Shown here: positions 1-64,000 of the stretch, piece by piece | Layout of the letters: every line of letters starts with the position of its first letter | How positions within the stretch are numbered: position 1 is the first letter of the stretch | Notes under the pieces: generated by a model | Told to the model about the DNA's origin: nothing | Seen by the model: only the letters and a program-made list of their open reading frames with translations | The model's database searches: none | Position numbers and translations under genes: made by a program | Origin: Candidatus Saccharimonadota bacterium | GTDB lineage: Bacteria > Patescibacteriota > Saccharimonadia > Saccharimonadales > Saccharimonadaceae | Direction: 5' to 3' | NCBI GenBank assembly: GCA_017437945.1 | Contig: JAFRWP010000014.1 | Coordinates: 1 to 64,000 of the forward strand | DNA: 64,000 bases

Positions 1-15
1 AACTCTCCATAAAAA
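1..15 (-). rRNA. rrs: 16S rRNA, extreme 5' end only (gene continues off the left edge)
   Basis: Read on the minus strand, the first bases give TTTTTATGGAGAGTT, which matches the conserved start of bacterial 16S rRNA (GGAGAGTTTGATC...). A strong promoter and a non-coding AT-rich leader lie just upstream on the same strand. Only the first few bases of the gene are inside the window, so the call rests on this short match plus the leader context. Confidence 0.75.
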
Positions 16-262
16 TGAAAAAATTTGATAAATCAAACATTCGAACGAAATAGAAAAACTTGTTTTGCTATTTCTGAGAATGTGCAGATTCTATATCTTA
101 GTAAAACTAAGATAAAACTCAAATATAAAAGACTGACGATGTGTTGAACATCATAAATTGACATTCTTTAATTGCACAACTAAATTGTTAAACTACAGAA
201 TTTAAAAGCTCAACTAATAAGAGTCCTTCAATAAGATGTCCTCTCGCAGTTGAACTGTTCTA
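16..262 (-). other. rRNA operon leader region
   Basis: About 240 bases between the promoter and the 16S start hold no credible ORF. Several short stems are visible, including GATGT/ACATC near 138-152 and a TCTTAGTTTTACTAAGA hairpin near 100-115. Leaders of this kind carry processing and antitermination signals. I could not identify a clear boxA. Confidence 0.5.
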
Positions 263-291
263 ATCTTATATCACTCTAGAACCAATGTCAA
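263..291 (-). promoter_or_regulatory. rRNA operon promoter
   Basis: Minus strand: TTGACA (291-286), 17-bp spacer, TAAGAT (268-263). Near-consensus sigma70 promoter firing leftward into the 16S leader; start expected near 256. Confidence 0.75.
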
Positions 292-328
292 GCACTTTTT
301 TTGACTTTTTTGAACAATTTTCAATTAT

Positions 329-769
329 TTACAGCACAAAGCCGCAAAACAGGCCAATCATAATGCCAATTGCTGCTCCAACGCATACTTGTGGCACCGT
401 ATGCCCCTCTACAACACGCAATTTCTTCGTCTTTTGATTGCCGTCTGCCACCATCACATTCAGCAGTTTCCCCTGCTCTCCTACGGCATAGCGCACATTC
501 ACAGCATCATAAATCACGATAATCGTCATTGCCAGCGCCAAAACTGTAATATTGGCAAATATGCCATACTTAACGATAAAGAAGGTCGTCAGACCTCCAA
601 AACTAGCCGTATGGCCACTTGGCATACCACCACTACGTGTAAAGCAGTCCAAAGCCTGCCTAAAGCTCATCTTTTTCATTGAGACTAAATCGCCAAGCAG
701 CTTGCCAGTCTGAGCCACAAGCCAGCCTAATACAAATGCGATTAGCCCTCCCAAACCACTCATATCCAT
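329..769 (-). CDS. Divergent PAP2 family (DUF212) membrane protein
   Basis: 146 aa, the normal length for this family. The signature SGGMPSGHTA stretch (about residues 46-55) and the EGHTVPQV segment (about 120-127) match DUF212/YuiD-type divergent PAP2 proteins, which resemble acid phosphatases and vanadium haloperoxidases. There are three to four hydrophobic segments, so it is an inner membrane protein. The substrate is unknown for the family. A TATATT box lies 6 bases before the ATG, so the mRNA may be leaderless. Confidence 0.85.
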   Translation of the reverse strand: MDMSGLGGLIAFVLGWLVAQTGKLLGDLVSMKKMSFRQALDCFTRSGGMPSGHTASFGGLTTFFIVKYGIFANITVLALAMTIIVIYDAVNVRYAVGEQGKLLNVMVADGNQKTKKLRVVEGHTVPQVCVGAAIGIMIGLFCGFVL

Positions 770-869
770 ATATATAATATATCATACCAATATTTTGTTC
801 GTCTATGACTACGCTTATGCTAATCTTTGTCTGTATTTTTCACAACGAACGCCGCTCCAACTCTTGAAT

Positions 870-909
870 AAAAAAGCGCCCCGTCCTTCGTATTCGGACG
901 GGGCTTTCA
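870..909 (-). terminator. Rho-independent terminator
   Basis: Minus strand: GCCCCGTCC / GGACGGGGC stem followed by GCTTTTTT. It ends the 1391-933 gene's transcript. Confidence 0.85.
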
Positions 910-932
910 AAGATCAATGAGCAATGCCAGTT

Positions 933-1391
933 TTAAGGCAGAACAGTAATGTGTGACATATCCACGATAATCGGCTTTTTAAGCTTCAGCATCCGTTTCA
1001 ATTCATTCTTCGTCTGCTGCCAGCATATCCGCATCGTTTCACTCACTGAAAACGGCCCGACGAAATCATTCGGATGCGGATAATTCTTAAAGAATTCGTC
1101 CATCTTTGCTCTATCACCCCTAAGTTCCTCAAATTCCTCAACGGCGAAAATCAGCGGACTCGCCAGGTTGGCTCCTAGCTGATTCGTGGGGATCGATGAG
1201 AAGAAATCTCCTGGCTCAGATTGAATTTTTCTGTCGAAAAACAAAATTACTCCTCCGTCTTCCCATGGCTTTCCACACTTCGCTTTCACAAACTTACCAT
1301 GCGTATAGCCAATATGCGACTCATCGCATACCGGCACATAGATAATTACCGTGTCATTAATCTTCAGTGTCTCAATGTACTTCTTGTCCAT
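933..1391 (-). CDS. Hypothetical protein, soluble
   Basis: 152 aa from the chosen ATG at 1391, which has GAGGAGGGG about 5 bases upstream. A longer in-frame start at 1448 adds a hydrophobic stretch that lacks a Shine-Dalgarno site, so I reject it. The protein starts MDKKYIETLKINDTVIIYV and has no family motif that I recognise. It has no membrane segment. It has its own terminator and a strong ribosome site, like several other orphan genes in this window. Confidence 0.7.
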   Translation of the reverse strand: MDKKYIETLKINDTVIIYVPVCDESHIGYTHGKFVKAKCGKPWEDGGVILFFDRKIQSEPGDFFSSIPTNQLGANLASPLIFAVEEFEELRGDRAKMDEFFKNYPHPNDFVGPFSVSETMRICWQQTKNELKRMLKLKKPIIVDMSHITVLP

Positions 1392-1471
1392 GCAACCCCT
1401 CCTCAAGAATAATAATATATATAATAACATATTTTTTATTATTAGCAAGGAGACTTATCTTCAGTATTCCA

Positions 1472-1501
1472 CAAAAATACCCACTATTATAGTGGGTATT
1501 C
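1472..1501 (-). terminator. Terminator of the gyrB-gyrA operon
   Basis: Minus strand: ATACCCACTAT / ATAGTGGGTAT stem followed by TTTTT. Confidence 0.85.
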
Positions 1502-1523
1502 ATTAGTCGCTCTAAGATGCTGG

Positions 1524-4184
1524 CTACTCGGCTTTTTCGGCTTTTGCTGCTAGCTTTTCGTCTTCAGCCTCAGCTTCTTCCTCTTCTTTCGGAATAATAC
1601 CAATAGAAGCTACCGTATCGCCATCATTGAGACGCATCACGCGTACACCCTGCGTTGCGCGACCAAGAGTTGGGATATCCTTGACCGCCACACGAATGGC
1701 CTGACCGTTTGTCGACATCATAATGATCTCTTGCGCATCTGGATCAAGCGTATGTACGGCTGCGATTGGACCAGTCTTGGCCGTCACAGCGGCTACTTTT
1801 ACGCCTACACCGCCACGCTTATGTGGTGGGAAGTTTGTTGCGGCCGTCATCTTGCCATAACCATTCGTCGAAATCACAATCAATTTCTGCGTCTTTGCAT
1901 CAGACACTACATCCATGCCGACTACAGTGTCATTTGGACGTAGGCGTACACCGCGTACACCGCGTGCGGAGCGCCCCATTGGGCGTACATCTTTCTCGTT
2001 AAAGCGTACTGCCTGACCAGCTGACGTAGAGATGATAATATCATTCTCGCCTGTCGTACCGCGCACCCAGCGTAATTCGTCGCCCTCATCAAGCTTGATT
2101 GTAATCAAACCGTTGGTGCGGATATTAGCGTAATCCTTCAATGAGGTCTTCTTGATGGTGCCTTTCGTAGTTGCCATGAAGAGATAACCGTCTTCACCCG
2201 CTTCGTCACCCTGCTTAATCACCGCCGTAATCTTCTCTTCCGGATGTAAGCTGAGCAAGTTCACCGACGCCGTACCCTTGGCAGACAACGACGATTGTGG
2301 AATCTCATAAGCCTTAATGCGGAAAATGCGACCTTGGTTCGTGAAGAATAGCAAGAAGTCATGTGAAGATGCAGTAATAATCGTATCAATCACATCCTCT
2401 TCCTTCGTAGTCATACCGCGACGGCCTTTACCGCCACGATTCTGCTTCTTGAAATCGCTCTGAAGTACGCGCTTGACGTAACCTTGTGCGGTTAAGAGTA
2501 CTGCGCTCTCTTCATCAGGAATCAAATCTTCTTCGGCGAACTTACCAAGTTCATGGTTAATAATCTTACTCTTGCGCTTATCGCCATACTTCTCTTTCAT
2601 CGCAAGGAGTTCTTCCTTAACGACATCGAGAATCGCCTGTTCGGAAGCCAAAATCTTTTCGTACTTCGCAATGAGTTCGAGTAATTCTTTAAGTTCATTC
2701 TCAATCTTATCGCGTTCTAGTCCTTGGAGACGGCGAAGTTGCATTGCCAAAATCGCTGCAGCCTGAATTTCCGATAAACCGAAGCGTTCCATGAGGCGCT
2801 TATCAGCATCATCATAGGATTCACGAATCGTCTTAATCACTTCGTCGATGTGATCCAACGCAATCTTCAAACCCTCCAAGATATGTGCACGTTCTTTTGC
2901 CTTATTGAGATCATACTCAGTCCTGCGACGAATCACCTTCTGGCGATGCTTAATGAACTCTGCCAAGATTTCCTTAAGACCCATCACCTTTGGCTGAATG
3001 CCATCAACGAGTGCAAGCACGTTGTAGTGGAATGAAGTCTGCAAACCAGTCATCTTGTAAAGCTGGTTCAAAATCTTCTTCGGGAAGGCATCCTTTTTCA
3101 GTTCTACTACTACGCGAATCTTACCGCGGGCGGATTCATCGCGTGCATCGGCAATGTGATCAAGTTTCTTTGCGAGTACCAAGTCACGCACCTTCTCGAC
3201 GAAGGCTTCCTTGCTCATACCGTAAGGCACTTCCGTAATTACGATATTATAGCGACCGTTCTTACGCTCTTCGATATTTGCTACGGCGCGAATCGTGACC
3301 GAACCGCGACCAGTTGCATAAGCCTGCTTCATTGGTGCGCCACCGTAAACTTCCGCTCCCGTTGGGAAATCTGGACCCTTTACGTGCTTCATCAATTCTT
3401 CAAGCGTGATATCTGGATTATCGATTTGCGCAACCGTCGCATCCACAACCTCACCGAGGTTATGTGGTGGAATATTGGTTGCCATACCGACCGCAATACC
3501 CATCTGACCATTCAAAAGAATGTTTGGCACGGCAGCTGGAAGCACCACTGGTTCCTGCTCAGTACCATCGAAGTTATCACGGAAATCAACCGTATTCTTT
3601 TCGATATCGGCCAATAGCTCTGCGCCAACCTTATCCATGCGGGCCTCGGTATAGCGCGATGCAGCGGCTTCATCGCCGTCCATCGAACCGAAGTTACCCT
3701 GACCTTCAACGAGCGTATAACGCATCTTCCAAGGCTGGGCGAGGTTCACCATGGATTCATAAATCGACGAATCGCCGTGCGGGTGATATTTACCCATTAC
3801 TTCACCGACGATACGTGCCGACTTCACAGTTGCATGTGGCGCCTTCCAACCATTCTTATTCATTGCGTACAAGATACGACGGTTTACTGGTTTCAAACCA
3901 TCGCGTACATCTGGAAGTGCACGATCAATCAAAACCGACATCGAATAACGTAGGAAGCTATCTTCCATCACGTTTTCGACCGTCAATTCTTCGACGCCAT
4001 CTTCCCCACGATGTGCTTGTAGACCACCAACTTTTACAATCTCTTCTTCCTCGGTATTGTAATCACCGAGCGTTTCATCAACGCCTTTATTATCAGTTGC
4101 ATCCGGCACGCCACCAACTTTACTGGCGTCTTTTTCGTTTTCGTTCTCTTCTGGAGTTTCGTTTAATTTCTTCTTATCTACCAT
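1524..4184 (-). CDS. gyrA: DNA gyrase subunit A
   Basis: 886 aa. GyrA cuts and rejoins DNA in the gyrase A2B2 complex. The breakage-reunion domain is clear: [19 protein letters not shown] (about 77-95), the quinolone region GDSSIYESM with Ser at the E. coli S83 position and Glu at the D87 position, and the catalytic Tyr in SRYTEARM. The C-terminal beta-pinwheel carries a GyrA-box-like [10 protein letters not shown], which supports true gyrase over topoisomerase IV. An acidic tail of about 60 residues precedes the conserved N terminus and is longer than in E. coli. It follows gyrB by 11 bases, so the two are one operon. Confidence 0.97.
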
Positions 4185-4195
4185 AACCTATCTCC

Positions 4196-6202
4196 TTAGA
4201 AGTCCAAATCATCCAAATCAACCGTTGCGGCACGGGATTGAATAAAGTTTTTACGAAGTTCCGCCTCGCTGCCCATCAACTTGGTAAAGATTGCATCCGC
4301 TTTTTCGGCATCCTCAATATTTACGCGAATCAATGTACGTGTTTTTGGATTCATAGTAGTCGCCCAGAGTTGAGATGCATCCATCTCACCAAGACCCTTA
4401 AAGCGCTGCTGTGCGGTATAACCAGCCTGCTTAAAGCGTTCGTCGTCTGGATTAATTTTTGTACCAGCCGCCTTGCGTTCTTCAATGCGTTTGGTCAAAG
4501 TTTGTTCAAGTGCGTCTTCATTATATATATATTCGATTTTGCGCTGTGAACCAGTACCTTTAATCAAACCAAATAGCGGTGGTTTCGCCAAGTAAACATG
4601 ACCAGCCTTAATAACTTCAGGCATATAGCGGAAGAAGAATGTAAGAAGCAAAGTTGAGATATGTGCACCATCTACATCCGCATCCGTCATGAATACAATT
4701 TTGTAATAACGTAAACCGTCAATATTGAACGATTCACCAATACCGACGCCCATAGCTTTAATCAAAGAAACAATTTCGGCGTTCGCAAACATCTTATCGA
4801 GATGAGCGCGCTCAGTGTTCAAAACTTTACCGCGTAGTGGCAAAATCGCCTGAATCTTCGAATCGCGACCTTCCTTTGCTGAACCCGCCGCAGAGTTACC
4901 CTCTACGATGAAGAGTTCACATTCCGTACGATCACGCGAAGAACAATCCGCCAACTTCGATGGCAAGTTCAGACCTTCAAAGGCGCCTTTACGCAAAACG
5001 TTATCACGTGCTGCGCGTGCTGCTTTGCGAGCACGTGCTGCAAGCGTAGCTTTTTGAACGATTGCTTTCGCTACATCAGGATGCTCTTCCAAATAATAAG
5101 CAAAGTATTCGCTCATCACTTTATCGACATAACCACGTACTTCTGGGTTACCAAGTTTATTCTTGGTCTGACCTTCAAACTGCGGATCCGGTAACTTAAC
5201 CAAAATAACCGCGGCGAGGCCTTCCTTGATATCGTCACCCGTCAAGTTCTCGTCTTTTTCCTTCAGCAAACCATTCTTGCGTGCATAATCATTAATCGTG
5301 CGGTTTAATGCTGTACGGAAACCAACCACATGCATACCGCCATCTGGCGTCAACACGTTGTTCGCGAACGGACGCATCGTCTCAGCGAGACTATCATTAT
5401 ATTGAACCGCGATTTCAACGACGCTATCTTCAATCTGTTTCTCAACATAGAAGATATCACCACCACCGAGCACTTCCTTGCCATCATTCAAACGGCGAAC
5501 GTAGCTCTTGATACCACCTTCAAAGTAAAACGAATCACTTTTACCGGTGCGCTCATCATGTACGGTTGCCAAGATACCTTTAGTCAGATATGCCTGGTGA
5601 CGCAAATAATTAACTACCCAATCATAATCAAATACGGTCGTTTCCTTAAAGATGGTTGGATCTGGGTAGAACGTAATGCTCGTACCAATCTTCTCTGTCT
5701 TCCCCGTCACCTCAATTGGTTTAACAGTGCGACCAGTTTCAAACTCAATATGATTAACTTTACCATCACGATAGACTTCCGCAATCATTCGTGTCGAAAG
5801 CGCGTTTACTACCGACGAACCAACACCGTGCAAACCTGACGATACTTTATAGCCACCGCCGCCAAACTTACCACCAGCATGGAGAACCGTAAGAACAGTC
5901 TCAAGAGTGGACAGTTTCGTCTTTGGGTGAATGTCAACCGGAATACCACGGCCGTTATCCTCTACACGACAACCGCCATCGGCTAGCAAGGTGACCACGA
6001 CGTTTGTCGCAAAACCTGCAATTGCCTCATCGATGGAGTTATCGGCAATCTCTTTAATGAGATGATGTAAACCGTCATACCCAGTTGAGCCAATGTACAT
6101 GCCAGGACGTTTACGAACTGGCTCTAGCCCTTCCAAAACCTGAATTTCGGACGCATTATATTCTTCTTCGGCCTGTTTAGAGACCCTGCTAGATGCAGCC
6201 AT
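4196..6202 (-). CDS. gyrB: DNA gyrase subunit B
   Basis: 668 aa, the short form without the proteobacterial insert. The GHKL ATPase part shows RKRPGMYIGST (about 32-42), DNSIDEA and GLHGVGSSVVNALS. The TOPRIM part shows the EGNSAAGSAKEGRD and MTDADVDGAHI motifs (metal-binding Glu and DxD). The C terminus has GLGEMDASQLWATTM. It supplies ATP hydrolysis to gyrase. First gene of the gyrB-gyrA operon, with a promoter at 6241-6269 and GAGGTAAAG as ribosome site. Confidence 0.97.
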   Translation of the reverse strand: MAASSRVSKQAEEEYNASEIQVLEGLEPVRKRPGMYIGSTGYDGLHHLIKEIADNSIDEAIAGFATNVVVTLLADGGCRVEDNGRGIPVDIHPKTKLSTLETVLTVLHAGGKFGGGGYKVSSGLHGVGSSVVNALSTRMIAEVYRDGKVNHIEFETGRTVKPIEVTGKTEKIGTSITFYPDPTIFKETTVFDYDWVVNYLRHQAYLTKGILATVHDERTGKSDSFYFEGGIKSYVRRLNDGKEVLGGGDIFYVEKQIEDSVVEIAVQYNDSLAETMRPFANNVLTPDGGMHVVGFRTALNRTINDYARKNGLLKEKDENLTGDDIKEGLAAVILVKLPDPQFEGQTKNKLGNPEVRGYVDKVMSEYFAYYLEEHPDVAKAIVQKATLAARARKAARAARDNVLRKGAFEGLNLPSKLADCSSRDRTECELFIVEGNSAAGSAKEGRDSKIQAILPLRGKVLNTERAHLDKMFANAEIVSLIKAMGVGIGESFNIDGLRYYKIVFMTDADVDGAHISTLLLTFFFRYMPEVIKAGHVYLAKPPLFGLIKGTGSQRKIEYIYNEDALEQTLTKRIEERKAAGTKINPDDERFKQAGYTAQQRFKGLGEMDASQLWATTMNPKTRTLIRVNIEDAEKADAIFTKLMGSEAELRKNFIQSRAATVDLDDLDF

Positions 6203-6240
6203 GAATACTTTACCTCAACTTGATATTTAATACATATAAT

Positions 6241-6269
6241 ATATTACATTACTGTATCTAATAATTCAA
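6241..6269 (-). promoter_or_regulatory. gyrBA promoter
   Basis: Minus strand: TTGAAT (6269-6264), 17-bp spacer, TAATAT (6246-6241). It lies about 40 bases before the gyrB ATG. Confidence 0.65.
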
Positions 6270-6305
6270 GTTTTTACCCCCTAAAATCGCGTCTAAGGCC
6301 TTTGT

Positions 6306-9300
6306 TTAGCGCCAGCGCAGTACAATACCGTCTTCAGCGTCATTCGTGGCCCTAATGCCGCCTGACGCGGTCGTTTGTGGTTGCATCATTGGTGCCGCCG
6401 CCACTGTTACCGGCGCTGCTGCTACAGGGGTAGAGTTTGGTTGCGCAATTGGTTGCGTTGCTACCGGCCTTGGCGCTGACGCACTGTGATCAATCCTAAA
6501 CACCGATGGGTCCTGCGGAGCTTGCTGTACTGGCGCCGCTACCGGCGTCAATGTCTTGCCATGCGTCGATGCTATGCCAGTTGCCATCTTGTTGGCTGCT
6601 GGCGGCGTACCGCTTGCACCCGCCATCAAAACTTTGCGGTTATTATTGTGCTGAATCTTAAATACCGTCGGATCCGTATTGAAAGTCGCTTGGCCAGTCT
6701 GAGCCAAAATTGCGTTCTGTGCTGCCGTTGCTGCCCATACCGAACCATTCGGATTCTCCATCATCTTCTCTGCTGCTACAATCCGCGGAGCCTGTACCGG
6801 TGTACTACCAACCATCACGCCCGCCGAGCCCGATGCCTTGTTGTGCGTAATCATGCTCGACTTTTGTGTCTGAACTGGTTGCGCTGCCGACTGCTTCTGT
6901 ATGGCCGGCGCCGGTTTCTGTTGCGCAACCTTCGGTACTGCCGCTACGCTCGGATGCGGTGCAGGCGCTGCGTTACTTACCGCCGGCTGTACGACTTCTG
7001 GCTTCGCAACTTGCTGTACAGCATTCGCCTTTACTTCTTCGCGTGCCTGCTTTTCGAGTTTTGCCTTCTTTTCTAGCCACGCATCAAGGAAGTTCTTCTT
7101 CGGTGGCGCACTCGGCTTAGGCTTGACCTGCTCAACTTTCTTTTCTACTACTGCGCCGGCCACTACTGGCTTTTCTTTTTCCGCTACTGGAGTTGGAGCT
7201 GGAGCCGCTGGCGCACTTGGCGCTTCATCGGTTGCCGCCAAACGCCTATCAATCTCTTCCTCAACTTCCGCACGTGGACGGCCGAAGCGTGACAAAGCAT
7301 ACTCGCGCATGCGCTGCATCAATTCTTCGCTCGACTCGCCTAGTGGCGGCAAAAGTTTCAACGTAAATGGCGATGTCGGCAAACCAAACATCAATACCGT
7401 CGTTACCGCTTCGTGGTTTGGAATCTTATGCAAATCTTCCGCATTAAATACTGGCTGGAAGGCTTTCTCCATCAACTCCGCATCTGTCACGCCAATACGA
7501 CCGCACAAAATCGTACCGACGTTACCAAGAATCGCCTCACGAATCTTGTCGGTCAGCTGCGTCATGAACTGGTTCGCCAATACCAAGTTCAAGCGATACT
7601 TACGAGCCTCAGACAGAATCGATTCGAAGCTCTCTGTCGCAAAGTTCTGGAACTCATCTACGAATAGACAGAAGTCAACGCGTTCATCTTCCGGCGTATC
7701 CGCACGGCTCATAGCTGCCGCCTGGAACTTCATCACGAAGATCATACCAAGAAGCTTCGCGTTCAACTCGCCCGTCTTACCTTTCGACAGGTTCACGAGC
7801 AAGATTTTCTTGTTATCCATGATTTCGCGAATATTGAACCCAGACTTAGGCTGACCCAAAATATTGCGCATCATCTTGTTCGAAAGGAACGGACCCCACT
7901 TCGAAACGAACCAGCTCGTCACCTCACCTGCATCATTCGATTTTTGTGATGCCGGAAACTCTTTCGTCCAATAATCATATACGGTCTTATCGGTCACATA
8001 TTTTAATTTGCTCTTCACAAATTCTGGATCAATGAAACAGCGTGGAATATCAATAAATGTGCCGCCATCCGGATCGCTCATTAATAATAGTGCGGCATTA
8101 CGGAACATGTGCTGCGCGCGCGGACCAAAGATACCCTGGTTACCCGGATCGTACAGGCTAGTCAACATATTAATACCTTCCTGAACGATGAAGTCCTTCT
8201 GGTCTTCCGTCTGGAATTCGAACATGTTCATACCAACCGGATTATCCAAGTTACCTGGCTCGAACAAAATCACATCATCCATGCGCTCTGGCGGTACTTT
8301 CGAAAGAATCGTCTCCACCGCGTCACCATGTGGATCAATAAAACAGAAACCGCGCCCATCGCACATATCCTGATAAGCCAAGTTCGTGAGAAGCACAGAC
8401 TTACCCATACCAGTAGCACCAATTACGTAAGTATGACGACGTCGGTCATTTTCGCTCAAACGAATCGTTTTCTTTTCGCCACGGAACTCATTAACGCCAA
8501 GTACTAGGCCCTCTTCTACCAGTCTTGCTGGACCATCGACCTGCTTCGTCGCCTGACGCTCAACCTGGCTAGTCGGAATAGCATTCTGCGCCGGCAAGTG
8601 ATAAATACTTGCTAGCTCCACGCTATTCAAAATCATATCCCTACGTTCTTGCGGGAAAGTCCTAAATATATAATCTCTTGCTAAGCTTTCGCTGCCCTTT
8701 TGCATGTCATAGCGGAAACCGTTGTAACCCTGCAAATCAAACTGCGAAAATACTGAAACTACACCATTGATAATAGCCTCTGAGCGCGCCTTAGATGCGC
8801 TGCTTGCAACGATACGAATCAAACATTCAAAGCCAGGATTCTTAGTCTTATCCTCGACCTTTGTAATTTCTTCTTGTTGTAAATTTGACAGACTCTCTTT
8901 ATTATCTCCGTAAGGATCGTGTAGCTCTGGCGGTTTCCATAGCGCTTGCATTACATCAACGATAAAGTTCGTTGAGTGATAAACAATTTTACCCAAAAAG
9001 TTCGACGGTGCCGTAGTCTTCTTCCCGTCTCGTATATTTTGTACTCGCTCGAGCGATTTTCTTGTCCAAGTACCGTCCGTTGGGCGGAACATAACTTGGA
9101 GGCCAATACCGTCACCATGCTTCGCCACCGACAAAGCGTTAATTAACGCCAAGCTCGCATCGCGCTTGCTATCCTCATAGGTTGCAATCGGATACCAGAA
9201 CTCGGTCTTCAACCTCAACTCACCGCCGACCACGGCATCTATCTTGCCTTCTGCGCTAAAGAAGTTTGGATCTTCCACCTCTTCCATACGTGCTGTCGGA

Positions 9301-9689
9301 TATGCCGCTGAAATCGCCTGCTTGACCGTTTCGGTCAATACGGCCGGCACGACAGCATAATAATTAATAAAGCCATCGTGTGCGACGATTTCAAAGCTAA
9401 TATGGCGCTGACCGTACAGTTTACCTTTGATACCCTTCTTCAAAGTCGACGAAATAATACTATACATTACTTGCGACTCGGAAATTTGTTCATTTATCAC
9501 ATCGCGCTCATCGCGACCACCGCCCTGCACGTCATCCGTGCTCGGTGGCAAATGAATCAACATCGGTACCATCTTTAGTGCGCGTTCGTAATTTTTACGC
9601 GTACGCTTAATGGTCGCAAAAACTTTCCAGCCAATCAACAGACCGCCAATCGCTACCAAACATAGAATAATTACAGTCTTCGGATCCAT
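6306..9689 (-). CDS. HerA/TraG-like P-loop ATPase with N-terminal membrane anchor and disordered Pro/Ala tail
   Basis: 1127 aa. One hydrophobic segment at residues 6-26 anchors it in the membrane. The ATPase core has Walker A GATGMGKSVLL (about 424-434), SerGly-rich and hydrophobic strands, and Walker B LFVDEFQNF (about 676-684), then an ANQF motif typical of VirB4/TraD/HerA-type DNA-pumping motors. From about residue 790 to the end it is Ala/Pro/Gln/Val-rich and probably unstructured. Families of this type translocate DNA or protein at the membrane. No other type IV secretion genes are nearby, so substrate and role are unknown. Its ATG overlaps the stop of the upstream gene by one base (TAATG). 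Confidence 0.8.
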   Translation of the reverse strand: MDPKTVIILCLVAIGGLLIGWKVFATIKRTRKNYERALKMVPMLIHLPPSTDDVQGGGRDERDVINEQISESQVMYSIISSTLKKGIKGKLYGQRHISFEIVAHDGFINYYAVVPAVLTETVKQAISAAYPTARMEEVEDPNFFSAEGKIDAVVGGELRLKTEFWYPIATYEDSKRDASLALINALSVAKHGDGIGLQVMFRPTDGTWTRKSLERVQNIRDGKKTTAPSNFLGKIVYHSTNFIVDVMQALWKPPELHDPYGDNKESLSNLQQEEITKVEDKTKNPGFECLIRIVASSASKARSEAIINGVVSVFSQFDLQGYNGFRYDMQKGSESLARDYIFRTFPQERRDMILNSVELASIYHLPAQNAIPTSQVERQATKQVDGPARLVEEGLVLGVNEFRGEKKTIRLSENDRRRHTYVIGATGMGKSVLLTNLAYQDMCDGRGFCFIDPHGDAVETILSKVPPERMDDVILFEPGNLDNPVGMNMFEFQTEDQKDFIVQEGINMLTSLYDPGNQGIFGPRAQHMFRNAALLLMSDPDGGTFIDIPRCFIDPEFVKSKLKYVTDKTVYDYWTKEFPASQKSNDAGEVTSWFVSKWGPFLSNKMMRNILGQPKSGFNIREIMDNKKILLVNLSKGKTGELNAKLLGMIFVMKFQAAAMSRADTPEDERVDFCLFVDEFQNFATESFESILSEARKYRLNLVLANQFMTQLTDKIREAILGNVGTILCGRIGVTDAELMEKAFQPVFNAEDLHKIPNHEAVTTVLMFGLPTSPFTLKLLPPLGESSEELMQRMREYALSRFGRPRAEVEEEIDRRLAATDEAPSAPAAPAPTPVAEKEKPVVAGAVVEKKVEQVKPKPSAPPKKNFLDAWLEKKAKLEKQAREEVKANAVQQVAKPEVVQPAVSNAAPAPHPSVAAVPKVAQQKPAPAIQKQSAAQPVQTQKSSMITHNKASGSAGVMVGSTPVQAPRIVAAEKMMENPNGSVWAATAAQNAILAQTGQATFNTDPTVFKIQHNNNRKVLMAGASGTPPAANKMATGIASTHGKTLTPVAAPVQQAPQDPSVFRIDHSASAPRPVATQPIAQPNSTPVAAAPVTVAAAPMMQPQTTASGGIRATNDAEDGIVLRWR

Positions 9690-10183
9690 TAACTACCGTT
9701 CCCGTTTAACCCGTCACCACGGTTACGATTAAATGCTTTATTCATCATGTCCCACCGCGCAACATCCATCTCTGCCAATAGTTTATGCGGGTCCTTACGG
9801 TCACGATTCACGATTTTCGACACTGCCTGCATATAAGCTTTCGGCAAAGTCTCTGCATCGCGTTTTATACTTATCGAACCAAGATCGCGCAACGCATCCG
9901 CACCTTCCTCGTCATTCTTGGTCGGCTTCGGCTGCTTCTTCTGTTGCAACATCGGCATCGCGCTCGACATCACTTCTGGCGCCTTCTCGCTTACCGATGA
10001 CTCCTGACTCTCAACCATTTCAGCTGGGCGCTCGATATCTGGCTTCAAGTCGCTTCGTTCGTTTAAGTAATCGTTAAAATCTTCTACTTCCCCTGTAGGA
10101 GGTAGCATAGGATTATTTTCAGGAGCGCCAAAAACAGGAGTTTTTTCAGAAAAATTACCCCCACCAGCGCCCATGCTATCCAT
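9689..10183 (-). CDS. Hypothetical acidic protein, partner of the downstream ATPase
   Basis: 164 aa from the ATG at 10183. The ATG two codons upstream (10189) is unlikely, because a TACAAT box ends exactly 7 bases before 10183, which points to a leaderless mRNA. The sequence is hydrophilic and Gly/Pro/Glu-rich in the first half. The C-terminal part (ALRDLGSISIKRDAETLPKA onward) is more ordered and helical. No known domain seen. The one-base overlap with the ATPase gene suggests translational coupling and a shared function. Confidence 0.7.
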   Translation of the reverse strand: MDSMGAGGGNFSEKTPVFGAPENNPMLPPTGEVEDFNDYLNERSDLKPDIERPAEMVESQESSVSEKAPEVMSSAMPMLQQKKQPKPTKNDEEGADALRDLGSISIKRDAETLPKAYMQAVSKIVNRDRKDPHKLLAEMDVARWDMMNKAFNRNRGDGLNGNGS

Positions 10184-10196
10184 AAGCATTATTGTA

Positions 10197-10562
10197 TCAC
10201 AAAATATTCCGTGAAACCAAGAAACAAAGCATCGCTTCTACCACTAAAACTAGGCCAATTTCTAGAATCGAGATATTACCAAATGATCGCCCCACTAATA
10301 TCAAAATTGGCGCCAAGGCAATTACCGAACCGTAATAATAGCTTTTCTTCTTGAGATTACCACCCTTCTTCTTGTCGAGTTTTGCCCGCAAGACAAAAAA
10401 TAGCCTGCAGCCAAAAACTGCAAGCCCAAGAAAAAGAACATAGCACAGGATGAAAAAGGCAAATACGCCAATTACACCGACATCACTCGGCGAAAACGAA
10501 AACATCATCGTTATGATTAACAGAAAGGAAAGCAGACTTAGTAAAATTAACGCCTTATCCAT
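10197..10562 (-). CDS. Small membrane protein, four predicted transmembrane helices
   Basis: 121 aa with four hydrophobic stretches (about 5-22, 30-55, 75-92, 98-118) and a basic loop KLDKKKGGNLKKKSYYYG in the middle. I do not recognise the family. It lies 13 bases upstream of the acidic protein and ATPase genes in the same direction, so the three may form one membrane complex. An extended -10 (TGCTATAAT) ends 7 bases before the ATG, so translation is probably leaderless. Confidence 0.7.
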   Translation of the reverse strand: MDKALILLSLLSFLLIITMMFSFSPSDVGVIGVFAFFILCYVLFLGLAVFGCRLFFVLRAKLDKKKGGNLKKKSYYYGSVIALAPILILVGRSFGNISILEIGLVLVVEAMLCFLVSRNIL

Positions 10563-10569
10563 AAGCGAT

Positions 10570-10575
10570 ATTATA
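10570..10575 (-). promoter_or_regulatory. Extended -10 box of the 10562-10197 gene
   Basis: Minus strand TATAAT preceded by TGC, with ATCGCTT then ATG after it. No good -35 at 17 bp, which fits an extended -10 promoter. Confidence 0.6.
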
Positions 10576-10659
10576 GCACAGGCCGTGCTCTACCCTGCAC
10601 CTAAGTCAAAACTAGTAATCGTCCGGCCGCGACTGAAAAACCAACAAAATATACTTCCT

Positions 10660-11031
10660 TTCCCCACAAGATGACATTCCTAAAAGCTAAGGTAGAGGGG
10701 GTTATCTGGCAAATATATACATTACTTATAGCCACAACCTTGGGCTCTACCGTTAGCTTAGATTGACCGCCTCTCGTATAGAGAGGCACGTCCTTGCAAG
10801 ATCTTCTCACTTCTCTGTTTTTTTGGGTATCAATGTGCTAGTCGTTTGAATATCTTACGCGCTCTACGCTCCTCATCTCTCGATGAGCTTTGGCGGAGCT
10901 TAGCTTATTCCTAGTTGTAATTTATGGCTAGCAATAAGCTTTCACTGCGCCAAAGTTACACACTATCTATGGTTCCAATCTTTCACTCCTCTTTTATTTT
11001 TGTTTTGTGCTTTTTATTTTTGTTCAGGCAC
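10660..11031 (-). ncRNA. Candidate structured non-coding RNA (unknown class)
   Basis: No credible gene lies here, yet the DNA is full of nested complementary arms. These are 10684-10697 with 10745-10759 (14 bp, one bulge), an inner GGTT/AACC and TGGC/GCCA, 10769-10775 with 10781-10787 (GCCTCTC/GAGAGGC), 10872-10877 with 10882-10887, and 10888-10895 with 10948-10955 (CTTTGGCG/CGCCAAAG) enclosing AGCTTATT/AATAAGCT. A good minus-strand promoter at 11038-11066 would start transcription near 11031. I could not match RNase P, tmRNA, 6S or SRP RNA. The 3' end is a guess, and it may instead be a long leader of the downstream operon. Confidence 0.45.
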
Positions 11032-11037
11032 ATTCTC

Positions 11038-11066
11038 AATATACCAAACATAACCGCAAAAGTCAA
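11038..11066 (-). promoter_or_regulatory. Promoter of the candidate structured RNA
   Basis: Minus strand: TTGACT (11066-11061), 17-bp spacer, TATATT (11043-11038). Palindrome P1 lies 22 bases upstream of the -35. Confidence 0.55.
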
Positions 11067-11087
11067 TAATTCTTGTATTCAAAATCC

Positions 11088-11277
11088 GTTGTACTTTTTA
11101 CAACAATGTATTCCCCACCAGATATATTCACCCATGCTAGAAATGTTGTATTTTATACAACATAACCCAAAAATTACATTTTGCACAAATATTTGCACAT
11201 TTTGCTGTTGTAATTTTGCCTATTTTCCACTATTTTGGCCATTCTACCCCTGTTAAAATCGTTGAAAAAATTACAAC
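11088..11277. repeat. Cluster of 17-bp palindromes GTTGTA-N5-TACAAC
   Basis: Sites at 11088-11104 (GTTGTACTTTTTACAAC), 11145-11161 (within a 9-3-9 dyad at 11143-11163) and 11261-11277 (one mismatch), with a half site at 11207-11212. Spacing is 57, 62 and 54 bases. They sit between two divergent promoters (11066 and 11288), as operators would. The regulator is unknown. Confidence 0.6.
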
Positions 11278-11287
11278 ACTTTTTCTA

Positions 11288-11316
11288 TTGACATGAGCAT
11301 TTTAGGGGGTTATGAT
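11288..11316 (+). promoter_or_regulatory. Promoter of candidate small RNA
   Basis: TTGACA (11288-11293), exactly 17 bp, TATGAT (11311-11316). One of the best promoters in the window, with no ORF downstream. Confidence 0.75.
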
Positions 11317-11321
11317 GGAAG

Positions 11322-11441
11322 TAGCTTTTGAATAAAAATCTTATACAAAAGCCAAAAACAAACATCGATTCCAAAATATAACTCCACACTCCACACACTG
11401 AAGAACCGGTTTTCCTCGCAGTTACCGGTTCTTCGCTTTTA
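11322..11441 (+). ncRNA. Candidate ~120-nt small RNA
   Basis: A near-perfect promoter and a strong terminator bracket about 120 bases with no ORF. The RNA would have a 5' hairpin (GCTTTTG 11324-11330 with CAAAAGC 11346-11352), then an A/C-rich single-stranded linker with ACTCC at 11381-11385 and 11388-11392, then the terminator hairpin. Exposed ACUCC can pair with GGAGU Shine-Dalgarno sequences, as C-rich loops do in known bacterial sRNAs. That role is inference. Palindrome 11261-11277 lies 10 bases upstream of the -35, so expression is probably regulated. Confidence 0.6.
11401..11440 (+). terminator. Terminator of the candidate small RNA
   Basis: GAAGAACCGG (11401-11410) pairs with CCGGTTCTTC (11426-11435), followed by GCTTTTA. 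Confidence 0.85.
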
Positions 11442-11458
11442 TAGAGATATTTGCATCA

Positions 11459-11480
11459 AAAAGCCACCCTAATGGGTGGT
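11459..11480 (-). terminator. tmRNA terminator
   Basis: Minus strand: CCACCC / GGGTGG stem with ATTA-type loop, followed by CTTTTT, 16 bases after the tmRNA CCA end. Confidence 0.8.
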
Positions 11481-11495
11481 TTTCTTCTCTATTCA

Positions 11496-11863
11496 TGGTG
11501 GAGCTGCCGGATACTGCCTCCGGGTCCGCATAATCTCTAGATACGCAATCTACGAGCATAGTTAATTCTTTCATCTCGGCATAACACCTAGAGCTGGAAT
11601 CAACAAAACTCTAAGTCGCCATGACTAAATTTTCGTACCGACCCCTGTCAGGAGGTCGATCTTAATACCATGAGTATGATATTACCGAAAGCTATGGTAT
11701 CTCACTACCGATAACAGACCTGTTATAATCTTAGGCCCAAGCGTAAGCTGGCATGAAAGCCACGTGCTTACTAGCAGTTTTATCTGCATTTATGAGAAGT
11801 ACTTACGGTACAAATCGACTCGCATGCATACTGTTAACTACGCGTCTAAGCTTTGTCAGCCCC
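11496..11863 (-). ncRNA. ssrA: tmRNA (transfer-messenger RNA)
   Basis: 368 nt. The acceptor stem GGGGCTG (5') pairs with CAGCTCC before ACCA (3'), as in known tmRNAs, and the 3' domain has GGAC...CAGCTCCACCA. tmRNA frees stalled ribosomes together with SmpB. The resume codon is read as GCA at 11787. The tag is ADKTASKHVAFMPAYAWA, ending at TAA (11733-11731). Several pseudoknot-like stems lie between tag and tail. Two oddities: the tag ends in YAWA instead of the common ALAA, and the T-loop reads GGCAGTA where TTCRANY is expected. Confidence 0.9.
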
Positions 11864-11891
11864 AACAGATGTAATTCTATCATACTCGTGC

Positions 11892-11920
11892 TTTAAAGTC
11901 CACTTGTAGGCCTCTATAAT
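11892..11920 (+). promoter_or_regulatory. Promoter of the comM-like gene
   Basis: TTTAAA (11892-11897), 17 bp, TATAAT (11915-11920). The ATG begins 7 bases later, so the transcript would be leaderless. Confidence 0.6.
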
Positions 11921-11927
11921 CGCTTCT

Positions 11928-13435
11928 ATGACCAGTAAAACTTACAGCGCCATACCTTATGGCTTTGAACACAAAATTATCACTATTGAAGGCGATTCTA
12001 ATCACGGTCTCCCCTGTTTTAACATCGTTGGCATGGCCGGAAAAACCGTCTTTGAGAGCCGTGAGCGTATCCGTTCTGCCCTCTTAAATAGCGGCTTCTT
12101 CTTCCCTAGAGACAAAATCATCGTTAACCTCGCTCCAGCAGAGCTCGAAAAGTCCGGTACCTGACTAGACCTGCCTATCGCCCTGGCAGTTTTATCCCTG
12201 TCTCAGCAAATTTACAACAAAATCTACGCCATAAAATGTTTGTCGGCGAGCTCTCACTTACCGGCGAGATCCGTCCCGTCCGTGGCATTATCAATATCAT
12301 CGAAGCCGCCAAAGCTCATGGCTTTAGTGAGATTTACATTCCTGTCGGAAACGCCACTCAAGCTGCGCTCGTAGCAAACGATATCGATATCTACCCAGTC
12401 CAAAATTTGCGTGAATTATGGCTCAAGCTTAAATCATTGTCCGCATTTTCCCCTCTTAAGCCATTTGTGGAAAATACACAAAAAGATAAGCATAAGCACA
12501 TTATTTTGGATGACGTTTGTGGACAAGAACAAGCCAAACGCGCACTCACTATTGCCGTGGCTGGCCGACACAATATTTTGCTACAAGGCCCGCCCGGCAC
12601 TGGCAAATCTATGTTGGCAAAATGCATACCATCGCTCTTGCCTACCATGAGCTTGTCGGAATGCATTGATGTCACCAAGCTTCATTCCCTCGTCCGTCAA
12701 ACTACTCAGGCCATCACGGAACGTCCATTTCGTGCTCCGCATCATTCTGCCAGCCTCAGCGCCATGATCGGCGGCGGCTCTCAATCCCAACCCGGCGAAA
12801 TCTCACTCGCGCACCATGGCGTGTTGTTCTTGGACGAATTCGCTGAATACCCACGTAATGTCCTAGAAGCACTCAGGCAACCATTAGAAGACCACCAAAT
12901 CGCCGTCAGTCGTGCCAATATTAAAACCACCTATCCTGCCAATTTCATGCTCGTTGCTACTGCCAACCCGTGTCCATGTGGCTATTATCAGTCGCCCGAC
13001 CATACCTGCAATTGTAGCCCGCAACAACTCCAAGCCTACCAGAAAAAACTTTCCGGACCACTGCTCGACCGTATAGATATCGCCTTCACGGTCAACCGCC
13101 CTACTGAATCCGTTTTATTTAAAAGCACAACGATTAGCAGTCCCGAACAGGATTCTGCCAAATTCCAAATCCGGACCGCATTGAATAATCAAATTAACCG
13201 TTACCATAACCCCGCCATTTTTAACTCATCCCTAAGCTCCCACGAGACCGCTACGCTCATTCAACTCACAAAATCAGCAAAAAACCTGCTCGAATCGGCC
13301 ACAAAATCGCAAAATTTTTCTGCACGTGCCTTTTTCAAAATCATCAAAGTCGCCCGCACGATTGCCGACCTAGAATCTTCCGACCAAGTCGACGAAATCC
13401 ACATTGCTGAAGCCATTGCATACCGGATACGCTAA
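11928..13435 (+). pseudogene. comM: Broken ComM/YifB family Mg-chelatase-like ATPase
   Basis: The intact protein would be about 500 aa: an N-terminal LonC-like part, then the AAA+ chelatase part with Walker A GPPGTGKSMLA, Walker B LFLDEFAEY and the CPCG motif ANPCPCGYY. ComM is a branch-migration helicase used in natural transformation. Two lesions are seen. An in-frame TGA at 12162 falls in the expected ...GT-x-LDLPIAL segment, and a frameshift follows near 12228-12235, where one extra A in the ATAAAATG run would restore the frame. Downstream reading is open to 13435. It could be a sequencing error, but two separate lesions favour real decay. Confidence 0.85.
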
Positions 13436-13450
13436 CAGATAATCTACCCC

Positions 13451-13479
13451 TTGTAATTCCCTAACGGTTTTGCTATAAT
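13451..13479 (+). promoter_or_regulatory. infC operon promoter
   Basis: TTGTAA (13451-13456), 17 bp, TATAAT (13474-13479) with TGC before it. Start expected near 13486, leaving a leader of about 28 nt. Confidence 0.8.
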
Positions 13480-13513
13480 ATGCGCATAACAAAGTCTAAC
13501 AAGGAGTTATACC

Positions 13514-14032
13514 ATCAGTAACTACAATTCGCAGCACACTCGTATTAATGGAGAGATCCGTTATCCAGAGGTGCGTGTAATCAGCGCTGATGGTGCACAG
13601 CTAGGCATTATGTCTAGTCGCGACGCCCAATTGATGGCACGTGACGCTGGTCTTGATTTGGTCGAAATTTCACCAAACGCCAACCCACCTGTTGTCAAAA
13701 TCATCGACTGGGGTAAATACCAGTACCAAAAGATGAAGGAACAGGCCCGCGCCAAGAAAAACGCCAAAAGCTCTGAGCTCAAACAGATTAGACTTGGTTT
13801 GAAAATTGGGGAGAATGACCTCAATATTAAATGCCGCAAAATCCTCGAATTACTCGATGATGGCGATCGTGTCAAAGTTATGATTATCTTCCGTGGCCGC
13901 GAAATGGCTCACAAAGAAATCGGTACCGAACTCATGAATCGCATCATGGAGAAACTCGGCCAGGAAGTCGTCATTGACGGTAAATCCCAAATGAGCGGCC
14001 GCAACCTTACCTTCATGGTTCGTAAAAAATAG
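13514..14032 (+). CDS. infC: Translation initiation factor IF-3, AUC start
   Basis: 172 aa. IF-3 binds the 30S subunit and checks the start codon. Homology begins upstream of the first ATG (13571): the segment NSQHTRINGEIRYPEVRVI is the standard IF-3 N terminus. In that frame the only start-like codon is ATC at 13514, 7 bases after AAGGAG; a TAA blocks the frame at 13487 and the promoter leaves no room. IF-3 genes are known to use rare starts (AUU in E. coli) for autoregulation. The C-terminal domain motifs (GDRVKVMIIFRGREMAH) are intact. First gene of infC-rpmI-rplT. Confidence 0.9.
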   Translation: MSNYNSQHTRINGEIRYPEVRVISADGAQLGIMSSRDAQLMARDAGLDLVEISPNANPPVVKIIDWGKYQYQKMKEQARAKKNAKSSELKQIRLGLKIGENDLNIKCRKILELLDDGDRVKVMIIFRGREMAHKEIGTELMNRIMEKLGQEVVIDGKSQMSGRNLTFMVRKK

Positions 14033-14107
14033 GTTGCAAATGTAACGCCCACCGGTTCCCTACACCCCAAAGCGTTCTAATAGTAACTAAAGTAGGAAAG
14101 GTATATC

Positions 14108-14302
14108 ATGCCAAAACTCAAAACCCATAAGGGTACAGCTAAGCGTGTCAAAATTACCAGAACTGGTAAAGTTGTCCGCGAACGCGCCTTCGGCAACCAT
14201 ATTCTTGCCAAGAAATCTAAAGCCCGCAAACGCAACATGAAAACTGCTGCATTCATCAACGGCAAAATCAAGAAAAACGTTAAAACTGCATTAGGAGCTT
14301 AA
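14108..14302 (+). CDS. rpmI: 50S ribosomal protein L35 (bL35)
   Basis: 64 aa, normal length, very basic. The start [20 protein letters not shown] and the KKSKARKRN segment are typical of L35. It binds 23S rRNA in the large subunit. Second gene of the classic infC-rpmI-rplT operon, preceded by AGGAAAGG and 3 bases before rplT. Confidence 0.96.
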
Positions 14303-14305
14303 GTC

Positions 14306-14647
14306 ATGAGAGTTAAACGTGGAGTCGCTGCTCGCGCAAAGCACAAAAAGACCCTTCAAGCTGCTAAGGGCATGCAGCATTATCGCACCAGTAGCTTCCG
14401 CATGGCGAAGCAAGGTGTTATCAAATCCCTTCGTTATTCCTACCGCGATCGCCGCAACCGCAAACGCGATTTGCGCGCCCTCTGGATTACTCGCATTAAC
14501 ATTGCTGCCCGCGAAAACGGTATCAGCTATAACCAGTTAATCAACGGTATGAAGACTAAAGGCATCGAACTTGACCGCAAAGTTCTCGCCGAACTCGCTG
14601 TCAGTGATCCAAAAGCCTTCACCGCTATCTGCGAAAGCGCAAAGTAA
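14306..14647 (+). CDS. rplT: 50S ribosomal protein L20 (bL20)
   Basis: 113 aa, usual length. MRVKRGVAARAKHKKTLQAA and YRDRRNRKRDLRALWITRIN are L20 hallmarks. It binds early in 50S assembly, and in several bacteria it represses its own operon. Last gene of the operon, followed at once by a terminator. Confidence 0.97.
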   Translation: MRVKRGVAARAKHKKTLQAAKGMQHYRTSSFRMAKQGVIKSLRYSYRDRRNRKRDLRALWITRINIAARENGISYNQLINGMKTKGIELDRKVLAELAVSDPKAFTAICESAK

Positions 14648-14663
14648 CCAATCGGTAACTAAC

Positions 14664-14697
14664 AAAAAATATCTCCTTTCAAGAGGAGATATTTTTT
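14664..14697. terminator. Bidirectional terminator
   Basis: AAAAAATATCTCC and GGAGATATTTTTT form a stem with U tracts on both strands, ending rplT (plus) and the 15310-14696 gene (minus). Confidence 0.85.
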
Positions 14698-15310
14698 AAT
14701 TATTTTCAATCAAGAATTTTGCCAGCGCTCGCGCCTGCGATAACGGATGATTTGGGAAGGTCGCATCGTAATCGTCCACTTCCGACCAGTTCATTAACTG
14801 GCCTTGCGCATATGTCTCGTCATACGGATCCTTCACCCAGCCTTCACCATTCGGGCCCACTTTATGGTCATTCTCCAAGATCGCAAATACCGACGCTTCC
14901 CTCGCCCCAATTAGGCCCGTCTCATCAAAGAAAGCCTGACATTGAAATACATAATCCGAGTAATAACCAATGTGCATAGTTAAAATATATTGCACGCCCT
15001 GAACACCGCCACGATTCACGGTCTTAATAATTGAGTAAATATACTTACGTTCACGCGCTGTACCTCCTGCTTCTACCTGAATAATGCCCTGATCTGTCGC
15101 TAACACTCCGCGAATCCCATCAATTACCTGCTCCACCGAGTTAAACGGCATCGCCTGCTCGGCCGGAATCGGCGTATACATTGCGAGACATGCCGAATTT
15201 GCAGTCTGCTTCATAAAGGAAATCGACCCAGGTGGATCACCGGGCATCGATTGCACTTGCCCATAATCGTCCGGAATATGGACGGCAAATTCTTTAAGCA
15301 TAATCTCCAT
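14696..15310 (-). CDS. Hypothetical protein
   Basis: 204 aa as drawn; a start at residue 4 (15301) is also possible. Soluble, mixed alpha/beta, with IPDDYGQVQSMPGDPPGSISFMK near the N terminus and GYYSDYVFQCQAFFDE in the middle. I do not recognise a family. It stands alone between rplT and rnpB, with a TAAAAT box shortly before the start. Confidence 0.7.
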   Translation of the reverse strand: MEIMLKEFAVHIPDDYGQVQSMPGDPPGSISFMKQTANSACLAMYTPIPAEQAMPFNSVEQVIDGIRGVLATDQGIIQVEAGGTARERKYIYSIIKTVNRGGVQGVQYILTMHIGYYSDYVFQCQAFFDETGLIGAREASVFAILENDHKVGPNGEGWVKDPYDETYAQGQLMNWSEVDDYDATFPNHPLSQARALAKFLIENN

Positions 15311-15334
15311 GCTTATATTTTACCATCAAACCAT

Positions 15335-15365
15335 CAAAAACGCCTGTGGTTAAACAGGCATTTTT
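15335..15365 (-). terminator. RNase P RNA terminator
   Basis: Minus strand: GCCTGT / ACAGGC stem, then GTTTTT. Confidence 0.8.
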
Positions 15366-15366
15366 G

Positions 15367-15722
15367 GTAAGCTCGCTTCATAAGCCGGGTTCTGTGACTT
15401 TTACCGAAGCAAAAGCCTGTAATCATCTATCTAGCCCCGCAATTGCTCACGGGATCTAGCGGTGAGCGACCATCCGCGGATCACGGTATCTAGGTCTCCT
15501 TGCAGCCAGTAGAGTTTACCTCGCCCCGATGTCACCACCGGACCCTGCGGTCTCTTACACCGCTCTTTTCACCCTTACTACAGCCGAAGCCGTGGCGGTT
15601 TTGTTTCTGTGGCACTTTTCCTACGCTTGCGCGCGGTTGCCGTTAGCAACTACCGTATCCTATGCTGCCCGGACTTTCCTCTCGCTCTTACAAGCCAGCG
15701 ATTACATCAACGAGCTTATCCC
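15367..15722 (-). ncRNA. rnpB: RNase P RNA (bacterial class A-like)
   Basis: The minus strand carries the universal signatures GAGGAAAGTCCGGGC near the 5' end and ACAGAACCCGGCTTA near the 3' end. TAAGCTCG and CGAGCTTA close helix P1. About 356 nt, normal size. It is the catalytic RNA that trims tRNA 5' leaders. The apparent ORF on the opposite strand is ignored. A TAAAAT box lies 8 bases upstream. Confidence 0.95.
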
Positions 15723-15771
15723 TATTTTAACAGATAAGCCGCCAAACGTCCACCTCTAATAAAATAAAGGG

Positions 15772-16665
15772 TTAATATTCTAATAGTTTTCGGGTCATAT
15801 TAGCATCGATGACCTTATTCACTTCCGCATCCGCTTCAACATTCAACTCCCGCGGTACATGCGTAAAGCTATAAGCTTCCAAATTCTCAAGTAATTTCAG
15901 TACATCAGCGTGTATCTGCATCAAATCAGGGTTCTTTACCTTATAGATGCCGTTCATCTGGTTCACCATCATCAAGCTGTCGCTCTTGAAGTGCACTCTC
16001 TTCAGGCCAAGCTCAATTGCCTGCTCCAACCCCTCTTTCAAACCATAATATTCAGCAAGGCGCGAAGTCGAGAAACCGAGGAATTCACCACCACGTTTGA
16101 GTTCCTTGCCATCTGGGCCGATAATATAATATCCCAAGCCACTTGGACCAGGATTTCCACGCGATCCACCATCTGTATAAATCGTCGCAAAATCGCTGAC
16201 CGGCAAAACTTGTTTGTTCTCTTCTCCCACCCGTACAATCTTGGTCGCAAGCGTACCGGTCTTTGTGCCAGTAATCTGTAGCACCATTAAACTCTCTTCG
16301 GCCAAAGTTACCGAAGATACCTCGTTCATTTGCACCCATTTATAAGACGAGTAACGATCCGCAAACAGTTTGATTGTCGTATCCTGCAGTTGTACCTCAA
16401 ATACTATAAATAAATTCCCCTGTTCTGAAGAATCCTTTAGTCCCGTAAAAGTCACTACATCCGTCAGTTGAATCTTTGATGCCTGCACGCCCAAGTTCTC
16501 ATAAATCACGCGCGCCATAGCTTCTTCTGGCTGCTCACCAAAGACAATCTTCCCCGTTGGAAGCTCAAAATTAAACACCCCTTCTACGCGCCCACCCGCA
16601 CGCTTTAAGAGCAAGACATCATCTTCATTTTTGCATATCGCCGTCACCCGAATGCGTTGCTTCAT
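15772..16665 (-). CDS. NUDIX-RNase H fusion protein
   Basis: 297 aa. The N-terminal half (about 1-140) is a NUDIX fold, but its box reads GKIVFGE-x7-RVIYENLG: the canonical REUxEE has become RVIYEN, so metal binding and hydrolysis may be impaired. The C-terminal half (about 158-297) is an RNase HI-like domain with the four acidic residues in place: YTDGGSRGNPG, AEYYGL, KSDS and EADAEVN. Domain order is fused in one frame. It may cleave RNA-DNA hybrids, with the NUDIX part sensing a nucleotide; this is inference. Confidence 0.85.
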   Translation of the reverse strand: MKQRIRVTAICKNEDDVLLLKRAGGRVEGVFNFELPTGKIVFGEQPEEAMARVIYENLGVQASKIQLTDVVTFTGLKDSSEQGNLFIVFEVQLQDTTIKLFADRYSSYKWVQMNEVSSVTLAEESLMVLQITGTKTGTLATKIVRVGEENKQVLPVSDFATIYTDGGSRGNPGPSGLGYYIIGPDGKELKRGGEFLGFSTSRLAEYYGLKEGLEQAIELGLKRVHFKSDSLMMVNQMNGIYKVKNPDLMQIHADVLKLLENLEAYSFTHVPRELNVEADAEVNKVIDANMTRKLLEY

Positions 16666-16698
16666 ACTCTCTATTTTAGCATATTCAGTTTAATAACC

Positions 16699-16778
16699 CC
16701 GAGGAAATCGCGACATGTGCGTCATTTCCTCGGCACACCCAAAGAGAGTCCCAACGAGAGGAATGTGTCCCCTCGTTG
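16699..16778. other. Two strong hairpins between 6S RNA and the NUDIX-RNase H gene
   Basis: CCGAGGAAAT (16699-16708) pairs with ATTTCCTCGG (16724-16733); CAACGAG (16752-16758) pairs with CTCGTTG (16772-16778). No ORF. Either could be a 3' end structure of read-through from 6S or a separate small RNA. Confidence 0.5.
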
Positions 16779-16793
16779 AGGGCGCGAGACATC

Positions 16794-16927
16794 AAAAAAT
16801 CCTGAGCCGCTGTTTTTTCCCGTGATAAGAACACGGTGGGTACGCCCTCTCACTCAAAACCAAGGCTTTGATGTGTCAGACTCCCGTAAACATGATTATT
16901 CAGGAAAATAATGCACGCTCAGGACAC
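16794..16927 (-). ncRNA. ssrS: 6S RNA
   Basis: About 134 nt. A TATAAT box (16937-16932) sits just upstream. The ends form a closing stem: GCTCAGGA region 16917-16924 with TCCTGAGC 16800-16807, followed by T6. The internal order AAGCCTT..., CCCACC, a CCGTG/CACGG hairpin, then ACAGC parallels the E. coli 6S 3' half (AAGCCUUAAAAC...CACCUUGAACCAAGG...ACAGC). 6S RNA mimics an open promoter and traps sigma70 RNA polymerase. It is shorter than the usual 180 nt. Confidence 0.75.
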
Positions 16928-16947
16928 TTTTATTATAGCATGCCGCG

Positions 16948-17577
16948 CTACCGCACGCCAACCAACCAATAATATGCCCTCAAGATGCTCGTCTCGGCCC
17001 CAATCATATACTCGGCGAACCAATTGCCCACGAAGAACACCATAATATATACAATAAAAATGCCAAATGGTTCAATCTTGCGCATAAAATCTCGTGCAAA
17101 ATCTGGCGCCAAAGCGTAAAGTACGCGGCTACCGTCTAGGGGCGGAATCGGAATTATATTAAATAGCGCAAAGCCAAGATTAATCTGCACGCCATAGGAT
17201 AGGATTATATTTCCCTCCCCGACGTTACCGCCGCAGAAATACCAAACCAAAAAGAACAAAAACGACAATATTATATTAGTTAGCGGCCCCGCTATTGCTA
17301 CCAATGCAAAACCCCACTCATTCCATTTCAAGTTCTTCGTATTAATCGGCACCGGTTTGGCTCCACCGAACACTGGCGCCTTCATTATATACAGCATCAC
17401 CGGTATCATAATCGACATTATCGGGTCAATATGCACCATCGGATTCAAAGATAATCGCCCGTTCGCTTTTGCCGTATGATCGCCTAGCCAATACGCCACA
17501 TATCCGTGCGCTAGTTCATGCAGCACAGTCGAGAAAACTAGGATCACAACAATAAAAATAAGGGTTACGATTTCCAT
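16948..17577 (-). CDS. Site-2 protease family (M50) membrane metalloprotease
   Basis: 209 aa, a compact form without PDZ domain. Zinc motif HELAH at about residues 21-25 (VLHELAHGYVAYWLGD) and the second motif NIIPIPPLDGSRVL at about 140-153. Five or so transmembrane helices. Such proteases cut membrane-embedded regulators. The small size matches the FtsH-independent Rv-type/CPR M50 group. Target unknown. Confidence 0.85.
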   Translation of the reverse strand: MEIVTLIFIVVILVFSTVLHELAHGYVAYWLGDHTAKANGRLSLNPMVHIDPIMSIMIPVMLYIMKAPVFGGAKPVPINTKNLKWNEWGFALVAIAGPLTNIILSFLFFLVWYFCGGNVGEGNIILSYGVQINLGFALFNIIPIPPLDGSRVLYALAPDFARDFMRKIEPFGIFIVYIMVFFVGNWFAEYMIGAETSILRAYYWLVGVR

Positions 17578-17605
17578 AACCCTTATTTTATCAGACTTTG
17601 TATGA

Positions 17606-17797
17606 TTATTTAATTAAGCCCTTCTTGCGAAGCGTGCGTAGAGCTGAAGTAGAGACGTTAAGCTTAACTCTCTGACCATCAACAATAAAAGTGCGCTTCT
17701 GGACATTTGGCTTAAAAACCTTGCGAGTCTTATGCTGAGAAAAGCTCACATTGTGGCCATACATCTTGCCTTTGCCGGTAATTTCACATACTGCCAT
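17606..17797 (-). CDS. rpmB: 50S ribosomal protein L28 (bL28)
   Basis: 63 aa, normal. MAVCEITGKGKMYGHNVSFS and KPNVQKRTF are typical. No zinc Cys pairs. Single gene with its own promoter and an AAAGAGA ribosome site. Confidence 0.95.
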   Translation of the reverse strand: MAVCEITGKGKMYGHNVSFSQHKTRKVFKPNVQKRTFIVDGQRVKLNVSTSALRTLRKKGLIK

Positions 17798-17832
17798 ACT
17801 ATTTATCTCTTTATTATTTTAGACTATGCTCT

Positions 17833-17861
17833 ATTATATCTTATCTGCCCCTATAATGCAA
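17833..17861 (-). promoter_or_regulatory. rpmB promoter
   Basis: Minus strand: TTGCAT (17861-17856), 17 bp, TATAAT (17838-17833). Confidence 0.75.
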
Positions 17862-17873
17862 GGGTTAGCGCAA

Positions 17874-18323
17874 CTAATCCAAGTTCCAAACTTCCATTAC
17901 GGCTGGCAAAGAGTTCACATTTTTGATCTTGAGCTTCTTTTCATTCTTCACGGAGGCCTTCACCTCGGCAAAATCCATGTTCCCCATTGGAATCACAATC
18001 TTTGGCTCGACTACGCTGACGTATCTAGCGTCGCTCGTACCGAGAATATCGATTAGACCAAGCTCATCGAGATCTTCAATCGAAGCGGTATTCCCTACGA
18101 GGCCAATCTTGATACCATCTACATCGATGCGGTACATAATTCCACCGTTCTTCAGGCTGGTAGCCACAATTGCCACGTCGCCAATTTCGAACTCGCCCGC
18201 CCCGCGAATCGTACCAACGCGCAAATCGGCATTAATGGTCGATTGTACGACATTGATATTTACGGTTTTATCCTTTGCGCGAATCGTCAATTCATCTGAA
18301 TTTTTCAGTTCTAGTTCAAACAT
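17874..18323 (-). CDS. Degenerate MBL-fold (UlaG/UPF0173-like) protein
   Basis: 149 aa. The segments GAGEFEIGDVAI, MYRIDVDGIKIGLVGN, EPKIVIPMGNMDF and the end MEVWNL line up with the C-terminal two thirds of UPF0173/UlaG-type MBL proteins common in CPR genomes. The N-terminal HxHxDH zinc motif is absent and the final His region reads PMGN, so it is unlikely to be a zinc hydrolase. It may be a structural or regulatory remnant. It is 18 bases downstream of the winged-helix gene. Confidence 0.6.
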   Translation of the reverse strand: MFELELKNSDELTIRAKDKTVNINVVQSTINADLRVGTIRGAGEFEIGDVAIVATSLKNGGIMYRIDVDGIKIGLVGNTASIEDLDELGLIDILGTSDARYVSVVEPKIVIPMGNMDFAEVKASVKNEKKLKIKNVNSLPAVMEVWNLD

Positions 18324-18341
18324 TATCTTCTCCTCCGGTTT

Positions 18342-18950
18342 TTATAGAATTCTATCAGGGTCGTATTTATCACTAACCTTCAGCGTCCACAAATCTGCCA
18401 AAAACTTGTCGCGCACGCTCTTTCGATATAGATAATCCTCACGGCTCATAATAGCGTAATTAAGTGGTTTACCCTGCTTCTTCTCTACTAGCTCTGCCCA
18501 ACGGGTTAACTTCCTCTGGTAATCATTACCGACAATTAGCAAATCCAAACCTTCCTGACCAGGTAAACGATTAGTTACCAGTAAGGCATTCACGAGATTC
18601 TCAACTGGACGTACATATTCTTCCCAAATCGAAGTTGGTTGCGACTCCTCTGCTGGGCCAGCATTCGATGAAACTTTGCGCGAGAAAATTTCAGTCATTG
18701 GTCTAGCAAACGGATGCTTCATGTTTGCCGAATAATAAACTTTGTTCTCGTAGTTCTCAATTTTAACAAGTCCGAGTGCATTTAGGTTCGTCAGCTCTCG
18801 GCGTACTGAATTAATTTGTTCTTCGATCACACGCGTAATCTCGCGTACATAATAAGATTTATCTGGATTCTCAAAGAATAACCCTAAAAGCTTAGCCCTA
18901 GTCTTTGAACCAAATAATTTTTCTAGTGGCATTATATTATCTTTGCTCAT
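18342..18950 (-). CDS. Winged-helix (ArsR-like) transcriptional regulator
   Basis: 202 aa. The N-terminal 95 residues form a winged-helix domain: MPLEKLFGSKTRAKLLGLFF, SYYVREITRV (recognition region) and ALGLVKIENYENKVYYSAN (wing). The C-terminal half resembles nucleotidyltransferase-like tails often fused to these regulators in CPR (LDLLIVGNDYQRKLTRWAELVEKKQGK). Start could be residue 1 or 7. Target genes unknown; the MBL-like gene downstream is one candidate. Confidence 0.75.
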   Translation of the reverse strand: MSKDNIMPLEKLFGSKTRAKLLGLFFENPDKSYYVREITRVIEEQINSVRRELTNLNALGLVKIENYENKVYYSANMKHPFARPMTEIFSRKVSSNAGPAEESQPTSIWEEYVRPVENLVNALLVTNRLPGQEGLDLLIVGNDYQRKLTRWAELVEKKQGKPLNYAIMSREDYLYRKSVRDKFLADLWTLKVSDKYDPDRIL

Positions 18951-18965
18951 CTTATAAATATTTTA

Positions 18966-19751
18966 TCACAAATATAAATTAATTAACCACTCTTTCGCCT
19001 GATTTAATGGAACCCAGTTAATATTTTTATTTCTTTTAAACCACGTCAATTGCCTTTTCGCTAAATGCCAGTCATCCAGCGCGTTCAGGGCAATCGCTTC
19101 TTCGCGCGACAGCTCTCCATCAATCATACGTTGGACAATTGGATAGATGTCCGACTTCATCGCCTGGCTACTCCAGCCATATAGTTCACCCATAGCAGTC
19201 GTCTCAGCCTCAATATTTTGTTCAAATAATTTATTCGAGCGTTGAACAAGTCTTTTGCGCAATTCCTCTCTTGGCCAGTCGATACCAAGGATTAAATAGT
19301 CCGAGCTCATCTGTTGGCGGTCTGAATAAGTTTTTTTCACATCATCATTGAATTGGTAATCAAACACCAGCGCGTCCACGTACAAGCCCGTGCCGCCTGC
19401 AATAATCGGCAACCTCCCCCGCGCTCGAATCTCGGCGATCTTCGCCCGCGCATATTCGCAGAAATCCGCCACCGTAAAGCGCTCACCTGGGCCCACAATA
19501 TCGATTCCCCAGTGCGGCACCCCCTGCATCTCTTCCCTCGTTGGTTTAGCCGTACCAATGTCCATGCCTTTATAGATTGCGCGCGAATCAGCAGAAATAA
19601 TCTCCGCCGCGCACTCAACGCCACGGCGTTTTGCTAACTCGCGTGCAAACTCAATTGCAAGACCAGTCTTTCCACTTCCCGTCGGTCCAATAATGACCAG
19701 GACTTTCTCCTGGCCATTATTTTGCGACATTGTTTTTTTCGTCGTTTCCAA
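18966..19751 (-). CDS. miaA: tRNA dimethylallyltransferase
   Basis: 261 aa, shorter than the usual ~300. P-loop GPTGSGKTGLA (about 22-32), the DSRAIYKGMDIGTAKPT motif and GGTGLYVDAL are intact. MiaA adds a prenyl group to A37 of tRNAs that read UNN codons. The C-terminal region is trimmed but keeps LTWFKRN. Last gene of the rpsF-ssb-rpsR-efp-miaA run. Confidence 0.93.
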   Translation of the reverse strand: METTKKTMSQNNGQEKVLVIIGPTGSGKTGLAIEFARELAKRRGVECAAEIISADSRAIYKGMDIGTAKPTREEMQGVPHWGIDIVGPGERFTVADFCEYARAKIAEIRARGRLPIIAGGTGLYVDALVFDYQFNDDVKKTYSDRQQMSSDYLILGIDWPREELRKRLVQRSNKLFEQNIEAETTAMGELYGWSSQAMKSDIYPIVQRMIDGELSREEAIALNALDDWHLAKRQLTWFKRNKNINWVPLNQAKEWLINLYL

Positions 19752-19765
19752 CTTCTTATACCCTT

Positions 19766-20323
19766 TTAGATACGTTTGCGGAACTTAGCCGTCTCGGTAT
19801 CTACGGAAACCACATCACCAACCTTGATGAATAGCGGTACACGGATTCTGAGTCCCGTTTCGAGCGTTGCGTCCTTCTCTGCCGAGGTAGATGTATTGCC
19901 CTTAACAGCATTTTCCGTATAAGTAACTTCGAGTTCGACGTTCTTTGGCAACATAACGTTAATGACTCTATCGCCATAGAACTGAAGATCCATCTCGTTG
20001 CCATCTTTCATGAAGTCTTTTGCATCACCTACGAGGTCTGCTGGGACTTCGAACTGATCAAACGTCGTTGGATCCATGAATACGAAGTTCGTACCGTCAT
20101 TGTACAAATACTGTACTGTGCGGTTCGTCACATCTGCTGGCTCAATCTTTTCCTGGCCCTTGAAGGTCTTTGGCAAAACTGAACCATCAATCATGTTCTT
20201 AATCTTAACGTTCACGATGCTACCACCGCGGCCCATCACTTTTTGTGAATACTCGACCACCTTATATGGTTGACCATCGAGCGTAATCAGGGTATTTTTC
20301 TTTAAATCTGTAGGTCCGTACAT
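19766..20323 (-). CDS. efp: Elongation factor P, Arg at the modified tip
   Basis: 185 aa, normal. Three beta-barrel domains; KIKNMIDGSVLPKTFKG and the C-terminal LETGLRIRVPLFIKVGDVVSVDTETAKFRKR are typical. EF-P rescues ribosomes at polyproline runs, which are common in this window's proteins. The tip loop reads VMGRGGS with Arg at residue 32, the position that is rhamnosylated in Pseudomonas and is Lys in most bacteria. No modification gene is seen nearby. Confidence 0.95.
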   Translation of the reverse strand: MYGPTDLKKNTLITLDGQPYKVVEYSQKVMGRGGSIVNVKIKNMIDGSVLPKTFKGQEKIEPADVTNRTVQYLYNDGTNFVFMDPTTFDQFEVPADLVGDAKDFMKDGNEMDLQFYGDRVINVMLPKNVELEVTYTENAVKGNTSTSAEKDATLETGLRIRVPLFIKVGDVVSVDTETAKFRKRI

Positions 20324-20337
20324 ATTACCCCTCCCTA

Positions 20338-20535
20338 TTAAGCGCTAGCGACAAATGGCATTAATGCTAGATGGCGTGCACGCTTTACGGCTACTGCTAA
20401 TTGGCGTTGTTGTTTTGCAGAGAGGCCAGTCTTGGAGATTGGCTCAATGCGACCATACGCATCGACATAGCGCTGCAAAGTCTTTACATCGCGATAATCG
20501 AAATACGTATTTGGATCATTCTTGTATCTCTTCAT
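20338..20535 (-). CDS. rpsR: 30S ribosomal protein S18 (bS18)
   Basis: 65 aa. [46 protein letters not shown] carries all S18 hallmarks (shown in parts: [24 protein letters not shown]). It pairs with S6 on 16S rRNA. Third gene of rpsF-ssb-rpsR. Confidence 0.96.
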
Positions 20536-20546
20536 TATTATCCTTT

Positions 20547-20999
20547 CTAAAATGGAATTTCACTTAAGTCGATTGGCTCATCGGAGATGTCTTCTGGAGC
20601 TACATCAGCAGAAGCAGAATTGCTACTACTGCTGCTGCGGCTACCACCAGAGGCACCACCATCACCATTACCGCCGACGAAGTTAAAATCTTCGACAACG
20701 ATTTCGACACGGGAGCGCTTCTGACCTTCCTTGTCTTCCCAGCTACGCTGTTCAAGACGACCGGAAACTAGAATTCCGCTGCCCTTCTTTGCATATTGCG
20801 CGATGATTTCGCCTGCGCGTCCCCACGCTGAACAATCAATAAACGATACTGACTCTTGGTTTGCACCAGAGTTATCCTTGTAGGTGCGATTAACTGCTAC
20901 TGAGAATCCGCATACCTGTGCACCACTAGGTGTACTGCGTAATTCTGGATCGCGGGTAATGTTACCTACGATGATTGCTTTGCTAAAACCGCGCGCCAT
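20547..20999 (-). CDS. ssb: Single-stranded DNA-binding protein
   Basis: 150 aa. OB fold from residue 1 to about 105: [31 protein letters not shown] and [19 protein letters not shown] Gly/Ser-rich linker follows, then the acidic tip IDLSEIPF that recruits partner proteins (cf. DDDIPF). It protects ssDNA in replication and repair. Sits between rpsF and rpsR as in many bacteria. Confidence 0.96.
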
Positions 21000-21002
21000 A
21001 TG

Positions 21003-21362
21003 TTATTCCTCCTCTTTTGCTTCTTCTTGCGCTTTGTTGCGTTCTTGGCGTTTTGCTGCCAATTTCTCACGACGTGGATCCTTTGCGACGAGCAAGTAGC
21101 GAATCACTTCATCGGTAATGTTGAGTACCGAAGAAATCTTCGCTGGTGCTGCTGCAGGAAGTTCCAATTCGTAGTAATAATAGACCGCGAAATCCTGAGC
21201 TTTAATCTGGTAAGCAAGTTTCTTCTTGCCTTCGTTGGCTTCTTTGGTAATCTTACCACCATTGCCTTCGATCAAAGCTTTGATCTTGTCGGTCGCCGGC
21301 TCGAGATTCATCTCTAAATCAGGATGAATGAGCACGGTTAATTCGTATTCTCGCATGAACAC
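21003..21362 (-). CDS. rpsF: 30S ribosomal protein S6 (bS6)
   Basis: 119 aa. MREYELTVLIHPDLE starting at residue 3 and KKLAYQIKAQDFAVYYYYEL are standard S6. The C terminus is extended, Glu/Lys-rich. First gene of the operon; translation site AAAGGAG. An 8-bp hairpin in its leader may be the S6:S18 feedback site. Confidence 0.95.
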   Translation of the reverse strand: MFMREYELTVLIHPDLEMNLEPATDKIKALIEGNGGKITKEANEGKKKLAYQIKAQDFAVYYYYELELPAAAPAKISSVLNITDEVIRYLLVAKDPRREKLAAKRQERNKAQEEAKEEE

Positions 21363-21374
21363 TCCTTTGGTTAA

Positions 21375-21459
21375 AGCAAGAGCACAATATTTTCATCAAA
21401 CTGCCTCTTGCTGAGCTAATATTACCCTGAATAATAACACATCACCCCTTAAAAATCAA
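21375..21459 (-). promoter_or_regulatory. rpsF promoter and structured leader
   Basis: Promoter on the minus strand: TTGATT (21459-21454), 17 bp, TATTAT (21436-21431). The leader then forms AGCAAGAG (21412-21405) with CTCTTGCT (21382-21375), ending close to the ribosome site. rpsF leaders in many bacteria bind S6:S18; here the usual CCG motif is not obvious. Confidence 0.6.
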
Positions 21460-21473
21460 TACCAATCCGCTTA

Positions 21474-21502
21474 AAATAAAAACCTCCGGCTCAAGCCGGA
21501 GG
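21474..21502 (-). terminator. Rho-independent terminator
   Basis: CCTCCGGC / GCCGGAGG stem; on the minus strand followed by TTTTTATTTT. Ends the 22054-21533 gene. Confidence 0.85.
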
Positions 21503-21532
21503 ATATTGGTGGTTTGGTGTTTTTGTGTTGTT

Positions 21533-22054
21533 TCATTTGAACATATCGGCGTACTCATTCACGAGGTTCAAAGCAAGCTCGTACCGATCTTTGGCCGTAT
21601 CGAAATGCCGGAAGTCTTCTTTCGCTTTCACGCCGCTTCCCGGATGGATACTCCTTTCAATACAGTCAAGCAAGCGCTTCTGGTTATGCAGCTGCAACTC
21701 GGAAAACTGCCAAATCGCCCGGGCCAACTTAAGTGTCTCCCTGTCCTTGACGTTCCCTTTCGCGAAATCGCTGAGTTTGAGGATGAAATCCACCTGTCGC
21801 CTGAATACAACATAGTAGTGCTCCTGCCAAAGCTTGTCATTGTCAGAGTTGAATCCCTCAATCACTTTGTCCCGAGCTTCGTCCAGCATCTTTTTGAACT
21901 TCCGCCGTACACCAGCATCGCCTTCCAATGCCTGGTACATTACGCTTAGATACAAATAGTAGCACTCGTAGTCCAGTCCATTATCCAGGGCAGGTTCAAC
22001 AACCTCTTTGTGACACCGTTGCAAAAAGTCTTTTGTCGACGATTTACCTTCCAT
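21533..22054 (-). CDS. Hypothetical helical protein
   Basis: 173 aa from ATG 22054, which has GGGGGAGAG 4 bases upstream; the ATG at 22072 lies inside that leader. The protein is rich in charged helices (e.g. RRKFKKMLDEARDKVIEGFN) with several Cys/Tyr (DYECYYLYLSVMY). No membrane segment, no known family. A TTGCCA-17-TATAAT promoter overlaps the end of uvrD. Confidence 0.7.
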   Translation of the reverse strand: MEGKSSTKDFLQRCHKEVVEPALDNGLDYECYYLYLSVMYQALEGDAGVRRKFKKMLDEARDKVIEGFNSDNDKLWQEHYYVVFRRQVDFILKLSDFAKGNVKDRETLKLARAIWQFSELQLHNQKRLLDCIERSIHPGSGVKAKEDFRHFDTAKDRYELALNLVNEYADMFK

Positions 22055-22144
22055 GATCTCTCCCCCTATCATCAGAATTTACATCATCCATCAAAAACAC
22101 CATCAAAGTACGTAAAACCACCTTAACAGTATTATTATATCACA

Positions 22145-24145
22145 TTATTCGTAAATTGGCAAGTCTGGCGGGAACGGATCATCGTATTCCTGCTCAAAGC
22201 TATGCTTCCCTGGCTTACGTGCCCACAGACCATCCGACTCAACTTCGTCATTCTCACCAAAGTCATCCGTAAAACCATCACCATTCACGTCATGCGGTCC
22301 GTATGGATTAAAACCGAGGTCAGTCAAAAACCGTGACGGGAAATTGTAATTCCGCCCGCCATACATAAATCGTGACTGCGCAAAGGTTAAAAACAGTTTC
22401 TGCATCGCCCGCGTCATACCAACATAAGCCAACCGGCGCTCCTCTTCGATGTCCTCTTGCGATTCTTCCATCGAACGCGTGTGTGGTAGCATTCCTTCCT
22501 CCATACCAACCAAGAATACCACCGGAAATTCTAAGCCTTTTGCGGCATGTAAGGTCATCAGCGTCACCGCGTTTTCACCCGCGCTCTCGTCGGCCGAAGA
22601 CATCAATGCCGCGTCGGCCAAAAACTCAGCCAACGAGCCATAAGCCCCCGCCTCGCCGATTAATGCCGTCAAGTTTTCATTACGCTCATCCGCTTTCAGC
22701 TTATCGCCGTCGTTCAAATACGCTCGGTAATCAATTCTCTGTAACAATTCCTCGATAATATCCGCCGGACCAACTCCTGCTGCATGCTTTTTACGCAAAT
22801 CTAGCAGGATGCTATTAAACTTATCGTACGCATGCAATGTTTTTGGCGTTAGTAGTTCAGTTTCTCCAGCCAAAATCCTCTGCAATGATACCGCACCAAT
22901 TCCACGCGTCGGCACATTAATTACGCGCTCCAACGACACTGAATCCAGTGGGTTCACGACTAATCGCAAATACGCCACAATATCCTTAACTTCTTTACGA
23001 TCATAGAACCTTACGCCACCCACCAACTTATATGGCAACCGTTGCACCATAAAGGCTTTTTCAAAAGCTTGAGACTGCGCATTCGTGCGATATAGCACCG
23101 CAAAATCCGACAGTGGACGCCCCGATTTTTTAATCTGCATCGCGACGTAATTCGCTTCATCTTGCTCATCACGCGCCTGATGAATATCGACTGGCGCACC
23201 CTTCCCTGCATCCGTAAATAACACCTTATCACTGCGCTGTACATTCTTCGTAATCACTTTTTGCGCCGCATCCAAAATATTCTGCGTCGACCGATAGTTT
23301 TGCTCGAGTTTTACCACTTTCGCGCCCGGAAAATCACGTTCAAAATTCAAAATATTCGTAAAATCCGCACCACGCCATGAATAAATCGACTGCCAGTCAT
23401 CACCAACGCAGCAAATATTATGCTCATCGTTTACCAGCAACTTCACCATCTCATACTGAATGTGATTCGTGTCCTGATACTCATCAATCAAGATATGTTT
23501 AAACTTCGTGCGCCATTTTGCCCGAATATCTTCCCGCGTGCGCAATAATCTTGCTACATATACTAGTAAATCATCAAAATCTACCGCGTCGGCTTTCTTG
23601 CGCAAATCTTCGTAGCGCTCATAAACTTCTGCAATCTGTTTCTGATTAGGGTAAAACGCCCGCTCCAACATTTCGTCCGGCGATTCGCCGTCGTTCTTCG
23701 CTTTCGAAATTGCCGCCTCGCAAGCCTTTGGCTTCACATTTTTATCATTAATGCGTAGCTCTTTCATTGCACGTTTAATCAGCGCTAGGCGATCGTCCGT
23801 ATCATAAATCACAAAGTTCTTCGACAACCCCACATTCTCCGCTTCAATCCGCAAAATCTTCACACAAATCGAGTGAAAAGTCCCCATCCACGGCATAAAA
23901 CTGAACGAGTTTTCCATATCGAGTATCTTCGCCAGACGCTCGCGCATCTCTCGCGCCGCCTTATTCGTAAAAGTCAGCGCCAAAATTTCGTATGGCTGCA
24001 CGCCGTTCGCAATCAAGTTCGCAATCCTATGCGTCAAAGTTTTCGTCTTACCAGAACCAGCACCCGCCAAAATCAACACTGGCCCATTCAAAGTCTCTAC
24101 TGCATCTTTTTGTGCCGGGTTTAGCCCTTCCAAAATTTTCGTCAT
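22145..24145 (-). CDS. pcrA: UvrD/PcrA/Rep superfamily 1A DNA helicase
   Basis: 666 aa. Motifs in order: Q motif LNPAQKDAV, Walker A AGAGSGKTKTL (about 28-38), Ia LTFTNKAAREM, II LIDEYQDTN, III GDDWQSIYSWRGA, IV EQNYRST, V TLMTLHAAKGLEFPVVFL, VI RRLAYVGMTRA. It unwinds DNA 3'-5' in repair and clears replication blocks. The C-terminal tail is unusual: DVNGDGFTDDFGEND looks like an EF-hand-type Ca2+ loop where a Tudor-like tail is expected. Confidence 0.93.
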   Translation of the reverse strand: MTKILEGLNPAQKDAVETLNGPVLILAGAGSGKTKTLTHRIANLIANGVQPYEILALTFTNKAAREMRERLAKILDMENSFSFMPWMGTFHSICVKILRIEAENVGLSKNFVIYDTDDRLALIKRAMKELRINDKNVKPKACEAAISKAKNDGESPDEMLERAFYPNQKQIAEVYERYEDLRKKADAVDFDDLLVYVARLLRTREDIRAKWRTKFKHILIDEYQDTNHIQYEMVKLLVNDEHNICCVGDDWQSIYSWRGADFTNILNFERDFPGAKVVKLEQNYRSTQNILDAAQKVITKNVQRSDKVLFTDAGKGAPVDIHQARDEQDEANYVAMQIKKSGRPLSDFAVLYRTNAQSQAFEKAFMVQRLPYKLVGGVRFYDRKEVKDIVAYLRLVVNPLDSVSLERVINVPTRGIGAVSLQRILAGETELLTPKTLHAYDKFNSILLDLRKKHAAGVGPADIIEELLQRIDYRAYLNDGDKLKADERNENLTALIGEAGAYGSLAEFLADAALMSSADESAGENAVTLMTLHAAKGLEFPVVFLVGMEEGMLPHTRSMEESQEDIEEERRLAYVGMTRAMQKLFLTFAQSRFMYGGRNYNFPSRFLTDLGFNPYGPHDVNGDGFTDDFGENDEVESDGLWARKPGKHSFEQEYDDPFPPDLPIYE

Positions 24146-24215
24146 GAGTCTATTTTACCCCAAATTCGCCCCGTCAAAAAGCGCCCCGCGAGGAGCGCCT
24201 TCCGTTCTTTGCCTA

Positions 24216-24992
24216 CTAATACTTATATTCTTGTTCTTTGTAAAATAGCTTCCAATCCATAGTCTTACGACTACCATCCTTAAAAATCACTTGGTTTTCA
24301 ATGCCATAACCATCATCAAAAGCTTGTACGGCAACTGCGCCTTTATATTCTTCTAGTTCGCCAATTTTCCTCGCTATCATGGTGACAGTTTGATCCAGGT
24401 TTTCGCGACTTGTGGCGTACTCGTCTAACGCTATCGCACTTAGATTCTGCTCTTTATCAATAACGATAATATATCTGCTCATGCCGCCTTGACCAAAACG
24501 TATCACTTCCGCATATGCTACGTTCTTAAATGGCAATTTGTAACCAGTCTCCTTCCCGTCACTGCCCATCTCGGGCCAAATTGTATATTCGCCATATTCA
24601 CCCAAGACTTCGGCATTTTCGATTTTTGGTTTTAACCCAGAATAGTGCAACGATTTAGCCGCATAATATGCATTCCCATCTTTATCTACATATACAGCAT
24701 CAGCAAGCGATACATACTTATCATATCCACCAAGTAAGTCACTATCACCACCATTGTCCGGCTTGCTAGCGCTATCATCATTTTCATCCTTATTGTCTTT
24801 TTCGATGGCCGTATCGCATTGTAATTTATTGTCGCCCTTATCAAGTAACTTCCACGCCAACAAACCGCCCGCCGCAAGCAATAATATTACACATAGTATC
24901 CACGGTAATGGACTCGCTTTTGCCTTTGGTAGCGGCACCTGCTCCGCCGGTTTTACCTCTGGCCTCTGTTCAAACTCACCCTTTTGTTGCAT
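24216..24992 (-). CDS. Hypothetical membrane-anchored protein
   Basis: 258 aa. A short cytoplasmic Pro/Lys-rich N terminus, one transmembrane helix (about 31-48: WILCVILLLAAGGLLAWKL), an acidic Asp/Asn linker, then an extracytoplasmic domain (about 88-258) with YVDKDGNAYYAAKSLHYSG. It resembles other single-span proteins of this window in layout. Function unknown. GAGGGA serves as ribosome site. Confidence 0.75.
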   Translation of the reverse strand: MQQKGEFEQRPEVKPAEQVPLPKAKASPLPWILCVILLLAAGGLLAWKLLDKGDNKLQCDTAIEKDNKDENDDSASKPDNGGDSDLLGGYDKYVSLADAVYVDKDGNAYYAAKSLHYSGLKPKIENAEVLGEYGEYTIWPEMGSDGKETGYKLPFKNVAYAEVIRFGQGGMSRYIIVIDKEQNLSAIALDEYATSRENLDQTVTMIARKIGELEEYKGAVAVQAFDDGYGIENQVIFKDGSRKTMDWKLFYKEQEYKY

Positions 24993-25043
24993 CTTTAATT
25001 ATCCCTCTTATGCTTATTAATATTATACGACCTATTCAATTTT

Positions 25044-26009
25044 TTACCTACCCAAGGCACTTTTTATCGCCGCCTCCACGGCCGTGACTACATCATTTAC
25101 TGTATTTGCCTTCGAAATATCCACCATCTTTCCGTTTACAAAGAATGTTGGCGTTGCGCTAACCTTATCCTTCTCGCGTCCTAACTTGTAATCAAAATTA
25201 ATCTTTCTTTCAATTCTTTCCTCGCCAATATCGCTTGCGAACTTTTCAAGATCTGCATGGAAGTAGATATCTTTAAATAAATCTTGATAAGTCCCCAAAA
25301 GATCATTTTCGTCTAATCCAATCCATGCTCCACGATTATCGTAAAGCGTTTCAACCATTTCCCAGAACTTCCCCTGTCTTCCAGCCGCCTCTGCTGCCAT
25401 TGCTGCCCCACGCGCATATTCATGACCAGTTATTATGTAATGACGAAATACAAAGGCAATATCTTCCTCATATTTTTTGTAAAGTTGATAAATACTCGGC
25501 GTAATCGATGCACAGCCTGGGCATTGCAAATCACCATATTCAATTAATATAACTGACGCATTCTTATTGCCGAGCACATGATCGCCAATATAGCCATTAT
25601 TGCCATCGGCCGCTATTACTCTTGCCGTATCGTAAGTTTTTGTATTATCCAGTGGCGGCAATGTAGCCCCATCGCCTGGATCTGGTTCCGGTTCTTCAGT
25701 ACTACCGCCTGATCCATTCTTATCCTCCACAGATGTGCTGCCACCCTGCTTTTCGCCAGTTTTATCATCAGCTACTTCAAAAGGATTCGCGAAGAAGAAA
25801 TACGTAGCCGCCACCATTGCAACAATCGCCAGCACGCCACAAACAACCGTCAAGAGTAAGTTTTTATTTCCAGAATTTAATTCTTGCCCCCATGGGCCTT
25901 CATTCTGCCCAGACATTTGCTCGGACATCTGTTCCGGCATCTGCTCTTGCATCTGTTCCGAACCTTCCGTCATTTCGTCCCATACGTCCTGCTGCTGATC
26001 GTCGTCCAT
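25044..26009 (-). CDS. DsbA-family thioredoxin-fold protein, membrane anchored
   Basis: 321 aa. Gln/Met-rich cytoplasmic N terminus (repeats of EQMPEQMSEQMSGQ type), one TM helix (about 53-72), acidic linker, then a DsbA/DSBA-like domain with active site QCPGC near residue 160 and cis-Pro segment SATPTFFVNGK. Likely oxidises or isomerises disulfides of exported proteins, such as the Cys-containing pilins encoded later. No DsbB/VKOR is seen in the window. Confidence 0.88.
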   Translation of the reverse strand: MDDDQQQDVWDEMTEGSEQMQEQMPEQMSEQMSGQNEGPWGQELNSGNKNLLLTVVCGVLAIVAMVAATYFFFANPFEVADDKTGEKQGGSTSVEDKNGSGGSTEEPEPDPGDGATLPPLDNTKTYDTARVIAADGNNGYIGDHVLGNKNASVILIEYGDLQCPGCASITPSIYQLYKKYEEDIAFVFRHYIITGHEYARGAAMAAEAAGRQGKFWEMVETLYDNRGAWIGLDENDLLGTYQDLFKDIYFHADLEKFASDIGEERIERKINFDYKLGREKDKVSATPTFFVNGKMVDISKANTVNDVVTAVEAAIKSALGR

Positions 26010-26119
26010 ATCAACTTCTCCATTAATCCACTTATGCTTATACCTATTATATCACCTAGATATATTAAGCTTAAAAAACGGCAGCCATCATCAAATAGCT
26101 ACCGCCAAAGGTTCCCCCA

Positions 26120-26641
26120 TCATGTCCAACAATAGGCACAAACGTCCGTCAATTCTTCGATTGCTCGAGCCGTCAAATAAAAACTTGGTATTCGACGTTT
26201 ATTTCTCGCCTTTACAAGCTCTCGTATACCAACGACGACGTACTTAGATGAACCATTATCGTTCCTGGCTTCATACTCATCGCGCCAATCGCCAAGCTGC
26301 CATGTCTTATCGTAGCTCTCGATTCGCTCTAAATATGATCGTCCGTCGGTGCAACTCAACGTCAATCGGATTTTCTTTTTTCTACCGCCAAACGTAGCAT
26401 AGAAAAACTTATCTCCAAATAGTACCTCCTTCAACCTAGGAGAGATGTGATATGCTTTCAGCAACCTTCTGAAGTCGAATACTCTATCGTCAGCACATAG
26501 CAATTTAACAGCCGTTACACGATTTAGTTCCTTGCGCAAACGTCGCATTTCCGTCATTCGATACAGACATAAACAGAGTACTGCCACCCCCACCAAACCC
26601 ATCGAGACTGCAAACAATATCAAACGATCATTTGCCGCCAT
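26120..26641 (-). CDS. Hypothetical protein with N-terminal membrane helix
   Basis: 173 aa. TM helix at about 7-27, then a basic segment (RMTEMRRLRKELNRV) and a soluble domain with several Tyr/Arg. I see no family motif. Its promoter and strong-start style resemble the orphan genes nearby. Confidence 0.6.
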   Translation of the reverse strand: MAANDRLILFAVSMGLVGVAVLCLCLYRMTEMRRLRKELNRVTAVKLLCADDRVFDFRRLLKAYHISPRLKEVLFGDKFFYATFGGRKKKIRLTLSCTDGRSYLERIESYDKTWQLGDWRDEYEARNDNGSSKYVVVGIRELVKARNKRRIPSFYLTARAIEELTDVCAYCWT

Positions 26642-26703
26642 ACCAAAGACCTACCTTTCTTAAGTTCTTCACGAGTCATTTCGTGACGTCCAAAATTATA
26701 TAC

Positions 26704-26738
26704 AAAAAATCTCCCCTTATCAAGAGAGGAGATTTTCT
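26704..26738 (-). terminator. thrS terminator
   Basis: AATCTCCTCTC / GGGGAGATT-type stem on the minus strand followed by TTTTTTG. Confidence 0.8.
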
Positions 26739-26745
26739 GATTTAA

Positions 26746-28500
26746 CTATTTGACGTTCTTTACGAACTCGACCAGATTTTCGAGTTTTACCTTCTCTTCC
26801 GAATCACGCAAGCGCACGCTTACTTCACCCGCTTCCACATCCTTTGGACCGACAATAATCACACAAGGAATCTTCATCTTAGTTGCTTCGCGAATCTTCT
26901 TACCAAGACTCTCATTACGATCATCTACCGAAATACGTAGTGCATTATGCTCAATTGGCTCCGATAGTTCCACGCCTTCAAGCATCTTGCGAATCTTAAA
27001 TACGTAATCGTTCACAGAATCATTAATCGTTAAGATACGAATCTGCTCTGGCGCGCACCACATTGGGAACCAACCCGCCGTATGTTCAATAAACACACTC
27101 ATGAAGCGTTCAATCGAGCCAATCAATGCGCAGTGAATCATAATCGGCGTCTTCTTCGAACCATCCGCATCAACATATTCCAAACCGAAGCGCGTCGGCA
27201 TCGCATAATCAAGCTGCACCGTTGCGAGCTGCCATTCGCGGCCCAAAGCATCTACTGCCATAAAGTCCATCTTCGGACCATACATTGCCGCTTCACCGAT
27301 ACCGATGAAATAATCCATCTTAAACTTCTCGGCCATCTCCTTGATGGAATTCTGGGCTTTTTCCCACATTTCTGGTGTGCCAATGTAACCATCGCCATCA
27401 TCGCGGAATGATAAACGCAGTTTCAATTTCATATCGACGCGCGCATACAAATCCTTTGCCGATTCAATCAATTCGCCAAAGATATCACCCACCTGCTCTT
27501 CCGTACAGAACACATGTGAGTCATCCTGTGTAATCGCGCGTACACGACTAAGGCCGCCAAGCTCACCTTTGCGCTCATCACGATAAACCATCGTCGTTTC
27601 GAGGTATTTAACTGGCAATTCCTTATAAGAACGAGGCACACTCGCAAAAATCTGCGAATGATGTGGACAGTTTACTGGCTTCAATGCTAATTCATCGCCC
27701 GATTCCGAGCTCACAAAGCGTAGCATTTCTGGGAACTTCTCAAAGTGACCAGAGGTCTTATACAGATCAATACTTGCAATATGTGGAATGCAAACTTTCT
27801 GATATCCGCAACGTTCACGGTAGCTGTTTGCGAATGCTGCGAGTTTATCGCGGAGAATCGTACCTCTAGGTGTAAAGAGTGGCAAACCTGCGCCAACTAA
27901 ATCTGAGAAGCAGAATAGGCCCAATTCCTTACCAAGTTTACGGTGATCGCGTTTCTTCGCCTCTTCTTGCTGAGCAATATAAGCATCCAGCTCTTCTTGC
28001 GTTTCAAATGCCAAACCGTAAATACGCGTTAGCATCTCACGTTTTTCGTCGCCACGCCAATAAGCACCCGCGACCTTATCAAGCTTAAATACGCCAACTT
28101 CGCCCGTGTTTTCTACGTGTGGGCCACGGCACAAATCTTCGAAATCACCGAGTGTGTAGAACGAAATCGTTTCGTCTTCCGGCAAATCGTTAATCAACTC
28201 TTCTTTGAACTTCTGACCGTTGTCTTTTGCCCACTTCAAGGCCTCGGCACGGCTTTTCTCGCTACGCACAATCGGTAACTTCTGCGCAATAATCTTGCGC
28301 ATTTCTTTTTCAATCTTCTTAAAATCTTCCTCAGAGACCTTCACGCCGCCAAAGTCGATATCGTAGTAAAAGCCGTTATCAATAGCAGGGCCAATACCAA
28401 ACTGTACTGTTGTTGTGTCAGCATACAATCTCTTAATCGCTGCGGCCATAACATGGCTAAGCGAATGACGCATTTTTTCAACATTTTGTATATCTGACAT
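26746..28500 (-). CDS. thrS: Threonyl-tRNA synthetase lacking the TGS domain
   Basis: 584 aa; E. coli ThrRS is 642. It starts directly at the editing domain (HSLSHVMAAAIKRLY, with the zinc/editing His), so the N-terminal TGS domain is missing. The class II core has motif 2 (TTMVYRDERKGELGGLSRVRAITQDD) seen as RDERKGELGGL and motif 3 CALIGSIERFMSVFIEH. The zinc-binding Cys in KPVNCPHH is present. The anticodon domain ends the protein. It charges tRNA-Thr. Confidence 0.95.
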   Translation of the reverse strand: MSDIQNVEKMRHSLSHVMAAAIKRLYADTTTVQFGIGPAIDNGFYYDIDFGGVKVSEEDFKKIEKEMRKIIAQKLPIVRSEKSRAEALKWAKDNGQKFKEELINDLPEDETISFYTLGDFEDLCRGPHVENTGEVGVFKLDKVAGAYWRGDEKREMLTRIYGLAFETQEELDAYIAQQEEAKKRDHRKLGKELGLFCFSDLVGAGLPLFTPRGTILRDKLAAFANSYRERCGYQKVCIPHIASIDLYKTSGHFEKFPEMLRFVSSESGDELALKPVNCPHHSQIFASVPRSYKELPVKYLETTMVYRDERKGELGGLSRVRAITQDDSHVFCTEEQVGDIFGELIESAKDLYARVDMKLKLRLSFRDDGDGYIGTPEMWEKAQNSIKEMAEKFKMDYFIGIGEAAMYGPKMDFMAVDALGREWQLATVQLDYAMPTRFGLEYVDADGSKKTPIMIHCALIGSIERFMSVFIEHTAGWFPMWCAPEQIRILTINDSVNDYVFKIRKMLEGVELSEPIEHNALRISVDDRNESLGKKIREATKMKIPCVIIVGPKDVEAGEVSVRLRDSEEKVKLENLVEFVKNVK

Positions 28501-28557
28501 CGCTGCCCTTTCTATTATTTTAATTATCTAATTATTATATCACACTTCCCCCTTAAA

Positions 28558-28586
28558 TTGACTTTTTCGCCAATATATGCTATAAT
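28558..28586 (+). promoter_or_regulatory. Promoter of the DUF1704-like gene
   Basis: TTGACT (28558-28563), 17 bp, TATAAT (28581-28586). The -35 runs into TTTTT and the -10 is preceded by ATGC, the same form as at 49327-49355 and 54455-54483. Confidence 0.8.
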
Positions 28587-28647
28587 AACAATAGTTGGGC
28601 GCTTTTTGTGTCCAAACTTTGTTCCTTTATAAGGAGGCTGATGAACC

Positions 28648-29904
28648 TTGATTTATCGCAATCAAAAAGCCGTCGCCGACGCTTCGAACTACTTGGCCCA
28701 GACCGCCATGCGACTGAATCCAGTCGAACTCTGTAACCCAACGAATCTCGACGACCTCGCTGACGATTGGAAAAAATGCGCCCTCACTGACCACTTTCCC
28801 GACCCTCAATTCAAGTATGATACATTCCGGCTGGGAAACGCCGCCATCTTAGGAGCGCGCATCAGTAAATACTGGGGTACTATCCAGTACAACTGCACTC
28901 CCGAGAACAAAATCGATGGCGCCATCCTTACGATCCTGGAAAACCGCGTCAAGACTGCACTTTCGACTTCCGACCTGGCATCGTACATTCTTCGTGAAGA
29001 AGATGTCAATTCTCAAAAGGCCATTCTTGAAATCTATGGACGGCCTAGCGGCAGCTTCATTACGCGCTGCTACGATGCTCTCGAGCATCCTTCCAGCTAC
29101 TTTGGACAAATCAAATCCCACCGCTTCGGGAGTGAAGCAATCGCTGCGCTCACGGAAAAACAGTATAAAGCCACCGATATCCATGCCATATTCACTAAGG
29201 TGCTGGAGTATTACGGCTTTAAGGATTGGCAATGCGTCCTTGACTCGAAAACCAAGACCATCGATGCCCGCGATAAAACCGAAGACGGTCACCCCAAGCT
29301 GATTGTCCCGCATCGGCGCAAAGTCAACGGCTTTACGCTGGCGAAACTGATTGGTCACGAAATCGAAAGCCACATTCGTGGTTCTGAGAATTCTCGTGAT
29401 CTGTTCCGCAACATTCTCGCGAATACGCCACTCTTACCACTGGCCGTTCTGCTGGCCAAGTCCGACGATGAACGATTCTATGAAGGAGTCGCAAAGATAT
29501 CCGATGTCGAAATCGAAGGCGACAAGGCTATGCCGAGTCACTTCTATACTATCGCTATCCATCTTGCACTTGATCGCCACCAGGGCTTCGGTGAAGTGGC
29601 CCGCACTATGTTCGCACTGAACACTACCGGATCATCCACTCGCGAATCTGCAGCCAAAGAGGCCTGGAAATACACGCGTCGCATCTTCCGCGGCGCTACT
29701 GACACCAGCACCGGCTTTGCCTTCACTAAAGACTATGGCTACTTGGAGGGTTACGAAACCGCCCTGAATGCCCCCGCCTCCTATCACGACTATTCCAGCA
29801 TGACGCTCGACGAAATCAAGCTTCTGGAAAATGCCGGCGTCGACCTTTCGATGCCCCGCTACCCCAAAAGAGATGCCGTACGAGCACTCCTTGGAATATA
29901 CTAA
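28648..29904 (+). CDS. DUF1704/MATCAP-like putative metallopeptidase
   Basis: 418 aa. The motif KLIGHEIESHIRGSEN (about 230-245) is an HExxxH zinc site of the type in DUF1704/tyrosine-MATCAP proteins; a downstream Glu (EGVAKISDVEIEGDKA) could be the third ligand. The eukaryotic relatives are tubulin carboxypeptidases. Bacterial substrates are unknown. Start is TTG at 28648, 10 bases after AAGGAGG. An ATG at 28641 is out of frame and opens a 31-codon ORF. Confidence 0.75.
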   Translation: MIYRNQKAVADASNYLAQTAMRLNPVELCNPTNLDDLADDWKKCALTDHFPDPQFKYDTFRLGNAAILGARISKYWGTIQYNCTPENKIDGAILTILENRVKTALSTSDLASYILREEDVNSQKAILEIYGRPSGSFITRCYDALEHPSSYFGQIKSHRFGSEAIAALTEKQYKATDIHAIFTKVLEYYGFKDWQCVLDSKTKTIDARDKTEDGHPKLIVPHRRKVNGFTLAKLIGHEIESHIRGSENSRDLFRNILANTPLLPLAVLLAKSDDERFYEGVAKISDVEIEGDKAMPSHFYTIAIHLALDRHQGFGEVARTMFALNTTGSSTRESAAKEAWKYTRRIFRGATDTSTGFAFTKDYGYLEGYETALNAPASYHDYSSMTLDEIKLLENAGVDLSMPRYPKRDAVRALLGIY

Positions 29905-29909
29905 GACTT

Positions 29910-29945
29910 CCGCCCAGCACTCGCTGGGCGGTTTCCTTTTTCTTT
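29910..29945 (+). terminator. Rho-independent terminator
   Basis: CCGCCCAGC (29910-29918) with GCTGGGCGG (29923-29931), then TTTCCTTTTT. Confidence 0.9.
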
Positions 29946-29976
29946 AAAATGTGCTATTATAAATCCATCCGATTTT

Positions 29977-30053
29977 GGGTCGCTAGCTCAGTTGGCTAGA
30001 GCGCCTCGTTTACACCGAGGAGGTCGGGGGTTCGAGCCCCTCGCGACCCACCA
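29977..30053 (+). tRNA. tRNA-Val(TAC)
   Basis: Full cloverleaf: acceptor GGGTCGC/GCGACCC, D arm GCTC...GAGC, anticodon loop TTTACAC (anticodon TAC), T arm GGGGG-TTCGAGC-CCCT, encoded CCA. A TGCTATTAT extended -10 lies at 29952-29960. Confidence 0.96.
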
Positions 30054-30096
30054 AGTATAAAAAGATGACCTTCATGGTCATATTTTTATACTTGTT
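30053..30096 (+). terminator. First terminator after tRNA-Val
   Basis: AAGTATAAAAAgATGACC with GGTCATaTTTTTATACTT; long stem ending in an A/T tract. Confidence 0.75.
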
Positions 30097-30103
30097 TGAA
30101 TTA

Positions 30104-30237
30104 TCCGCGGGGGCGAGAACCCGCAGGGTTCGTGCGAGCAAGGAGCCGAGGCAAGCAAAAATGCTTGCATTTTTATTTGCGAGGCGACGCCGCGAATCAA
30201 GGCTCCGCCAGGAGCCGCTGCCCCTCGCGACCCACCA
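30104..30237 (+). repeat. tRNA-tail element A (follows tRNA-Val)
   Basis: About 134 bp. It begins with an inverted, partly changed copy of the tRNA-Val 3' arm (30105-30122), then GAACCC-GCA-GGGTTC, then a core shared with element B (GGAGCCGAG, AAGCAAAAATGCTTGC, TTTTTATTTG, GAGGCGACGCC). It ends with an exact 18-nt copy of the tRNA 3' end including CCA (30220-30237 equals 30036-30053). A second terminator follows. It could be a tiny integrated element or a transcribed RNA decoy. Confidence 0.7.
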
Positions 30238-30249
30238 GAAACAGAAGAA

Positions 30250-30273
30250 AGACGCCCGCAGGGTGTTTTTTTG
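30250..30273 (+). terminator. Second terminator, after element A
   Basis: ACGCCC-GCA-GGGTGT stem followed by T7. Confidence 0.7.
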
Positions 30274-30295
30274 TTAACTTCACCCTTGGATGCTA

Positions 30296-30323
30296 TTGAA
30301 TTATCTAGTTTTCATGTTATAAT
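30296..30323 (+). promoter_or_regulatory. Promoter of the 30407 gene
   Basis: TTGAAT (30296-30301), 16 bp, TATAAT (30318-30323) with TGT upstream (extended -10). Confidence 0.65.
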
Positions 30324-30406
30324 TTTAACTAAATTCATCAGTTTCCTTTTTAGTCCCAAAAACTGAGAATTTGCTCATTCACATTTTTTGAAAGGTAGGT
30401 ATTTTT

Positions 30407-31006
30407 ATGAAGCAATCGTATCTGGAACTCGTACGAGACATTCAGGACGCTATTCGCGTCAGAGCGCAAGAAGTCCCCAAATTCAGAGACGAAGGCAACG
30501 GCGCAATTCGCATTCTCGCCTATCCCTGTTGTCCAGAAGCCGATAAATGGTTCGGCGGATTAAGTACTTTTGGCGAAAAGGACGACATCGTAGATTACGA
30601 ACACACCTTCGCGATTACCCCCGGCGGCAGCCGCGTTGTTACCGGCGAATGGGACGGAGTGAAGCAAAAGGTCGATTGCTATGCTTACTCGGCATTGAAA
30701 ATCGCTCATTGTTCGCTCGCTCAGGACCTCGGCTACACTGCCGTATCCGGCCTCGACCTCAGAACCAAATATCTTACGGAAGATAACGGCTACGGCCCTC
30801 ATCCCGGCGCACTCTGCTTCGAAATTAGCAAGAGAGTCGACGAATCCTCCGATCCAGAACCCTTCTGCGGCATCTACGTATGTGTATCCGGCGCCGATTC
30901 CAGGGATGACCTGAAATGCGCCATTGCCGCCGTTTATGTTATCGTGGAATTTTTCGATAACGAAAAACTGTACCAAGTCAAAATCCCCAACTACTCTGCT
31001 GTATGA
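30407..31006 (+). CDS. HbpS/GlcG-like protein (distant), paralogue of the 54540 gene
   Basis: 199 aa, soluble. The segment GIYVCVSGADSRDDLKCAIAAV (start GIYVCVSGADSRDDL) resembles the GVSGG..xxDE..A signature of GlcG/HbpS proteins, which bind small ligands or haem, and CYAYSALKIAH resembles their A-xx-KA helix. The match is weak and inferred. The same two signatures recur in the gene at 54540-55094. Its TGA stop is followed by GAGGAGG, which serves the racemase gene 7 bases on, so the two are co-transcribed. Confidence 0.55.
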   Translation: MKQSYLELVRDIQDAIRVRAQEVPKFRDEGNGAIRILAYPCCPEADKWFGGLSTFGEKDDIVDYEHTFAITPGGSRVVTGEWDGVKQKVDCYAYSALKIAHCSLAQDLGYTAVSGLDLRTKYLTEDNGYGPHPGALCFEISKRVDESSDPEPFCGIYVCVSGADSRDDLKCAIAAVYVIVEFFDNEKLYQVKIPNYSAV

Positions 31007-31012
31007 GGAGGA

Positions 31013-31831
31013 ATGAAAGTGAAACGTATCGGCATTATTGGCGGTATGAGTTTCGAATCCACCAGCCATTACTACGATCGCATCAATCGGCAAGTCAACA
31101 AGCGCGCAGGCGGCGATACCTCCGCCGACCTTATACTTCGGAGTGTAAATTTCGAAGAATATCGCAAGTTGATGAAATTGAATCAATGGTCCGAAATTGC
31201 TCATCGACTGAGCATCGAAGCTTTGAATCTGACCCTGAAAGATAACTGCGAATACGTCGCCATTGCTACCAACACAATGCACAAAGTCGCCGACTATGTA
31301 GTCGGACCGCATGAAGTTTTCGACAGCAATGGCATCTGGCCACAGATTACGTCATATGAGTCCGTTCCGCTCGTACACATCGGCGATTGCGTTGCCGACG
31401 AGTGTAAAAAGCGCGGCTTCGAACGTGTCGCCATCATTGGCACAAAGTTCACTATGACAGAGGATTTCATGAAGAATCGTCTCCGTCAAAATGGTCTGGA
31501 AGTAGCCGATACTTTCATTCCGTCGGAAATTGACGAAATTGACCGTATCATTTTCGACGAACTCTGCCATGGCATCATTAAGCCAGAATCGCGTGAAACC
31601 ATCACGCGAATTCTCGTTCGTGCTGATAGTCGCGATTACGAAAATGAAGGCACCGGCTTCGATGCGGTGATCCTTGGTTGCACTGAACTTGAAAACCTCA
31701 TGGGAAAAAAGATGCAGTATTACATCTCCAACTCTCGGCACGATCATCGCTATAAGCTCGTCAACTCAACTCAGGCGCACATCAACAAAATCGTCGACCT
31801 CTGTTTGGAAGACGAAAAAGAAGACAAATAA
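31013..31831 (+). CDS. Aspartate/glutamate racemase family, Thr/Cys active site
   Basis: 272 aa. RIGIIGGMSFEST (5-17), ATNTMHKVAD (85-94) and VILGCTELENL (219-229) are the family motifs. The first catalytic residue is Thr86 where most Asp racemases have Cys; the second, Cys223, is kept. E. coli YgeA (EcL-DER) has this Thr/Cys pair and acts on L-Asp/L-Glu. It may supply D-amino acids for the cell wall. Second gene of a two-gene unit ending at a terminator. Confidence 0.85.
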   Translation: MKVKRIGIIGGMSFESTSHYYDRINRQVNKRAGGDTSADLILRSVNFEEYRKLMKLNQWSEIAHRLSIEALNLTLKDNCEYVAIATNTMHKVADYVVGPHEVFDSNGIWPQITSYESVPLVHIGDCVADECKKRGFERVAIIGTKFTMTEDFMKNRLRQNGLEVADTFIPSEIDEIDRIIFDELCHGIIKPESRETITRILVRADSRDYENEGTGFDAVILGCTELENLMGKKMQYYISNSRHDHRYKLVNSTQAHINKIVDLCLEDEKEDK

Positions 31832-31850
31832 CCCCCACCTTTCTAACCCC

Positions 31851-31874
31851 AGCCCGACCTAGTCGGGCTTTTTC
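31851..31874 (+). terminator. Terminator of the racemase unit
   Basis: AGCCCGAC-CTA-GTCGGGCT followed by TTTTTC; overlaps the 3' end of the convergent kinase-like gene. Confidence 0.85.
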
Positions 31875-32683
31875 ATTGTTCGAATTTTTTGATACATGTC
31901 GACGTATGCTTTAAAATTCTCGCGGTCATATTTCCATGCGCGACTCATTCTCACATACAACGCAATTGTTGCTAGCGCCATCTTTTCGTCTATATCTCGT
32001 TCAAAAAAGCTAAAAATGAAATCTTCACCCACTTTGGTAAATATTTCCGTATCAGACAATACGGCAAAATAGAAATCATACAAGAAATCCCCCACTACTG
32101 GCATCGGATCAATTACATAGATTTTGCCATTATTTACTAAGAAATTATGCGTACCAAAATCGCCATGCATTAAATATTTCGTCGGCTTTGCGTCGCCAAT
32201 CACTTCTAATGCTGCCTGCACTTTATCTACTCTAATCGATGGGATTGCGCCACGCGCATAGTCTATCTCGTCCGCTAAAAACTCTTTCCAAGTCGGATAT
32301 TCATGATGTAAAAACCCATAACCCGTCCACGGATACTGACGATAATTCTTCACCATTTCGGCAATTTGCTGAATCGCATCATGCGGCTCAATTTCATGCC
32401 CAACATATTTTTCGCCTTGTAAAAACTCAAAACAAATATATCCGATATCCGTATTCGTGCAAATCACCCGCTGGAAAGCACCGCACGGATTAGTTTGCAA
32501 AAACTCTTCCTGCGTCTCTATCGTTTCGTTATTCGTAATTTTAATCAGATATTTTTCATCAAGACTAAATACCACCGCACCAGTCCAACCATCCATATAG
32601 AACTTCACTTCTGCATGACGAAGATTCTTATGCAGCTGGCGTGATAAATCTTCTACAACTTGTGATACTTTTTCGTCTTGCAT
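31859..32683 (-). CDS. Aminoglycoside phosphotransferase (APH)/choline-kinase-like protein
   Basis: 274 aa. Kinase-like fold with the Brenner motif LMHGDFGTHNFLV (about 172-184) and the DxD-type IDPMPVVGD (metal site). The N-lobe Lys region reads FSLDEKYLIKITNN. Such enzymes phosphorylate small molecules; an antibiotic resistance role cannot be claimed. It lies 13 bases downstream of the antiporter gene on the same strand. Confidence 0.8.
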   Translation of the reverse strand: MQDEKVSQVVEDLSRQLHKNLRHAEVKFYMDGWTGAVVFSLDEKYLIKITNNETIETQEEFLQTNPCGAFQRVICTNTDIGYICFEFLQGEKYVGHEIEPHDAIQQIAEMVKNYRQYPWTGYGFLHHEYPTWKEFLADEIDYARGAIPSIRVDKVQAALEVIGDAKPTKYLMHGDFGTHNFLVNNGKIYVIDPMPVVGDFLYDFYFAVLSDTEIFTKVGEDFIFSFFERDIDEKMALATIALYVRMSRAWKYDRENFKAYVDMYQKIRTMKKPD

Positions 32684-32696
32684 ATCTTTACCATCA

Positions 32697-33665
32697 TTAT
32701 ACCAAGAACAAATACGTATAATACGCCGCGAATATAGCCACCATTAGCATACCTTCAAGACGTTCCAATCTATGGCTACTTCTTCCAAACCAGTAATATA
32801 CTACCGCCGCCAGTAATACGACCATCATATCGACGATATTGAAAGCATTCGACGTAAAACCGCCGAAAATCAAAATCGGTAGACCCAACACAATGCATAT
32901 ATTAAAGATATTCGTGCCAATTATATTTCCTACAGCAAGATCGAATTCCCCCTTCTTTGATGCCGCCACTGTCATTGTTAATTCCGGCAAAGACGTCCCT
33001 ACCACTATTGCCGTCATAGTTATAATTTTTTGACTGATGCCAATCTCGTTCGCAATCGCCACGGCATTATCCACCACTATGTCGCTCGCAACTATAATCA
33101 CCACAATCGTCGTCAAGATTAAGAATAATGAAACCGGCAAAGTATACTTTGCTTTCTCGCGACGCATCTTTTTCTTCGTTTTCTTCCTGTGCTGATGAAC
33201 AACAATGAAAATATATATTAAGAAAATGCCAAACGCCACCAATAGCATAGTCGCATCAACTCTCGACAAACCATTTTCTGGTCTTCCGCGAAATACCCTA
33301 TCATCAAGTAGTAGGAAGAATAATCCCGTCACGCCCACCAGCAACGGTAGCTCTTTTTTAACTGTATGCTCCTTAACTTTAATTGGCTTCACCAATGACG
33401 CTACGCCTACAACCAACAGAATGTTTACAATACAAGAACCCACGACGTTCGCTAACGTAACATCGTAATTTCCCGTAGCCATCGACTTGAAAGAAATCGC
33501 CAATTCCGGCGCACACGTGCCAAACGCTGCCACCGTCAAAGCAATCAGCATCTTCGGCATTCTCAGCTTAGTCGCTAACGATGAAGCTGCATCAACAAAA
33601 ATGTCCGACGCTTTCACGAGCAGAACCAATCCGACAACTAGCAAAATAATGTAGCCGACTATCAT
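32697..33665 (-). CDS. CaCA-family Na+(K+)/Ca2+ antiporter
   Basis: 322 aa, about ten membrane helices in two halves joined by a basic cytoplasmic loop (HQHRKKTKKKMRREKAK). The alpha-1 repeat FGTCAPELAIS (about 48-58) and alpha-2 repeat VGTSLPELTMT carry the ion-binding Glu residues, as in YrbG/CaX. Exports calcium or a similar cation. Promoter-like TATGAT with TTATGC lies upstream. Confidence 0.9.
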   Translation of the reverse strand: MIVGYIILLVVGLVLLVKASDIFVDAASSLATKLRMPKMLIALTVAAFGTCAPELAISFKSMATGNYDVTLANVVGSCIVNILLVVGVASLVKPIKVKEHTVKKELPLLVGVTGLFFLLLDDRVFRGRPENGLSRVDATMLLVAFGIFLIYIFIVVHQHRKKTKKKMRREKAKYTLPVSLFLILTTIVVIIVASDIVVDNAVAIANEIGISQKIITMTAIVVGTSLPELTMTVAASKKGEFDLAVGNIIGTNIFNICIVLGLPILIFGGFTSNAFNIVDMMVVLLAAVVYYWFGRSSHRLERLEGMLMVAIFAAYYTYLFLV

Positions 33666-33742
33666 CTCCTTTAATCATAGCATAAGCGAGATAAAAAATC
33701 GTCCTCCCCGCCCCTATTTAGTGCTATAATAACTATCAGATT

Positions 33743-33818
33743 GGGGTGTTAGCTCAGTTGGTAGAGCGATTGGTTCGCAATCACTAGGTCAGGAGTTCGA
33801 ATCTCCTACACTCCACCA
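33743..33818 (+). tRNA. tRNA-Ala(CGC)
   Basis: Acceptor GGGGTGT/ACACTCC has the G3-U70 pair that marks tRNA-Ala. D arm GCTC...GAGC, anticodon loop TTCGCAA (CGC), T arm AGGAG-TTCGAAT-CTCCT, encoded CCA. The anticodon stem ATTGG/TCACT has one mismatch, and GATTG/CAATC offers a competing fold. Extended -10 TGCTATAAT at 33722-33730. Confidence 0.88.
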
Positions 33819-33825
33819 TCTTAAG

Positions 33826-33853
33826 AAAAAGTGGCCTTCTGGCCAATTTTTGT
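33826..33853 (+). terminator. First terminator after tRNA-Ala
   Basis: AAAAAGTGGCC-TTCT-GGCCAATTTTTG hairpin. Confidence 0.8.
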
Positions 33854-33859
33854 TGAGCT

Positions 33860-33997
33860 AGTGTAGGAGATGAGAACTCAAAGAGTTCGGTCGCAGCAGG
33901 AGCCGAGACAAGCAAAAATGCTTGCATTTTTATTTGTGAGGCGACGCCCTGCGATGCTCTGAGCGAAAGCGAAGAATATATCTCCTACACTCCACCA
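33860..33997 (+). repeat. tRNA-tail element B (follows tRNA-Ala)
   Basis: About 138 bp and built like element A. AGTGTAGGAGAT (33860-33871) is the reverse complement of the tRNA-Ala 3' arm, then GAG, then GAACTC-AAA-GAGTTCG, then the shared core (GGAGCCGAG, AAGCAAAAATGCTTGC, TTTTTATTTG, GAGGCGACGCC), and finally an exact 18-nt copy of the tRNA 3' end with CCA (33980-33997 equals 33801-33818). The tails are specific to each tRNA while the core is shared. Confidence 0.7.
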
Positions 33998-34004
33998 TTA
34001 CCAT

Positions 34005-34033
34005 AAAAAAGACCATCGGGTCTCTTTTTTATA
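34005..34033. terminator. Bidirectional terminator after element B
   Basis: AAAAAAGACC-ATCG-GGTCTCTTTTTT works on both strands (element B, and the 35255-34035 gene). Confidence 0.75.
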
Positions 34034-34034
34034 C

Positions 34035-35255
34035 CTATGCCGCTTCTTTCATATCATTTGCAGCAAAATATTTAGCTCTTTCTTTCAAAATCTTATTTTT
34101 TGCCGCAGCGGCCGCCTTGTGCTCATCCAAAATAAAGTTTGGATGTTCCGCTTGATACGCCGCAATCTTTTTCTTCGTCTTCTCAATTTCTACTTGCCAT
34201 TTGGCTATTTCGTTCTTACGTTTGGCAAAGGTGCCATCATCCTTCTTCTCTTCTCCAGTATCAGGATCCGTCATCCAACGTTCCTGCTCTCGGATAGATT
34301 TTTCAAAATAACGTATATCGCGTAAATGTGAACGAGCACTAACATCCATCAACAAACCATAACTCTTATCGTCAAACGCCTTAACCTTATCAAATAATCG
34401 CTGGTCATCATCAGATAGTTTATCCGCTCTCATCCTCTCCATAATCGTAAGTGTACTATTGCCAAGCTGTAGTTCTTTTTCACAAGAAGAAATCACCGTT
34501 TTCAAGGAAGCGAGTTCTTTTGCTTTCTTAGTCCCAGGCAAAACGAGACCAAGCGCTTTTACCCTCCTTCGATTTTCCTTAATTGAGTTATCCAAATCAG
34601 CGATACGCTCTTTCTGGCGCCTATATTCAACTTCTGTCCTCAACGCTGGGCTGCACTTCTTCAATACCTCGGCTAAACTATTAGTCAAAGATGAGCTCTT
34701 CTGGTAATTAACCGCCCCGTCAGCATATATTGAAAGCATATCAATCTTTTCTTCTGATGACATTTCATTAAAGCCAGGAATTACAAGATTGTCCGTACCC
34801 CAGCCATCGCTTTCTTCGTCTTCGACCTCTGCGCTACCAGTGGTATCCATCACCTCTTCAGTGCCATCATCGCCCGTCACTTCTGTCTCTGATGTTTCAC
34901 TTTCAGTAAGCTCGTCATTTTTTTCTACCGCGCCGTTCTCTAACTGTTCGCACTCTGTCACTACGCGATCTATCGCATCTGGATTGGCCTTTATATATTT
35001 AATAAGAGCTATCCAGGTTGTTGGAAAGCCTGCTTCATCGACATTAGTCTTTAGATTCTCGTCCCAAGTACCCACCGGGGCATCAAGCCCACCGCGCAAC
35101 TCTAGTAATCTTGAAGCGAGATTAGGTATTTCTTTTGGATTATTACGGTAATACTCTGCATCTTTAGTCGGTTCTCCAGAAACTTCAGGACCCTTCGTCA
35201 AACTGTCCCAATCCGACGTCGATTTCGCATCTTGAGCTACTTCTGCATTTACCAT
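34035..35255 (-). CDS. Hypothetical protein, acidic N-terminal half, coiled-coil C-terminal half
   Basis: 406 aa, no signal peptide or membrane helix. Residues 1-60 are Asp/Glu/Ser-rich, 100-160 are a low-complexity Glu/Thr/Asp tract, and about 215-400 are charged helices (KKCSPALRTEVEYRRQKE, KNEIAKWQVEIEKTKKK) that probably form coiled coils. Family unknown. Possibly a cytoplasmic scaffold. Confidence 0.65.
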   Translation of the reverse strand: MVNAEVAQDAKSTSDWDSLTKGPEVSGEPTKDAEYYRNNPKEIPNLASRLLELRGGLDAPVGTWDENLKTNVDEAGFPTTWIALIKYIKANPDAIDRVVTECEQLENGAVEKNDELTESETSETEVTGDDGTEEVMDTTGSAEVEDEESDGWGTDNLVIPGFNEMSSEEKIDMLSIYADGAVNYQKSSSLTNSLAEVLKKCSPALRTEVEYRRQKERIADLDNSIKENRRRVKALGLVLPGTKKAKELASLKTVISSCEKELQLGNSTLTIMERMRADKLSDDDQRLFDKVKAFDDKSYGLLMDVSARSHLRDIRYFEKSIREQERWMTDPDTGEEKKDDGTFAKRKNEIAKWQVEIEKTKKKIAAYQAEHPNFILDEHKAAAAAKNKILKERAKYFAANDMKEAA

Positions 35256-35272
35256 AAAAATCTCACTTATGT

Positions 35273-35968
35273 TTATTCTATGATACCATCAGATACCTTC
35301 ACTAGCAAGACGTCTCGCATGGTTTTATCTTGAGCGTCACAGGTTGAGAGTAGTATATATTGCCCTTCGGTCGCGCTCGAATCTCTTACGAAAGTCGCCT
35401 GCGAAATCACTCTCCCGGCAGCCCCTTCTTTTAAATCATAAATCAGCCGATCACTAGCTTTTATTAATCCAAACGCAACGATTTCGAATATAATCTTCCG
35501 ATTATCAATAAATAATTCTCCGGTCTCGTGCTCGTCAAAGAATGATTGCTCTTTAAACTTAATGATGTCAGTAAACATTCCGCCATAACTCATTCGATGC
35601 CCGTAAATAATCAAAAATTCATCACCCCATTCGTTCCGATAATCTAAAAAGATACTTCCGGCCGTCGCAAATTCTCTTCGACAATTCCGCTGCAGATAAT
35701 ACTCATTGTCCGTACTCTGCATAATTGGATAATCAATTGAAGTATCTTTAATACGAATCCATCCCACGATGTCTTCATTGATATCGCGCAGTGCTGCAAT
35801 ATTCACAGTCTCGTCACTGGGTGCATAAGTTAATATTTCCTCACCCAGTATCACGCTATTCGTAACCGCCAGGCCGTCATAAATCATGTAAATACAGATA
35901 AACATCACTACTACTATCGCCGCCCAAATCAAATAGTTGATGACTAGACAGACCATTTTAATCGTCAA
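35273..35968 (-). CDS. Class B sortase
   Basis: 231 aa. N-terminal membrane helix (about 12-30), then the sortase barrel with His124 (IIYGHRMSYGGMF), Cys210 (ILLSTC) and Arg218 (TMRDVLLVKV), the catalytic triad. Class B layout is suggested by the YPIMQSTDNEYYL motif. Class B sortases in Streptococcus pyogenes polymerise FctA-type pilins. Start may be TTG 35968 (11-bp overlap) or ATG 35956. Third gene of a pilin-SipA-sortase operon. Confidence 0.88.
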   Translation of the reverse strand: MTIKMVCLVINYLIWAAIVVVMFICIYMIYDGLAVTNSVILGEEILTYAPSDETVNIAALRDINEDIVGWIRIKDTSIDYPIMQSTDNEYYLQRNCRREFATAGSIFLDYRNEWGDEFLIIYGHRMSYGGMFTDIIKFKEQSFFDEHETGELFIDNRKIIFEIVAFGLIKASDRLIYDLKEGAAGRVISQATFVRDSSATEGQYILLSTCDAQDKTMRDVLLVKVSDGIIE

Positions 35969-36176
35969 TTCCCCTCACTCTAATCTGCAATAGCGGCGCA
36001 TCATCTTTCCTCCTTCTGATAATTAGGTCTCCATCTTTATATAAAGGCGATTGCATGTTGCCAACTATTCGATCAAATCTAAAAAAGATAATAATTCCCA
36101 CAACTAATGCTCCAACTATGCATATCTTCAATAAGAGGCGCGCCCATTCGCGCCTCCGCCCATTTTTTATTTTCAT
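35958..36176 (-). CDS. SipA-like, catalytically dead signal-peptidase-like protein
   Basis: 72 aa. Short basic N terminus, one membrane helix (about 13-31), then IVGNMQSPLYKDGDLIIRR, which matches the signal peptidase I box xGxSMxPTLxxGD but has Asn in place of the catalytic Ser; no Lys domain follows. In S. pyogenes pilus loci, SipA is a non-catalytic SPase-like protein needed for pilus assembly. Its ATG abuts the pilin TAG. The extreme shortness is odd and could mean truncation. Confidence 0.7.
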   Translation of the reverse strand: MKIKNGRRREWARLLLKICIVGALVVGIIIFFRFDRIVGNMQSPLYKDGDLIIRRRKDDAPLLQIRVRGIDD

Positions 36177-37274
36177 CTAACGCTTATTTGACGAATCTTT
36201 TTTAATTTTTCGCGCTACTACGGCACCCACAAACAATGCCACTATTATGATTGCTGCTGGAATAATTGCGAGCGTAACTCCAGTCAATACTTCAGACTCT
36301 TTGCGGTTTACAAAGGCTGTCTTATTCTCATTTGGCAAAGCTCCGTTACTTAATAGCATCGCAGATTGTTTTGCAGTCGTAATCTTCCCATCGGATCCGT
36401 CTACGGTCGTATCGTAATCTGCCGCGCCAAGCTCCTGAATCGAGTAACTAGCGTTAATTGGTATTTCATTTAAGTCATCAGAACCAAGCCCAATCGTAAT
36501 TGTTTGACCATGGCGTAGATAAACCTCTACCCCATTTTCTCCAACTTCAAATACAGATGCAGTCGTAATTGTTTCGCCACCATAGTTAACACTCTCGTCT
36601 TGACCACTAATCGTATACAAATCACCTTCTCTACCGTCAATCGAGACTAAAAACTTAAAGTATTCTTCCGTATCGGCAAGATTACCAATCACATTCTTCG
36701 ACAATTCTAGACGCGTCCTTACAGCTTCACTCGAAAACACCGGGTCCATTTTGGCGCCTTCATCATGGTCACGCACTTGGCGCGACAACGTCGCCAACAA
36801 CCTCCCTGTTGGCACGCCAGCCTCCATCTCATTTCGTACGCTTACATAAATGTAATATTCATGACTATCATCTACTGGGTAATTATCCGGATCACTCGAA
36901 GCAACTTCGCGCAGAATAAATTTATAATCACCCAGTTCACTAAACTTCGTTTCGCCTAGAATAAACGAACCCATACCAAATGTCATATGTGTCTCGTCTG
37001 GCGCACCACTTACGTATAACCTACCACTTTCTTGCAAGTTCTCTACTGGCGCCGGATTATCCTCATCGGCAGTTATCGTATAGTCAAACCAAGCATCGAC
37101 ATAATTTTTTGCGCCTGTAACCTCACGTCGCACATTAATCAGCTGCACGCTGCCATCTAAGTTATCTTTTAGTAATGTACTTTGCTTATCTACGGTCGTC
37201 GCATTAGCAAATGCTGGTACTAACGCCGCAACAATCGTAGCCAACAAAAAACCACCCCATTTTTTATGCCTCAT
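36177..37274 (-). CDS. Sortase-anchored pilin (Spy0128/FctA-like)
   Basis: 365 aa. Signal peptide at 1-25 (LATIVAALVPAFANA). Two Ig-like pilin domains follow, with GDYKFILREVAS and SYSIQELGAADYDTT typical of Spy0128 isopeptide pilins. C-terminal sorting signal ESEVLTG, hydrophobic helix and RKIKKDSSNKR tail; the motif is VLTG, not LPXTG, as for other class B pilus sortases. It should be the polymerised shaft or surface protein. First gene of the operon, with AAGGAGGAG as ribosome site. Confidence 0.85.
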   Translation of the reverse strand: MRHKKWGGFLLATIVAALVPAFANATTVDKQSTLLKDNLDGSVQLINVRREVTGAKNYVDAWFDYTITADEDNPAPVENLQESGRLYVSGAPDETHMTFGMGSFILGETKFSELGDYKFILREVASSDPDNYPVDDSHEYYIYVSVRNEMEAGVPTGRLLATLSRQVRDHDEGAKMDPVFSSEAVRTRLELSKNVIGNLADTEEYFKFLVSIDGREGDLYTISGQDESVNYGGETITTASVFEVGENGVEVYLRHGQTITIGLGSDDLNEIPINASYSIQELGAADYDTTVDGSDGKITTAKQSAMLLSNGALPNENKTAFVNRKESEVLTGVTLAIIPAAIIIVALFVGAVVARKIKKDSSNKR

Positions 37275-37400
37275 TCTCCTCCTTAAGTTATCCTTTTTAA
37301 CGCATTGTCAAAATCATGTTTGCATAAATACCTCCAATTAATTACCAAGTTAGTTTAATCAAAAATAAACCCGCGAAAAAGCACGAGTTCGATGTTTTTG

Positions 37401-39023
37401 TTATTTCTTGACGGACTTTTGAGTGACGTCAAACTTTTCCATGTAGAGCGCAAACAACAATCTTGTCTGTGAATAAAATGCACAGAATGACGAATAGACA
37501 ATCGCTATCACTGGCGACATTATCCACTGCAATACCATAATAATTTTCTTCGTCTTTTTGTAGCGTGCCGGACGTGGCGGCAACATCTTTAATGACAACA
37601 AAATCGAAATAAACAGCATCATCGCGGCAACCATCTGAATCCTACTTACCACCAGCGGCAAGTTATGCGACAACAAGTCGCGCGATTCGATATTAAACAG
37701 CAATGGTACCCAACCACCAAATGCTACAATCGGCGCAATCGCCGCTAAAGTTACATGACCGTCCAATAAACGCACGAACTTTGCCAGCAGCGGCCAAAAC
37801 TTCACTGTCCGCTTCTTCGAAAATAGGTAAGTACCCACAAATGCTACGTCCGAAGCGCCATAATCCCATCTACGCAGCTGCACCCACTGCGCCTTCAGGG
37901 TCTTAAAGAACGAATCCGACAACACGGCATCTTGATAAATTGGTGCCCGAATTGGCAACACGTCATAATCGCCATCAAAATAGAATAGTGAACGCCAATA
38001 CTGGTGCCCATCCTCAACAATCGTATGCACACTCCAGAAATCCATCTCCACCAGCGCATCCAAAGGCTGCGAGTGTGAAGCAAAATTACGCAAAGTATGT
38101 GGCCGCGTCGTACAAACCAAGTTCCAGAATGAGTTCGTCGATGCCACCACGCGTGTCACTGCTGGCGCATCCCAAATATTATTTGTAAAAATCGAAACCG
38201 GCTGATAGCTCAAGCGCTTGCGATCTTCATGCACAATATACTCATAGGCGACCAAATCGAAATAGCACGGATGTGGCTTATTATCGCAGTCTAGCGTTGT
38301 CACAATCACGTCGCTATAGCGCAAACCTTTATCTTTTACGTACTTCTTCAAAGCTTGTCCGGCATAAGTAATATTTCCGCCTTTACCAATCACTTCCCCT
38401 TCAATATCCGCTGGATGCTTCGAGAGAATAAAACCACCAAATTTCTTCTTATAATTCTTCTCTAGTACCTTTGCAACTTTTTCCGCTTCAGCCCCACCAC
38501 GCTCTTCATATGCGACCACTACAATCATGCGTTCTTTTGGATAAGTCGTCTTCAAAAGGCAGTCCATCGTCGGCGCTAATACATCTAGCGTCTCGTTATA
38601 CATCGCCACGATTACTGCATGATATATCTGGCTCGGTTTTGGGAAGTATCCTTCTTCGGATGCCGCCACCATGCACAAATTCTGCAAATGCTCATCATAG
38701 GCATATTCGTCCTTATGGGACCCAACTAACTTTTCGTAACTTGCTACCGGATCCTCTAACTCTTGTAAACGCTTGCTCCAATTTAATGCGATACATTTTT
38801 TCACTGTTTTATATCCTTGCACTGTGCGGCAAGCTACGCCAATCGCCTTAACCAATGACATAATCACAATCAATAGCAAATATACTGCGCCGAGTACTGA
38901 CGAAATCGAAGACAAAACCACCAACAAAATCACCATGCCATAGCTCAAAAGTGCCGGCAACATTTCAAAGAAGCGGTATAACGGCGTCCGCTTCCCTGTA
39001 GGAATTTCCGTAACTTTCGACAT
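37401..39023 (-). CDS. Family 2 glycosyltransferase, processive polysaccharide-synthase type
   Basis: 540 aa. Two N-terminal helices (about 20-65), a cytoplasmic GT2 domain with TLDCDNKPHP (DxD) and the QLRRWDYG (QxxRW) motif of cellulose/hyaluronan synthases, then about five C-terminal helices. It probably makes and exports a surface polysaccharide. Its ATG overlaps the stop of the small membrane gene upstream by one base. Confidence 0.88.
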   Translation of the reverse strand: MSKVTEIPTGKRTPLYRFFEMLPALLSYGMVILLVVLSSISSVLGAVYLLLIVIMSLVKAIGVACRTVQGYKTVKKCIALNWSKRLQELEDPVASYEKLVGSHKDEYAYDEHLQNLCMVAASEEGYFPKPSQIYHAVIVAMYNETLDVLAPTMDCLLKTTYPKERMIVVVAYEERGGAEAEKVAKVLEKNYKKKFGGFILSKHPADIEGEVIGKGGNITYAGQALKKYVKDKGLRYSDVIVTTLDCDNKPHPCYFDLVAYEYIVHEDRKRLSYQPVSIFTNNIWDAPAVTRVVASTNSFWNLVCTTRPHTLRNFASHSQPLDALVEMDFWSVHTIVEDGHQYWRSLFYFDGDYDVLPIRAPIYQDAVLSDSFFKTLKAQWVQLRRWDYGASDVAFVGTYLFSKKRTVKFWPLLAKFVRLLDGHVTLAAIAPIVAFGGWVPLLFNIESRDLLSHNLPLVVSRIQMVAAMMLFISILLSLKMLPPRPARYKKTKKIIMVLQWIMSPVIAIVYSSFCAFYSQTRLLFALYMEKFDVTQKSVKK

Positions 39024-39409
39024 TAACCTTCTCCGACTAAACTCAACAAGAATCTTATTGCGATTATTGTAATCATAATACTAACGCCCAAGAATAAACG
39101 AGCGATGTCGCCGCCACGTTTGCCGTAGAGCTTCACGCTCAAAAGGTTATGCCCAATTCCAAGCACTATCGCAATCACTGAAAATGAAATCAAATACCAC
39201 CAATCACTTTGAGCATACCCATTACTGATATCTGAATAACGCGCCCAAACTTTTGGGCGATTCGGGTTTAAATTAATAATCGGTAACAAAAACAACCAGA
39301 CGCTAATAATAAATTGCGCTGCCATCCACCAGAAAAGGCTCTTATCTTTCTTCCAGATCGCCTTAAAATCTTCGGCTAATTCTTTCATGGCTTTCCCATA
39401 TTTTAGCAT
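39023..39409 (-). CDS. Small membrane protein linked to the GT2 synthase
   Basis: 128 aa, three to four membrane helices (about 25-43, 70-90, 100-124), an Arg-rich loop KLYGKRGGDIARL. No known family. One-base overlap with the GT2 gene suggests a subunit or partner. Confidence 0.7.
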   Translation of the reverse strand: MLKYGKAMKELAEDFKAIWKKDKSLFWWMAAQFIISVWLFLLPIINLNPNRPKVWARYSDISNGYAQSDWWYLISFSVIAIVLGIGHNLLSVKLYGKRGGDIARLFLGVSIMITIIAIRFLLSLVGEG

Positions 39410-39480
39410 AATCTCGAAAACTCTGCATTTTCAGCTTTCTTTTAGCTACGGCGGCTATCATAAATTTACGAAAGGAGAAT

Positions 39481-39789
39481 ATGGCAAACGAGCAAAAAAC
39501 CGAAAATACTACAAAAAAGCAATCAAAAAGCACATGTATTGCAGTAAATATAATTGCACTTGTTCTAATAATTGCCGTCAGTTTTATCGCCGGTTTTGGA
39601 GTCGCAAAACTAGTTGGACCAAAAATCGACAAAGACAAACGACCTGCACTCGAGCAGATGAATCGAGACTCCTCACGTCAACGTGGTTCGAATATGCAAA
39701 ATCGCAAACGTGGCAGATCGGACCAAAATATCGACGAGCAAAAAGAACAGCAAAATACTAAAGAAAAACCTTCCGAAACAGAATCTTAA
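39481..39789 (+). CDS. Small single-span membrane protein with Arg/Gln-rich tail
   Basis: 102 aa. Hydrophilic N terminus, one helix (about 20-41: IAVNIIALVLIIAVSFIAGF), then a basic, Gln/Glu/Lys-rich tail that is probably disordered. AAAGGAGAAT precedes the ATG by 3-4 bases. Unknown function. The overlapping longer ORF in another frame is a shadow. Confidence 0.65.
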   Translation: MANEQKTENTTKKQSKSTCIAVNIIALVLIIAVSFIAGFGVAKLVGPKIDKDKRPALEQMNRDSSRQRGSNMQNRKRGRSDQNIDEQKEQQNTKEKPSETES

Positions 39790-39810
39790 TTAATATATAT
39801 ACCCTCCCTG

Positions 39811-39841
39811 AATCCCCTTCACCTCATCGAAGGGGATTTTC
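39811..39841 (+). terminator. Rho-independent terminator
   Basis: AATCCCCTTC (39811-39820) with GAAGGGGATT (39829-39838), then TTCTTT. Confidence 0.85.
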
Positions 39842-39895
39842 TTTACTTAGACTCCAAAATGGCGTAAAATCGAAAATGAAAATCATTTTCATTTT
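39842..39895 (+). promoter_or_regulatory. Promoter and Fur/Zur-type operator
   Basis: TTTACT (39842-39847), 17 bp, TAAAAT (39865-39870). A perfect 11-1-11 inverted repeat AAAATGAAAAT-C-ATTTTCATTTT (39873-39895) covers the expected start near 39877. It contains the Fur-family pattern TGAAAATCATTTTCA and ends 5 bases before the regulator's ATG, so the regulator probably represses its own operon. Confidence 0.8.
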
Positions 39896-39900
39896 ATATT

Positions 39901-40284
39901 ATGGCAAGCAACATTAAATATCACACCAACAACCGCGACAAATTTGATGAAATAATCAAATCTTTTAATCGGCCATTTACCGCCAAAGATATCCCACATC
40001 TCAGCACCACTACAACCTATCGCCTACTAGACGAATATGAAAAAGCCGGCATCCTCAAAAAGGTACTTGGCCCAGATGGCAGTGCCTCATACTATTACAT
40101 CGAACCATGCGACGACAAGAACCATCTTCTGTTAGAATGCACTAAATGCCATACTATCTATCATATCGACTGCGCACATCTTCACAGCTTCACTAAACAT
40201 ATCTCCAAAAAACACGGTTTCGAAATATCTAATTATCAACTCGTGATCCAAGGTGTTTGCGAATTCTGTAAGGAGTACGCGTGA
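39901..40284 (+). CDS. Fur/Zur-family metal-responsive regulator
   Basis: 127 aa. Winged helix (about 15-60: FTAKDIPHLSTTTTYRLLDEYEKAGILKKV), then the dimer domain with HLLLECTKCHTIYHID and the C-terminal GVCEFC: two CxxC zinc pairs, as in Zur and Fur. With a ZnuABC-type transporter in the same operon, Zur is a fair guess, but Mur/Fur cannot be excluded. Overlaps the next gene by 4 bases. Confidence 0.88.
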   Translation: MASNIKYHTNNRDKFDEIIKSFNRPFTAKDIPHLSTTTTYRLLDEYEKAGILKKVLGPDGSASYYYIEPCDDKNHLLLECTKCHTIYHIDCAHLHSFTKHISKKHGFEISNYQLVIQGVCEFCKEYA

Positions 40285-41210
40285 AAAAAATAATCAGAAA
40301 CACCTACTTAGCAATAATAGCTATTGACATATTATTGTTAATCTTCGTACCGATACACCCACAGAGTAACTCCAAAGACAAACCGAACATCGTCTCTTCT
40401 CTTTTTATCGGTTACGATATTGTCCGAAATCTCACCAAAGACACAGCTATCAAGGCAAAAATGCTTTTACCAGCCGGAGCTGAACTTCATAGCTACGAGC
40501 CTTCTCCGCAAGATATTATTACCATCAAAGAAAGTGATATCTTCATTTACAATGGCGGCGAATCCGAAGAATGGCTCGAAGACATTGTCGACGAAATCGA
40601 CCAAACCAAGACCACAATCATCCGCATGATGGATTATGTCGAGCTGCTCGAAGAGGACGATGAAGCGGGCGAATACGATGAACATATTTGGACTTCACCC
40701 AAAAACGTACAAATTATTTATTCAAAAATTACCCCTGTTATAGTTCAAAAATATCCTGAATTCGCCAATCGAATCCAGGCTAATTTCGAGGCCCAAAACA
40801 ACGCCCTTGCCAAGCTCGATCAAGACTTTCGCACTTTAGCCAGTACCAAAACCGGCAAACTAATTGTCGCCGACCGTTTTCCGCTTCGATATTTCGTCGA
40901 AGAATATGGCTTTGACTATTATGCGGCTTTCCCGGGATGCGCCGAACAAACCGAAGCTAACGCCAAGACTATTTCCGAGCTCATAAATGCCGTCAATGAA
41001 TCCCCCAAGAAAGTCATCTTTCACATTGAGCTATCTAACCAATCCATCGCAAACACCATTAAAGATGCCACTGGCGCCAAAATCCTCGAATTTCACTCTG
41101 TTCATAACATCAGTCAGTCCGATTTCGATGCCGGTAAAACCTATATTGATTTCATGCGTCAAAACTACAATAATCTAAACGAGACCCTCTATGTCCCTTC
41201 TGAAAGCTAA
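40281..41210 (+). CDS. Zinc/manganese ABC transporter substrate-binding protein (ZnuA/PsaA-like)
   Basis: 309 aa, GTG start with AAGGAG 6 bases upstream. N-terminal signal/anchor helix (about 6-23). Cluster A-1 family with metal His residues in GAELHSYEPSPQD and DEHIWTSPKN, and a third candidate in VIFHIELSNQ. An acidic stretch (EEDDEAGEYDEH) precedes the second His and may funnel metal. Delivers metal to the permease encoded downstream. Confidence 0.9.
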   Translation: MKKIIRNTYLAIIAIDILLLIFVPIHPQSNSKDKPNIVSSLFIGYDIVRNLTKDTAIKAKMLLPAGAELHSYEPSPQDIITIKESDIFIYNGGESEEWLEDIVDEIDQTKTTIIRMMDYVELLEEDDEAGEYDEHIWTSPKNVQIIYSKITPVIVQKYPEFANRIQANFEAQNNALAKLDQDFRTLASTKTGKLIVADRFPLRYFVEEYGFDYYAAFPGCAEQTEANAKTISELINAVNESPKKVIFHIELSNQSIANTIKDATGAKILEFHSVHNISQSDFDAGKTYIDFMRQNYNNLNETLYVPSES

Positions 41211-41859
41211 TAAAATCACTTTTACCTACGAGAACTCTGCCGTCTTTAAGGATCTGTCTTTTTCACTTGATAATGGCGATTTTCTCTGCATCGTCGGCCC
41301 AAACGGCTGCGGCAAATCTACCCTCCTCAAATGCCTCGTCGGTCAAAATAAACTTTCATCTGGGAAGATCACTTTTGGAAATGATTTTCATTTCAATCAA
41401 ATCGGCTATATGCCACAAAATCCAAAGTTCAATGACAGCTTCCCCGCTTCCGTCTACGAAATCGTCGCCTCTGGCGCCCTAAATCGCGTTAAGCTGCTAG
41501 AACCTTATCCAAAAGAACGCATTAACTCTGCCCTTAAAGCTCTAAATATCCAAAACATCGCCCGCAAACGTTTCAGCAATCTTTCCGGTGGCCAACGTCA
41601 GAAAGTCCTGCTCGCTCGTGCCATCGTTGCCAGCGAAGAATTACTCATTCTCGATGAACCGTCCAATAATCTCGATTATCATTCCAAACAAGATTTCTAT
41701 AAAACTCTCCAAAAACTCAACGAAACGCTGACAATCATCATGGTCACGCACGACCTCGACCACAATAACCTCATCGGCAATAAAATCCTTTCATTAGACA
41801 AGGATCATCCGTTCTTCGGCACTACGGCAGAATATGTCAGGAGGATTCATGCTCACTAA
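41191..41859 (+). CDS. Metal ABC transporter ATPase (ZnuC-like)
   Basis: 222 aa. Walker A GPNGCGKSTLL (about 36-46), Q-loop YMPQNPK, signature NLSGGQRQKVLLARAI, Walker B LLILDEPSNNLD, H-loop VTHD. Energises the transporter. Overlaps the upstream gene by 20 bases and the permease by 11. Confidence 0.95.
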   Translation: MSLLKANKITFTYENSAVFKDLSFSLDNGDFLCIVGPNGCGKSTLLKCLVGQNKLSSGKITFGNDFHFNQIGYMPQNPKFNDSFPASVYEIVASGALNRVKLLEPYPKERINSALKALNIQNIARKRFSNLSGGQRQKVLLARAIVASEELLILDEPSNNLDYHSKQDFYKTLQKLNETLTIIMVTHDLDHNNLIGNKILSLDKDHPFFGTTAEYVRRIHAH

Positions 41860-42661
41860 TTTCATCGAGATGCTCTCATATGATTTCATTGTGCGCGCTT
41901 TCTTTGCCGGCCTAATCATCTCAATTTGTGCCGCCCTTATCGGTAGCAGCCTTGTTTTGCGCAACCGTTCTATGATCGGCGATGGGCTATCACATGTTGC
42001 TTTTGGCGCAACCGCTATTGCTGTCGTTCTTGGCATTGCGCCATTAGAATTCTCCATCCCAACCGCCATCCTGGCATCTTTCATCATTCTCCATCTCAGC
42101 CAAAACTCCAAAATTAGCAGCGATGCCGCCATCGCCATTCTGTCCGCCTCCGCACTTGCTCTCGGCACATTCCTAATCTCCATTAAACCTGGAGTAAACA
42201 TCGATCTCAATTCTTACTTATTCGGTAGTATTCTTTCTATTTCCACTCATGACCTCATTTTCTGCATTATTCTAGGCATTATTATCGTCACGACATTCTT
42301 ATTATTCCGTCGTCAGATTTTCGCCATCACTTTCGACGAATATTTTGCCAGCGCCATTGGCATCAAAGTCAAATTCTATAACGCTCTCCTAGCTGTACTC
42401 TGCTCCCTGACAGTTGTAATCGGCATGCGCATGCTTGGCGCACTATTAATATCCAGCCTAATCATTTTCCCGTGCCTCACCGCTATGAATCTCTCTAAAA
42501 CTTTCCATCAAAACACCATCATTTCCGTCATTATATCCATCGTCTGCTTCATCTTCGGCCTGACCTTGTCCTACATACTAAGTGCACCAACTGGCGCCAC
42601 CATCGTGCTCGTGAATCTCGTCGCTCTCGTATTAGCGTGGGTATATAATAAACTACAATGA
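41849..42661 (+). CDS. Metal ABC transporter permease (ZnuB/MntB-like)
   Basis: 270 aa from ATG 41849, which has AGGAGG 5 bases upstream; the in-frame ATG at 41834 is part of that ribosome site region. About eight helices, ABC-3 family, with GDGLSHVAFGATAIAVVLG and GMRMLGALLISSLIIFPC. Last transporter subunit. Confidence 0.92.
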   Translation: MLTNFIEMLSYDFIVRAFFAGLIISICAALIGSSLVLRNRSMIGDGLSHVAFGATAIAVVLGIAPLEFSIPTAILASFIILHLSQNSKISSDAAIAILSASALALGTFLISIKPGVNIDLNSYLFGSILSISTHDLIFCIILGIIIVTTFLLFRRQIFAITFDEYFASAIGIKVKFYNALLAVLCSLTVVIGMRMLGALLISSLIIFPCLTAMNLSKTFHQNTIISVIISIVCFIFGLTLSYILSAPTGATIVLVNLVALVLAWVYNKLQ

Positions 42662-43428
42662 ATCAAGAAGTTCGCTATTACCAATCCTTTGATCAGGATT
42701 TTGAAGAAACTCGTAACCAAGACTGCAAGATTCCGAAGAATTATAAGTGGATACATCGCAATCCCATTTATCGTTTTTTTGCTTTTATTCTCTACATATT
42801 AGTCCTCATCATGGACTTCGTGTATATGAAGCTCGTTGGCCACATTACCGTCAAAAACCGCAGTCTCCTCATTAAAGCCAAACTAAAAGGCGGCTACTAT
42901 ATCTTCTCTAATCACACCATTCTCTTTGGCGACGTGGTAAATCCTTTCTGCATAGCATTCCCCACTCATCCATATATCATTTGCAGCCCGTCTAATCTTG
43001 GCATACCGGTCGCCGGCAAAATGCTACCAATGGCTGGCGCCATACCAATTCCGGACAACATTCATGACCTCGCCAAATTCAACCAGACCGTAAAAACTCG
43101 CCTCAAACAAGGCAAAGCTATTGTCACTTATCCCGAAGGCCACCTTTGGCCGTATTACACCAAAATTCGTCCTTTCGCACCAGCTGCATTTCATTTACCG
43201 GTCAAATATCCTGCTCCAGTCTACGTAGCAACTTCAACATTCCAGAAAAGTCGTTTTCATAAAAAACCAAAAATCACCATTTATCTCGATGGTCCATTTT
43301 ACGTGGATGAAGAATTATCCAAAAAACAAGCACAGAAACAGCTACATTATGAAGTTCAAAAAACTATGGAACGCCGCTCCAAGCATAGCACTTTCGAATA
43401 TATTATTTATCGGAAGAAGTCTTCTTAA
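42658..43428 (+). CDS. PlsC-like acyltransferase (LPLAT family), first of two
   Basis: 256 aa. One or two helices near residues 38-60, then LPLAT motifs in altered form: FSNHTILFGD has H-x5-D in place of HX4D, and TYPEGHLWP is the substrate loop. GAIPIPD is also typical. Probably acylates a glycerophospholipid or glycolipid. Its ATG overlaps the permease stop by 4 bases, so it may be co-transcribed with the metal transporter. The 3' end overlaps the convergent acyltransferase gene by 26 bp. Confidence 0.8.
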   Translation: MNQEVRYYQSFDQDFEETRNQDCKIPKNYKWIHRNPIYRFFAFILYILVLIMDFVYMKLVGHITVKNRSLLIKAKLKGGYYIFSNHTILFGDVVNPFCIAFPTHPYIICSPSNLGIPVAGKMLPMAGAIPIPDNIHDLAKFNQTVKTRLKQGKAIVTYPEGHLWPYYTKIRPFAPAAFHLPVKYPAPVYVATSTFQKSRFHKKPKITIYLDGPFYVDEELSKKQAQKQLHYEVQKTMERRSKHSTFEYIIYRKKSS

Positions 43429-44302
43429 GACCTTTGTCGTAACCTGCAATATCTGAATACGAAAACTTATAATCTAACTTTTTGCCGTACACTTTCTCGT
43501 AGCAAGCTACACGCTCATCGTAATCTTGTTTCGCCATATCGATACTATTTTGGCGGTCACTCTTCTTCGGATCAGGATAAATCGGATCGAGTACGTGGAC
43601 GATATATTTTAATTCCTTAAACTGATCATTATCGTCTTTTTCTGTATCAATCATTTCAACGAAAATTGGCACTACTGGCGCCTTCGCTTGCGCTGCAAAC
43701 AAGTAAGTACCGCGCTTGCATGGACGTGGCTTACGGTAATTAAACCACAGTTCTTCTTCTGGATAAATCTGCACGAATTCGCCCGCTTCCACCAATTCTT
43801 TTACGCGCGGAATAAACGTCTTCAAAATATAATTTGGTCGTTTCATTAATGGAACCATATCAATGCGGCGCATCAAATAGCCATTAAAACCACCCATGGC
43901 CAAGTTTGTTTCCTGGCTTACGATATATGGCGTTTTGTGGAATTTCTTTTTCAGCAACGCCCGCGCAAATAGACTATCTAGCGGATTAAAATGATTGCAC
44001 GTAATAATGGCGCCTTTTTTAAATCCATCTAATTTTTCCACGCCCTCAAACGATGTACGTTTGCGAATTAGAGCCCAACCAAGATTAATAATCGCTACCG
44101 CACCGCGTGAATCCAAATAAAAAACAATCTTATTTGCGTGACGTTTATTGTATTTAGCGATGGCTTTATCAGCGTCTTCATCACTCAAAACCGGATCATC
44201 CAATTCGGCCTTTTTATTAAAATCGCCGTTCTTAATATGCTTGCGAATATTTTCGACAACCGGTGCTTTGTCGCCGCCAATAATAATGTCACTAAATAGC
44301 AT
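43403..44302 (-). CDS. PlsC-like acyltransferase (LPLAT family), second of two
   Basis: 299 aa from ATG 44302, with GGAG 7 bases upstream (an upstream start at 44323 is possible). Catalytic motif CNHFNPLDS is a true HX4D, and YPEEELWFNYRKPRPCKRG is the acceptor loop. Acts on lipids at the inner membrane. Last gene of the acyl ligase-ACP-GT8-GT8 series, so acyl-ACP made upstream is a likely donor. Confidence 0.85.
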   Translation of the reverse strand: MLFSDIIIGGDKAPVVENIRKHIKNGDFNKKAELDDPVLSDEDADKAIAKYNKRHANKIVFYLDSRGAVAIINLGWALIRKRTSFEGVEKLDGFKKGAIITCNHFNPLDSLFARALLKKKFHKTPYIVSQETNLAMGGFNGYLMRRIDMVPLMKRPNYILKTFIPRVKELVEAGEFVQIYPEEELWFNYRKPRPCKRGTYLFAAQAKAPVVPIFVEMIDTEKDDNDQFKELKYIVHVLDPIYPDPKKSDRQNSIDMAKQDYDERVACYEKVYGKKLDYKFSYSDIAGYDKGLKKTSSDK

Positions 44303-45260
44303 TTTTGCGCTCCATTTCCCCATTAAACACTTTTTTAAACGTTATTTCTGAATCTAATATTTCCATCACGCGTTGCGACATCTGAATTAGTCGCTCATCA
44401 TCCGTCTTACCGCTTTTCTTCGCATAATCCCGTTTTTCTCGCTGTATATCTCTCAAAAAACTCGACTTCGCCGCATACTTCCAGAAATATTCTTCATAGC
44501 GTGTGCCGTCATGATGCCATGGTTTAAAGAACAAGTTGTAATGAATAATCTTTAATTTTTCTTTTGAAAGATTATCCGAAGTTGGCATGGTATTCCAAGA
44601 AATATCCAAATATTTCACGCGACCTTTGCACATCGCATTCAAATAATCCTGGTCCGGCGCAACCGTATCAAAATCGTAAGTATTTAATAAGTACAGGAAA
44701 TGCTCGCAAAACTCTTCATCGCGGAAACGTCTGAAATCTATCAAAAGTACGCCAGAGTTAAAATACGAATCCGTACCAACGCCAATTGCTTCTTCGAAAT
44801 ACTTCGTGAAGAGCTTATTTCCAAAAGTCGACATATCTAAGCATGCCGCCAATAAATTATCTCCCATATCAATTTCGAACAGTTTCGCCACATCTTCAAG
44901 CACAATCAAGTCACTATCCAAATAAATGCCCTTGTCGTACTGTGGGAACATTTCCGGTAAGAAAATACGATAATAAATCGTTGGCGTGAAACAATCTGCT
45001 TTTAGACGCGTACTCTTGCGGTCTGAAATCCCCTCTAGCGTCTCCTGCATTTCGGTAAAAATCAATTTTACATTGTCATATCCACTGCCTAATCGTTCTA
45101 ACTTGCGCAGGGTTCTATGCGAAATATGATGATGAATGATATTGATTTCATACTGATGTTTCTTCGTCGTATGCTCGAGCAAAGAAATCAGTGCCGTCGA
45201 AAGATATGGCGCATAGCGTTCGTCGACCGTAAAAAATACCGGTATTACATTGCGGCTCAT
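44292..45260 (-). CDS. Family 8 glycosyltransferase
   Basis: 322 aa. GT8 fold: NVIPVFFTVDERYAPYLSTA at the start, DxD motif YLDSDLIVLED (about 112-122), NSGVLLIDFRRF and the His-rich LKIIHYNLFFKPWH region. Transfers hexose (glucose/galactose type) with retention. Paralogue of the next gene, which it overlaps by 4 bases. Confidence 0.9.
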   Translation of the reverse strand: MSRNVIPVFFTVDERYAPYLSTALISLLEHTTKKHQYEINIIHHHISHRTLRKLERLGSGYDNVKLIFTEMQETLEGISDRKSTRLKADCFTPTIYYRIFLPEMFPQYDKGIYLDSDLIVLEDVAKLFEIDMGDNLLAACLDMSTFGNKLFTKYFEEAIGVGTDSYFNSGVLLIDFRRFRDEEFCEHFLYLLNTYDFDTVAPDQDYLNAMCKGRVKYLDISWNTMPTSDNLSKEKLKIIHYNLFFKPWHHDGTRYEEYFWKYAAKSSFLRDIQREKRDYAKKSGKTDDERLIQMSQRVMEILDSEITFKKVFNGEMERKNAI

Positions 45261-46072
45261 TGTATTACCTTATCCCTGACTTTCAAATATTCATCAAGAA
45301 CATCATCAAAAGCGTGACAATGCAAAACGTTGTGCACCTTATCAATGTTCCATGGTTTAATTTTTTGCGTATGTAAAATCGGCCAAAATCGAAAAGTCGT
45401 CGAAAAATGCCTGAAAACCGTCTCGTCAGTTTCTTGTTTCTGCTCGTTAAATTTGCGATCTACCAGCATTTTATGTTGCGCATAAATATTTAGTGAAGTT
45501 TGATCCGGCAGCAACATCTTCGAACGGCCAATTCTCGCGCGGGTCATTTTGAATAATCCCGTTTCGCGAATTAAATCCAAATTCATCAACAGCACACCCG
45601 AATTCATGTAATTCTGCTCGGCTGAAATCGTACGCACCCAATGCTGGCCATAATAATCCACTACGCCCACCAATTCATAATCTGTATTTTTTACCCGATA
45701 TAATTTATACGGATCTTTTAATGCCACTACATCCGTATCAAGATAGAGTAATTTACTCGGTAATTCCGGCACCAAGTCTGCATATAAACGCAATAAACAA
45801 TACGGTGTAAAGAATGTAGACAAATTTGCTTTTGGAATGTCGCTATAAAAAATTTCCGTAATATCCAGTAGTTTTATGCTGTGTTTCGGATTTTTCTTCT
45901 TCAATATTTTATCTAATTCTTCAATCGATTCATACGGGATTTGTTCGTACCCTTTAAGATACATTGTGAGCACAAAAATGTTCAAATCCTCTTTGGTTTG
46001 CTTAGCTAAAGACAAGACGGATATGATTAGCCCATCCAGGATGTTTTTATCGCCACAATATAAAATATTCAT
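45257..46072 (-). CDS. Family 8 glycosyltransferase
   Basis: 271 aa. DxD motif YLDTDVVALKD (about 102-112), MNSGVLLMNLDLI, DQTSLNIYA and KPWN near the end. Similar in layout to the adjacent GT8. Two GT8 enzymes in tandem suggest a diglycosyl product. Confidence 0.9.
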   Translation of the reverse strand: MNILYCGDKNILDGLIISVLSLAKQTKEDLNIFVLTMYLKGYEQIPYESIEELDKILKKKNPKHSIKLLDITEIFYSDIPKANLSTFFTPYCLLRLYADLVPELPSKLLYLDTDVVALKDPYKLYRVKNTDYELVGVVDYYGQHWVRTISAEQNYMNSGVLLMNLDLIRETGLFKMTRARIGRSKMLLPDQTSLNIYAQHKMLVDRKFNEQKQETDETVFRHFSTTFRFWPILHTQKIKPWNIDKVHNVLHCHAFDDVLDEYLKVRDKVIQ

Positions 46073-46111
46073 AACGGCTATTAGCCCATTATATCAGATT
46101 TCAAGAGAAAA

Positions 46112-46339
46112 TTAAGCTTCGTGATCTTCGATATACTCAACGATATCGGCCACGGTTTGGATGTCTTTAATATCCTTATCTGCAATTTCAACGCCAAATT
46201 CTTCTTCAAATGCACCAACCAGATCCACTAAATCCAAAGACTCAATATCCAAGTCCTTAATTAGGTTGGTCTTCAACGTAATATCTTTTTTATCAACATC
46301 AAGCGTTTCGGCAATGATATCAATTACTTTATTCTTCAC
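46112..46339 (-). CDS. acpP: Acyl carrier protein
   Basis: 75 aa from GTG 46339, which has GAGGAGG 6 bases upstream; it starts MKNKVIDIIAETLDVD. Ser of the IESLDLVDLV motif (DIESLD; usually DSLD) is the 4'-phosphopantetheine site. Overlaps the ligase stop by 11 bases. No fatty acid synthase genes are in the window, so this ACP probably carries scavenged acyl chains. Confidence 0.9.
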   Translation of the reverse strand: MKNKVIDIIAETLDVDKKDITLKTNLIKDLDIESLDLVDLVGAFEEEFGVEIADKDIKDIQTVADIVEYIEDHEA

Positions 46340-47915
46340 TTGCATCCTCCTCAATTACTTGTTTACGCATAATTTTCGTATTATTGTTGCGCGGAAATTC
46401 CTTCGTGCGAAGCTTCACTAGCGCAATCTGACGATTTTTAGGCTTATCTTTATTATACTCGTATATTAGTTCATCGAAATAATCCTGATCACCCATATAT
46501 CCCTCATTCGGATAAATCGAAGCGATAATACGGTTATCCGATTCATAAACAACCGTTTCGGCCACACCTTTATCACGTTTCAGTACACCTTCAATCTCGT
46601 CCGGACTAACATTTTCACCATTGCTTAGAATAATCAAATCCTTTTTGCGACCCGTAATCCACAAGAAACCATCATCGTCTACATAACCCAAATCGCCAGT
46701 ATAAAAACGACCATTCTTTAGCACTTCCCCAGTCGCCTTGCGGTCCTTGTAATATCCTTTCATCACGATATCGCCCGATACAACAATTTCCTCCTGCACG
46801 ATATCAATATGCACATCTCGACAAATCTGCCCCACACTACCGTCGCGCTTGAAATGCGGACGATTAACCGCCACGACTGGCGAACATTCTGTAATGCCGT
46901 AGCCATTCAATACTTCAACACCAATCGAACGGAACCACTTCACATACTGTGGTTCGAGACGTGCCCCGCCACAAATAATGTATTCCAATTTGCCGCCGAA
47001 TTCATTTTGAAGCGATTTAAATATTTTTCCGCGTAAATCTAAACCGATCTTCGACGCTCCATTGCTAACTTTCAAACCAAATTTCAAAATGCCGTCGCGT
47101 TTTTCACGTCGTGCCGTGCGCCAAATCTGACGATATAGCGTCTCCACCACCATCGGCACCGCAAACACCGTGTGTGGTTTTGTTAGTTTAAAGTCATCCA
47201 TCAAATGCTTAAAGCTGCTACTAATCATCGTCGTAACGCCATAAGCATACGGCATCAACGTTGCCGTCACAAATCCAAAGGCATGATGGAATGGTAAGAA
47301 ATCCACCACGCGACCATTCGGACTAAAAATCGACATCGCGCCGTACATATCCGCACAAATATTCTTTTGTGACAACACTACAGCCTTGCTAAAACCAGTC
47401 GTTCCAGACGTGAAGAAAACCATCGCATCAGCATCAGAATCTTGTTGATGTTTATTCGCCGTCTTGCGGCCAACCTGGCGATATTGTTCCCAATCTTCTA
47501 GCGGAAAACTATTTCTAAAAACATCCGGTACCTTATCACAATAACCAGCAGAATAGTAAACCGCCTTCACGTCTGCCAATTTCAATTGACGCTTCAGTGT
47601 TTCTTCATCGGCATCCTTATCAATCGCCACGGCGATATTGCCGCTAATTGCAATCGCCAATGCAGCAATCAACCACGCATAGCTGTTCTCGCCTATCACA
47701 GCAATGTGCTTTTCGTGATAATTGGCATAAAAATACCCAGCGAGATATTTTACATCCTCGTACATTTCATGAAACGTTTTGCGCACAACTTTTCCGTCTT
47801 CGCGGTACATATAAGCTACCGCTGCGGAATCCTTGCGCAGCTCCACTAACTCTTTCAGGTTGCGAAGTTTTGGCACGTCATAATAATCGTAGTTCGCATT
47901 TGGAATCTTTTTCAT
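46329..47915 (-). CDS. AMP-dependent acyl-ACP/acyl-CoA ligase
   Basis: 528 aa. Adenylation motifs FFTSGTTGFSKAVVLS (P-loop), GYGITECSPVVAVN, YTGDLGYVDDDGFLWITGRKKD and the C-terminal Lys region NTKIMRKQ. The direct link to ACP suggests an acyl-ACP synthetase that loads exogenous fatty acids, as Aas/AasC does. First gene of the lipid module. Confidence 0.88.
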   Translation of the reverse strand: MKKIPNANYDYYDVPKLRNLKELVELRKDSAAVAYMYREDGKVVRKTFHEMYEDVKYLAGYFYANYHEKHIAVIGENSYAWLIAALAIAISGNIAVAIDKDADEETLKRQLKLADVKAVYYSAGYCDKVPDVFRNSFPLEDWEQYRQVGRKTANKHQQDSDADAMVFFTSGTTGFSKAVVLSQKNICADMYGAMSIFSPNGRVVDFLPFHHAFGFVTATLMPYAYGVTTMISSSFKHLMDDFKLTKPHTVFAVPMVVETLYRQIWRTARREKRDGILKFGLKVSNGASKIGLDLRGKIFKSLQNEFGGKLEYIICGGARLEPQYVKWFRSIGVEVLNGYGITECSPVVAVNRPHFKRDGSVGQICRDVHIDIVQEEIVVSGDIVMKGYYKDRKATGEVLKNGRFYTGDLGYVDDDGFLWITGRKKDLIILSNGENVSPDEIEGVLKRDKGVAETVVYESDNRIIASIYPNEGYMGDQDYFDELIYEYNKDKPKNRQIALVKLRTKEFPRNNNTKIMRKQVIEEDASEE

Positions 47916-48001
47916 CTTGATATATTATACCATCCCTCTTTTACAATTGATTATTTCACACCAAAAAGGCTAAAATATAACCATAAGGATTACTCAAAAA
48001 T

Positions 48002-48856
48002 ATGTACGATATTAATATCAAAAACGTCAAAAAAGGCCGCGCATTTAACTGGATTTTTATTGGTTTCGGACTTCTCTTCCTAGTTATCATGCTCATAATC
48101 TTTTTTGGCGGCATTCTCAATCGAAACACTCTTAATTCCGAAACTACATCCACGGATGTAAACCCTAACCGTCACCAAGATAGTGACGGCGATTATGTCT
48201 ACTCACCGATTTTCACTTATGAAGTCGACGGCCAAACTTACACTTGCACTTCGGGCGTGTCTTCCAGTATTGGACCAGGTGAAGACCCGCACGTCATCCA
48301 TTATGATTCCAAAAATCCTTCAAATTGTATGTCCGATTATACTGAAAAAATCGATTGGCTCATTCTGCCCTTCGCCCTAATACCAACCGTCTTCATTGTT
48401 ATCGGCGCCTGCATGAATCACAGTATCTCCAAGCGTATTAAACAAATCGAAGCGCTGAATCAAACTGGCAAACTCGTCAAAAATCTCCCATTTCATCTTG
48501 AAAAATCCAACATCTCCGTCAATGATCGCCCACTCATGGAAATTGTCGTTAATTATCGCCTACCGAACGGCGAAACCGTCACACTCAGTGGCGACCCTCG
48601 CTATGATCGCAAAGAATCAGACGAAGACGGTAAAGTCGATTTGGTTATTGATGAAAAAAATCCTAAGAATTACTTCCTTGATTTTGACATTAACCGCATT
48701 TCTGGCAACCGCAGCGACGATTATTATACCGGTCCCGACCTTGAGCCTACACCAAATACAGAACCGGCAGACGAACCAGAAAACGATCAAGCGCCAACCA
48801 TCGAGTCGACTAAAAACTCTTCCGAACCGACCATCCCACCAGCCATCAAAATCTAA
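48002..48856 (+). CDS. DUF3592-containing membrane protein
   Basis: 284 aa. Two membrane helices (about 18-38 and 118-140) flank an extracytoplasmic DUF3592-like part (YSPIFTYEVDGQTYTCTSG, VIHYDSKNPSNC). The C-terminal 60 residues are Pro/Glu/Thr-rich and disordered. Role unknown. Confidence 0.75.
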   Translation: MYDINIKNVKKGRAFNWIFIGFGLLFLVIMLIIFFGGILNRNTLNSETTSTDVNPNRHQDSDGDYVYSPIFTYEVDGQTYTCTSGVSSSIGPGEDPHVIHYDSKNPSNCMSDYTEKIDWLILPFALIPTVFIVIGACMNHSISKRIKQIEALNQTGKLVKNLPFHLEKSNISVNDRPLMEIVVNYRLPNGETVTLSGDPRYDRKESDEDGKVDLVIDEKNPKNYFLDFDINRISGNRSDDYYTGPDLEPTPNTEPADEPENDQAPTIESTKNSSEPTIPPAIKI

Positions 48857-48867
48857 TATTTCCGCAA

Positions 48868-48893
48868 AGAAAAACCGGCCATACCTTGGCCGG
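48868..48893 (-). terminator. Rho-independent terminator
   Basis: AACCGGCC / GGCCGGTT stem; on the minus strand followed by TTTTTC. May also slow plus-strand transcription from 48002. Confidence 0.75.
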
Positions 48894-48925
48894 TTATGCG
48901 AAAACGTCTCGAGCGACTCCGACTT

Positions 48926-49243
48926 TTACCTGATTTCAACCCTGCCTTCTTTTTTATACCGCAGGTAATCTTCGACCGGAACCTCAATAAATAGAGTCAT
49001 GATGCCAACATGCCGCACGGTTTCACTCCTATTGAGAATCCAGACTTCCATCTCATCGCCTGTCTTATCGGGATAATCCTCCTGGACCGCTTTCTTCAGC
49101 TCAATCACGCGGTCGGCGGAGCGACCATAGCTGCTAAAAGCATAATGCAATCCGATTACGTCATGAGAGCTTTCAGAAATCTTGCGCACTTCGTCTTCGC
49201 TCGCTAGAAAAATACGTTCATCTACGAAAATTCGAGCCGTCAT
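48926..49243 (-). CDS. Hypothetical protein
   Basis: 105 aa, soluble, starting MTARIFVDERIFLASEDEV. Contains DVIGLHYAFSSYGRSADRV and ends in IEVPVEDYLRYKKEGRVEI. No family recognised. Strong AAGGGGGAAA site before the ATG and a promoter of the TTGACTTTTT type about 85 bases upstream, so the mRNA has an 80-base leader. Confidence 0.65.
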   Translation of the reverse strand: MTARIFVDERIFLASEDEVRKISESSHDVIGLHYAFSSYGRSADRVIELKKAVQEDYPDKTGDEMEVWILNRSETVRHVGIMTLFIEVPVEDYLRYKKEGRVEIR

Positions 49244-49326
49244 ACAATTTCCCCCTTCGAATAGTTTTCCGCGGATAAAAATATATCAAATAGGCGCTAC
49301 CTCTTCGGCAAAGCCCATATTCTTAT

Positions 49327-49355
49327 ATTATAGCATAAGTATAATAAAAAGTCAA
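49327..49355 (-). promoter_or_regulatory. Promoter of the 49243-48926 gene
   Basis: Minus strand: TTGACT (49355-49350), 17 bp, TATAAT (49332-49327), with ATGC before the -10. Confidence 0.8.
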
Positions 49356-49369
49356 CATTAAGGGTGTGT

Positions 49370-49375
49370 TATAAT
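49370..49375 (+). promoter_or_regulatory. Extended -10 of the HAD gene
   Basis: TGTTATAAT (49367-49375); start expected near 49382, which rules out the ATG at 49364 and supports 49394. Confidence 0.6.
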
Positions 49376-49393
49376 CATCTCAATATTTTTTAT

Positions 49394-50068
49394 ATGGTTA
49401 AGAATATTATATTTGATATAGGTGGTGTTTTAGCAGAGCCTAAAAGTGGACATTGGTTTATTACTGCTAACTTTTGGAATATTGTGGATAAGACTTTAGT
49501 GGATGAAGAAGTATTAAAAATGAGTTTAAAAAAATACTTATATCTACAAACACAAGAGCCTAAAACAGAAAAAGATGAACATGAAATGTTTTCAAAATAT
49601 TATTATAATGTTTTGAAAGATATAAATTATCCTAATACAAGCATAGATATTGCAAATAAATTAGCAGATGATTGTGTTTATAATGATGATAAGTTTATAT
49701 TCTTCGATGATGATAAGCCAATTTTAGAAGAATTATCAAAACAATATAATCTATATATTATTTCAAATGGATGGCCATCTTCTTTTAGAGTATTAAAGAA
49801 TAAAGGAATAGATAAATATTTTAGAGATATCCTAATATCATCTATGTTTGCCACAACAAAAGAAGAAAAACTATTTGATATATTTATTGAAAAATACAAA
49901 GAAGTTAATCCTAGCGAATCACTTTATATTGATGATAGAAGACATATTTTGCAAAAAGCTAAAGAATATGGATTTAATTTATTATTAATGGATAGGCATA
50001 GAAAATATTCAGAAAGTGACTTTAAAACTATTAACAATATGAATGATATTTTGGAAGTTTTAGAATAA
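49394..50068 (+). CDS. HAD-superfamily hydrolase, AT-rich and probably acquired
   Basis: 224 aa from ATG 49394. HAD motif I NIIFDIGGVLAEP is modified: the second Asp of DxD is Gly, so the acid/base residue is missing. Motif II LYIISNGWPSS and motif IV SLYIDDRRHIL are present. The coding is strikingly AT-rich and uses AGA, TTA and ATA codons, unlike neighbouring genes that favour CGC/CTC. This points to recent transfer from a low-GC donor. Confidence 0.8.
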   Translation: MVKNIIFDIGGVLAEPKSGHWFITANFWNIVDKTLVDEEVLKMSLKKYLYLQTQEPKTEKDEHEMFSKYYYNVLKDINYPNTSIDIANKLADDCVYNDDKFIFFDDDKPILEELSKQYNLYIISNGWPSSFRVLKNKGIDKYFRDILISSMFATTKEEKLFDIFIEKYKEVNPSESLYIDDRRHILQKAKEYGFNLLLMDRHRKYSESDFKTINNMNDILEVLE

Positions 50069-50097
50069 GAATTGCTACTTTGAATGACTACGGGCAA

Positions 50098-50137
50098 AAT
50101 AAAAAACTTACGAACTTTAATTAGCCCGTAAGTTGTC
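50098..50137 (-). terminator. Terminator after tRNA-Thr
   Basis: Minus strand AACTTACG ... CGTAAGTT followed by TTTTTATTTT. Confidence 0.75.
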
Positions 50138-50143
50138 TTCAAA

Positions 50144-50219
50144 TGGAGCCGCTGGCAGGGGTCGAACCTGTGACCTGCTCGTTACGAATGAGCTGCTCTA
50201 CCAACTGAGCTACAGCGGC
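50144..50219 (-). tRNA. tRNA-Thr(CGT)
   Basis: Acceptor GCCGCTG/CAGCGGC, D arm GCTC...GAGC, anticodon loop TTCGTAA (CGT), T arm CAGGG-TTCGAAC... region with TTCGACC, discriminator T, encoded CCA. Confidence 0.95.
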
Positions 50220-50284
50220 ACTCTTTGCATTATAGCACATTCCTCTTGCATTTGAGATGTTTTTCGTATATACTAAATCCATCC

Positions 50285-50361
50285 GGGCTCGTAGCTCAGT
50301 TGGTTAGAGCGCCTCCCTGTCACGGAGGAGGTCGCGCGTTCGAGTCGCGTCGGGCCCGCCA
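50285..50361 (+). tRNA. tRNA-Asp(GTC)
   Basis: Acceptor GGGCTCG/CGGGCCC, discriminator G73 as expected for Asp, anticodon loop CTGTCAC (GTC), T arm with TTCGAGT, encoded CCA. Confidence 0.95.
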
Positions 50362-50393
50362 TAAAAAAATTCCCCCTTGGGGATATTTTTTAT
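50361..50393 (+). terminator. Terminator after tRNA-Asp
   Basis: AAAAAAATTCCCCC-TT-GGGGATATTTTTT hairpin. Unlike tRNA-Val and tRNA-Ala, no tail element follows. Confidence 0.75.
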
Positions 50394-50426
50394 GCCTCAA
50401 TAAACAAGAAAAAACACACAACATCA

Positions 50427-50453
50427 AAAAAGCCCCACAAAGAGGCACCCAAA
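50427..50453 (-). terminator. Terminator after tRNA-Gly
   Basis: Minus strand GCCTC-TTTGT-GGGGC followed by T6. Confidence 0.65.
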
Positions 50454-50459
50454 TTCAAC

Positions 50460-50534
50460 TGGTGCGGGTGGAGGGAGTCGAACCCTCGTCTTATCCTTGG
50501 GAAGGATACATAATAGCCGTTATACGACACCCGC
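50460..50534 (-). tRNA. tRNA-Gly(CCC)
   Basis: Acceptor GCGGGTG/CACCCGC, anticodon loop TTCCCAA (CCC), T arm GAGGG-TTCGACT-CCCTC, encoded CCA. Confidence 0.95.
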
Positions 50535-50595
50535 GATGAAAACATTCTATCATACTCAGCTATTTTCGTCCCGCTTATGCTAAAATAATAGTAGT

Positions 50596-51621
50596 ATGCA
50601 GCCAAATAGTTATTATGGGTTTGGCATGACACCAGCCCAACAGAGTCAAACTTTTCCTCAGGCTCAACCTCAACCAGGCGCAAAACCAGAAAAGAAGCAT
50701 AACGCTCTTGTTCCTGTAGTTATTCTGCTGCTCTTAATCTGTCTCGGCCTCGGCGGCTATATTCTCGTAGATAAAGTACTCCTCAAGAAGTCACCGACCG
50801 TCATCATTGAGGAATCTAGCATCGACATCACGGAACCAATCAATGAAGTTGAGCTCCCTGATGGCGAAGATCGCGACGAGGAACTAGCTAAGGCGCTGGT
50901 AGGCCGCACTTTCGTTGCCGACTCTGCTCACGAACAGACACTTCAGTTCAATAGTAATGTCGAATTTACCTACGGTTACTACAAAGATCCGTCTTCTGAT
51001 TACCGCAAGGTTCTACCAAGTATCTATCACGAAAAATATACCCTCAAAAATAACGTCATCACCTTAAAATCCGGCGATTATTTCACTATCACGAATGATT
51101 ATCTCGTCAAATCAGGCGATGCTTACAGCCAGAATGAAAACACCGTCTACTTTGATGCCCTCCAGATCAAAAACGTCTACACCGGCATCAATGAAGCTCT
51201 CAATACTTATATCAACACTCAGGTTAAAGCCAAGAAAGGTAGCATTGCCGCTGATCGCACTACTATCGATTTTGGGAACTTCATCTGCAAAGTTGGCAAT
51301 TCCCGTCTCACTAACGCCGATAATTACGCCTGCAGCGTTGACTATACTATCTATGCTACAAAGGATGCCGCCGATAAAATCATCGCCGACAGCCAAAAAC
51401 CTGTCGAACCTACCCCAGACGATCAGAAGAAAGCCGACGCTAAAGAAGAAAAACAAGCTGTCGTCTACGAAAACTTCCTGTCCTACTGCGAAGCCAATCT
51501 TGACGCGGCCGAATTCTCCAAAGGTGGCACCTGCAACGAAGATTACAGCATCCGCGCGCACGCTAATATCATCGTACGCATCAGCGACAACGGTTATCGC
51601 ATCACTGGCCTCTACCGCTAA
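50596..51621 (+). CDS. Hypothetical membrane-anchored extracytoplasmic protein
   Basis: 341 aa. Pro/Gln-rich cytoplasmic start (TPAQQSQTFPQAQPQPG), one TM helix (about 37-57), then about 280 residues outside. The stretch LVGRTFVADSAHEQTLQFNSN resembles a lipocalin-like or META-type beta sheet, but I cannot assign it. Cys residues near the C terminus (NFLSYCEAN, GGTCNED) could pair through the DsbA-like protein. A TAAAAT box lies 9 bases before the ATG. Confidence 0.7.
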   Translation: MQPNSYYGFGMTPAQQSQTFPQAQPQPGAKPEKKHNALVPVVILLLLICLGLGGYILVDKVLLKKSPTVIIEESSIDITEPINEVELPDGEDRDEELAKALVGRTFVADSAHEQTLQFNSNVEFTYGYYKDPSSDYRKVLPSIYHEKYTLKNNVITLKSGDYFTITNDYLVKSGDAYSQNENTVYFDALQIKNVYTGINEALNTYINTQVKAKKGSIAADRTTIDFGNFICKVGNSRLTNADNYACSVDYTIYATKDAADKIIADSQKPVEPTPDDQKKADAKEEKQAVVYENFLSYCEANLDAAEFSKGGTCNEDYSIRAHANIIVRISDNGYRITGLYR

Positions 51622-51660
51622 ACCTTGAAATAATACCAAAAGTATTGTATAATAATAGAT

Positions 51661-52395
51661 ATGAAGCTTGCTCGATACAAAAATAGCAGCCCGAATTCTT
51701 ATGCCCTAGGAGCTACGCTCACTTTGGAACTCTTAAAATCCCATCCTGAGCTAATTCGCCGCGTTTTTGTGCGCCCAAACGTCAAACATGGTGAAGACCT
51801 TCAGAATATCATCAATCAGCTCCAGACGCGCCATATCGAGCTCATAGAAAGCACTAAAGCCTTCAATGTACTTGGCGCTAAAGACAGCTGTCTTCTAGCC
51901 GCTGAATTCGAAAAACCTACTCAAAATCTCGCAGCCGATGCTACACATATTGTTCTCGTTAATCCGTCCGATGCCGGCAATCTTGGCACCATCATGCGCT
52001 CAGCTGCCGCCTTTGGTTTCCAGAACCTCGCGATTATCCTCCCCGCCGTCGACGCTTACAGCCCTAAAACCGTTCGTGCCTCCATGGGTGCCGTTTTTCA
52101 TCTACAAATCGAGATCTTCCCGAACATCGAAACTTATCTAGCTAAATACGGCCAGAATCGCTCGCTCTATGCCTTCATGCTGAACCAATCCGCTAAGACT
52201 CTTGCTGAAGCACAACTCCCTTCCGCAAATTACTCTCTCATCTTCGGCAATGAAGCCGCTGGCCTGCCAAAAGATTTCGCCACAAACACCGGCGCCACGC
52301 CAATTTATATTCCGCAGAGCTCAAACGTTGACAGCCTCAACCTATCGGTTGCCACCAGTATCGCTCTGTATCATTTTTCTCAGCTAACTAAATAG
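51661..52395 (+). CDS. SpoU/TrmH-family RNA 2'-O-methyltransferase
   Basis: 244 aa. N-terminal substrate-binding part, then the SPOUT knot: VLVNPSDAGNLGTIMRSAAAFG (motif 1, shown LVNPSDAGNLGTIMRSAAA), LIFGNEAAGLP (motif 2) and DSLNLSVATSIALYHF (motif 3). Methylates ribose in rRNA or tRNA. TATAAT ends 7 bases before the ATG (leaderless). It converges on and overlaps the foldase gene by 8 bases. Confidence 0.9.
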   Translation: MKLARYKNSSPNSYALGATLTLELLKSHPELIRRVFVRPNVKHGEDLQNIINQLQTRHIELIESTKAFNVLGAKDSCLLAAEFEKPTQNLAADATHIVLVNPSDAGNLGTIMRSAAAFGFQNLAIILPAVDAYSPKTVRASMGAVFHLQIEIFPNIETYLAKYGQNRSLYAFMLNQSAKTLAEAQLPSANYSLIFGNEAAGLPKDFATNTGATPIYIPQSSNVDSLNLSVATSIALYHFSQLTK

Positions 52396-53518
52396 ACTCT
52401 TCTTCGGTCTCTTCTGGCACCTCTTCGCCAGATTCACCTTCTTTATTGATGTTCAGATCAATTTTTTCTTTCACATGACCATCTTTGCGTAGCTTCGCCA
52501 TTTCGTCATCAAGCCATTTGAAACGTACCCAAATCGACGCGTAGCTGACCTTGTTTTCTTTTCGCGCCATTAACTTCACGATGTAGTATCCATCGCCGTT
52601 CCTAGACACGAAATAATCGGATATATCGCCCATTTTCTCGAGGCTTGCCGCCATCGCTGCGCGACCACTATCTAAATTCGTTGCTTCAACGTCTTCTACA
52701 ACCTCATAGCTCACTAGTTCGTTTTCTGTATATTTCTTCGCTACATTTTCAATGTTGCTATCAGCAGCCAACGCAGCCTTAATTTCTTCAACTAGCTTCT
52801 TTGCCTCTTCGTCATACTTTACCGAAGCCTTCTTTTTGGCGAGGGTTAGCATAATCAAGCGACGATAATCTTTGATGCTCAAACCAAAATTATCGTGAAT
52901 AATCCCTTCAAAAGCTTCATTACTTCTCTTTTCGCCATCGATCACCTTATGGCTTTCAATGACTTCATCGATTTCCTCGTCCGTCACACTCTCGTTCACT
53001 TCGGCCAATTTTGCCATAGCATAACTGTAGTCTTCTGCTGCATCCAAAGCTTGGCGCTTATAATACTCTTTCTGAAGTTTCGATTCCTCAGAATTATCAA
53101 ACGCACCTTGCTGACGCTCCACGGACGTAATGCTACTGCGATATAACATCAAATAATCGCTAAAACGCACCTTAATATTATCAATCTCTGCGACCGGAAT
53201 GCCGAATACTTTCGTAAAGCGATAAACCACCTCGCTCGTACTCTGTGCCTTATATACCTGATACCAACCCACAAATACGAAGGCCGCAATCGCGACAAAC
53301 CCAATCAAAATCGTATTAAACATCAAACGATGCTTCGCATACTGGAACGGATATTTGAACTTTTTTCCTTTTGCCAAAATCTCTTCGCGACTTTCCTCAA
53401 TATTTTTCTGAGTAATCGCATCCGAAGGCTTTTTCTCTGATTTCTTCTCCGCCTTCTTTTCAGCCTTTTTCTCGGCTCTTTTTTCTTTTTTGGCCTGGAT
53501 TTTTTCTTTAAGACTCAT
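52388..53518 (-). CDS. Membrane-anchored peptidyl-prolyl isomerase/foldase (SurA/PrsA-like)
   Basis: 376 aa from ATG 53518 (11-bp overlap with the upstream gene; a longer start at 53554 has no ribosome site). The first ~60 residues are almost all Lys/Glu/Ala repeats (EKRAEKKAEKKAEKK), then one TM helix (about 68-90), a SurA_N-like chaperone part with EVNESVTDEEIDEVIESHK, and a parvulin-like C terminus (DYFVSRNGDGYYIVKLMARK). Probably helps exported proteins fold. Confidence 0.75.
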   Translation of the reverse strand: MSLKEKIQAKKEKRAEKKAEKKAEKKSEKKPSDAITQKNIEESREEILAKGKKFKYPFQYAKHRLMFNTILIGFVAIAAFVFVGWYQVYKAQSTSEVVYRFTKVFGIPVAEIDNIKVRFSDYLMLYRSSITSVERQQGAFDNSEESKLQKEYYKRQALDAAEDYSYAMAKLAEVNESVTDEEIDEVIESHKVIDGEKRSNEAFEGIIHDNFGLSIKDYRRLIMLTLAKKKASVKYDEEAKKLVEEIKAALAADSNIENVAKKYTENELVSYEVVEDVEATNLDSGRAAMAASLEKMGDISDYFVSRNGDGYYIVKLMARKENKVSYASIWVRFKWLDDEMAKLRKDGHVKEKIDLNINKEGESGEEVPEETEEESI

Positions 53519-54002
53519 TTTCTTCATTCTTTCGTGCGACATGTGCCGCATCACCTAATTCATTATACACGGTTTCAGGTTTGCTCACCATGCTGAGCAC
53601 GAGGTCACCCGCACTCGTCTGGATCAAAATCGTGCCGTAGTTAAACATCGTTGCAAACACGCCATGCTGTCCATACGATGCCGACATTATATTCTCTAGG
53701 TCTAGATCCACCACTGTCTTTTTGAACATGCCTTTTTGACGCACCTGACGCAGACGTTGATTAGTTAACATATAAAAACTGAAATACCACAAAATATAGC
53801 TATAACCAAGCCCCATTAAACCAATCACGCCCGCAACTCCCCACGCCCAATACATTCGACTATCGCCTGGCCACATCAGCACCGGTAAGTAACCTATTGC
53901 TGCCATAAATATCATGAAAAACCAGCCTTTAATCGTTGAGACGGAATGACGTCGAAAAATATACTTTACTTCTTCGCCCTTACGTTGGCCTTCAAAATCC
54001 AT
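53508..54002 (-). CDS. PH-domain (YdbS/bPH2-like) membrane protein
   Basis: 164 aa from ATG 54002; TATAAT ends 6 bases before it, so the mRNA looks leaderless. Two helices (about 28-48, 53-75) and a bacterial PH domain: YMLTNQRLRQVRQKGMFKKTVVDLDLENIMSASYGQHG (TNQRLRQVRQKGMF is the core). Couples to the foldase gene. Confidence 0.8.
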   Translation of the reverse strand: MDFEGQRKGEEVKYIFRRHSVSTIKGWFFMIFMAAIGYLPVLMWPGDSRMYWAWGVAGVIGLMGLGYSYILWYFSFYMLTNQRLRQVRQKGMFKKTVVDLDLENIMSASYGQHGVFATMFNYGTILIQTSAGDLVLSMVSKPETVYNELGDAAHVARKNEENES

Positions 54003-54036
54003 AAGCATATTATATCATCTTAAGCGGTCCAATCAA

Positions 54037-54062
54037 AAAACCGCCCCCGTGAAGGGACGGTT
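54037..54062 (-). terminator. Rho-independent terminator
   Basis: Minus strand: AACCGTCCC-TTCAC-GGGGGCGGTT followed by TTTTG. Confidence 0.8.
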
Positions 54063-54077
54063 CGTATGAGAGAGATA

Positions 54078-54335
54078 CTATTTATTTGTCAGTCTTTTTG
54101 CTGCCGCCGCTCGCACTTCTTTGTACGGCGAATTCTTCGTCAGGTACTCCAGTGTCTTTTCATAGGTATGTTTGTTTGCCGCAATCTCCAGACAAACCTG
54201 TTCGTCATCACATTCTCGAATCGCCAGTTTGTCCAGGCTGTCGCTCGAAACCGAAGCTCTAATCGCCTGTATCTTGCCTTCTTGGCTGAGCAAATTCCAG
54301 TCAACCATCAGCGGGGTCCATGTTGTTGCCATCAT
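54078..54335 (-). CDS. Small helical-repeat protein
   Basis: 85 aa, starting MMATTWTPLMVDWNLLSQEG. GGGGAGG lies 5 bases upstream of the ATG, a strong site. Helical repeats (KLAIRECDDEQVCLEIAAN, TLEYLTKNSPYKEVRAAAAK) resemble HEAT/leucine-rich variant repeats. Function unknown. Confidence 0.65.
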   Translation of the reverse strand: MMATTWTPLMVDWNLLSQEGKIQAIRASVSSDSLDKLAIRECDDEQVCLEIAANKHTYEKTLEYLTKNSPYKEVRAAAAKRLTNK

Positions 54336-54454
54336 TTCACCTCCCCAATCTCTCTCATTTTAAGGATCCTGGACTCCGATTGGCCCATATATGCCCAAAT
54401 TATGCCACATTTCTTCATTTGCCCCAAGCATAATCGTCAAACCCCTGTCGTTTC

Positions 54455-54483
54455 TTGACTTTTTAACTTAATTATGCTATAAT
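54455..54483 (+). promoter_or_regulatory. Promoter of the 54540 gene
   Basis: TTGACT (54455-54460), 17 bp, TATAAT (54478-54483), with ATGC before the -10. Confidence 0.8.
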
Positions 54484-54539
54484 AGAAATATGGCACTATC
54501 TCTTGCCAAAATATGACTTCGCGAAGGAGGAAAACAGAG

Positions 54540-55094
54540 ATGGCACTTATACAACGTGAGGAAATGGAACTGGTCGTAGGAAAAACGGTCAATGCAGTTC
54601 GCGCCAAAGCAGCCCAACTCGGCATCAAAGATGGCGCTCTGGCTATCTGCTACAATAACACCCCTGCCTTTTCCGAGGGGAGCGACGAAGTTGCTTTTGA
54701 TGACCTGAAAGCCGGCGAAGATCGCCTGCGCGTATTTCGGCTACACGCCGATGGATCACATATCGTCCGCGACGAAGATGGGGCGGAACTTTATCAGTGT
54801 TTCGGCATTGTCGCCATGAAAATTGCGGCTGCCGCCAAAGCTTACGCCAAGTCCCACGGCAGATGCATCCTCTCCTCCGAAGGAGATGAGGTGGATAACA
54901 TTCCTGGACGCGTCAATTGGGGCGGTTGTGTGCGCTTCCCTATCTTCATCAACCCCGACCAGCACTGCGCTAATATCTATGTTTCCGTCAGCGGCGGCAC
55001 CGATAAAGAGGATGAGCTTTGCGCCTGGGCCGCGCTCAAACCGATTCAGCAATGCCTGACCTACTGCTACCCGCGTATCCCTGCCAAGTACTGA
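54540..55094 (+). CDS. HbpS/GlcG-like protein (distant), paralogue of the 30407 gene
   Basis: 184 aa from ATG 54540, 9 bases after AAGGAGG; the earlier ATG at 54513 lies too close to the start of transcription. The IYVSVSGGTDKEDELCAWAAL segment (IYVSVSGGTDKEDE) fits the GlcG/HbpS GVSGGxxxqDE signature, and IVAMKIAAAAKAYAK fits the preceding helix. Ligand unknown. The 30407 gene shows the same pair of signatures. Confidence 0.55.
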   Translation: MALIQREEMELVVGKTVNAVRAKAAQLGIKDGALAICYNNTPAFSEGSDEVAFDDLKAGEDRLRVFRLHADGSHIVRDEDGAELYQCFGIVAMKIAAAAKAYAKSHGRCILSSEGDEVDNIPGRVNWGGCVRFPIFINPDQHCANIYVSVSGGTDKEDELCAWAALKPIQQCLTYCYPRIPAKY

Positions 55095-55114
55095 TCCCCA
55101 TTTTCTCCCTCACC

Positions 55115-55142
55115 CCCCGAGCTCCGGCACGGGGGCTTTTTT
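55115..55142 (+). terminator. Rho-independent terminator
   Basis: CCCCCGAGCTCCGGCACGGGGG-type hairpin (55115-55136) followed by CTTTTTT. Confidence 0.85.
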
Positions 55143-55147
55143 ATGCT

Positions 55148-55287
55148 CGAAGCGCGGCTATCGAACAAATAAAAACAAAGAGTTCGAGAAAAAAATTGCG
55201 TAGATTGGTAGTTTCTTCGACTCTCGCGCGGTTATCGACCGAGCGATGAGGAGAAAAACTGCCGATCTACGCAATTTTAGCTCGAAC
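55148..55287 (-). other. Large imperfect hairpin downstream of tRNA-Arg
   Basis: On the minus strand the tRNA CCA is followed by GTTCGAG...AAAATTGCGTAGAT...AGTTT, whose complement AAACT...ATCTACGCAATTTT...CTCGAAC appears about 50 bases later. The loop holds a second stem (CGCTCGGT with ACCGCGCGAG). After the hairpin comes TTTTTATTTG then GATAGCCGCGC, which resembles the end of the core of elements A and B. It may be a diverged third member. Confidence 0.5.
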
Positions 55288-55363
55288 TGGTGACCCGGGT
55301 GCGAGTCGAACGCACAACCTTCTCCTTAGGACGGAGCCGCTCTATCCATTGAGCTACCGGGCC
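55288..55363 (-). tRNA. tRNA-Arg(CCT)
   Basis: Acceptor GGCCCGG/CCGGGTC, D arm GCTC...GAGC, anticodon loop GTCCTAA (CCT), T arm GTGCG-TTCGACT-CGCAC, encoded CCA. Confidence 0.93.
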
Positions 55364-55382
55364 AATACTCCCATTCTACCAC

Positions 55383-55408
55383 AAAAAAAAGAGCCCCTTC
55401 CGGGGCTC
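55383..55408 (-). terminator. ndk terminator
   Basis: Minus strand: GAGCCCC-GGAA-GGGGCTC followed by T8. Confidence 0.85.
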
Positions 55409-55415
55409 TCCTCTA

Positions 55416-56036
55416 TTAGCGAGTAAAGCGCTCGGCCAAAGTATGATAAAGCTGGATTTCTTCAGGTTTAAACCAGTAAGCAACCTCTTGCGCGGCCTCA
55501 TCAATGTTGCCAGAAGCGTGAATCAAGTTTGCAACGCCCTCATTGTGCGCATCGGCATAACCAAAGCTTACGTGTGCATAATCACCGCGAATCGTACCCA
55601 TATCAGCTGCCATTGGCTCGGTCGAACCGACAATCTTACGCACTACCGGAATAGCCTCAACACCTTCAAGCACCATCAAAATCACTGGACCAGAAGTCAT
55701 GAATCCAACCACTAAATCAAATGCCTTTTGGCCACGGCGGGAAACCATTTTAGAAATTCCCTCATAGTGATGGTAGTAGCGGTCTTTATCTGGGTTAACC
55801 ATCTTAGTAGCAACAATCTTCAAACCAACACGTTCGAAACGGCTCAAGATTTCGCCCACAATGCCGCGCTGGACTGCGTCTGGTTTAAAAATAATCAGCG
55901 TGCGCTGAATTAAATTACCTGGGTTGTTTGCTTTCGTAAAGCCAACGTTAAAAGCGGTTATTTCCACTGATTCGTCAGCAACTTTTACTGCAGCTTTACC
56001 GATTTTTTTCTCTTTGGTCTTTTTCTTATCTACCAT
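55416..56036 (-). CDS. ndk: Nucleoside diphosphate kinase with N-terminal extension
   Basis: 206 aa from ATG 56036, which has GGGAG about 6 bases upstream; the usual length is about 140-150. The first ~45 residues are a Lys-rich extension. The NDK core starts RTLIIFKPDAVQRGIVGEI and has the active-site His in NLIHASGN (usually NxxHGSDS) and STEPMAADMGTIRGDY. It balances NTP pools by phosphotransfer. An insertion lies between the RGDY and IHAS motifs. Confidence 0.92.
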   Translation of the reverse strand: MVDKKKTKEKKIGKAAVKVADESVEITAFNVGFTKANNPGNLIQRTLIIFKPDAVQRGIVGEILSRFERVGLKIVATKMVNPDKDRYYHHYEGISKMVSRRGQKAFDLVVGFMTSGPVILMVLEGVEAIPVVRKIVGSTEPMAADMGTIRGDYAHVSFGYADAHNEGVANLIHASGNIDEAAQEVAYWFKPEEIQLYHTLAERFTR

Positions 56037-56063
56037 TTTTTCTCCCTTTTCTAGTACTATACC

Positions 56064-56101
56064 ACAAAAAGAGACTTCCGCCACCCCTGAAGTCTCTTTT
56101 G
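56064..56101. terminator. Bidirectional terminator
   Basis: AAAAAGAGACTTC / GAAGTCTCTTTT stem with U tracts both ways, between ndk and the chimeric pilin-head gene. Confidence 0.8.
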
Positions 56102-56110
56102 AATATAAGA

Positions 56111-56962
56111 TTAGTGGTTATCTTCGCAGAAGATCTTGCCGCCTTCTTCAACATAGAACATCGCGATTTGGCGATTACCCGTGCCACTATCGTAAGTTCC
56201 CTCTTCATTACCGCATGATGCATTGACATACACATGGACGATATGGTCCATATTCTTATACGCTATCGGCACACCCTCGGCGTCGCTCTCTGCTAAATCT
56301 ACCGTAAAGCCATACAATGTACCATCTGGATCAGAGAATTGATCGCAAGCGTACTTGCTGCTACTCTTACTCGGATCACACCTTAATGACTTTCCTTCCT
56401 CGACGCCATCGATATCGAGATCTGATTCAATGTAACGACGCGCAAATTGCGCAACCGTTGCTTTATCGTAAGTACCATCTCCAAACGGCGTCCTACCACT
56501 GTTATTTGTCTGGTAATCGTTCACCGCGGTCAGGAAGCGGTCAATATCATCCTCGCGCTGAATATTGCGCTGTTGCATCTTTAATTCTTCTTCCTTGCTC
56601 ATTGATTCGCCCTTCTTTTCGCCGGAATCAGAACCGTTTGAGCCGCCATTATTCATGGCCATCACAATAATCGCCACGACTAAGCCAATAATAACCACAG
56701 CCGCTACCGCTATACCAACAATTAAGCCCGTCTTTTTCTTTGGCGCTTCGGCTGGCATTTGTGCCATCGCTGGCGGAATATTCATGCCCCCAACTTGTGG
56801 CGCTGTTGCTTGCTGTGGTTGCCAACTTGCGCCAGTATTTGTTGCTGGTTCCGCAAAACTATCTTGCGGTACTGGCTCTACCGTTGACGCCGGATCAGGC
56901 GTTGTTGTTGGTTCAGGCGCCGGTGTTGGCGCAGGTGCCGGATTAAAACCTTGTCCTTCCAT
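56111..56962 (-). CDS. Chimeric protein: type IV pilin head on a non-pilin membrane anchor
   Basis: 283 aa. Residues 1-75 are Pro/Ala/Thr-rich (PAPAPTPAPEPTTTPDPAS). One TM helix (about 77-100: GLIVGIAVAAVVIIGLVVAI) follows a KKK stop and has no prepilin cleavage site. From about residue 134 it closely matches the head of the major pilin gene at 58790: QREDDIDRFLTAVNDYQTNN, TPFG, DPDGTLYGF, QIAMFYVEEGG, DNH. So a pilin head has been grafted to a fixed anchor. It may seed, cap or regulate the pilus. Confidence 0.8.
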   Translation of the reverse strand: MEGQGFNPAPAPTPAPEPTTTPDPASTVEPVPQDSFAEPATNTGASWQPQQATAPQVGGMNIPPAMAQMPAEAPKKKTGLIVGIAVAAVVIIGLVVAIIVMAMNNGGSNGSDSGEKKGESMSKEEELKMQQRNIQREDDIDRFLTAVNDYQTNNSGRTPFGDGTYDKATVAQFARRYIESDLDIDGVEEGKSLRCDPSKSSSKYACDQFSDPDGTLYGFTVDLAESDAEGVPIAYKNMDHIVHVYVNASCGNEEGTYDSGTGNRQIAMFYVEEGGKIFCEDNH

Positions 56963-56986
56963 AATACTTATGCTCTCCCTTTTATA

Positions 56987-57922
56987 TTATTCTACATCAG
57001 AATGGAACTTTTCGTGAACTTCTTTCAGATGCGCATCCGTTACATGCGTATAAATCTGCGTCGTCGAAATATTCGAATGACCCAGCAACGATTGCACGGC
57101 ACGCAAATCCGCCCCGTTCGTTAACAAATCCGTCGCAAATGAATGCCTTAGCGTATGTGGCGTCACATGCTTCGTAATCCCCGCCATTCGCACGTATTTA
57201 TTAATAATTCTCTCGATACTACGTGGCGTTAGTCTGCGATAGTCTCCTTTCGTACCCACCATCGGTTGATTCCGTGAATTATTCAAGAACAATGCTGGCA
57301 AAGAATCTTTTCTTTCATCCAAATAATCTTGCACCGCGTCTGCTGCCGCCTGCGAAATAAACACCGGCCGGTCTTTTTGCCCTTTACCGCGCACCATAAA
57401 TTCCCTGCGCGACAAATTCACATTCTCACGATTCAAACTTACCAGCTCCGACACGCGTAAACCCGTCGAAAACAGCAGTTCAAATATTGCTTTATCGCGC
57501 AAGCCGTCTTCCGTATCTAGTGGAATTTGTTCCATAATGCGATTCAGTTCATCAACATACAAAAATGTCACCTGCGCCCGATGTGTCCTTGGTAGCTCCA
57601 CTAGCACCGGATCTAATGATTTAATCTTGCGTTTCGCGAGGTACTTCAAAAAACCACGCAGCGCAATTAAGTGGTAATTCTGCGTCATTACCGTCAAATT
57701 CTTACCCCGCTCCGTCAGATAGCGATTCAACCACAAACGATACTTGCGCAACCATTCCTCATTGATGTCTTCCGGCTTCAAATCATTTTCCGGATCAAAT
57801 TCATTCTGAAATTCCAACAAACGCGACAAATATAGCTCATAATTTCGTGTCGTATAACGGCTACGGCCATTCTCGACCTCTAATGATTCCAGAAACTCGT
57901 TAATTAAATCCGCAACGTACAT
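56987..57922 (-). CDS. Tyrosine recombinase, XerC/XerD-like
   Basis: 311 aa, normal length. N-terminal SAM-like DNA-binding domain with LEVENGRSRYTTRNYELYLSRL, then catalytic residues R (STGLRVSEL), K (RGKGQKDRPVF), H-R (PHTLRHSFATDLL), H (LLGHSNISTTQIYTHV) and the nucleophile Tyr. Likely resolves chromosome dimers at dif; a role at mobile elements is possible. It is inserted among pilus genes with a one-base overlap to pilD. Confidence 0.92.
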   Translation of the reverse strand: MYVADLINEFLESLEVENGRSRYTTRNYELYLSRLLEFQNEFDPENDLKPEDINEEWLRKYRLWLNRYLTERGKNLTVMTQNYHLIALRGFLKYLAKRKIKSLDPVLVELPRTHRAQVTFLYVDELNRIMEQIPLDTEDGLRDKAIFELLFSTGLRVSELVSLNRENVNLSRREFMVRGKGQKDRPVFISQAAADAVQDYLDERKDSLPALFLNNSRNQPMVGTKGDYRRLTPRSIERIINKYVRMAGITKHVTPHTLRHSFATDLLTNGADLRAVQSLLGHSNISTTQIYTHVTDAHLKEVHEKFHSDVE

Positions 57923-58725
57923 CAGATACTCATAAAGTTAAGAATTACGCCTTGCAAGAAATATGTCAGCAGAAATCCAATAATCAAGAACGGCCCAAAC
58001 GGGATCGTCATTTTTTTCTTTTTCTTTGCTATTGCAACCGGCAGCATCGTTACTGAGCCGATTATATTCGAGATAAACAAACATGAAGCCGCTAGCCAAG
58101 CGTTCCCAAGCATAATCGCGAGCGGCACACATAAAATCCAATCGCCACCCCCAACCCAGTTCTCCCCACTCACGCGGTACATCAAATAATATAATCCTGG
58201 CAAAAACACTAATGCCAACACAAAGCTTAACCAGTCATAACTGCCTGTCGTTGTGTATGACTGCCACAAGCAAACACCCCAAAACGCCGCCGCAATCACC
58301 GTCTCCACCAGCATTAAGCTCACCGGTAGTTCTTTCCACTTCGCATCATAGATAAATAAAATCGTAAAGATGATTAGGCTCAGCAAGAACAGCGCAAATT
58401 TGATCCCCTCGGCCACATCTAACCGCATTGATGCCTCTTGCCCCGGCCATAACAGAAAACTCAGCACAAAGACCAATGCTAATCCAACTTCCGCCAAAAT
58501 TTCAGCGTAACCAATCTTCTTCCGACATTTACGACATTTTCCGCCAAGCATCAACCAACTCAGAATCGGAATATTATCATACCACTGCAACCTATATTTG
58601 CAGTTCATACAGTGCGACCATTTTGATTTATCTTTCTTTCGAATTCGCCACACTTGGCAACAGGCAAACGAACCAAACGCCGCTCCGAAAATAAACATAC
58701 AAATTGCCGTAAATATTCTTTCCAT
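57922..58725 (-). CDS. pilD: Prepilin peptidase (A24 family, PilD-like)
   Basis: 267 aa, about eight helices. Cytoplasmic loop with two CxxC pairs (HCMNCKYRL, KCRKCRKKIGY) and the N-methylase-type N-terminal region. Aspartates for cleavage lie in YDAKWKELP and the GGGDWILCVPLAIMLG (GxGD) motif. It cuts and methylates prepilins such as the protein encoded at 58790. Confidence 0.93.
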   Translation of the reverse strand: MERIFTAICMFIFGAAFGSFACCQVWRIRKKDKSKWSHCMNCKYRLQWYDNIPILSWLMLGGKCRKCRKKIGYAEILAEVGLALVFVLSFLLWPGQEASMRLDVAEGIKFALFLLSLIIFTILFIYDAKWKELPVSLMLVETVIAAAFWGVCLWQSYTTTGSYDWLSFVLALVFLPGLYYLMYRVSGENWVGGGDWILCVPLAIMLGNAWLAASCLFISNIIGSVTMLPVAIAKKKKKMTIPFGPFLIIGFLLTYFLQGVILNFMSI

Positions 58726-58741
58726 ATCTAAATTTTACCAT

Positions 58742-58776
58742 AAAAAAAGAAGCTCCCTTCCCGAGGAGCTTCTTCT
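58742..58776 (-). terminator. Pilin gene terminator
   Basis: Minus strand: AAGCTCC-TCGGGAA-GGGAGCTT followed by CTTTTTTT. Confidence 0.8.
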
Positions 58777-58789
58777 AACTCGCTAAAGA

Positions 58790-59371
58790 TTAGTGGTTAT
58801 CGTTGCAGATGATAGCGCCACCCTCTTCAACATAGTACATAGCGATTTGGCGATCACCAGAACCTTTAACAGATGTACCTTCAGTAGCACCACAACCAGC
58901 ATTGATGGCTACATAAACAATGTGGTTAACATCCGTAACTGCTTCCGTAGCAGGCGTATCACCAGAAGCCGCAGTACCAGTGAAGATAGCGTCCAAGTTG
59001 GCCTGATCGACAACTTTGAACTTATAGAGCTCACCATCAGGATCAGTAAATTGTGGACAACCATTAGTACCACAGCTTGTACCATCAGCCTCAGTAGATG
59101 CAGTGACATTCTGGTCAATATAGCGTTTCACGAACGAAGTAAACGTACTTTCATGATGACCCGTCGTGCCGAATGGCGTCTTGCCACTGTTGTTTGTCTG
59201 ATAATCGTTCACTGCGGTGAGGAAGCGAGCGATATCATCTTCGCGCTGAGTATTGCGCTGGGAACGCTGCAATGCTGGAAGTGCGATGAATACCATCAAG
59301 AAGATAAGACCGGCGATAGCAAGAACCAAGACTACCTCGATGATCGTAAAGCCTTTTTTATTTGTTTTCAT
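58790..59371 (-). CDS. Type IV pilin, major pilin candidate
   Basis: 193 aa. Class III leader MKTNKKG, cleavage before Phe (KG^FTIIEVVLVLAIAGLIF) with Glu at +5. Hydrophobic helix, then the head: QREDDIARFLTAVNDYQ, TPFGTTGHH, DPDGELYKF, GDRQIAMYYVEEGG, ends CNDNH. Cys at the C terminus and in TSCGTNGC may pair. It builds the pilus fibre. Single transcription unit with a strong AAAGGAG site, a structured leader and a terminator, fitting high regulated output. Confidence 0.93.
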   Translation of the reverse strand: MKTNKKGFTIIEVVLVLAIAGLIFLMVFIALPALQRSQRNTQREDDIARFLTAVNDYQTNNSGKTPFGTTGHHESTFTSFVKRYIDQNVTASTEADGTSCGTNGCPQFTDPDGELYKFKVVDQANLDAIFTGTAASGDTPATEAVTDVNHIVYVAINAGCGATEGTSVKGSGDRQIAMYYVEEGGAIICNDNH

Positions 59372-59394
59372 TTAATGCTCCTTTTTTTATTTTT

Positions 59395-59450
59395 GCAACC
59401 AGTAATTGCCCTTTGGCTACCCGGATACCCACCGAGTGATTACCAATTGC
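59395..59450 (-). promoter_or_regulatory. Structured 5' leader of the pilin gene (riboswitch-like)
   Basis: RNA stem of 12 pairs: GCAATTGGTAAT (59450-59439) with ATTACTGGTTGC (59406-59395), including three G-U pairs. Inside are CTCGG/CCGGG with a 7-nt loop and GCC-AAAG-GGC, so a three-way junction. An A-rich linker and then AAAGGAG follow. It may be a ligand-sensing leader or a stabiliser; I could not match a known class. Confidence 0.55.
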
Positions 59451-59468
59451 AAAACTGCATTTAACTTA

Positions 59469-59497
59469 ACTATACAAAATGTTTATGCTAAAATCAA
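59469..59497 (-). promoter_or_regulatory. Pilin promoter
   Basis: Minus strand: TTGATT (59497-59492), 17 bp, TATAGT (59474-59469). Leader of about 90 nt. Confidence 0.7.
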
Positions 59498-59538
59498 GAC
59501 TTTTTTAAAACAATTTTTATAATAATCAATTATATGCT

Positions 59539-60738
59539 CTAACCAATCGAGTTGACCAAAGAGTAGATTGGGAACAAGACACCACCTACGAGGAGACCCG
59601 CGATTACGGCCAACATCACCATCATTAACGGCTCAATCATCGCCGAAATCGTTGCAATCTTCTCATCAAGATCATCCTCAAACACCTGCGCTGCCTTACC
59701 AAGCATTTCATCAATCTTACCTGATTGTTCACCAATAGCTGCCATCTGTGGCACCATCTTATCTACGTATGGCTTATCGCGCAACGCATCCGAAAGAGCT
59801 TTACCGCCCTGCACTTCAACCGCCGCGGCTTTTATTGACTCTTCTACTACCACGTTGTTTGTCGCGTTACCCGCAATACTCATCGTATCGAGCACCGACA
59901 CACCCGTTGAAAGTAGAATTTGCGAAATCCTCGCATAGCGTGCCATATAGAGCATTCTCATTAAACCATTAAACATCGGCACATTTAGCTTAAAGTTTGC
60001 CGCCACCTTAATACCCGGTTCAGTCTTCAGGAATTGCATAAAGCCCATCACCAAGAATACTAAGATAATAATCACTAACCACCAGAATGCGAAGATAAAG
60101 TCCTTAATTGCCACTAGTGCCTGAGTCAATCCTGGAAGTTCCTCGCCCAAGTCATTATAGAGAGATTCTACGTGCGGCACAACTTCAACCATCATATAAA
60201 TAAACACAACCACCATCACGCCGAGTGTAATTAAAGGCATCGTCAAGGCGCCTTTAATCTTGCTCATCATCTTCTGGTCTTTTTCCTCCTGAGACGCAAT
60301 ACGGCGCAAGCTGTTATCAAGCGTACCGGAAACCTCACCAGCGCGAATCAAAGAAAGATAAACGTTATCGAATACGTTCGGATGTTTACCGAAGGAATCG
60401 CCCAAAGAGTGACCAGCTTCTACGTCGGCCAAAATCTCCTCGATGACCGTTTTCATGGCTTTATTACTCGTCTGCTCAGCAACCGTACGTAGCGACTGTG
60501 CAATTGGCAAGCCTGCACCAACAAGTGTAGCAAACTGACGCGTAAAGTTAATGCGGTCCGTCGAACCAACGTTATTTAACTTGTCACCAAAACCCTTACC
60601 CTCTTCACGTAAAGATTCCGGAACGTAACCACGATCCACAAGCAGCTTACCAGCAACGCGCTCAGTCTCTGCCTGAATCGTACCTTTAATAATCTTACCG
60701 GTACTTTGCTCTTTCGCCCTATAGATAAATCGTTTCAT
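59539..60738 (-). CDS. pilC: Type IV pilus inner-membrane platform protein PilC
   Basis: 399 aa. GspF/PilC family: two repeats with GLPIAQSLRTVAEQTSN and ARYARISQILLSTGVSVLDTM, and three membrane helices. N-terminal FIYRAKEQSTGKIIKG is standard. It links the ATPases to pilin insertion. Overlaps pilT by 4 bases. Confidence 0.94.
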   Translation of the reverse strand: MKRFIYRAKEQSTGKIIKGTIQAETERVAGKLLVDRGYVPESLREEGKGFGDKLNNVGSTDRINFTRQFATLVGAGLPIAQSLRTVAEQTSNKAMKTVIEEILADVEAGHSLGDSFGKHPNVFDNVYLSLIRAGEVSGTLDNSLRRIASQEEKDQKMMSKIKGALTMPLITLGVMVVVFIYMMVEVVPHVESLYNDLGEELPGLTQALVAIKDFIFAFWWLVIIILVFLVMGFMQFLKTEPGIKVAANFKLNVPMFNGLMRMLYMARYARISQILLSTGVSVLDTMSIAGNATNNVVVEESIKAAAVEVQGGKALSDALRDKPYVDKMVPQMAAIGEQSGKIDEMLGKAAQVFEDDLDEKIATISAMIEPLMMVMLAVIAGLLVGGVLFPIYSLVNSIG

Positions 60739-62189
60739 CCGCGAGCTAACCTTTCAAATTCTTGCATATCGACGGCGAATTCCTTCGCAGTATCATAGGT
60801 GATAACACCAGTTTGAATCAACTTCACGAGCGTGCGGTCCATCGTCTGCATACCCTGGTCGGCACCAGTCTGAATAATCGTATCAAGCTGATGCGTCTTA
60901 CCTTCGCGAATCACTGAACGTACCGCTGGATTTGCAATCAAAATCTCTGCCGCTACAACACGGCCACCACCAATCGCTGGCACCAAGCGCTGTGCGCAAA
61001 TTGCCTGCAGAATGTTCGACAGCTGCGAACGCACCTGTGGCTGCTGATGTGGCGGGAATACGTCAATCATACGGTCAATCGACTGCGAAGCGGAGTTGGT
61101 GTGTAGCGTTGCGAACACCAAGTGACCAGTTTCTGCAATCGTAATTGCCGCCGAAATAGTCTCAAGGTCGCGCATCTCACCGATAAGCACTACATCTGGG
61201 TCCTCGCGGAGTGCGGAGCGAAGTGCTGCCGAGAACGAATAAGTATCATAATGCACCTCACGCTGAACCACTACGGAGCGAATCGATTTGTGCGTAAACT
61301 CAATTGGATCCTCGATCGTAATAATATGTGCGGTCTTTTCGCGGTTAATCTTATCAACCAGCGCTGCAAGCGTCGTGGACTTACCCGAACCTGTAGGACC
61401 GGTTACGAGTACTAAGCCGCGTGGAAAATCAGCGAAACTCGACACGATCGTTGGCATACCAAGCTCACCGATGCTCTGAACTTCATTCGGAATCAAACGG
61501 AAGGCACCGGCCAAATTGCCCTTTTCGTGGAAAGCGTTCACGCGGAAGCGGCCCAAATCGCCAAACGAGAAGGAATAGTCAAATTCCTTATCCTTAATCA
61601 AAATCTGTTTCTGATCTTCTTCAAGTGTCGAGAAAATCAAACGCTCAGCCGTAGCTTCGTCAATATCTCCATAACCAGACACTGGTTGTAAAGCACCATC
61701 GATACGTAAAATCGGAGGCAAACCTACCTGAATATGAAGGTCGCTTGCTTTCGTACGCACACATTCCTCGAGGAGGCTCTCAATGCGTACATCGGCATTT
61801 GCTATCTGATTTGGCTTAGGCATAGAAAATGCTGGTGCCGGTGCAGCTGGCGTGCTTGGTGGCACTGGCGTCACCGCTGGACGTGGAGCCGGAGCTGGCG
61901 CAGAAGGCATCTGAATCGGTGCGCGTTCTGGCGCTGGAGCTGGTGTCGGAGCCGGTATTGGTGCTGGCCCTGCTACAGGAGGCATCGGTGGATTTGGCAT
62001 CGGAACTGCACCCTGAACTGGCACATTCGGAATAATCGGGGCTGCTCCGCCCTCTGGCATTTGCGGCATAGCAACCTCTGGCAAATCGCCATTACCTTTC
62101 ACCGGACTTGCCGATGGAATTGCTTGTACTGCTGGTGGTAAATTGTCGCCACCCTGATCTGAAGTATTCACCTGCCCACTTTCATCCAT
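60735..62189 (-). CDS. pilT: PilT-like type IV pilus ATPase with Pro/Ala-rich N-terminal extension
   Basis: 484 aa from ATG 62189; typical PilT is about 350. The first ~130 residues are Pro/Ala/Met-rich (PAPIPAPTPAPAPERAP), then the standard PilT: VLVTGPTGSGKSTTLA (Walker A), EDPIEFTH (Asp box), GEMRDLETISAAITIAETGHLV (Walker B, His box) and AVRSVIREGKTHQ near the end (PilT AIRNLIRE). It probably retracts the pilus. No separate PilB is present here. TACAAT ends 7 bases before the ATG (leaderless). Confidence 0.9.
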   Translation of the reverse strand: MDESGQVNTSDQGGDNLPPAVQAIPSASPVKGNGDLPEVAMPQMPEGGAAPIIPNVPVQGAVPMPNPPMPPVAGPAPIPAPTPAPAPERAPIQMPSAPAPAPRPAVTPVPPSTPAAPAPAFSMPKPNQIANADVRIESLLEECVRTKASDLHIQVGLPPILRIDGALQPVSGYGDIDEATAERLIFSTLEEDQKQILIKDKEFDYSFSFGDLGRFRVNAFHEKGNLAGAFRLIPNEVQSIGELGMPTIVSSFADFPRGLVLVTGPTGSGKSTTLAALVDKINREKTAHIITIEDPIEFTHKSIRSVVVQREVHYDTYSFSAALRSALREDPDVVLIGEMRDLETISAAITIAETGHLVFATLHTNSASQSIDRMIDVFPPHQQPQVRSQLSNILQAICAQRLVPAIGGGRVVAAEILIANPAVRSVIREGKTHQLDTIIQTGADQGMQTMDRTLVKLIQTGVITYDTAKEFAVDMQEFERLARG

Positions 62190-62196
62190 ATATCTT

Positions 62197-62225
62197 ATTG
62201 TACTTATGTTTATCAAAAATTGCAA
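62197..62225 (-). promoter_or_regulatory. pilT promoter
   Basis: Minus strand: TTGCAA, 17 bp, TACAAT (62202-62197). Start of transcription falls at or next to the ATG. Confidence 0.6.
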
Positions 62226-62262
62226 ACAATTTACGAAAAAATAAATCCACGAAATGACTATG

Positions 62263-62402
62263 CGAATATCTAAATAAGTACGTGCATGCTTTTCATGGCT
62301 CTACGGAGGTTGCTACCGAGTACAAGACACAAAACAGCCCGTAAAGACGGGTTGTTTTGATGTCGTGCCATGAAAACATGCACTACTTATTTTAGATATT
62401 CG
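62263..62402. repeat. Long inverted repeat after rpoD, enclosing a terminator
   Basis: Arms 62263-62299 and 62367-62402 (about 36 bp, few mismatches: CGAATATCTAAATAAGTA... and its complement). The right arm covers the last four codons and stop of rpoD. Inside, AAAACAGCCCGT/ACGGGTTGTTTT (62331-62358) is a second hairpin that serves as rpoD terminator on the minus strand. The left arm looks like an inverted copy of the rpoD 3' end. Confidence 0.75.
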
Positions 62403-63361
62403 TGCAGTTTCTTAGTGTCTTTATTTTTACGTAATTTTGCAAGCGCCTTAGCTTCAATCTGGCGAATACGCTCACGGGTAACGGAAAACTCCGCACCAAC
62501 TTCCTCAAGCGTGTGGCTCTTGCCGCCACCAATACCAAAACGCATCTTAATAATCTTTTGTTCACGATCAGTCAAAGTTGAAAGAATCGCCGCAATTTGC
62601 TCTTTCAAAAGCTGTGTAGCAGCTGAATCTTCTGGCGAAACACGGTCTTCATCCTCAATAAAATCACCAAGCGAAGAATCATCGTCATCACCATCACGAC
62701 CGACAGACGCATCGAGCGAAGCGATATCCTGCTTAATCTTCATTACATATTCAATCTTCTCAGTCTCAACGCCCATCGCTTCGGCAATTTCCTCTGTCGA
62801 TGGTTCACGATTAAGGTCCTGCGTCAAGCGGCGCTGCGTGCGCAAAACTTTATTAATTGTTTCAACCATGTGTACTGGAATACGAATCGTACGCGCCTGA
62901 TCTGCAATTGCACGTGTAATCGCCTGGCGAATCCACCACGTTGCATAAGTCGAAAATTTAAAGCCCTTGTCTGGGTCGAACTTCTCTACTGCGCGTAGTA
63001 AGCCTGTGTTGCCTTCCTGAATCAAATCCAAGAAATCCAAACCACGGCCCGAGTAACGCTTTGCAATCGAAACCACGAGACGCATATTCGATTCCGCCAT
63101 TTTATCCTTGGCTTTTTTCTGCTCTTTTGGTGTACCGTGAATAATCTTTTGTGCTAATTCATATTCCTCTTCAGTTGATAGAAGTGGAATTTTACCAATT
63201 TCACGAAGATATAGCTTAACGGAGTCATCTGAAACCTCATCATAGGTCACTGACTCTAAATCAACATTGAAGTCCTCATCGCCTTCATCACCCATATCGT
63301 CAAGTGAAGGCTCATCCATCAAGTCGTCGTCTAAGCGTAAATCTCTTTCTTCGTCGTCCAT
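62387..63361 (-). CDS. rpoD: RNA polymerase sigma-70 factor (primary sigma)
   Basis: 324 aa, a short primary sigma without the large non-conserved region 1. Region 1.2/2: [82 protein letters not shown] (promoter melting). Region 4: IIKMRFGI and [23 protein letters not shown] (-35 binding). It reads the TTGACA/TATAAT promoters seen throughout. It follows dnaG, the classic macromolecular synthesis operon order. Confidence 0.95.
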
Positions 63362-63531
63362 TCTTTATTCCTATTAATTTTTACAAACAAAACCCCCGCC
63401 CATTCGCAAATTTTTGTTTTGAGATTTTCTGTATGCTTTCAACTTATCTTATTTCCGCTGGATGAACTACCAAAATAAAGTTCTTTTGTCCAGCATTTTA
63501 GCTGAATATTAGCATAATTTTTACAACATGT

Positions 63532-64000
63532 CTATTTTTTACGCAATAATTCGCTTAATTTCTTCATCAATTCTTCAATTTGCGCCTCGTCGCCCTTCTC
63601 TTCGGCAACGCGAATCTGTTCTTCAAGCTCTTTTCGTTCTGTCGCCAACCGTTCTTCAGACGCTTTCGCAATCAGACTATTAGCCTCTTTTTGCAAATCC
63701 AAAATCGAAAACTTCCCGTACTGCTCTTCAAAAATCAAACTCAGCTCGTCTTTGTTGAATTTCATCACCTCAAAATTACCGAGATCAACCTTACTACACT
63801 GCGCAATCGCTGCCAAATTCTTTTCTGCTCGACTTACAACTGTTGTACTTTTTACAACATTAGTCTTCTTCAGCTTCTTCTCTTCTTTAGCGACCTTTTT
63901 CGCTCGGAATGCATCTAATGAAATCCCCAGTCTTGCCGCTACTTGTCGCTCATATTTCTCTCGCAAAACCGTATCCGCCGGATCAATCTGCTCAATCAAA
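63532..64000 (-). CDS. dnaG: DNA primase, C-terminal part (gene continues off the right edge)
   Basis: 155 visible residues, open to the window edge. The IDPADTVLREKYERQVAARLGIS segment (start DPADTVLREKYERQVAA) matches the end of the DnaG catalytic region, and the rest is the C-terminal helicase-binding region, Lys/Glu-rich. Position directly upstream of rpoD supports the call. The TTG at 63999 is an internal codon, not the start. A copy of the GTTGTA-N5-TACAAC palindrome lies inside at 63842-63858. Confidence 0.75.
   Translation of the reverse strand, partial: LIEQIDPADTVLREKYERQVAARLGISLDAFRAKKVAKEEKKLKKTNVVKSTTVVSRAEKNLAAIAQCSKVDLGNFEVMKFNKDELSLIFEEQYGKFSILDLQKEANSLIAKASEERLATERKELEEQIRVAEEKGDEAQIEELMKKLSELLRKK

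What the first reader, a model, noticed from the sequence alone, without database searches (positions are those of the whole stretch)
33743..34033. Second member of the family at tRNA-Ala: same core, different tail
The element after tRNA-Ala shares GGAGCCGAG, AAGCAAAAATGCTTGC, TTTTTATTTG and GAGGCGACGCC with the tRNA-Val one, but its 18-nt end (33980-33997) and its inverted arm (33860-33871) copy tRNA-Ala. A family with a constant core and host-matched ends implies that the ends are acquired from the tRNA at insertion, which simple site-specific recombination does not explain.
Basis: partly seen in the sequence, partly recalled or inferred. Interest (0 to 1): 0.85.

Follow-up and report, generated by a model that had tools for sequence, protein, structure and literature searches.

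The report
Mobile hairpins that copy tRNA ends
Next to many tRNA genes of Saccharibacteria sits a 160-190-base mobile hairpin element whose centre is shared between tRNAs but whose ends are always fresh copies, forward and inverted, of the tRNA it sits beside, which no known type of mobile DNA is built to do.

Summary
Both window elements are intact members of one family. Each carries an exact 18-nt copy of its own tRNA's 3' end (positions 59-76), an inverted copy of the T-arm and acceptor strand, a copy of the T-loop's 5' side, and a shared structured core inserted exactly between tRNA positions 57 and 59. The family occurs in 113 of 393 genomes of the order, 112 of them in one family, with up to 13 copies per genome. 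The ends fit the neighbouring tRNA: 27 of 38 units match 18/18, none fits another tRNA better. Related genomes show clean empty sites. Cores have changed tRNA recently: one genome has 91/92-identical cores beside tRNA-Arg and tRNA-Gln, each with its own ends. At tRNA-Leu(taa), 11 of 13 relatives show no unit; the two occupied genomes carry cores of different origin, each with the local tRNA's species-specific base. Most unit-rich genomes checked have only Xer, many have no reverse transcriptase, and a motif scan of this genome found no Y1 transposase. The best reading is a non-autonomous palindromic element whose ends are templated by the host tRNA, probably through foldback DNA synthesis. That mechanism is inferred, not shown.

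The parts
33743..33818 (+). host tRNA-Ala(cgc), intact, CCA encoded
   Evidence: ARAGORN and Rfam
33819..33859 (+). first hairpin/terminator-like spacer between tRNA and arm (stem 33832-33845 then T run)
   Evidence: terminator scan; part of the inserted unit by empty-site comparison
33860..33879 (+). left inverted arm (P1 and P2 5' strands): antisense of tRNA-Ala 51-70, with GA in place of the complement of 57-58
33883..33889 (+). GAGTTCG, copy of tRNA positions 51-57 (P2 3' strand plus N57)
33890..33979 (+). core: P3 long hairpin (model R1 match 33889-33956) and small P4 hairpin, inserted between tRNA positions 57 and 59
   Evidence: R1 86 bits; P3 covariation; folds
33980..33997 (+). 18-nt sense copy of tRNA-Ala 59-76 including CCA
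   Evidence: 18/18 identity
34003..34032 (+). second, probably native, terminator (stem 34010-34023)
29977..30053 (+). host tRNA-Val(tac) of the sister element
30054..30104 (+). first hairpin/terminator-like spacer of the Val unit
30105..30122 (+). left inverted arm of the Val unit (P1 and P2 5' strands)
30126..30132 (+). GGGTTCG, copy of tRNA-Val positions 51-57
30133..30219 (+). core of the Val unit: P3 (R1 match 30132-30199) and P4 hairpin 30201-30216
30220..30237 (+). 18-nt sense copy of tRNA-Val 59-76 including CCA
   Evidence: 18/18 identity

Best explanation
The feature is one copy of a non-autonomous, palindromic mobile element of Saccharibacteria that inserts directly behind the CCA of tRNA genes. 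Shown: the mobile part is a core of about 85-92 nt (hairpins P3 and P4). It sits exactly between positions 57 and 59 of a second copy of the tRNA's 3' quarter, and an inverted copy of the same quarter precedes it. The folded plus strand forms a four-way junction whose P1-P2 stem rebuilds the duplex of the host tRNA gene (about positions 51-70). Also shown: cores exist next to different tRNAs with 91/92 identity while the tRNA-like parts differ and match each host. Inferred: when a core moves it does not bring its ends. The tRNA-derived parts are made from the target by foldback (template-switching) DNA synthesis on hairpins, giving the order end - hairpin - inverted end - turn - end, with the core captured at position 58. 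Afterwards the copies can be kept alike, or lost by precise deletion, through recombination between the 18-bp direct repeats. The enzyme, if any, is supplied in trans or is the host replication and repair machinery.
For: Ends fit the own tRNA: 27/38 units 18/18, mean 16.8 against 12.0 for the best other tRNA, none fits another better. The same holds in other genera and for species variants of tRNA-Val and in a follow-up set of loci chosen only by the core model. P1 inner pairs: 255 Watson-Crick of 304, against 43% when arms are mixed between units of different tRNAs. P3 covariation: 88 two-sided changes against 24 +/- 4 shuffled. Empty sites place the unit between CCA and the native terminator (G035 vs G034). 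Jumps: G409 Arg(ccg) vs Gln(ctg) core 91/92, ends 8/19; in G409 the Val(tac) core recurs on two contig ends that finish in a tRNA-Val end and in a tRNA-Gln-like end; G000 Val vs Leu(taa) 0.97 identity over P3 and 78/87 over the whole core; Leu(taa) without a unit in 11 of 13 relatives, and the occupied G000 and G023 carry different cores and the local T/C variant of the tRNA end. A coreless end - hairpin - inverted end - turn - end form sits at tRNA-Lys. In other Patescibacteria, P3-type hairpins at other sites often have a third copy of the flanking 8-mer: 7 of 18 against 0.6 expected.
Against: No insertion event was observed, and only one genome per species is available. Most cores are tied to one tRNA across genomes. 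CUUG loops and tandem G.A pairs would also suit a functional RNA. No enzyme is identified. Transfer of a core between pre-existing units by gene conversion could mimic some jumps.
Confidence: 0.55

Rival explanations
1. A structured non-coding RNA gene, made by read-through from the tRNA promoter and cut behind CCA. The arms co-evolve with the tRNA because the RNA must mimic or pair with it; copies spread by duplication and are homogenised by gene conversion.
For: Strong covariation. RNA fold z-scores -3.1 and -5.5. CUUG apical loop and invariant tandem GA columns that suit only the plus strand. The CCA is kept in intact units.
Against: Terminator-like hairpins lie between tRNA and unit and behind it, with no evident own promoter. 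Many units have lost the acceptor/CCA part. Distribution is patchy, with most relatives lacking a given unit. P1 rebuilds the gene duplex, not a tRNA fold. No Rfam match. Template switching can also produce compensatory changes (PMC8794818).
Confidence: 0.2
2. An integron-like folded recombination site: the single-stranded hairpin rebuilds the duplex attachment site at the tRNA 3' end and a tyrosine recombinase exchanges it with the tRNA gene, so arms must match the tRNA.
For: P1-P2 rebuilds duplex 51-70 with the interruption at 57/59 inside the T-loop, where tRNA integrases can cross over (PMC1762012). Single-gene inserts occur at tRNA-Val(cac) and others. Units can be tandem.
Against: Only one Xer-like recombinase in 12 of 15 unit-rich genomes, including G421 and G405. 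No gene lies in most units. It does not say how a core acquires new arms.
Confidence: 0.12
3. A REP/REPIN-type repeat moved by a Y1 (RAYT/TnpA-like) transposase, with the inverted arm acting as an oversized guide sequence.
For: P3 often begins GTAGGAG and has conserved mismatches in its stem, as REPs do (PMC8266576). P3-type hairpins also occur away from tRNAs in Patescibacteria. IS200/IS605 guides can retarget insertion (PMC8266576).
Against: No Y1 motif protein in 931 kb of the own genome. GTAG is not conserved. Known guides are tetranucleotides and are not copied from the target.
Confidence: 0.08
4. Scars of integrated phages or islands: the distal copy is attR left by a tyrosine integrase and the rest is an eroded remnant.
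For: A distal copy of the tRNA 3' end is the classical island signature (PMC4383910).
Against: Same 160-190 bp unit, covarying fold and exact 57/59 junction at more than ten tRNAs and in 17 genera; inverted copy; no integrase nearby; no hit of the core pattern in 2.9 million viral contigs.
Confidence: 0.05

Closest known systems
tRNA-targeting genomic islands and phages with tyrosine integrases (Islander type)
   Same: insertion at the tRNA 3' end; intact tRNA plus a displaced copy of its 3' end
   Different: no integrase or genes; 160-190 bp; also an inverted copy and a 51-57 copy; one core serves many tRNAs with changed ends
Integron attC sites
   Same: one folded strand rebuilds a duplex recombination site with extrahelical parts
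   Different: site copies the tRNA gene; four-way junction; no IntI; usually no cassette gene
REP/REPIN repeats with RAYT (TnpA-REP)
   Same: short palindromes with a tag and conserved stem mismatches, non-autonomous, intergenic
   Different: no transposase found in the own genome; placed at tRNA ends; ends copied from the target
IS200/IS605 guide sequences and IS110 bridge RNAs
   Same: target specificity through base complementarity held in the element
   Different: here both strands of about 20 nt of target are present and self-paired; no transposase
Template-switch mutations at quasi-palindromes
   Same: create and repair inverted copies next to hairpins
   Different: a mutation process, not a mobile family; does not supply a conserved core
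Casposons / Cas1 integration at tRNA genes (own knowledge, not tested)
   Same: long target-site duplication of a tRNA 3' end
   Different: would explain only the 18-nt direct copy, not the inverted arm or 51-57; Cas1 not searched

Membership tests
tRNA-integrating island/phage | dedicated tyrosine integrase encoded in or near the element | tested here: not met
   own genome has one Xer-like recombinase only; one in 12 of 15 unit-rich genomes
tRNA-integrating island/phage | displaced copy of the tRNA 3' end at the distal border | tested here: met
   18/18 in the window and in 27 of 38 units
Integron cassette/attC | folded strand rebuilding the attI-like duplex | tested here: met
   P1-P2 rebuilds the tRNA gene duplex 51-70
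Integron cassette/attC | IntI-type recombinase and cassette genes | tested here: not met
   only Xer; cargo between tRNA and unit in few loci, with different borders
REP/REPIN | GTAG tag next to an imperfect palindrome | tested here: inconclusive
   GTAGGAG common but not conserved; stem mismatches conserved
REP/REPIN | RAYT/Y1 transposase in the genome | tested here: not met
   motif scan of 931 of 952 kb found none; a motif scan, not a profile search
Retroelement/retron | reverse transcriptase | tested here: not met
   no RVT_1 hit in G000, G003, G034, G421, G405 and four others
Known structured RNA family | match to an Rfam model | tested here: not met
   only tRNA, tmRNA and RNase P reach threshold in the window
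Functional non-coding RNA | stable transcript of the unit | not testable with these tools
   no expression data
Casposon/Cas1 | Cas1 integrase | not tested

The most novel reading that the evidence does not exclude
A mobile element whose target writes its ends: a hairpin core captures, at insertion, a forward and an inverted copy of the target by foldback synthesis, and so becomes re-addressed to the new site each time. The same end - hairpin - inverted end - end order at non-tRNA sites in other Patescibacteria would make it a general mode of insertion.
Probability: 0.35. Interest if true: 0.95.

Novelty: categorically new. Interest (0 to 1): 0.82.

Why it matters
Known mobile elements either bring their ends or duplicate a few bases of target. 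An element family whose long, structured ends are regenerated from each host gene, in both orientations, would be a new way of spreading and re-targeting in tiny episymbiont genomes. It can be tested by sequencing strains. It also explains a large part of the sequence behind tRNA genes in Saccharibacteria and offers natural test cases for how hairpins, replication and template switching reshape genomes.

Tried and rejected
Chance: rejected by counts and by the whole-genome 18-mer scan. Retroviral-style tRNA priming (18 nt ending at position 59, where m1A58 blocks copying): attractive, but unit-rich genomes lack RVT_1, and the shortened Val unit of G010 that seemed to support it fits a deletion at a 2-nt microhomology. 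Target-site duplication alone: explains 59-76 but not the inverted arm or 51-57. Group I/II intron, T-box, GOLLD-like RNA: no Rfam match. Strand test by G-U versus A-C counts: not decisive (13 against 12 in P3a); the plus strand is favoured only by tandem GA pairs and CUUG loops. Virus link: no hit of the core pattern in IMG/VR. Paper searches found no description of such elements in the library held.

Full report
What is there. The window lies in a 952-kb Saccharibacteria genome (14 contigs; relatives are named Candidatus Saccharibacteria). tRNA-Val(tac) at 29977-30053 and tRNA-Ala(cgc) at 33743-33818 are each followed by a unit that ends 184 and 179 nt behind the CCA. Order in each unit: a terminator-like hairpin; a left arm that is the reverse complement of tRNA positions about 70-51; a 3-nt turn; a copy of tRNA positions 51-57; a core of 87-90 nt; an 18-nt copy of tRNA positions 59-76 including CCA; a second terminator. 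The core replaces A58 exactly. In the left arm only the bases opposite 57 and 58 depart from the tRNA in the Ala unit, being GA in most units.

Is it more than chance? Core patterns occur twice in the window against 0.07 and 0.01 expected. In 931 kb read from the same genome, extra copies of tRNA terminal 18-mers lie only downstream of their own tRNA on the same strand, apart from matches between related tRNAs and one 2-mismatch hit not followed up. Units of this family stand at Val(tac), Ala(cgc), Leu(caa), Leu(taa), Gly(tcc), Tyr(gta) and Val(cac).

The fold. Both units fold into a four-way junction, -62 and -55 kcal/mol, z = -3.1 and -5.5. Across 38 units the eight inner P1 pairs are 255 Watson-Crick, 10 G-U and 39 mismatched; arms taken from units of different tRNAs pair at 43%. 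P3 shows 92.3% paired cells and 88 two-sided changes against 24 +/- 4 in shuffles; sliding the partner destroys it. Two tandem G.A steps are invariant or nearly so and the apical loop is usually CUUG even where the stem sequence differs completely; both favour the plus strand. P1-P2 together pair the inverted copy with the two forward copies, so the folded strand rebuilds the duplex of the tRNA gene about 51-70 with P3 and P4 standing out at 57/59. That is a mimic of the gene, not of the tRNA fold.

Host matching. In the 38 units compared first, 27 ends match their tRNA 18/18, the mean is 16.8, the best other tRNA averages 12.0, and no unit fits another tRNA better. The match extends to oddities: TTCA in the T-loop of tRNA-Leu(caa), TTTCG in one tRNA-Gly(ccc). 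A model built only from P3 (R1) finds the family in 113 of 393 genomes of the order, 112 of them in the same family and 17 genera overall, with up to 13 copies. Loci fetched from that search, chosen without regard to tRNAs, mostly again show a tRNA with matching ends, including Arg, Glu, Ile, Lys, Asp and species variants of tRNA-Val; a minority lie at contig ends or away from tRNAs. A phylum-wide sample adds two units beside tRNA-Gly and tRNA-Arg in distant Patescibacteria families, both 18/18.

Empty sites and loss. At tRNA-Val, G035 has CCA followed by TTTGTATTAGAATCGCCC; its relative G034 has the same sequence after the distal CCA, so the unit lies exactly between CCA and the native terminator; G010 keeps the first terminator and the 18-nt copy but has lost arm and core. 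tRNA-Ala gives a similar picture, with a later deletion at the border in G034. Each of these units is present in only about a third of the genus genomes assayed. Tandem units occur at about 182-184 bp spacing.

Movement between tRNAs. Cores usually resemble cores at the same tRNA in other genomes (35 of 56 nearest neighbours, 6.5 in label shuffles), so jumps are not frequent. They do occur. G409 has Arg(ccg) and Gln(ctg) units with 91/92 identical cores, identical right up to position 58, while the ends agree at 8/19. The same P3 stands beside Val(tac), and two contig ends repeat that nested core, one finishing in the tRNA-Val end and one in a tRNA-Gln-like end. In G000 the Leu(taa) core is the Val core (0.97 over P3; 78/87 over the whole core), while G023 carries an Ala-like core at Leu(taa). 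The other 11 of 13 genomes show no unit there, and G000's private T in its tRNA-Leu end is also in the unit. The G000 Leu(taa) unit is split over two contig ends that overlap by more than 130 identical bases, so its two halves are joined by inference. Cores of G336 Glu(ctc) and G366 Val(tac) agree at 85/91.

Mechanism. Established: the core is the shared, mobile part; the rest is host sequence in forward and inverted copies. No private integrase or reverse transcriptase is required: only Xer in 12 of 15 unit-rich genomes, no RVT_1 in 9 of 15, and no Y1 motif protein in the own genome. Inferred: foldback synthesis. The order end - hairpin - inverted end - turn - end is what two template switches at hairpins produce, and template switching is a documented way to create and repair such stems (PMC8794818). 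A coreless version stands behind tRNA-Lys(ttt) and a P3-type hairpin between end and inverted end behind tRNA-Thr(tgt). In other Patescibacteria, P3-type hairpins at the 5' ends of tRNAs or at other sites often show a third copy of the flanking 8-mer (7 of 18, 0.6 expected). I hold the full mechanism at 0.55 and the bare statement that ends follow the host at about 0.9.

Comparison. It resembles tRNA islands (distal copy), integron attC (folded strand rebuilding a duplex site), REPs (tagged palindromes with stem mismatches, PMC8266576) and guide-based transposons, but fails a tested defining feature of the first three; guide-based transposons were not tested beyond the motif scan for Y1 proteins. 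The library searched held no description of such elements; absence there is weak evidence because most subscription papers are not held.

Limits. The data are metagenome-assembled genomes, one per species. There is no expression data and no observed insertion. Gene conversion between existing units remains possible for some of the jumps.

Noticed in passing
L026 621-1404, L244 102-1428, L283 1527 onward (reverse strand), L178 to 2294, L247 to 2409: A separate family of single-gene cassettes inserted directly behind tRNA CCA, with conserved left border TTCAGGTTATAAAATAATTTTCAACTATTT and right border CTGTTAAAACCTGGCTTA..AGCCCCACCA and a different gene in each.
   Followed up: partly
L118 773-2654 (own genome C10): At tRNA-Val(cac) a 415-aa zinc-ribbon (PF14311) gene, by eye also Vsr-like, separates the tRNA from its unit by 1.6 kb.
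   Followed up: partly
window 55288-55363 and downstream (minus strand); L068, L093, L077, L088: Other palindromic repeat types follow tRNA-Arg(cct), Arg(gcg), Leu(gag), Gln(ttg) and Gln(ctg); the Gln ones have the same 57/59 layout with a different core.
   Followed up: partly
L060 tRNA-Lys(ttt); L056 tRNA-Thr(tgt): A coreless end - inverted end - end repeat behind tRNA-Lys, and a short version with a P3-type hairpin behind tRNA-Thr; in G044 the Thr version is tandem at 85 bp.
   Followed up: no
window 27-95: A P3-type hairpin (38 bits to model R1) with no tRNA nearby.
   Followed up: no
L312, L313, L317, L319: P3-type hairpins at the 5' ends of tRNA genes in other Patescibacteria, with arms copying the tRNA 5' end.
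   Followed up: partly
L300, L301, L307: P3-type cores away from any tRNA in genus g2 genomes, with shared flanking motifs such as GGGCGCGAGC.
   Followed up: no
L102: A core pattern hit in a record named Fibrobacter succinogenes (rumen MAG), possibly a mis-binned Saccharibacteria contig.
   Followed up: no
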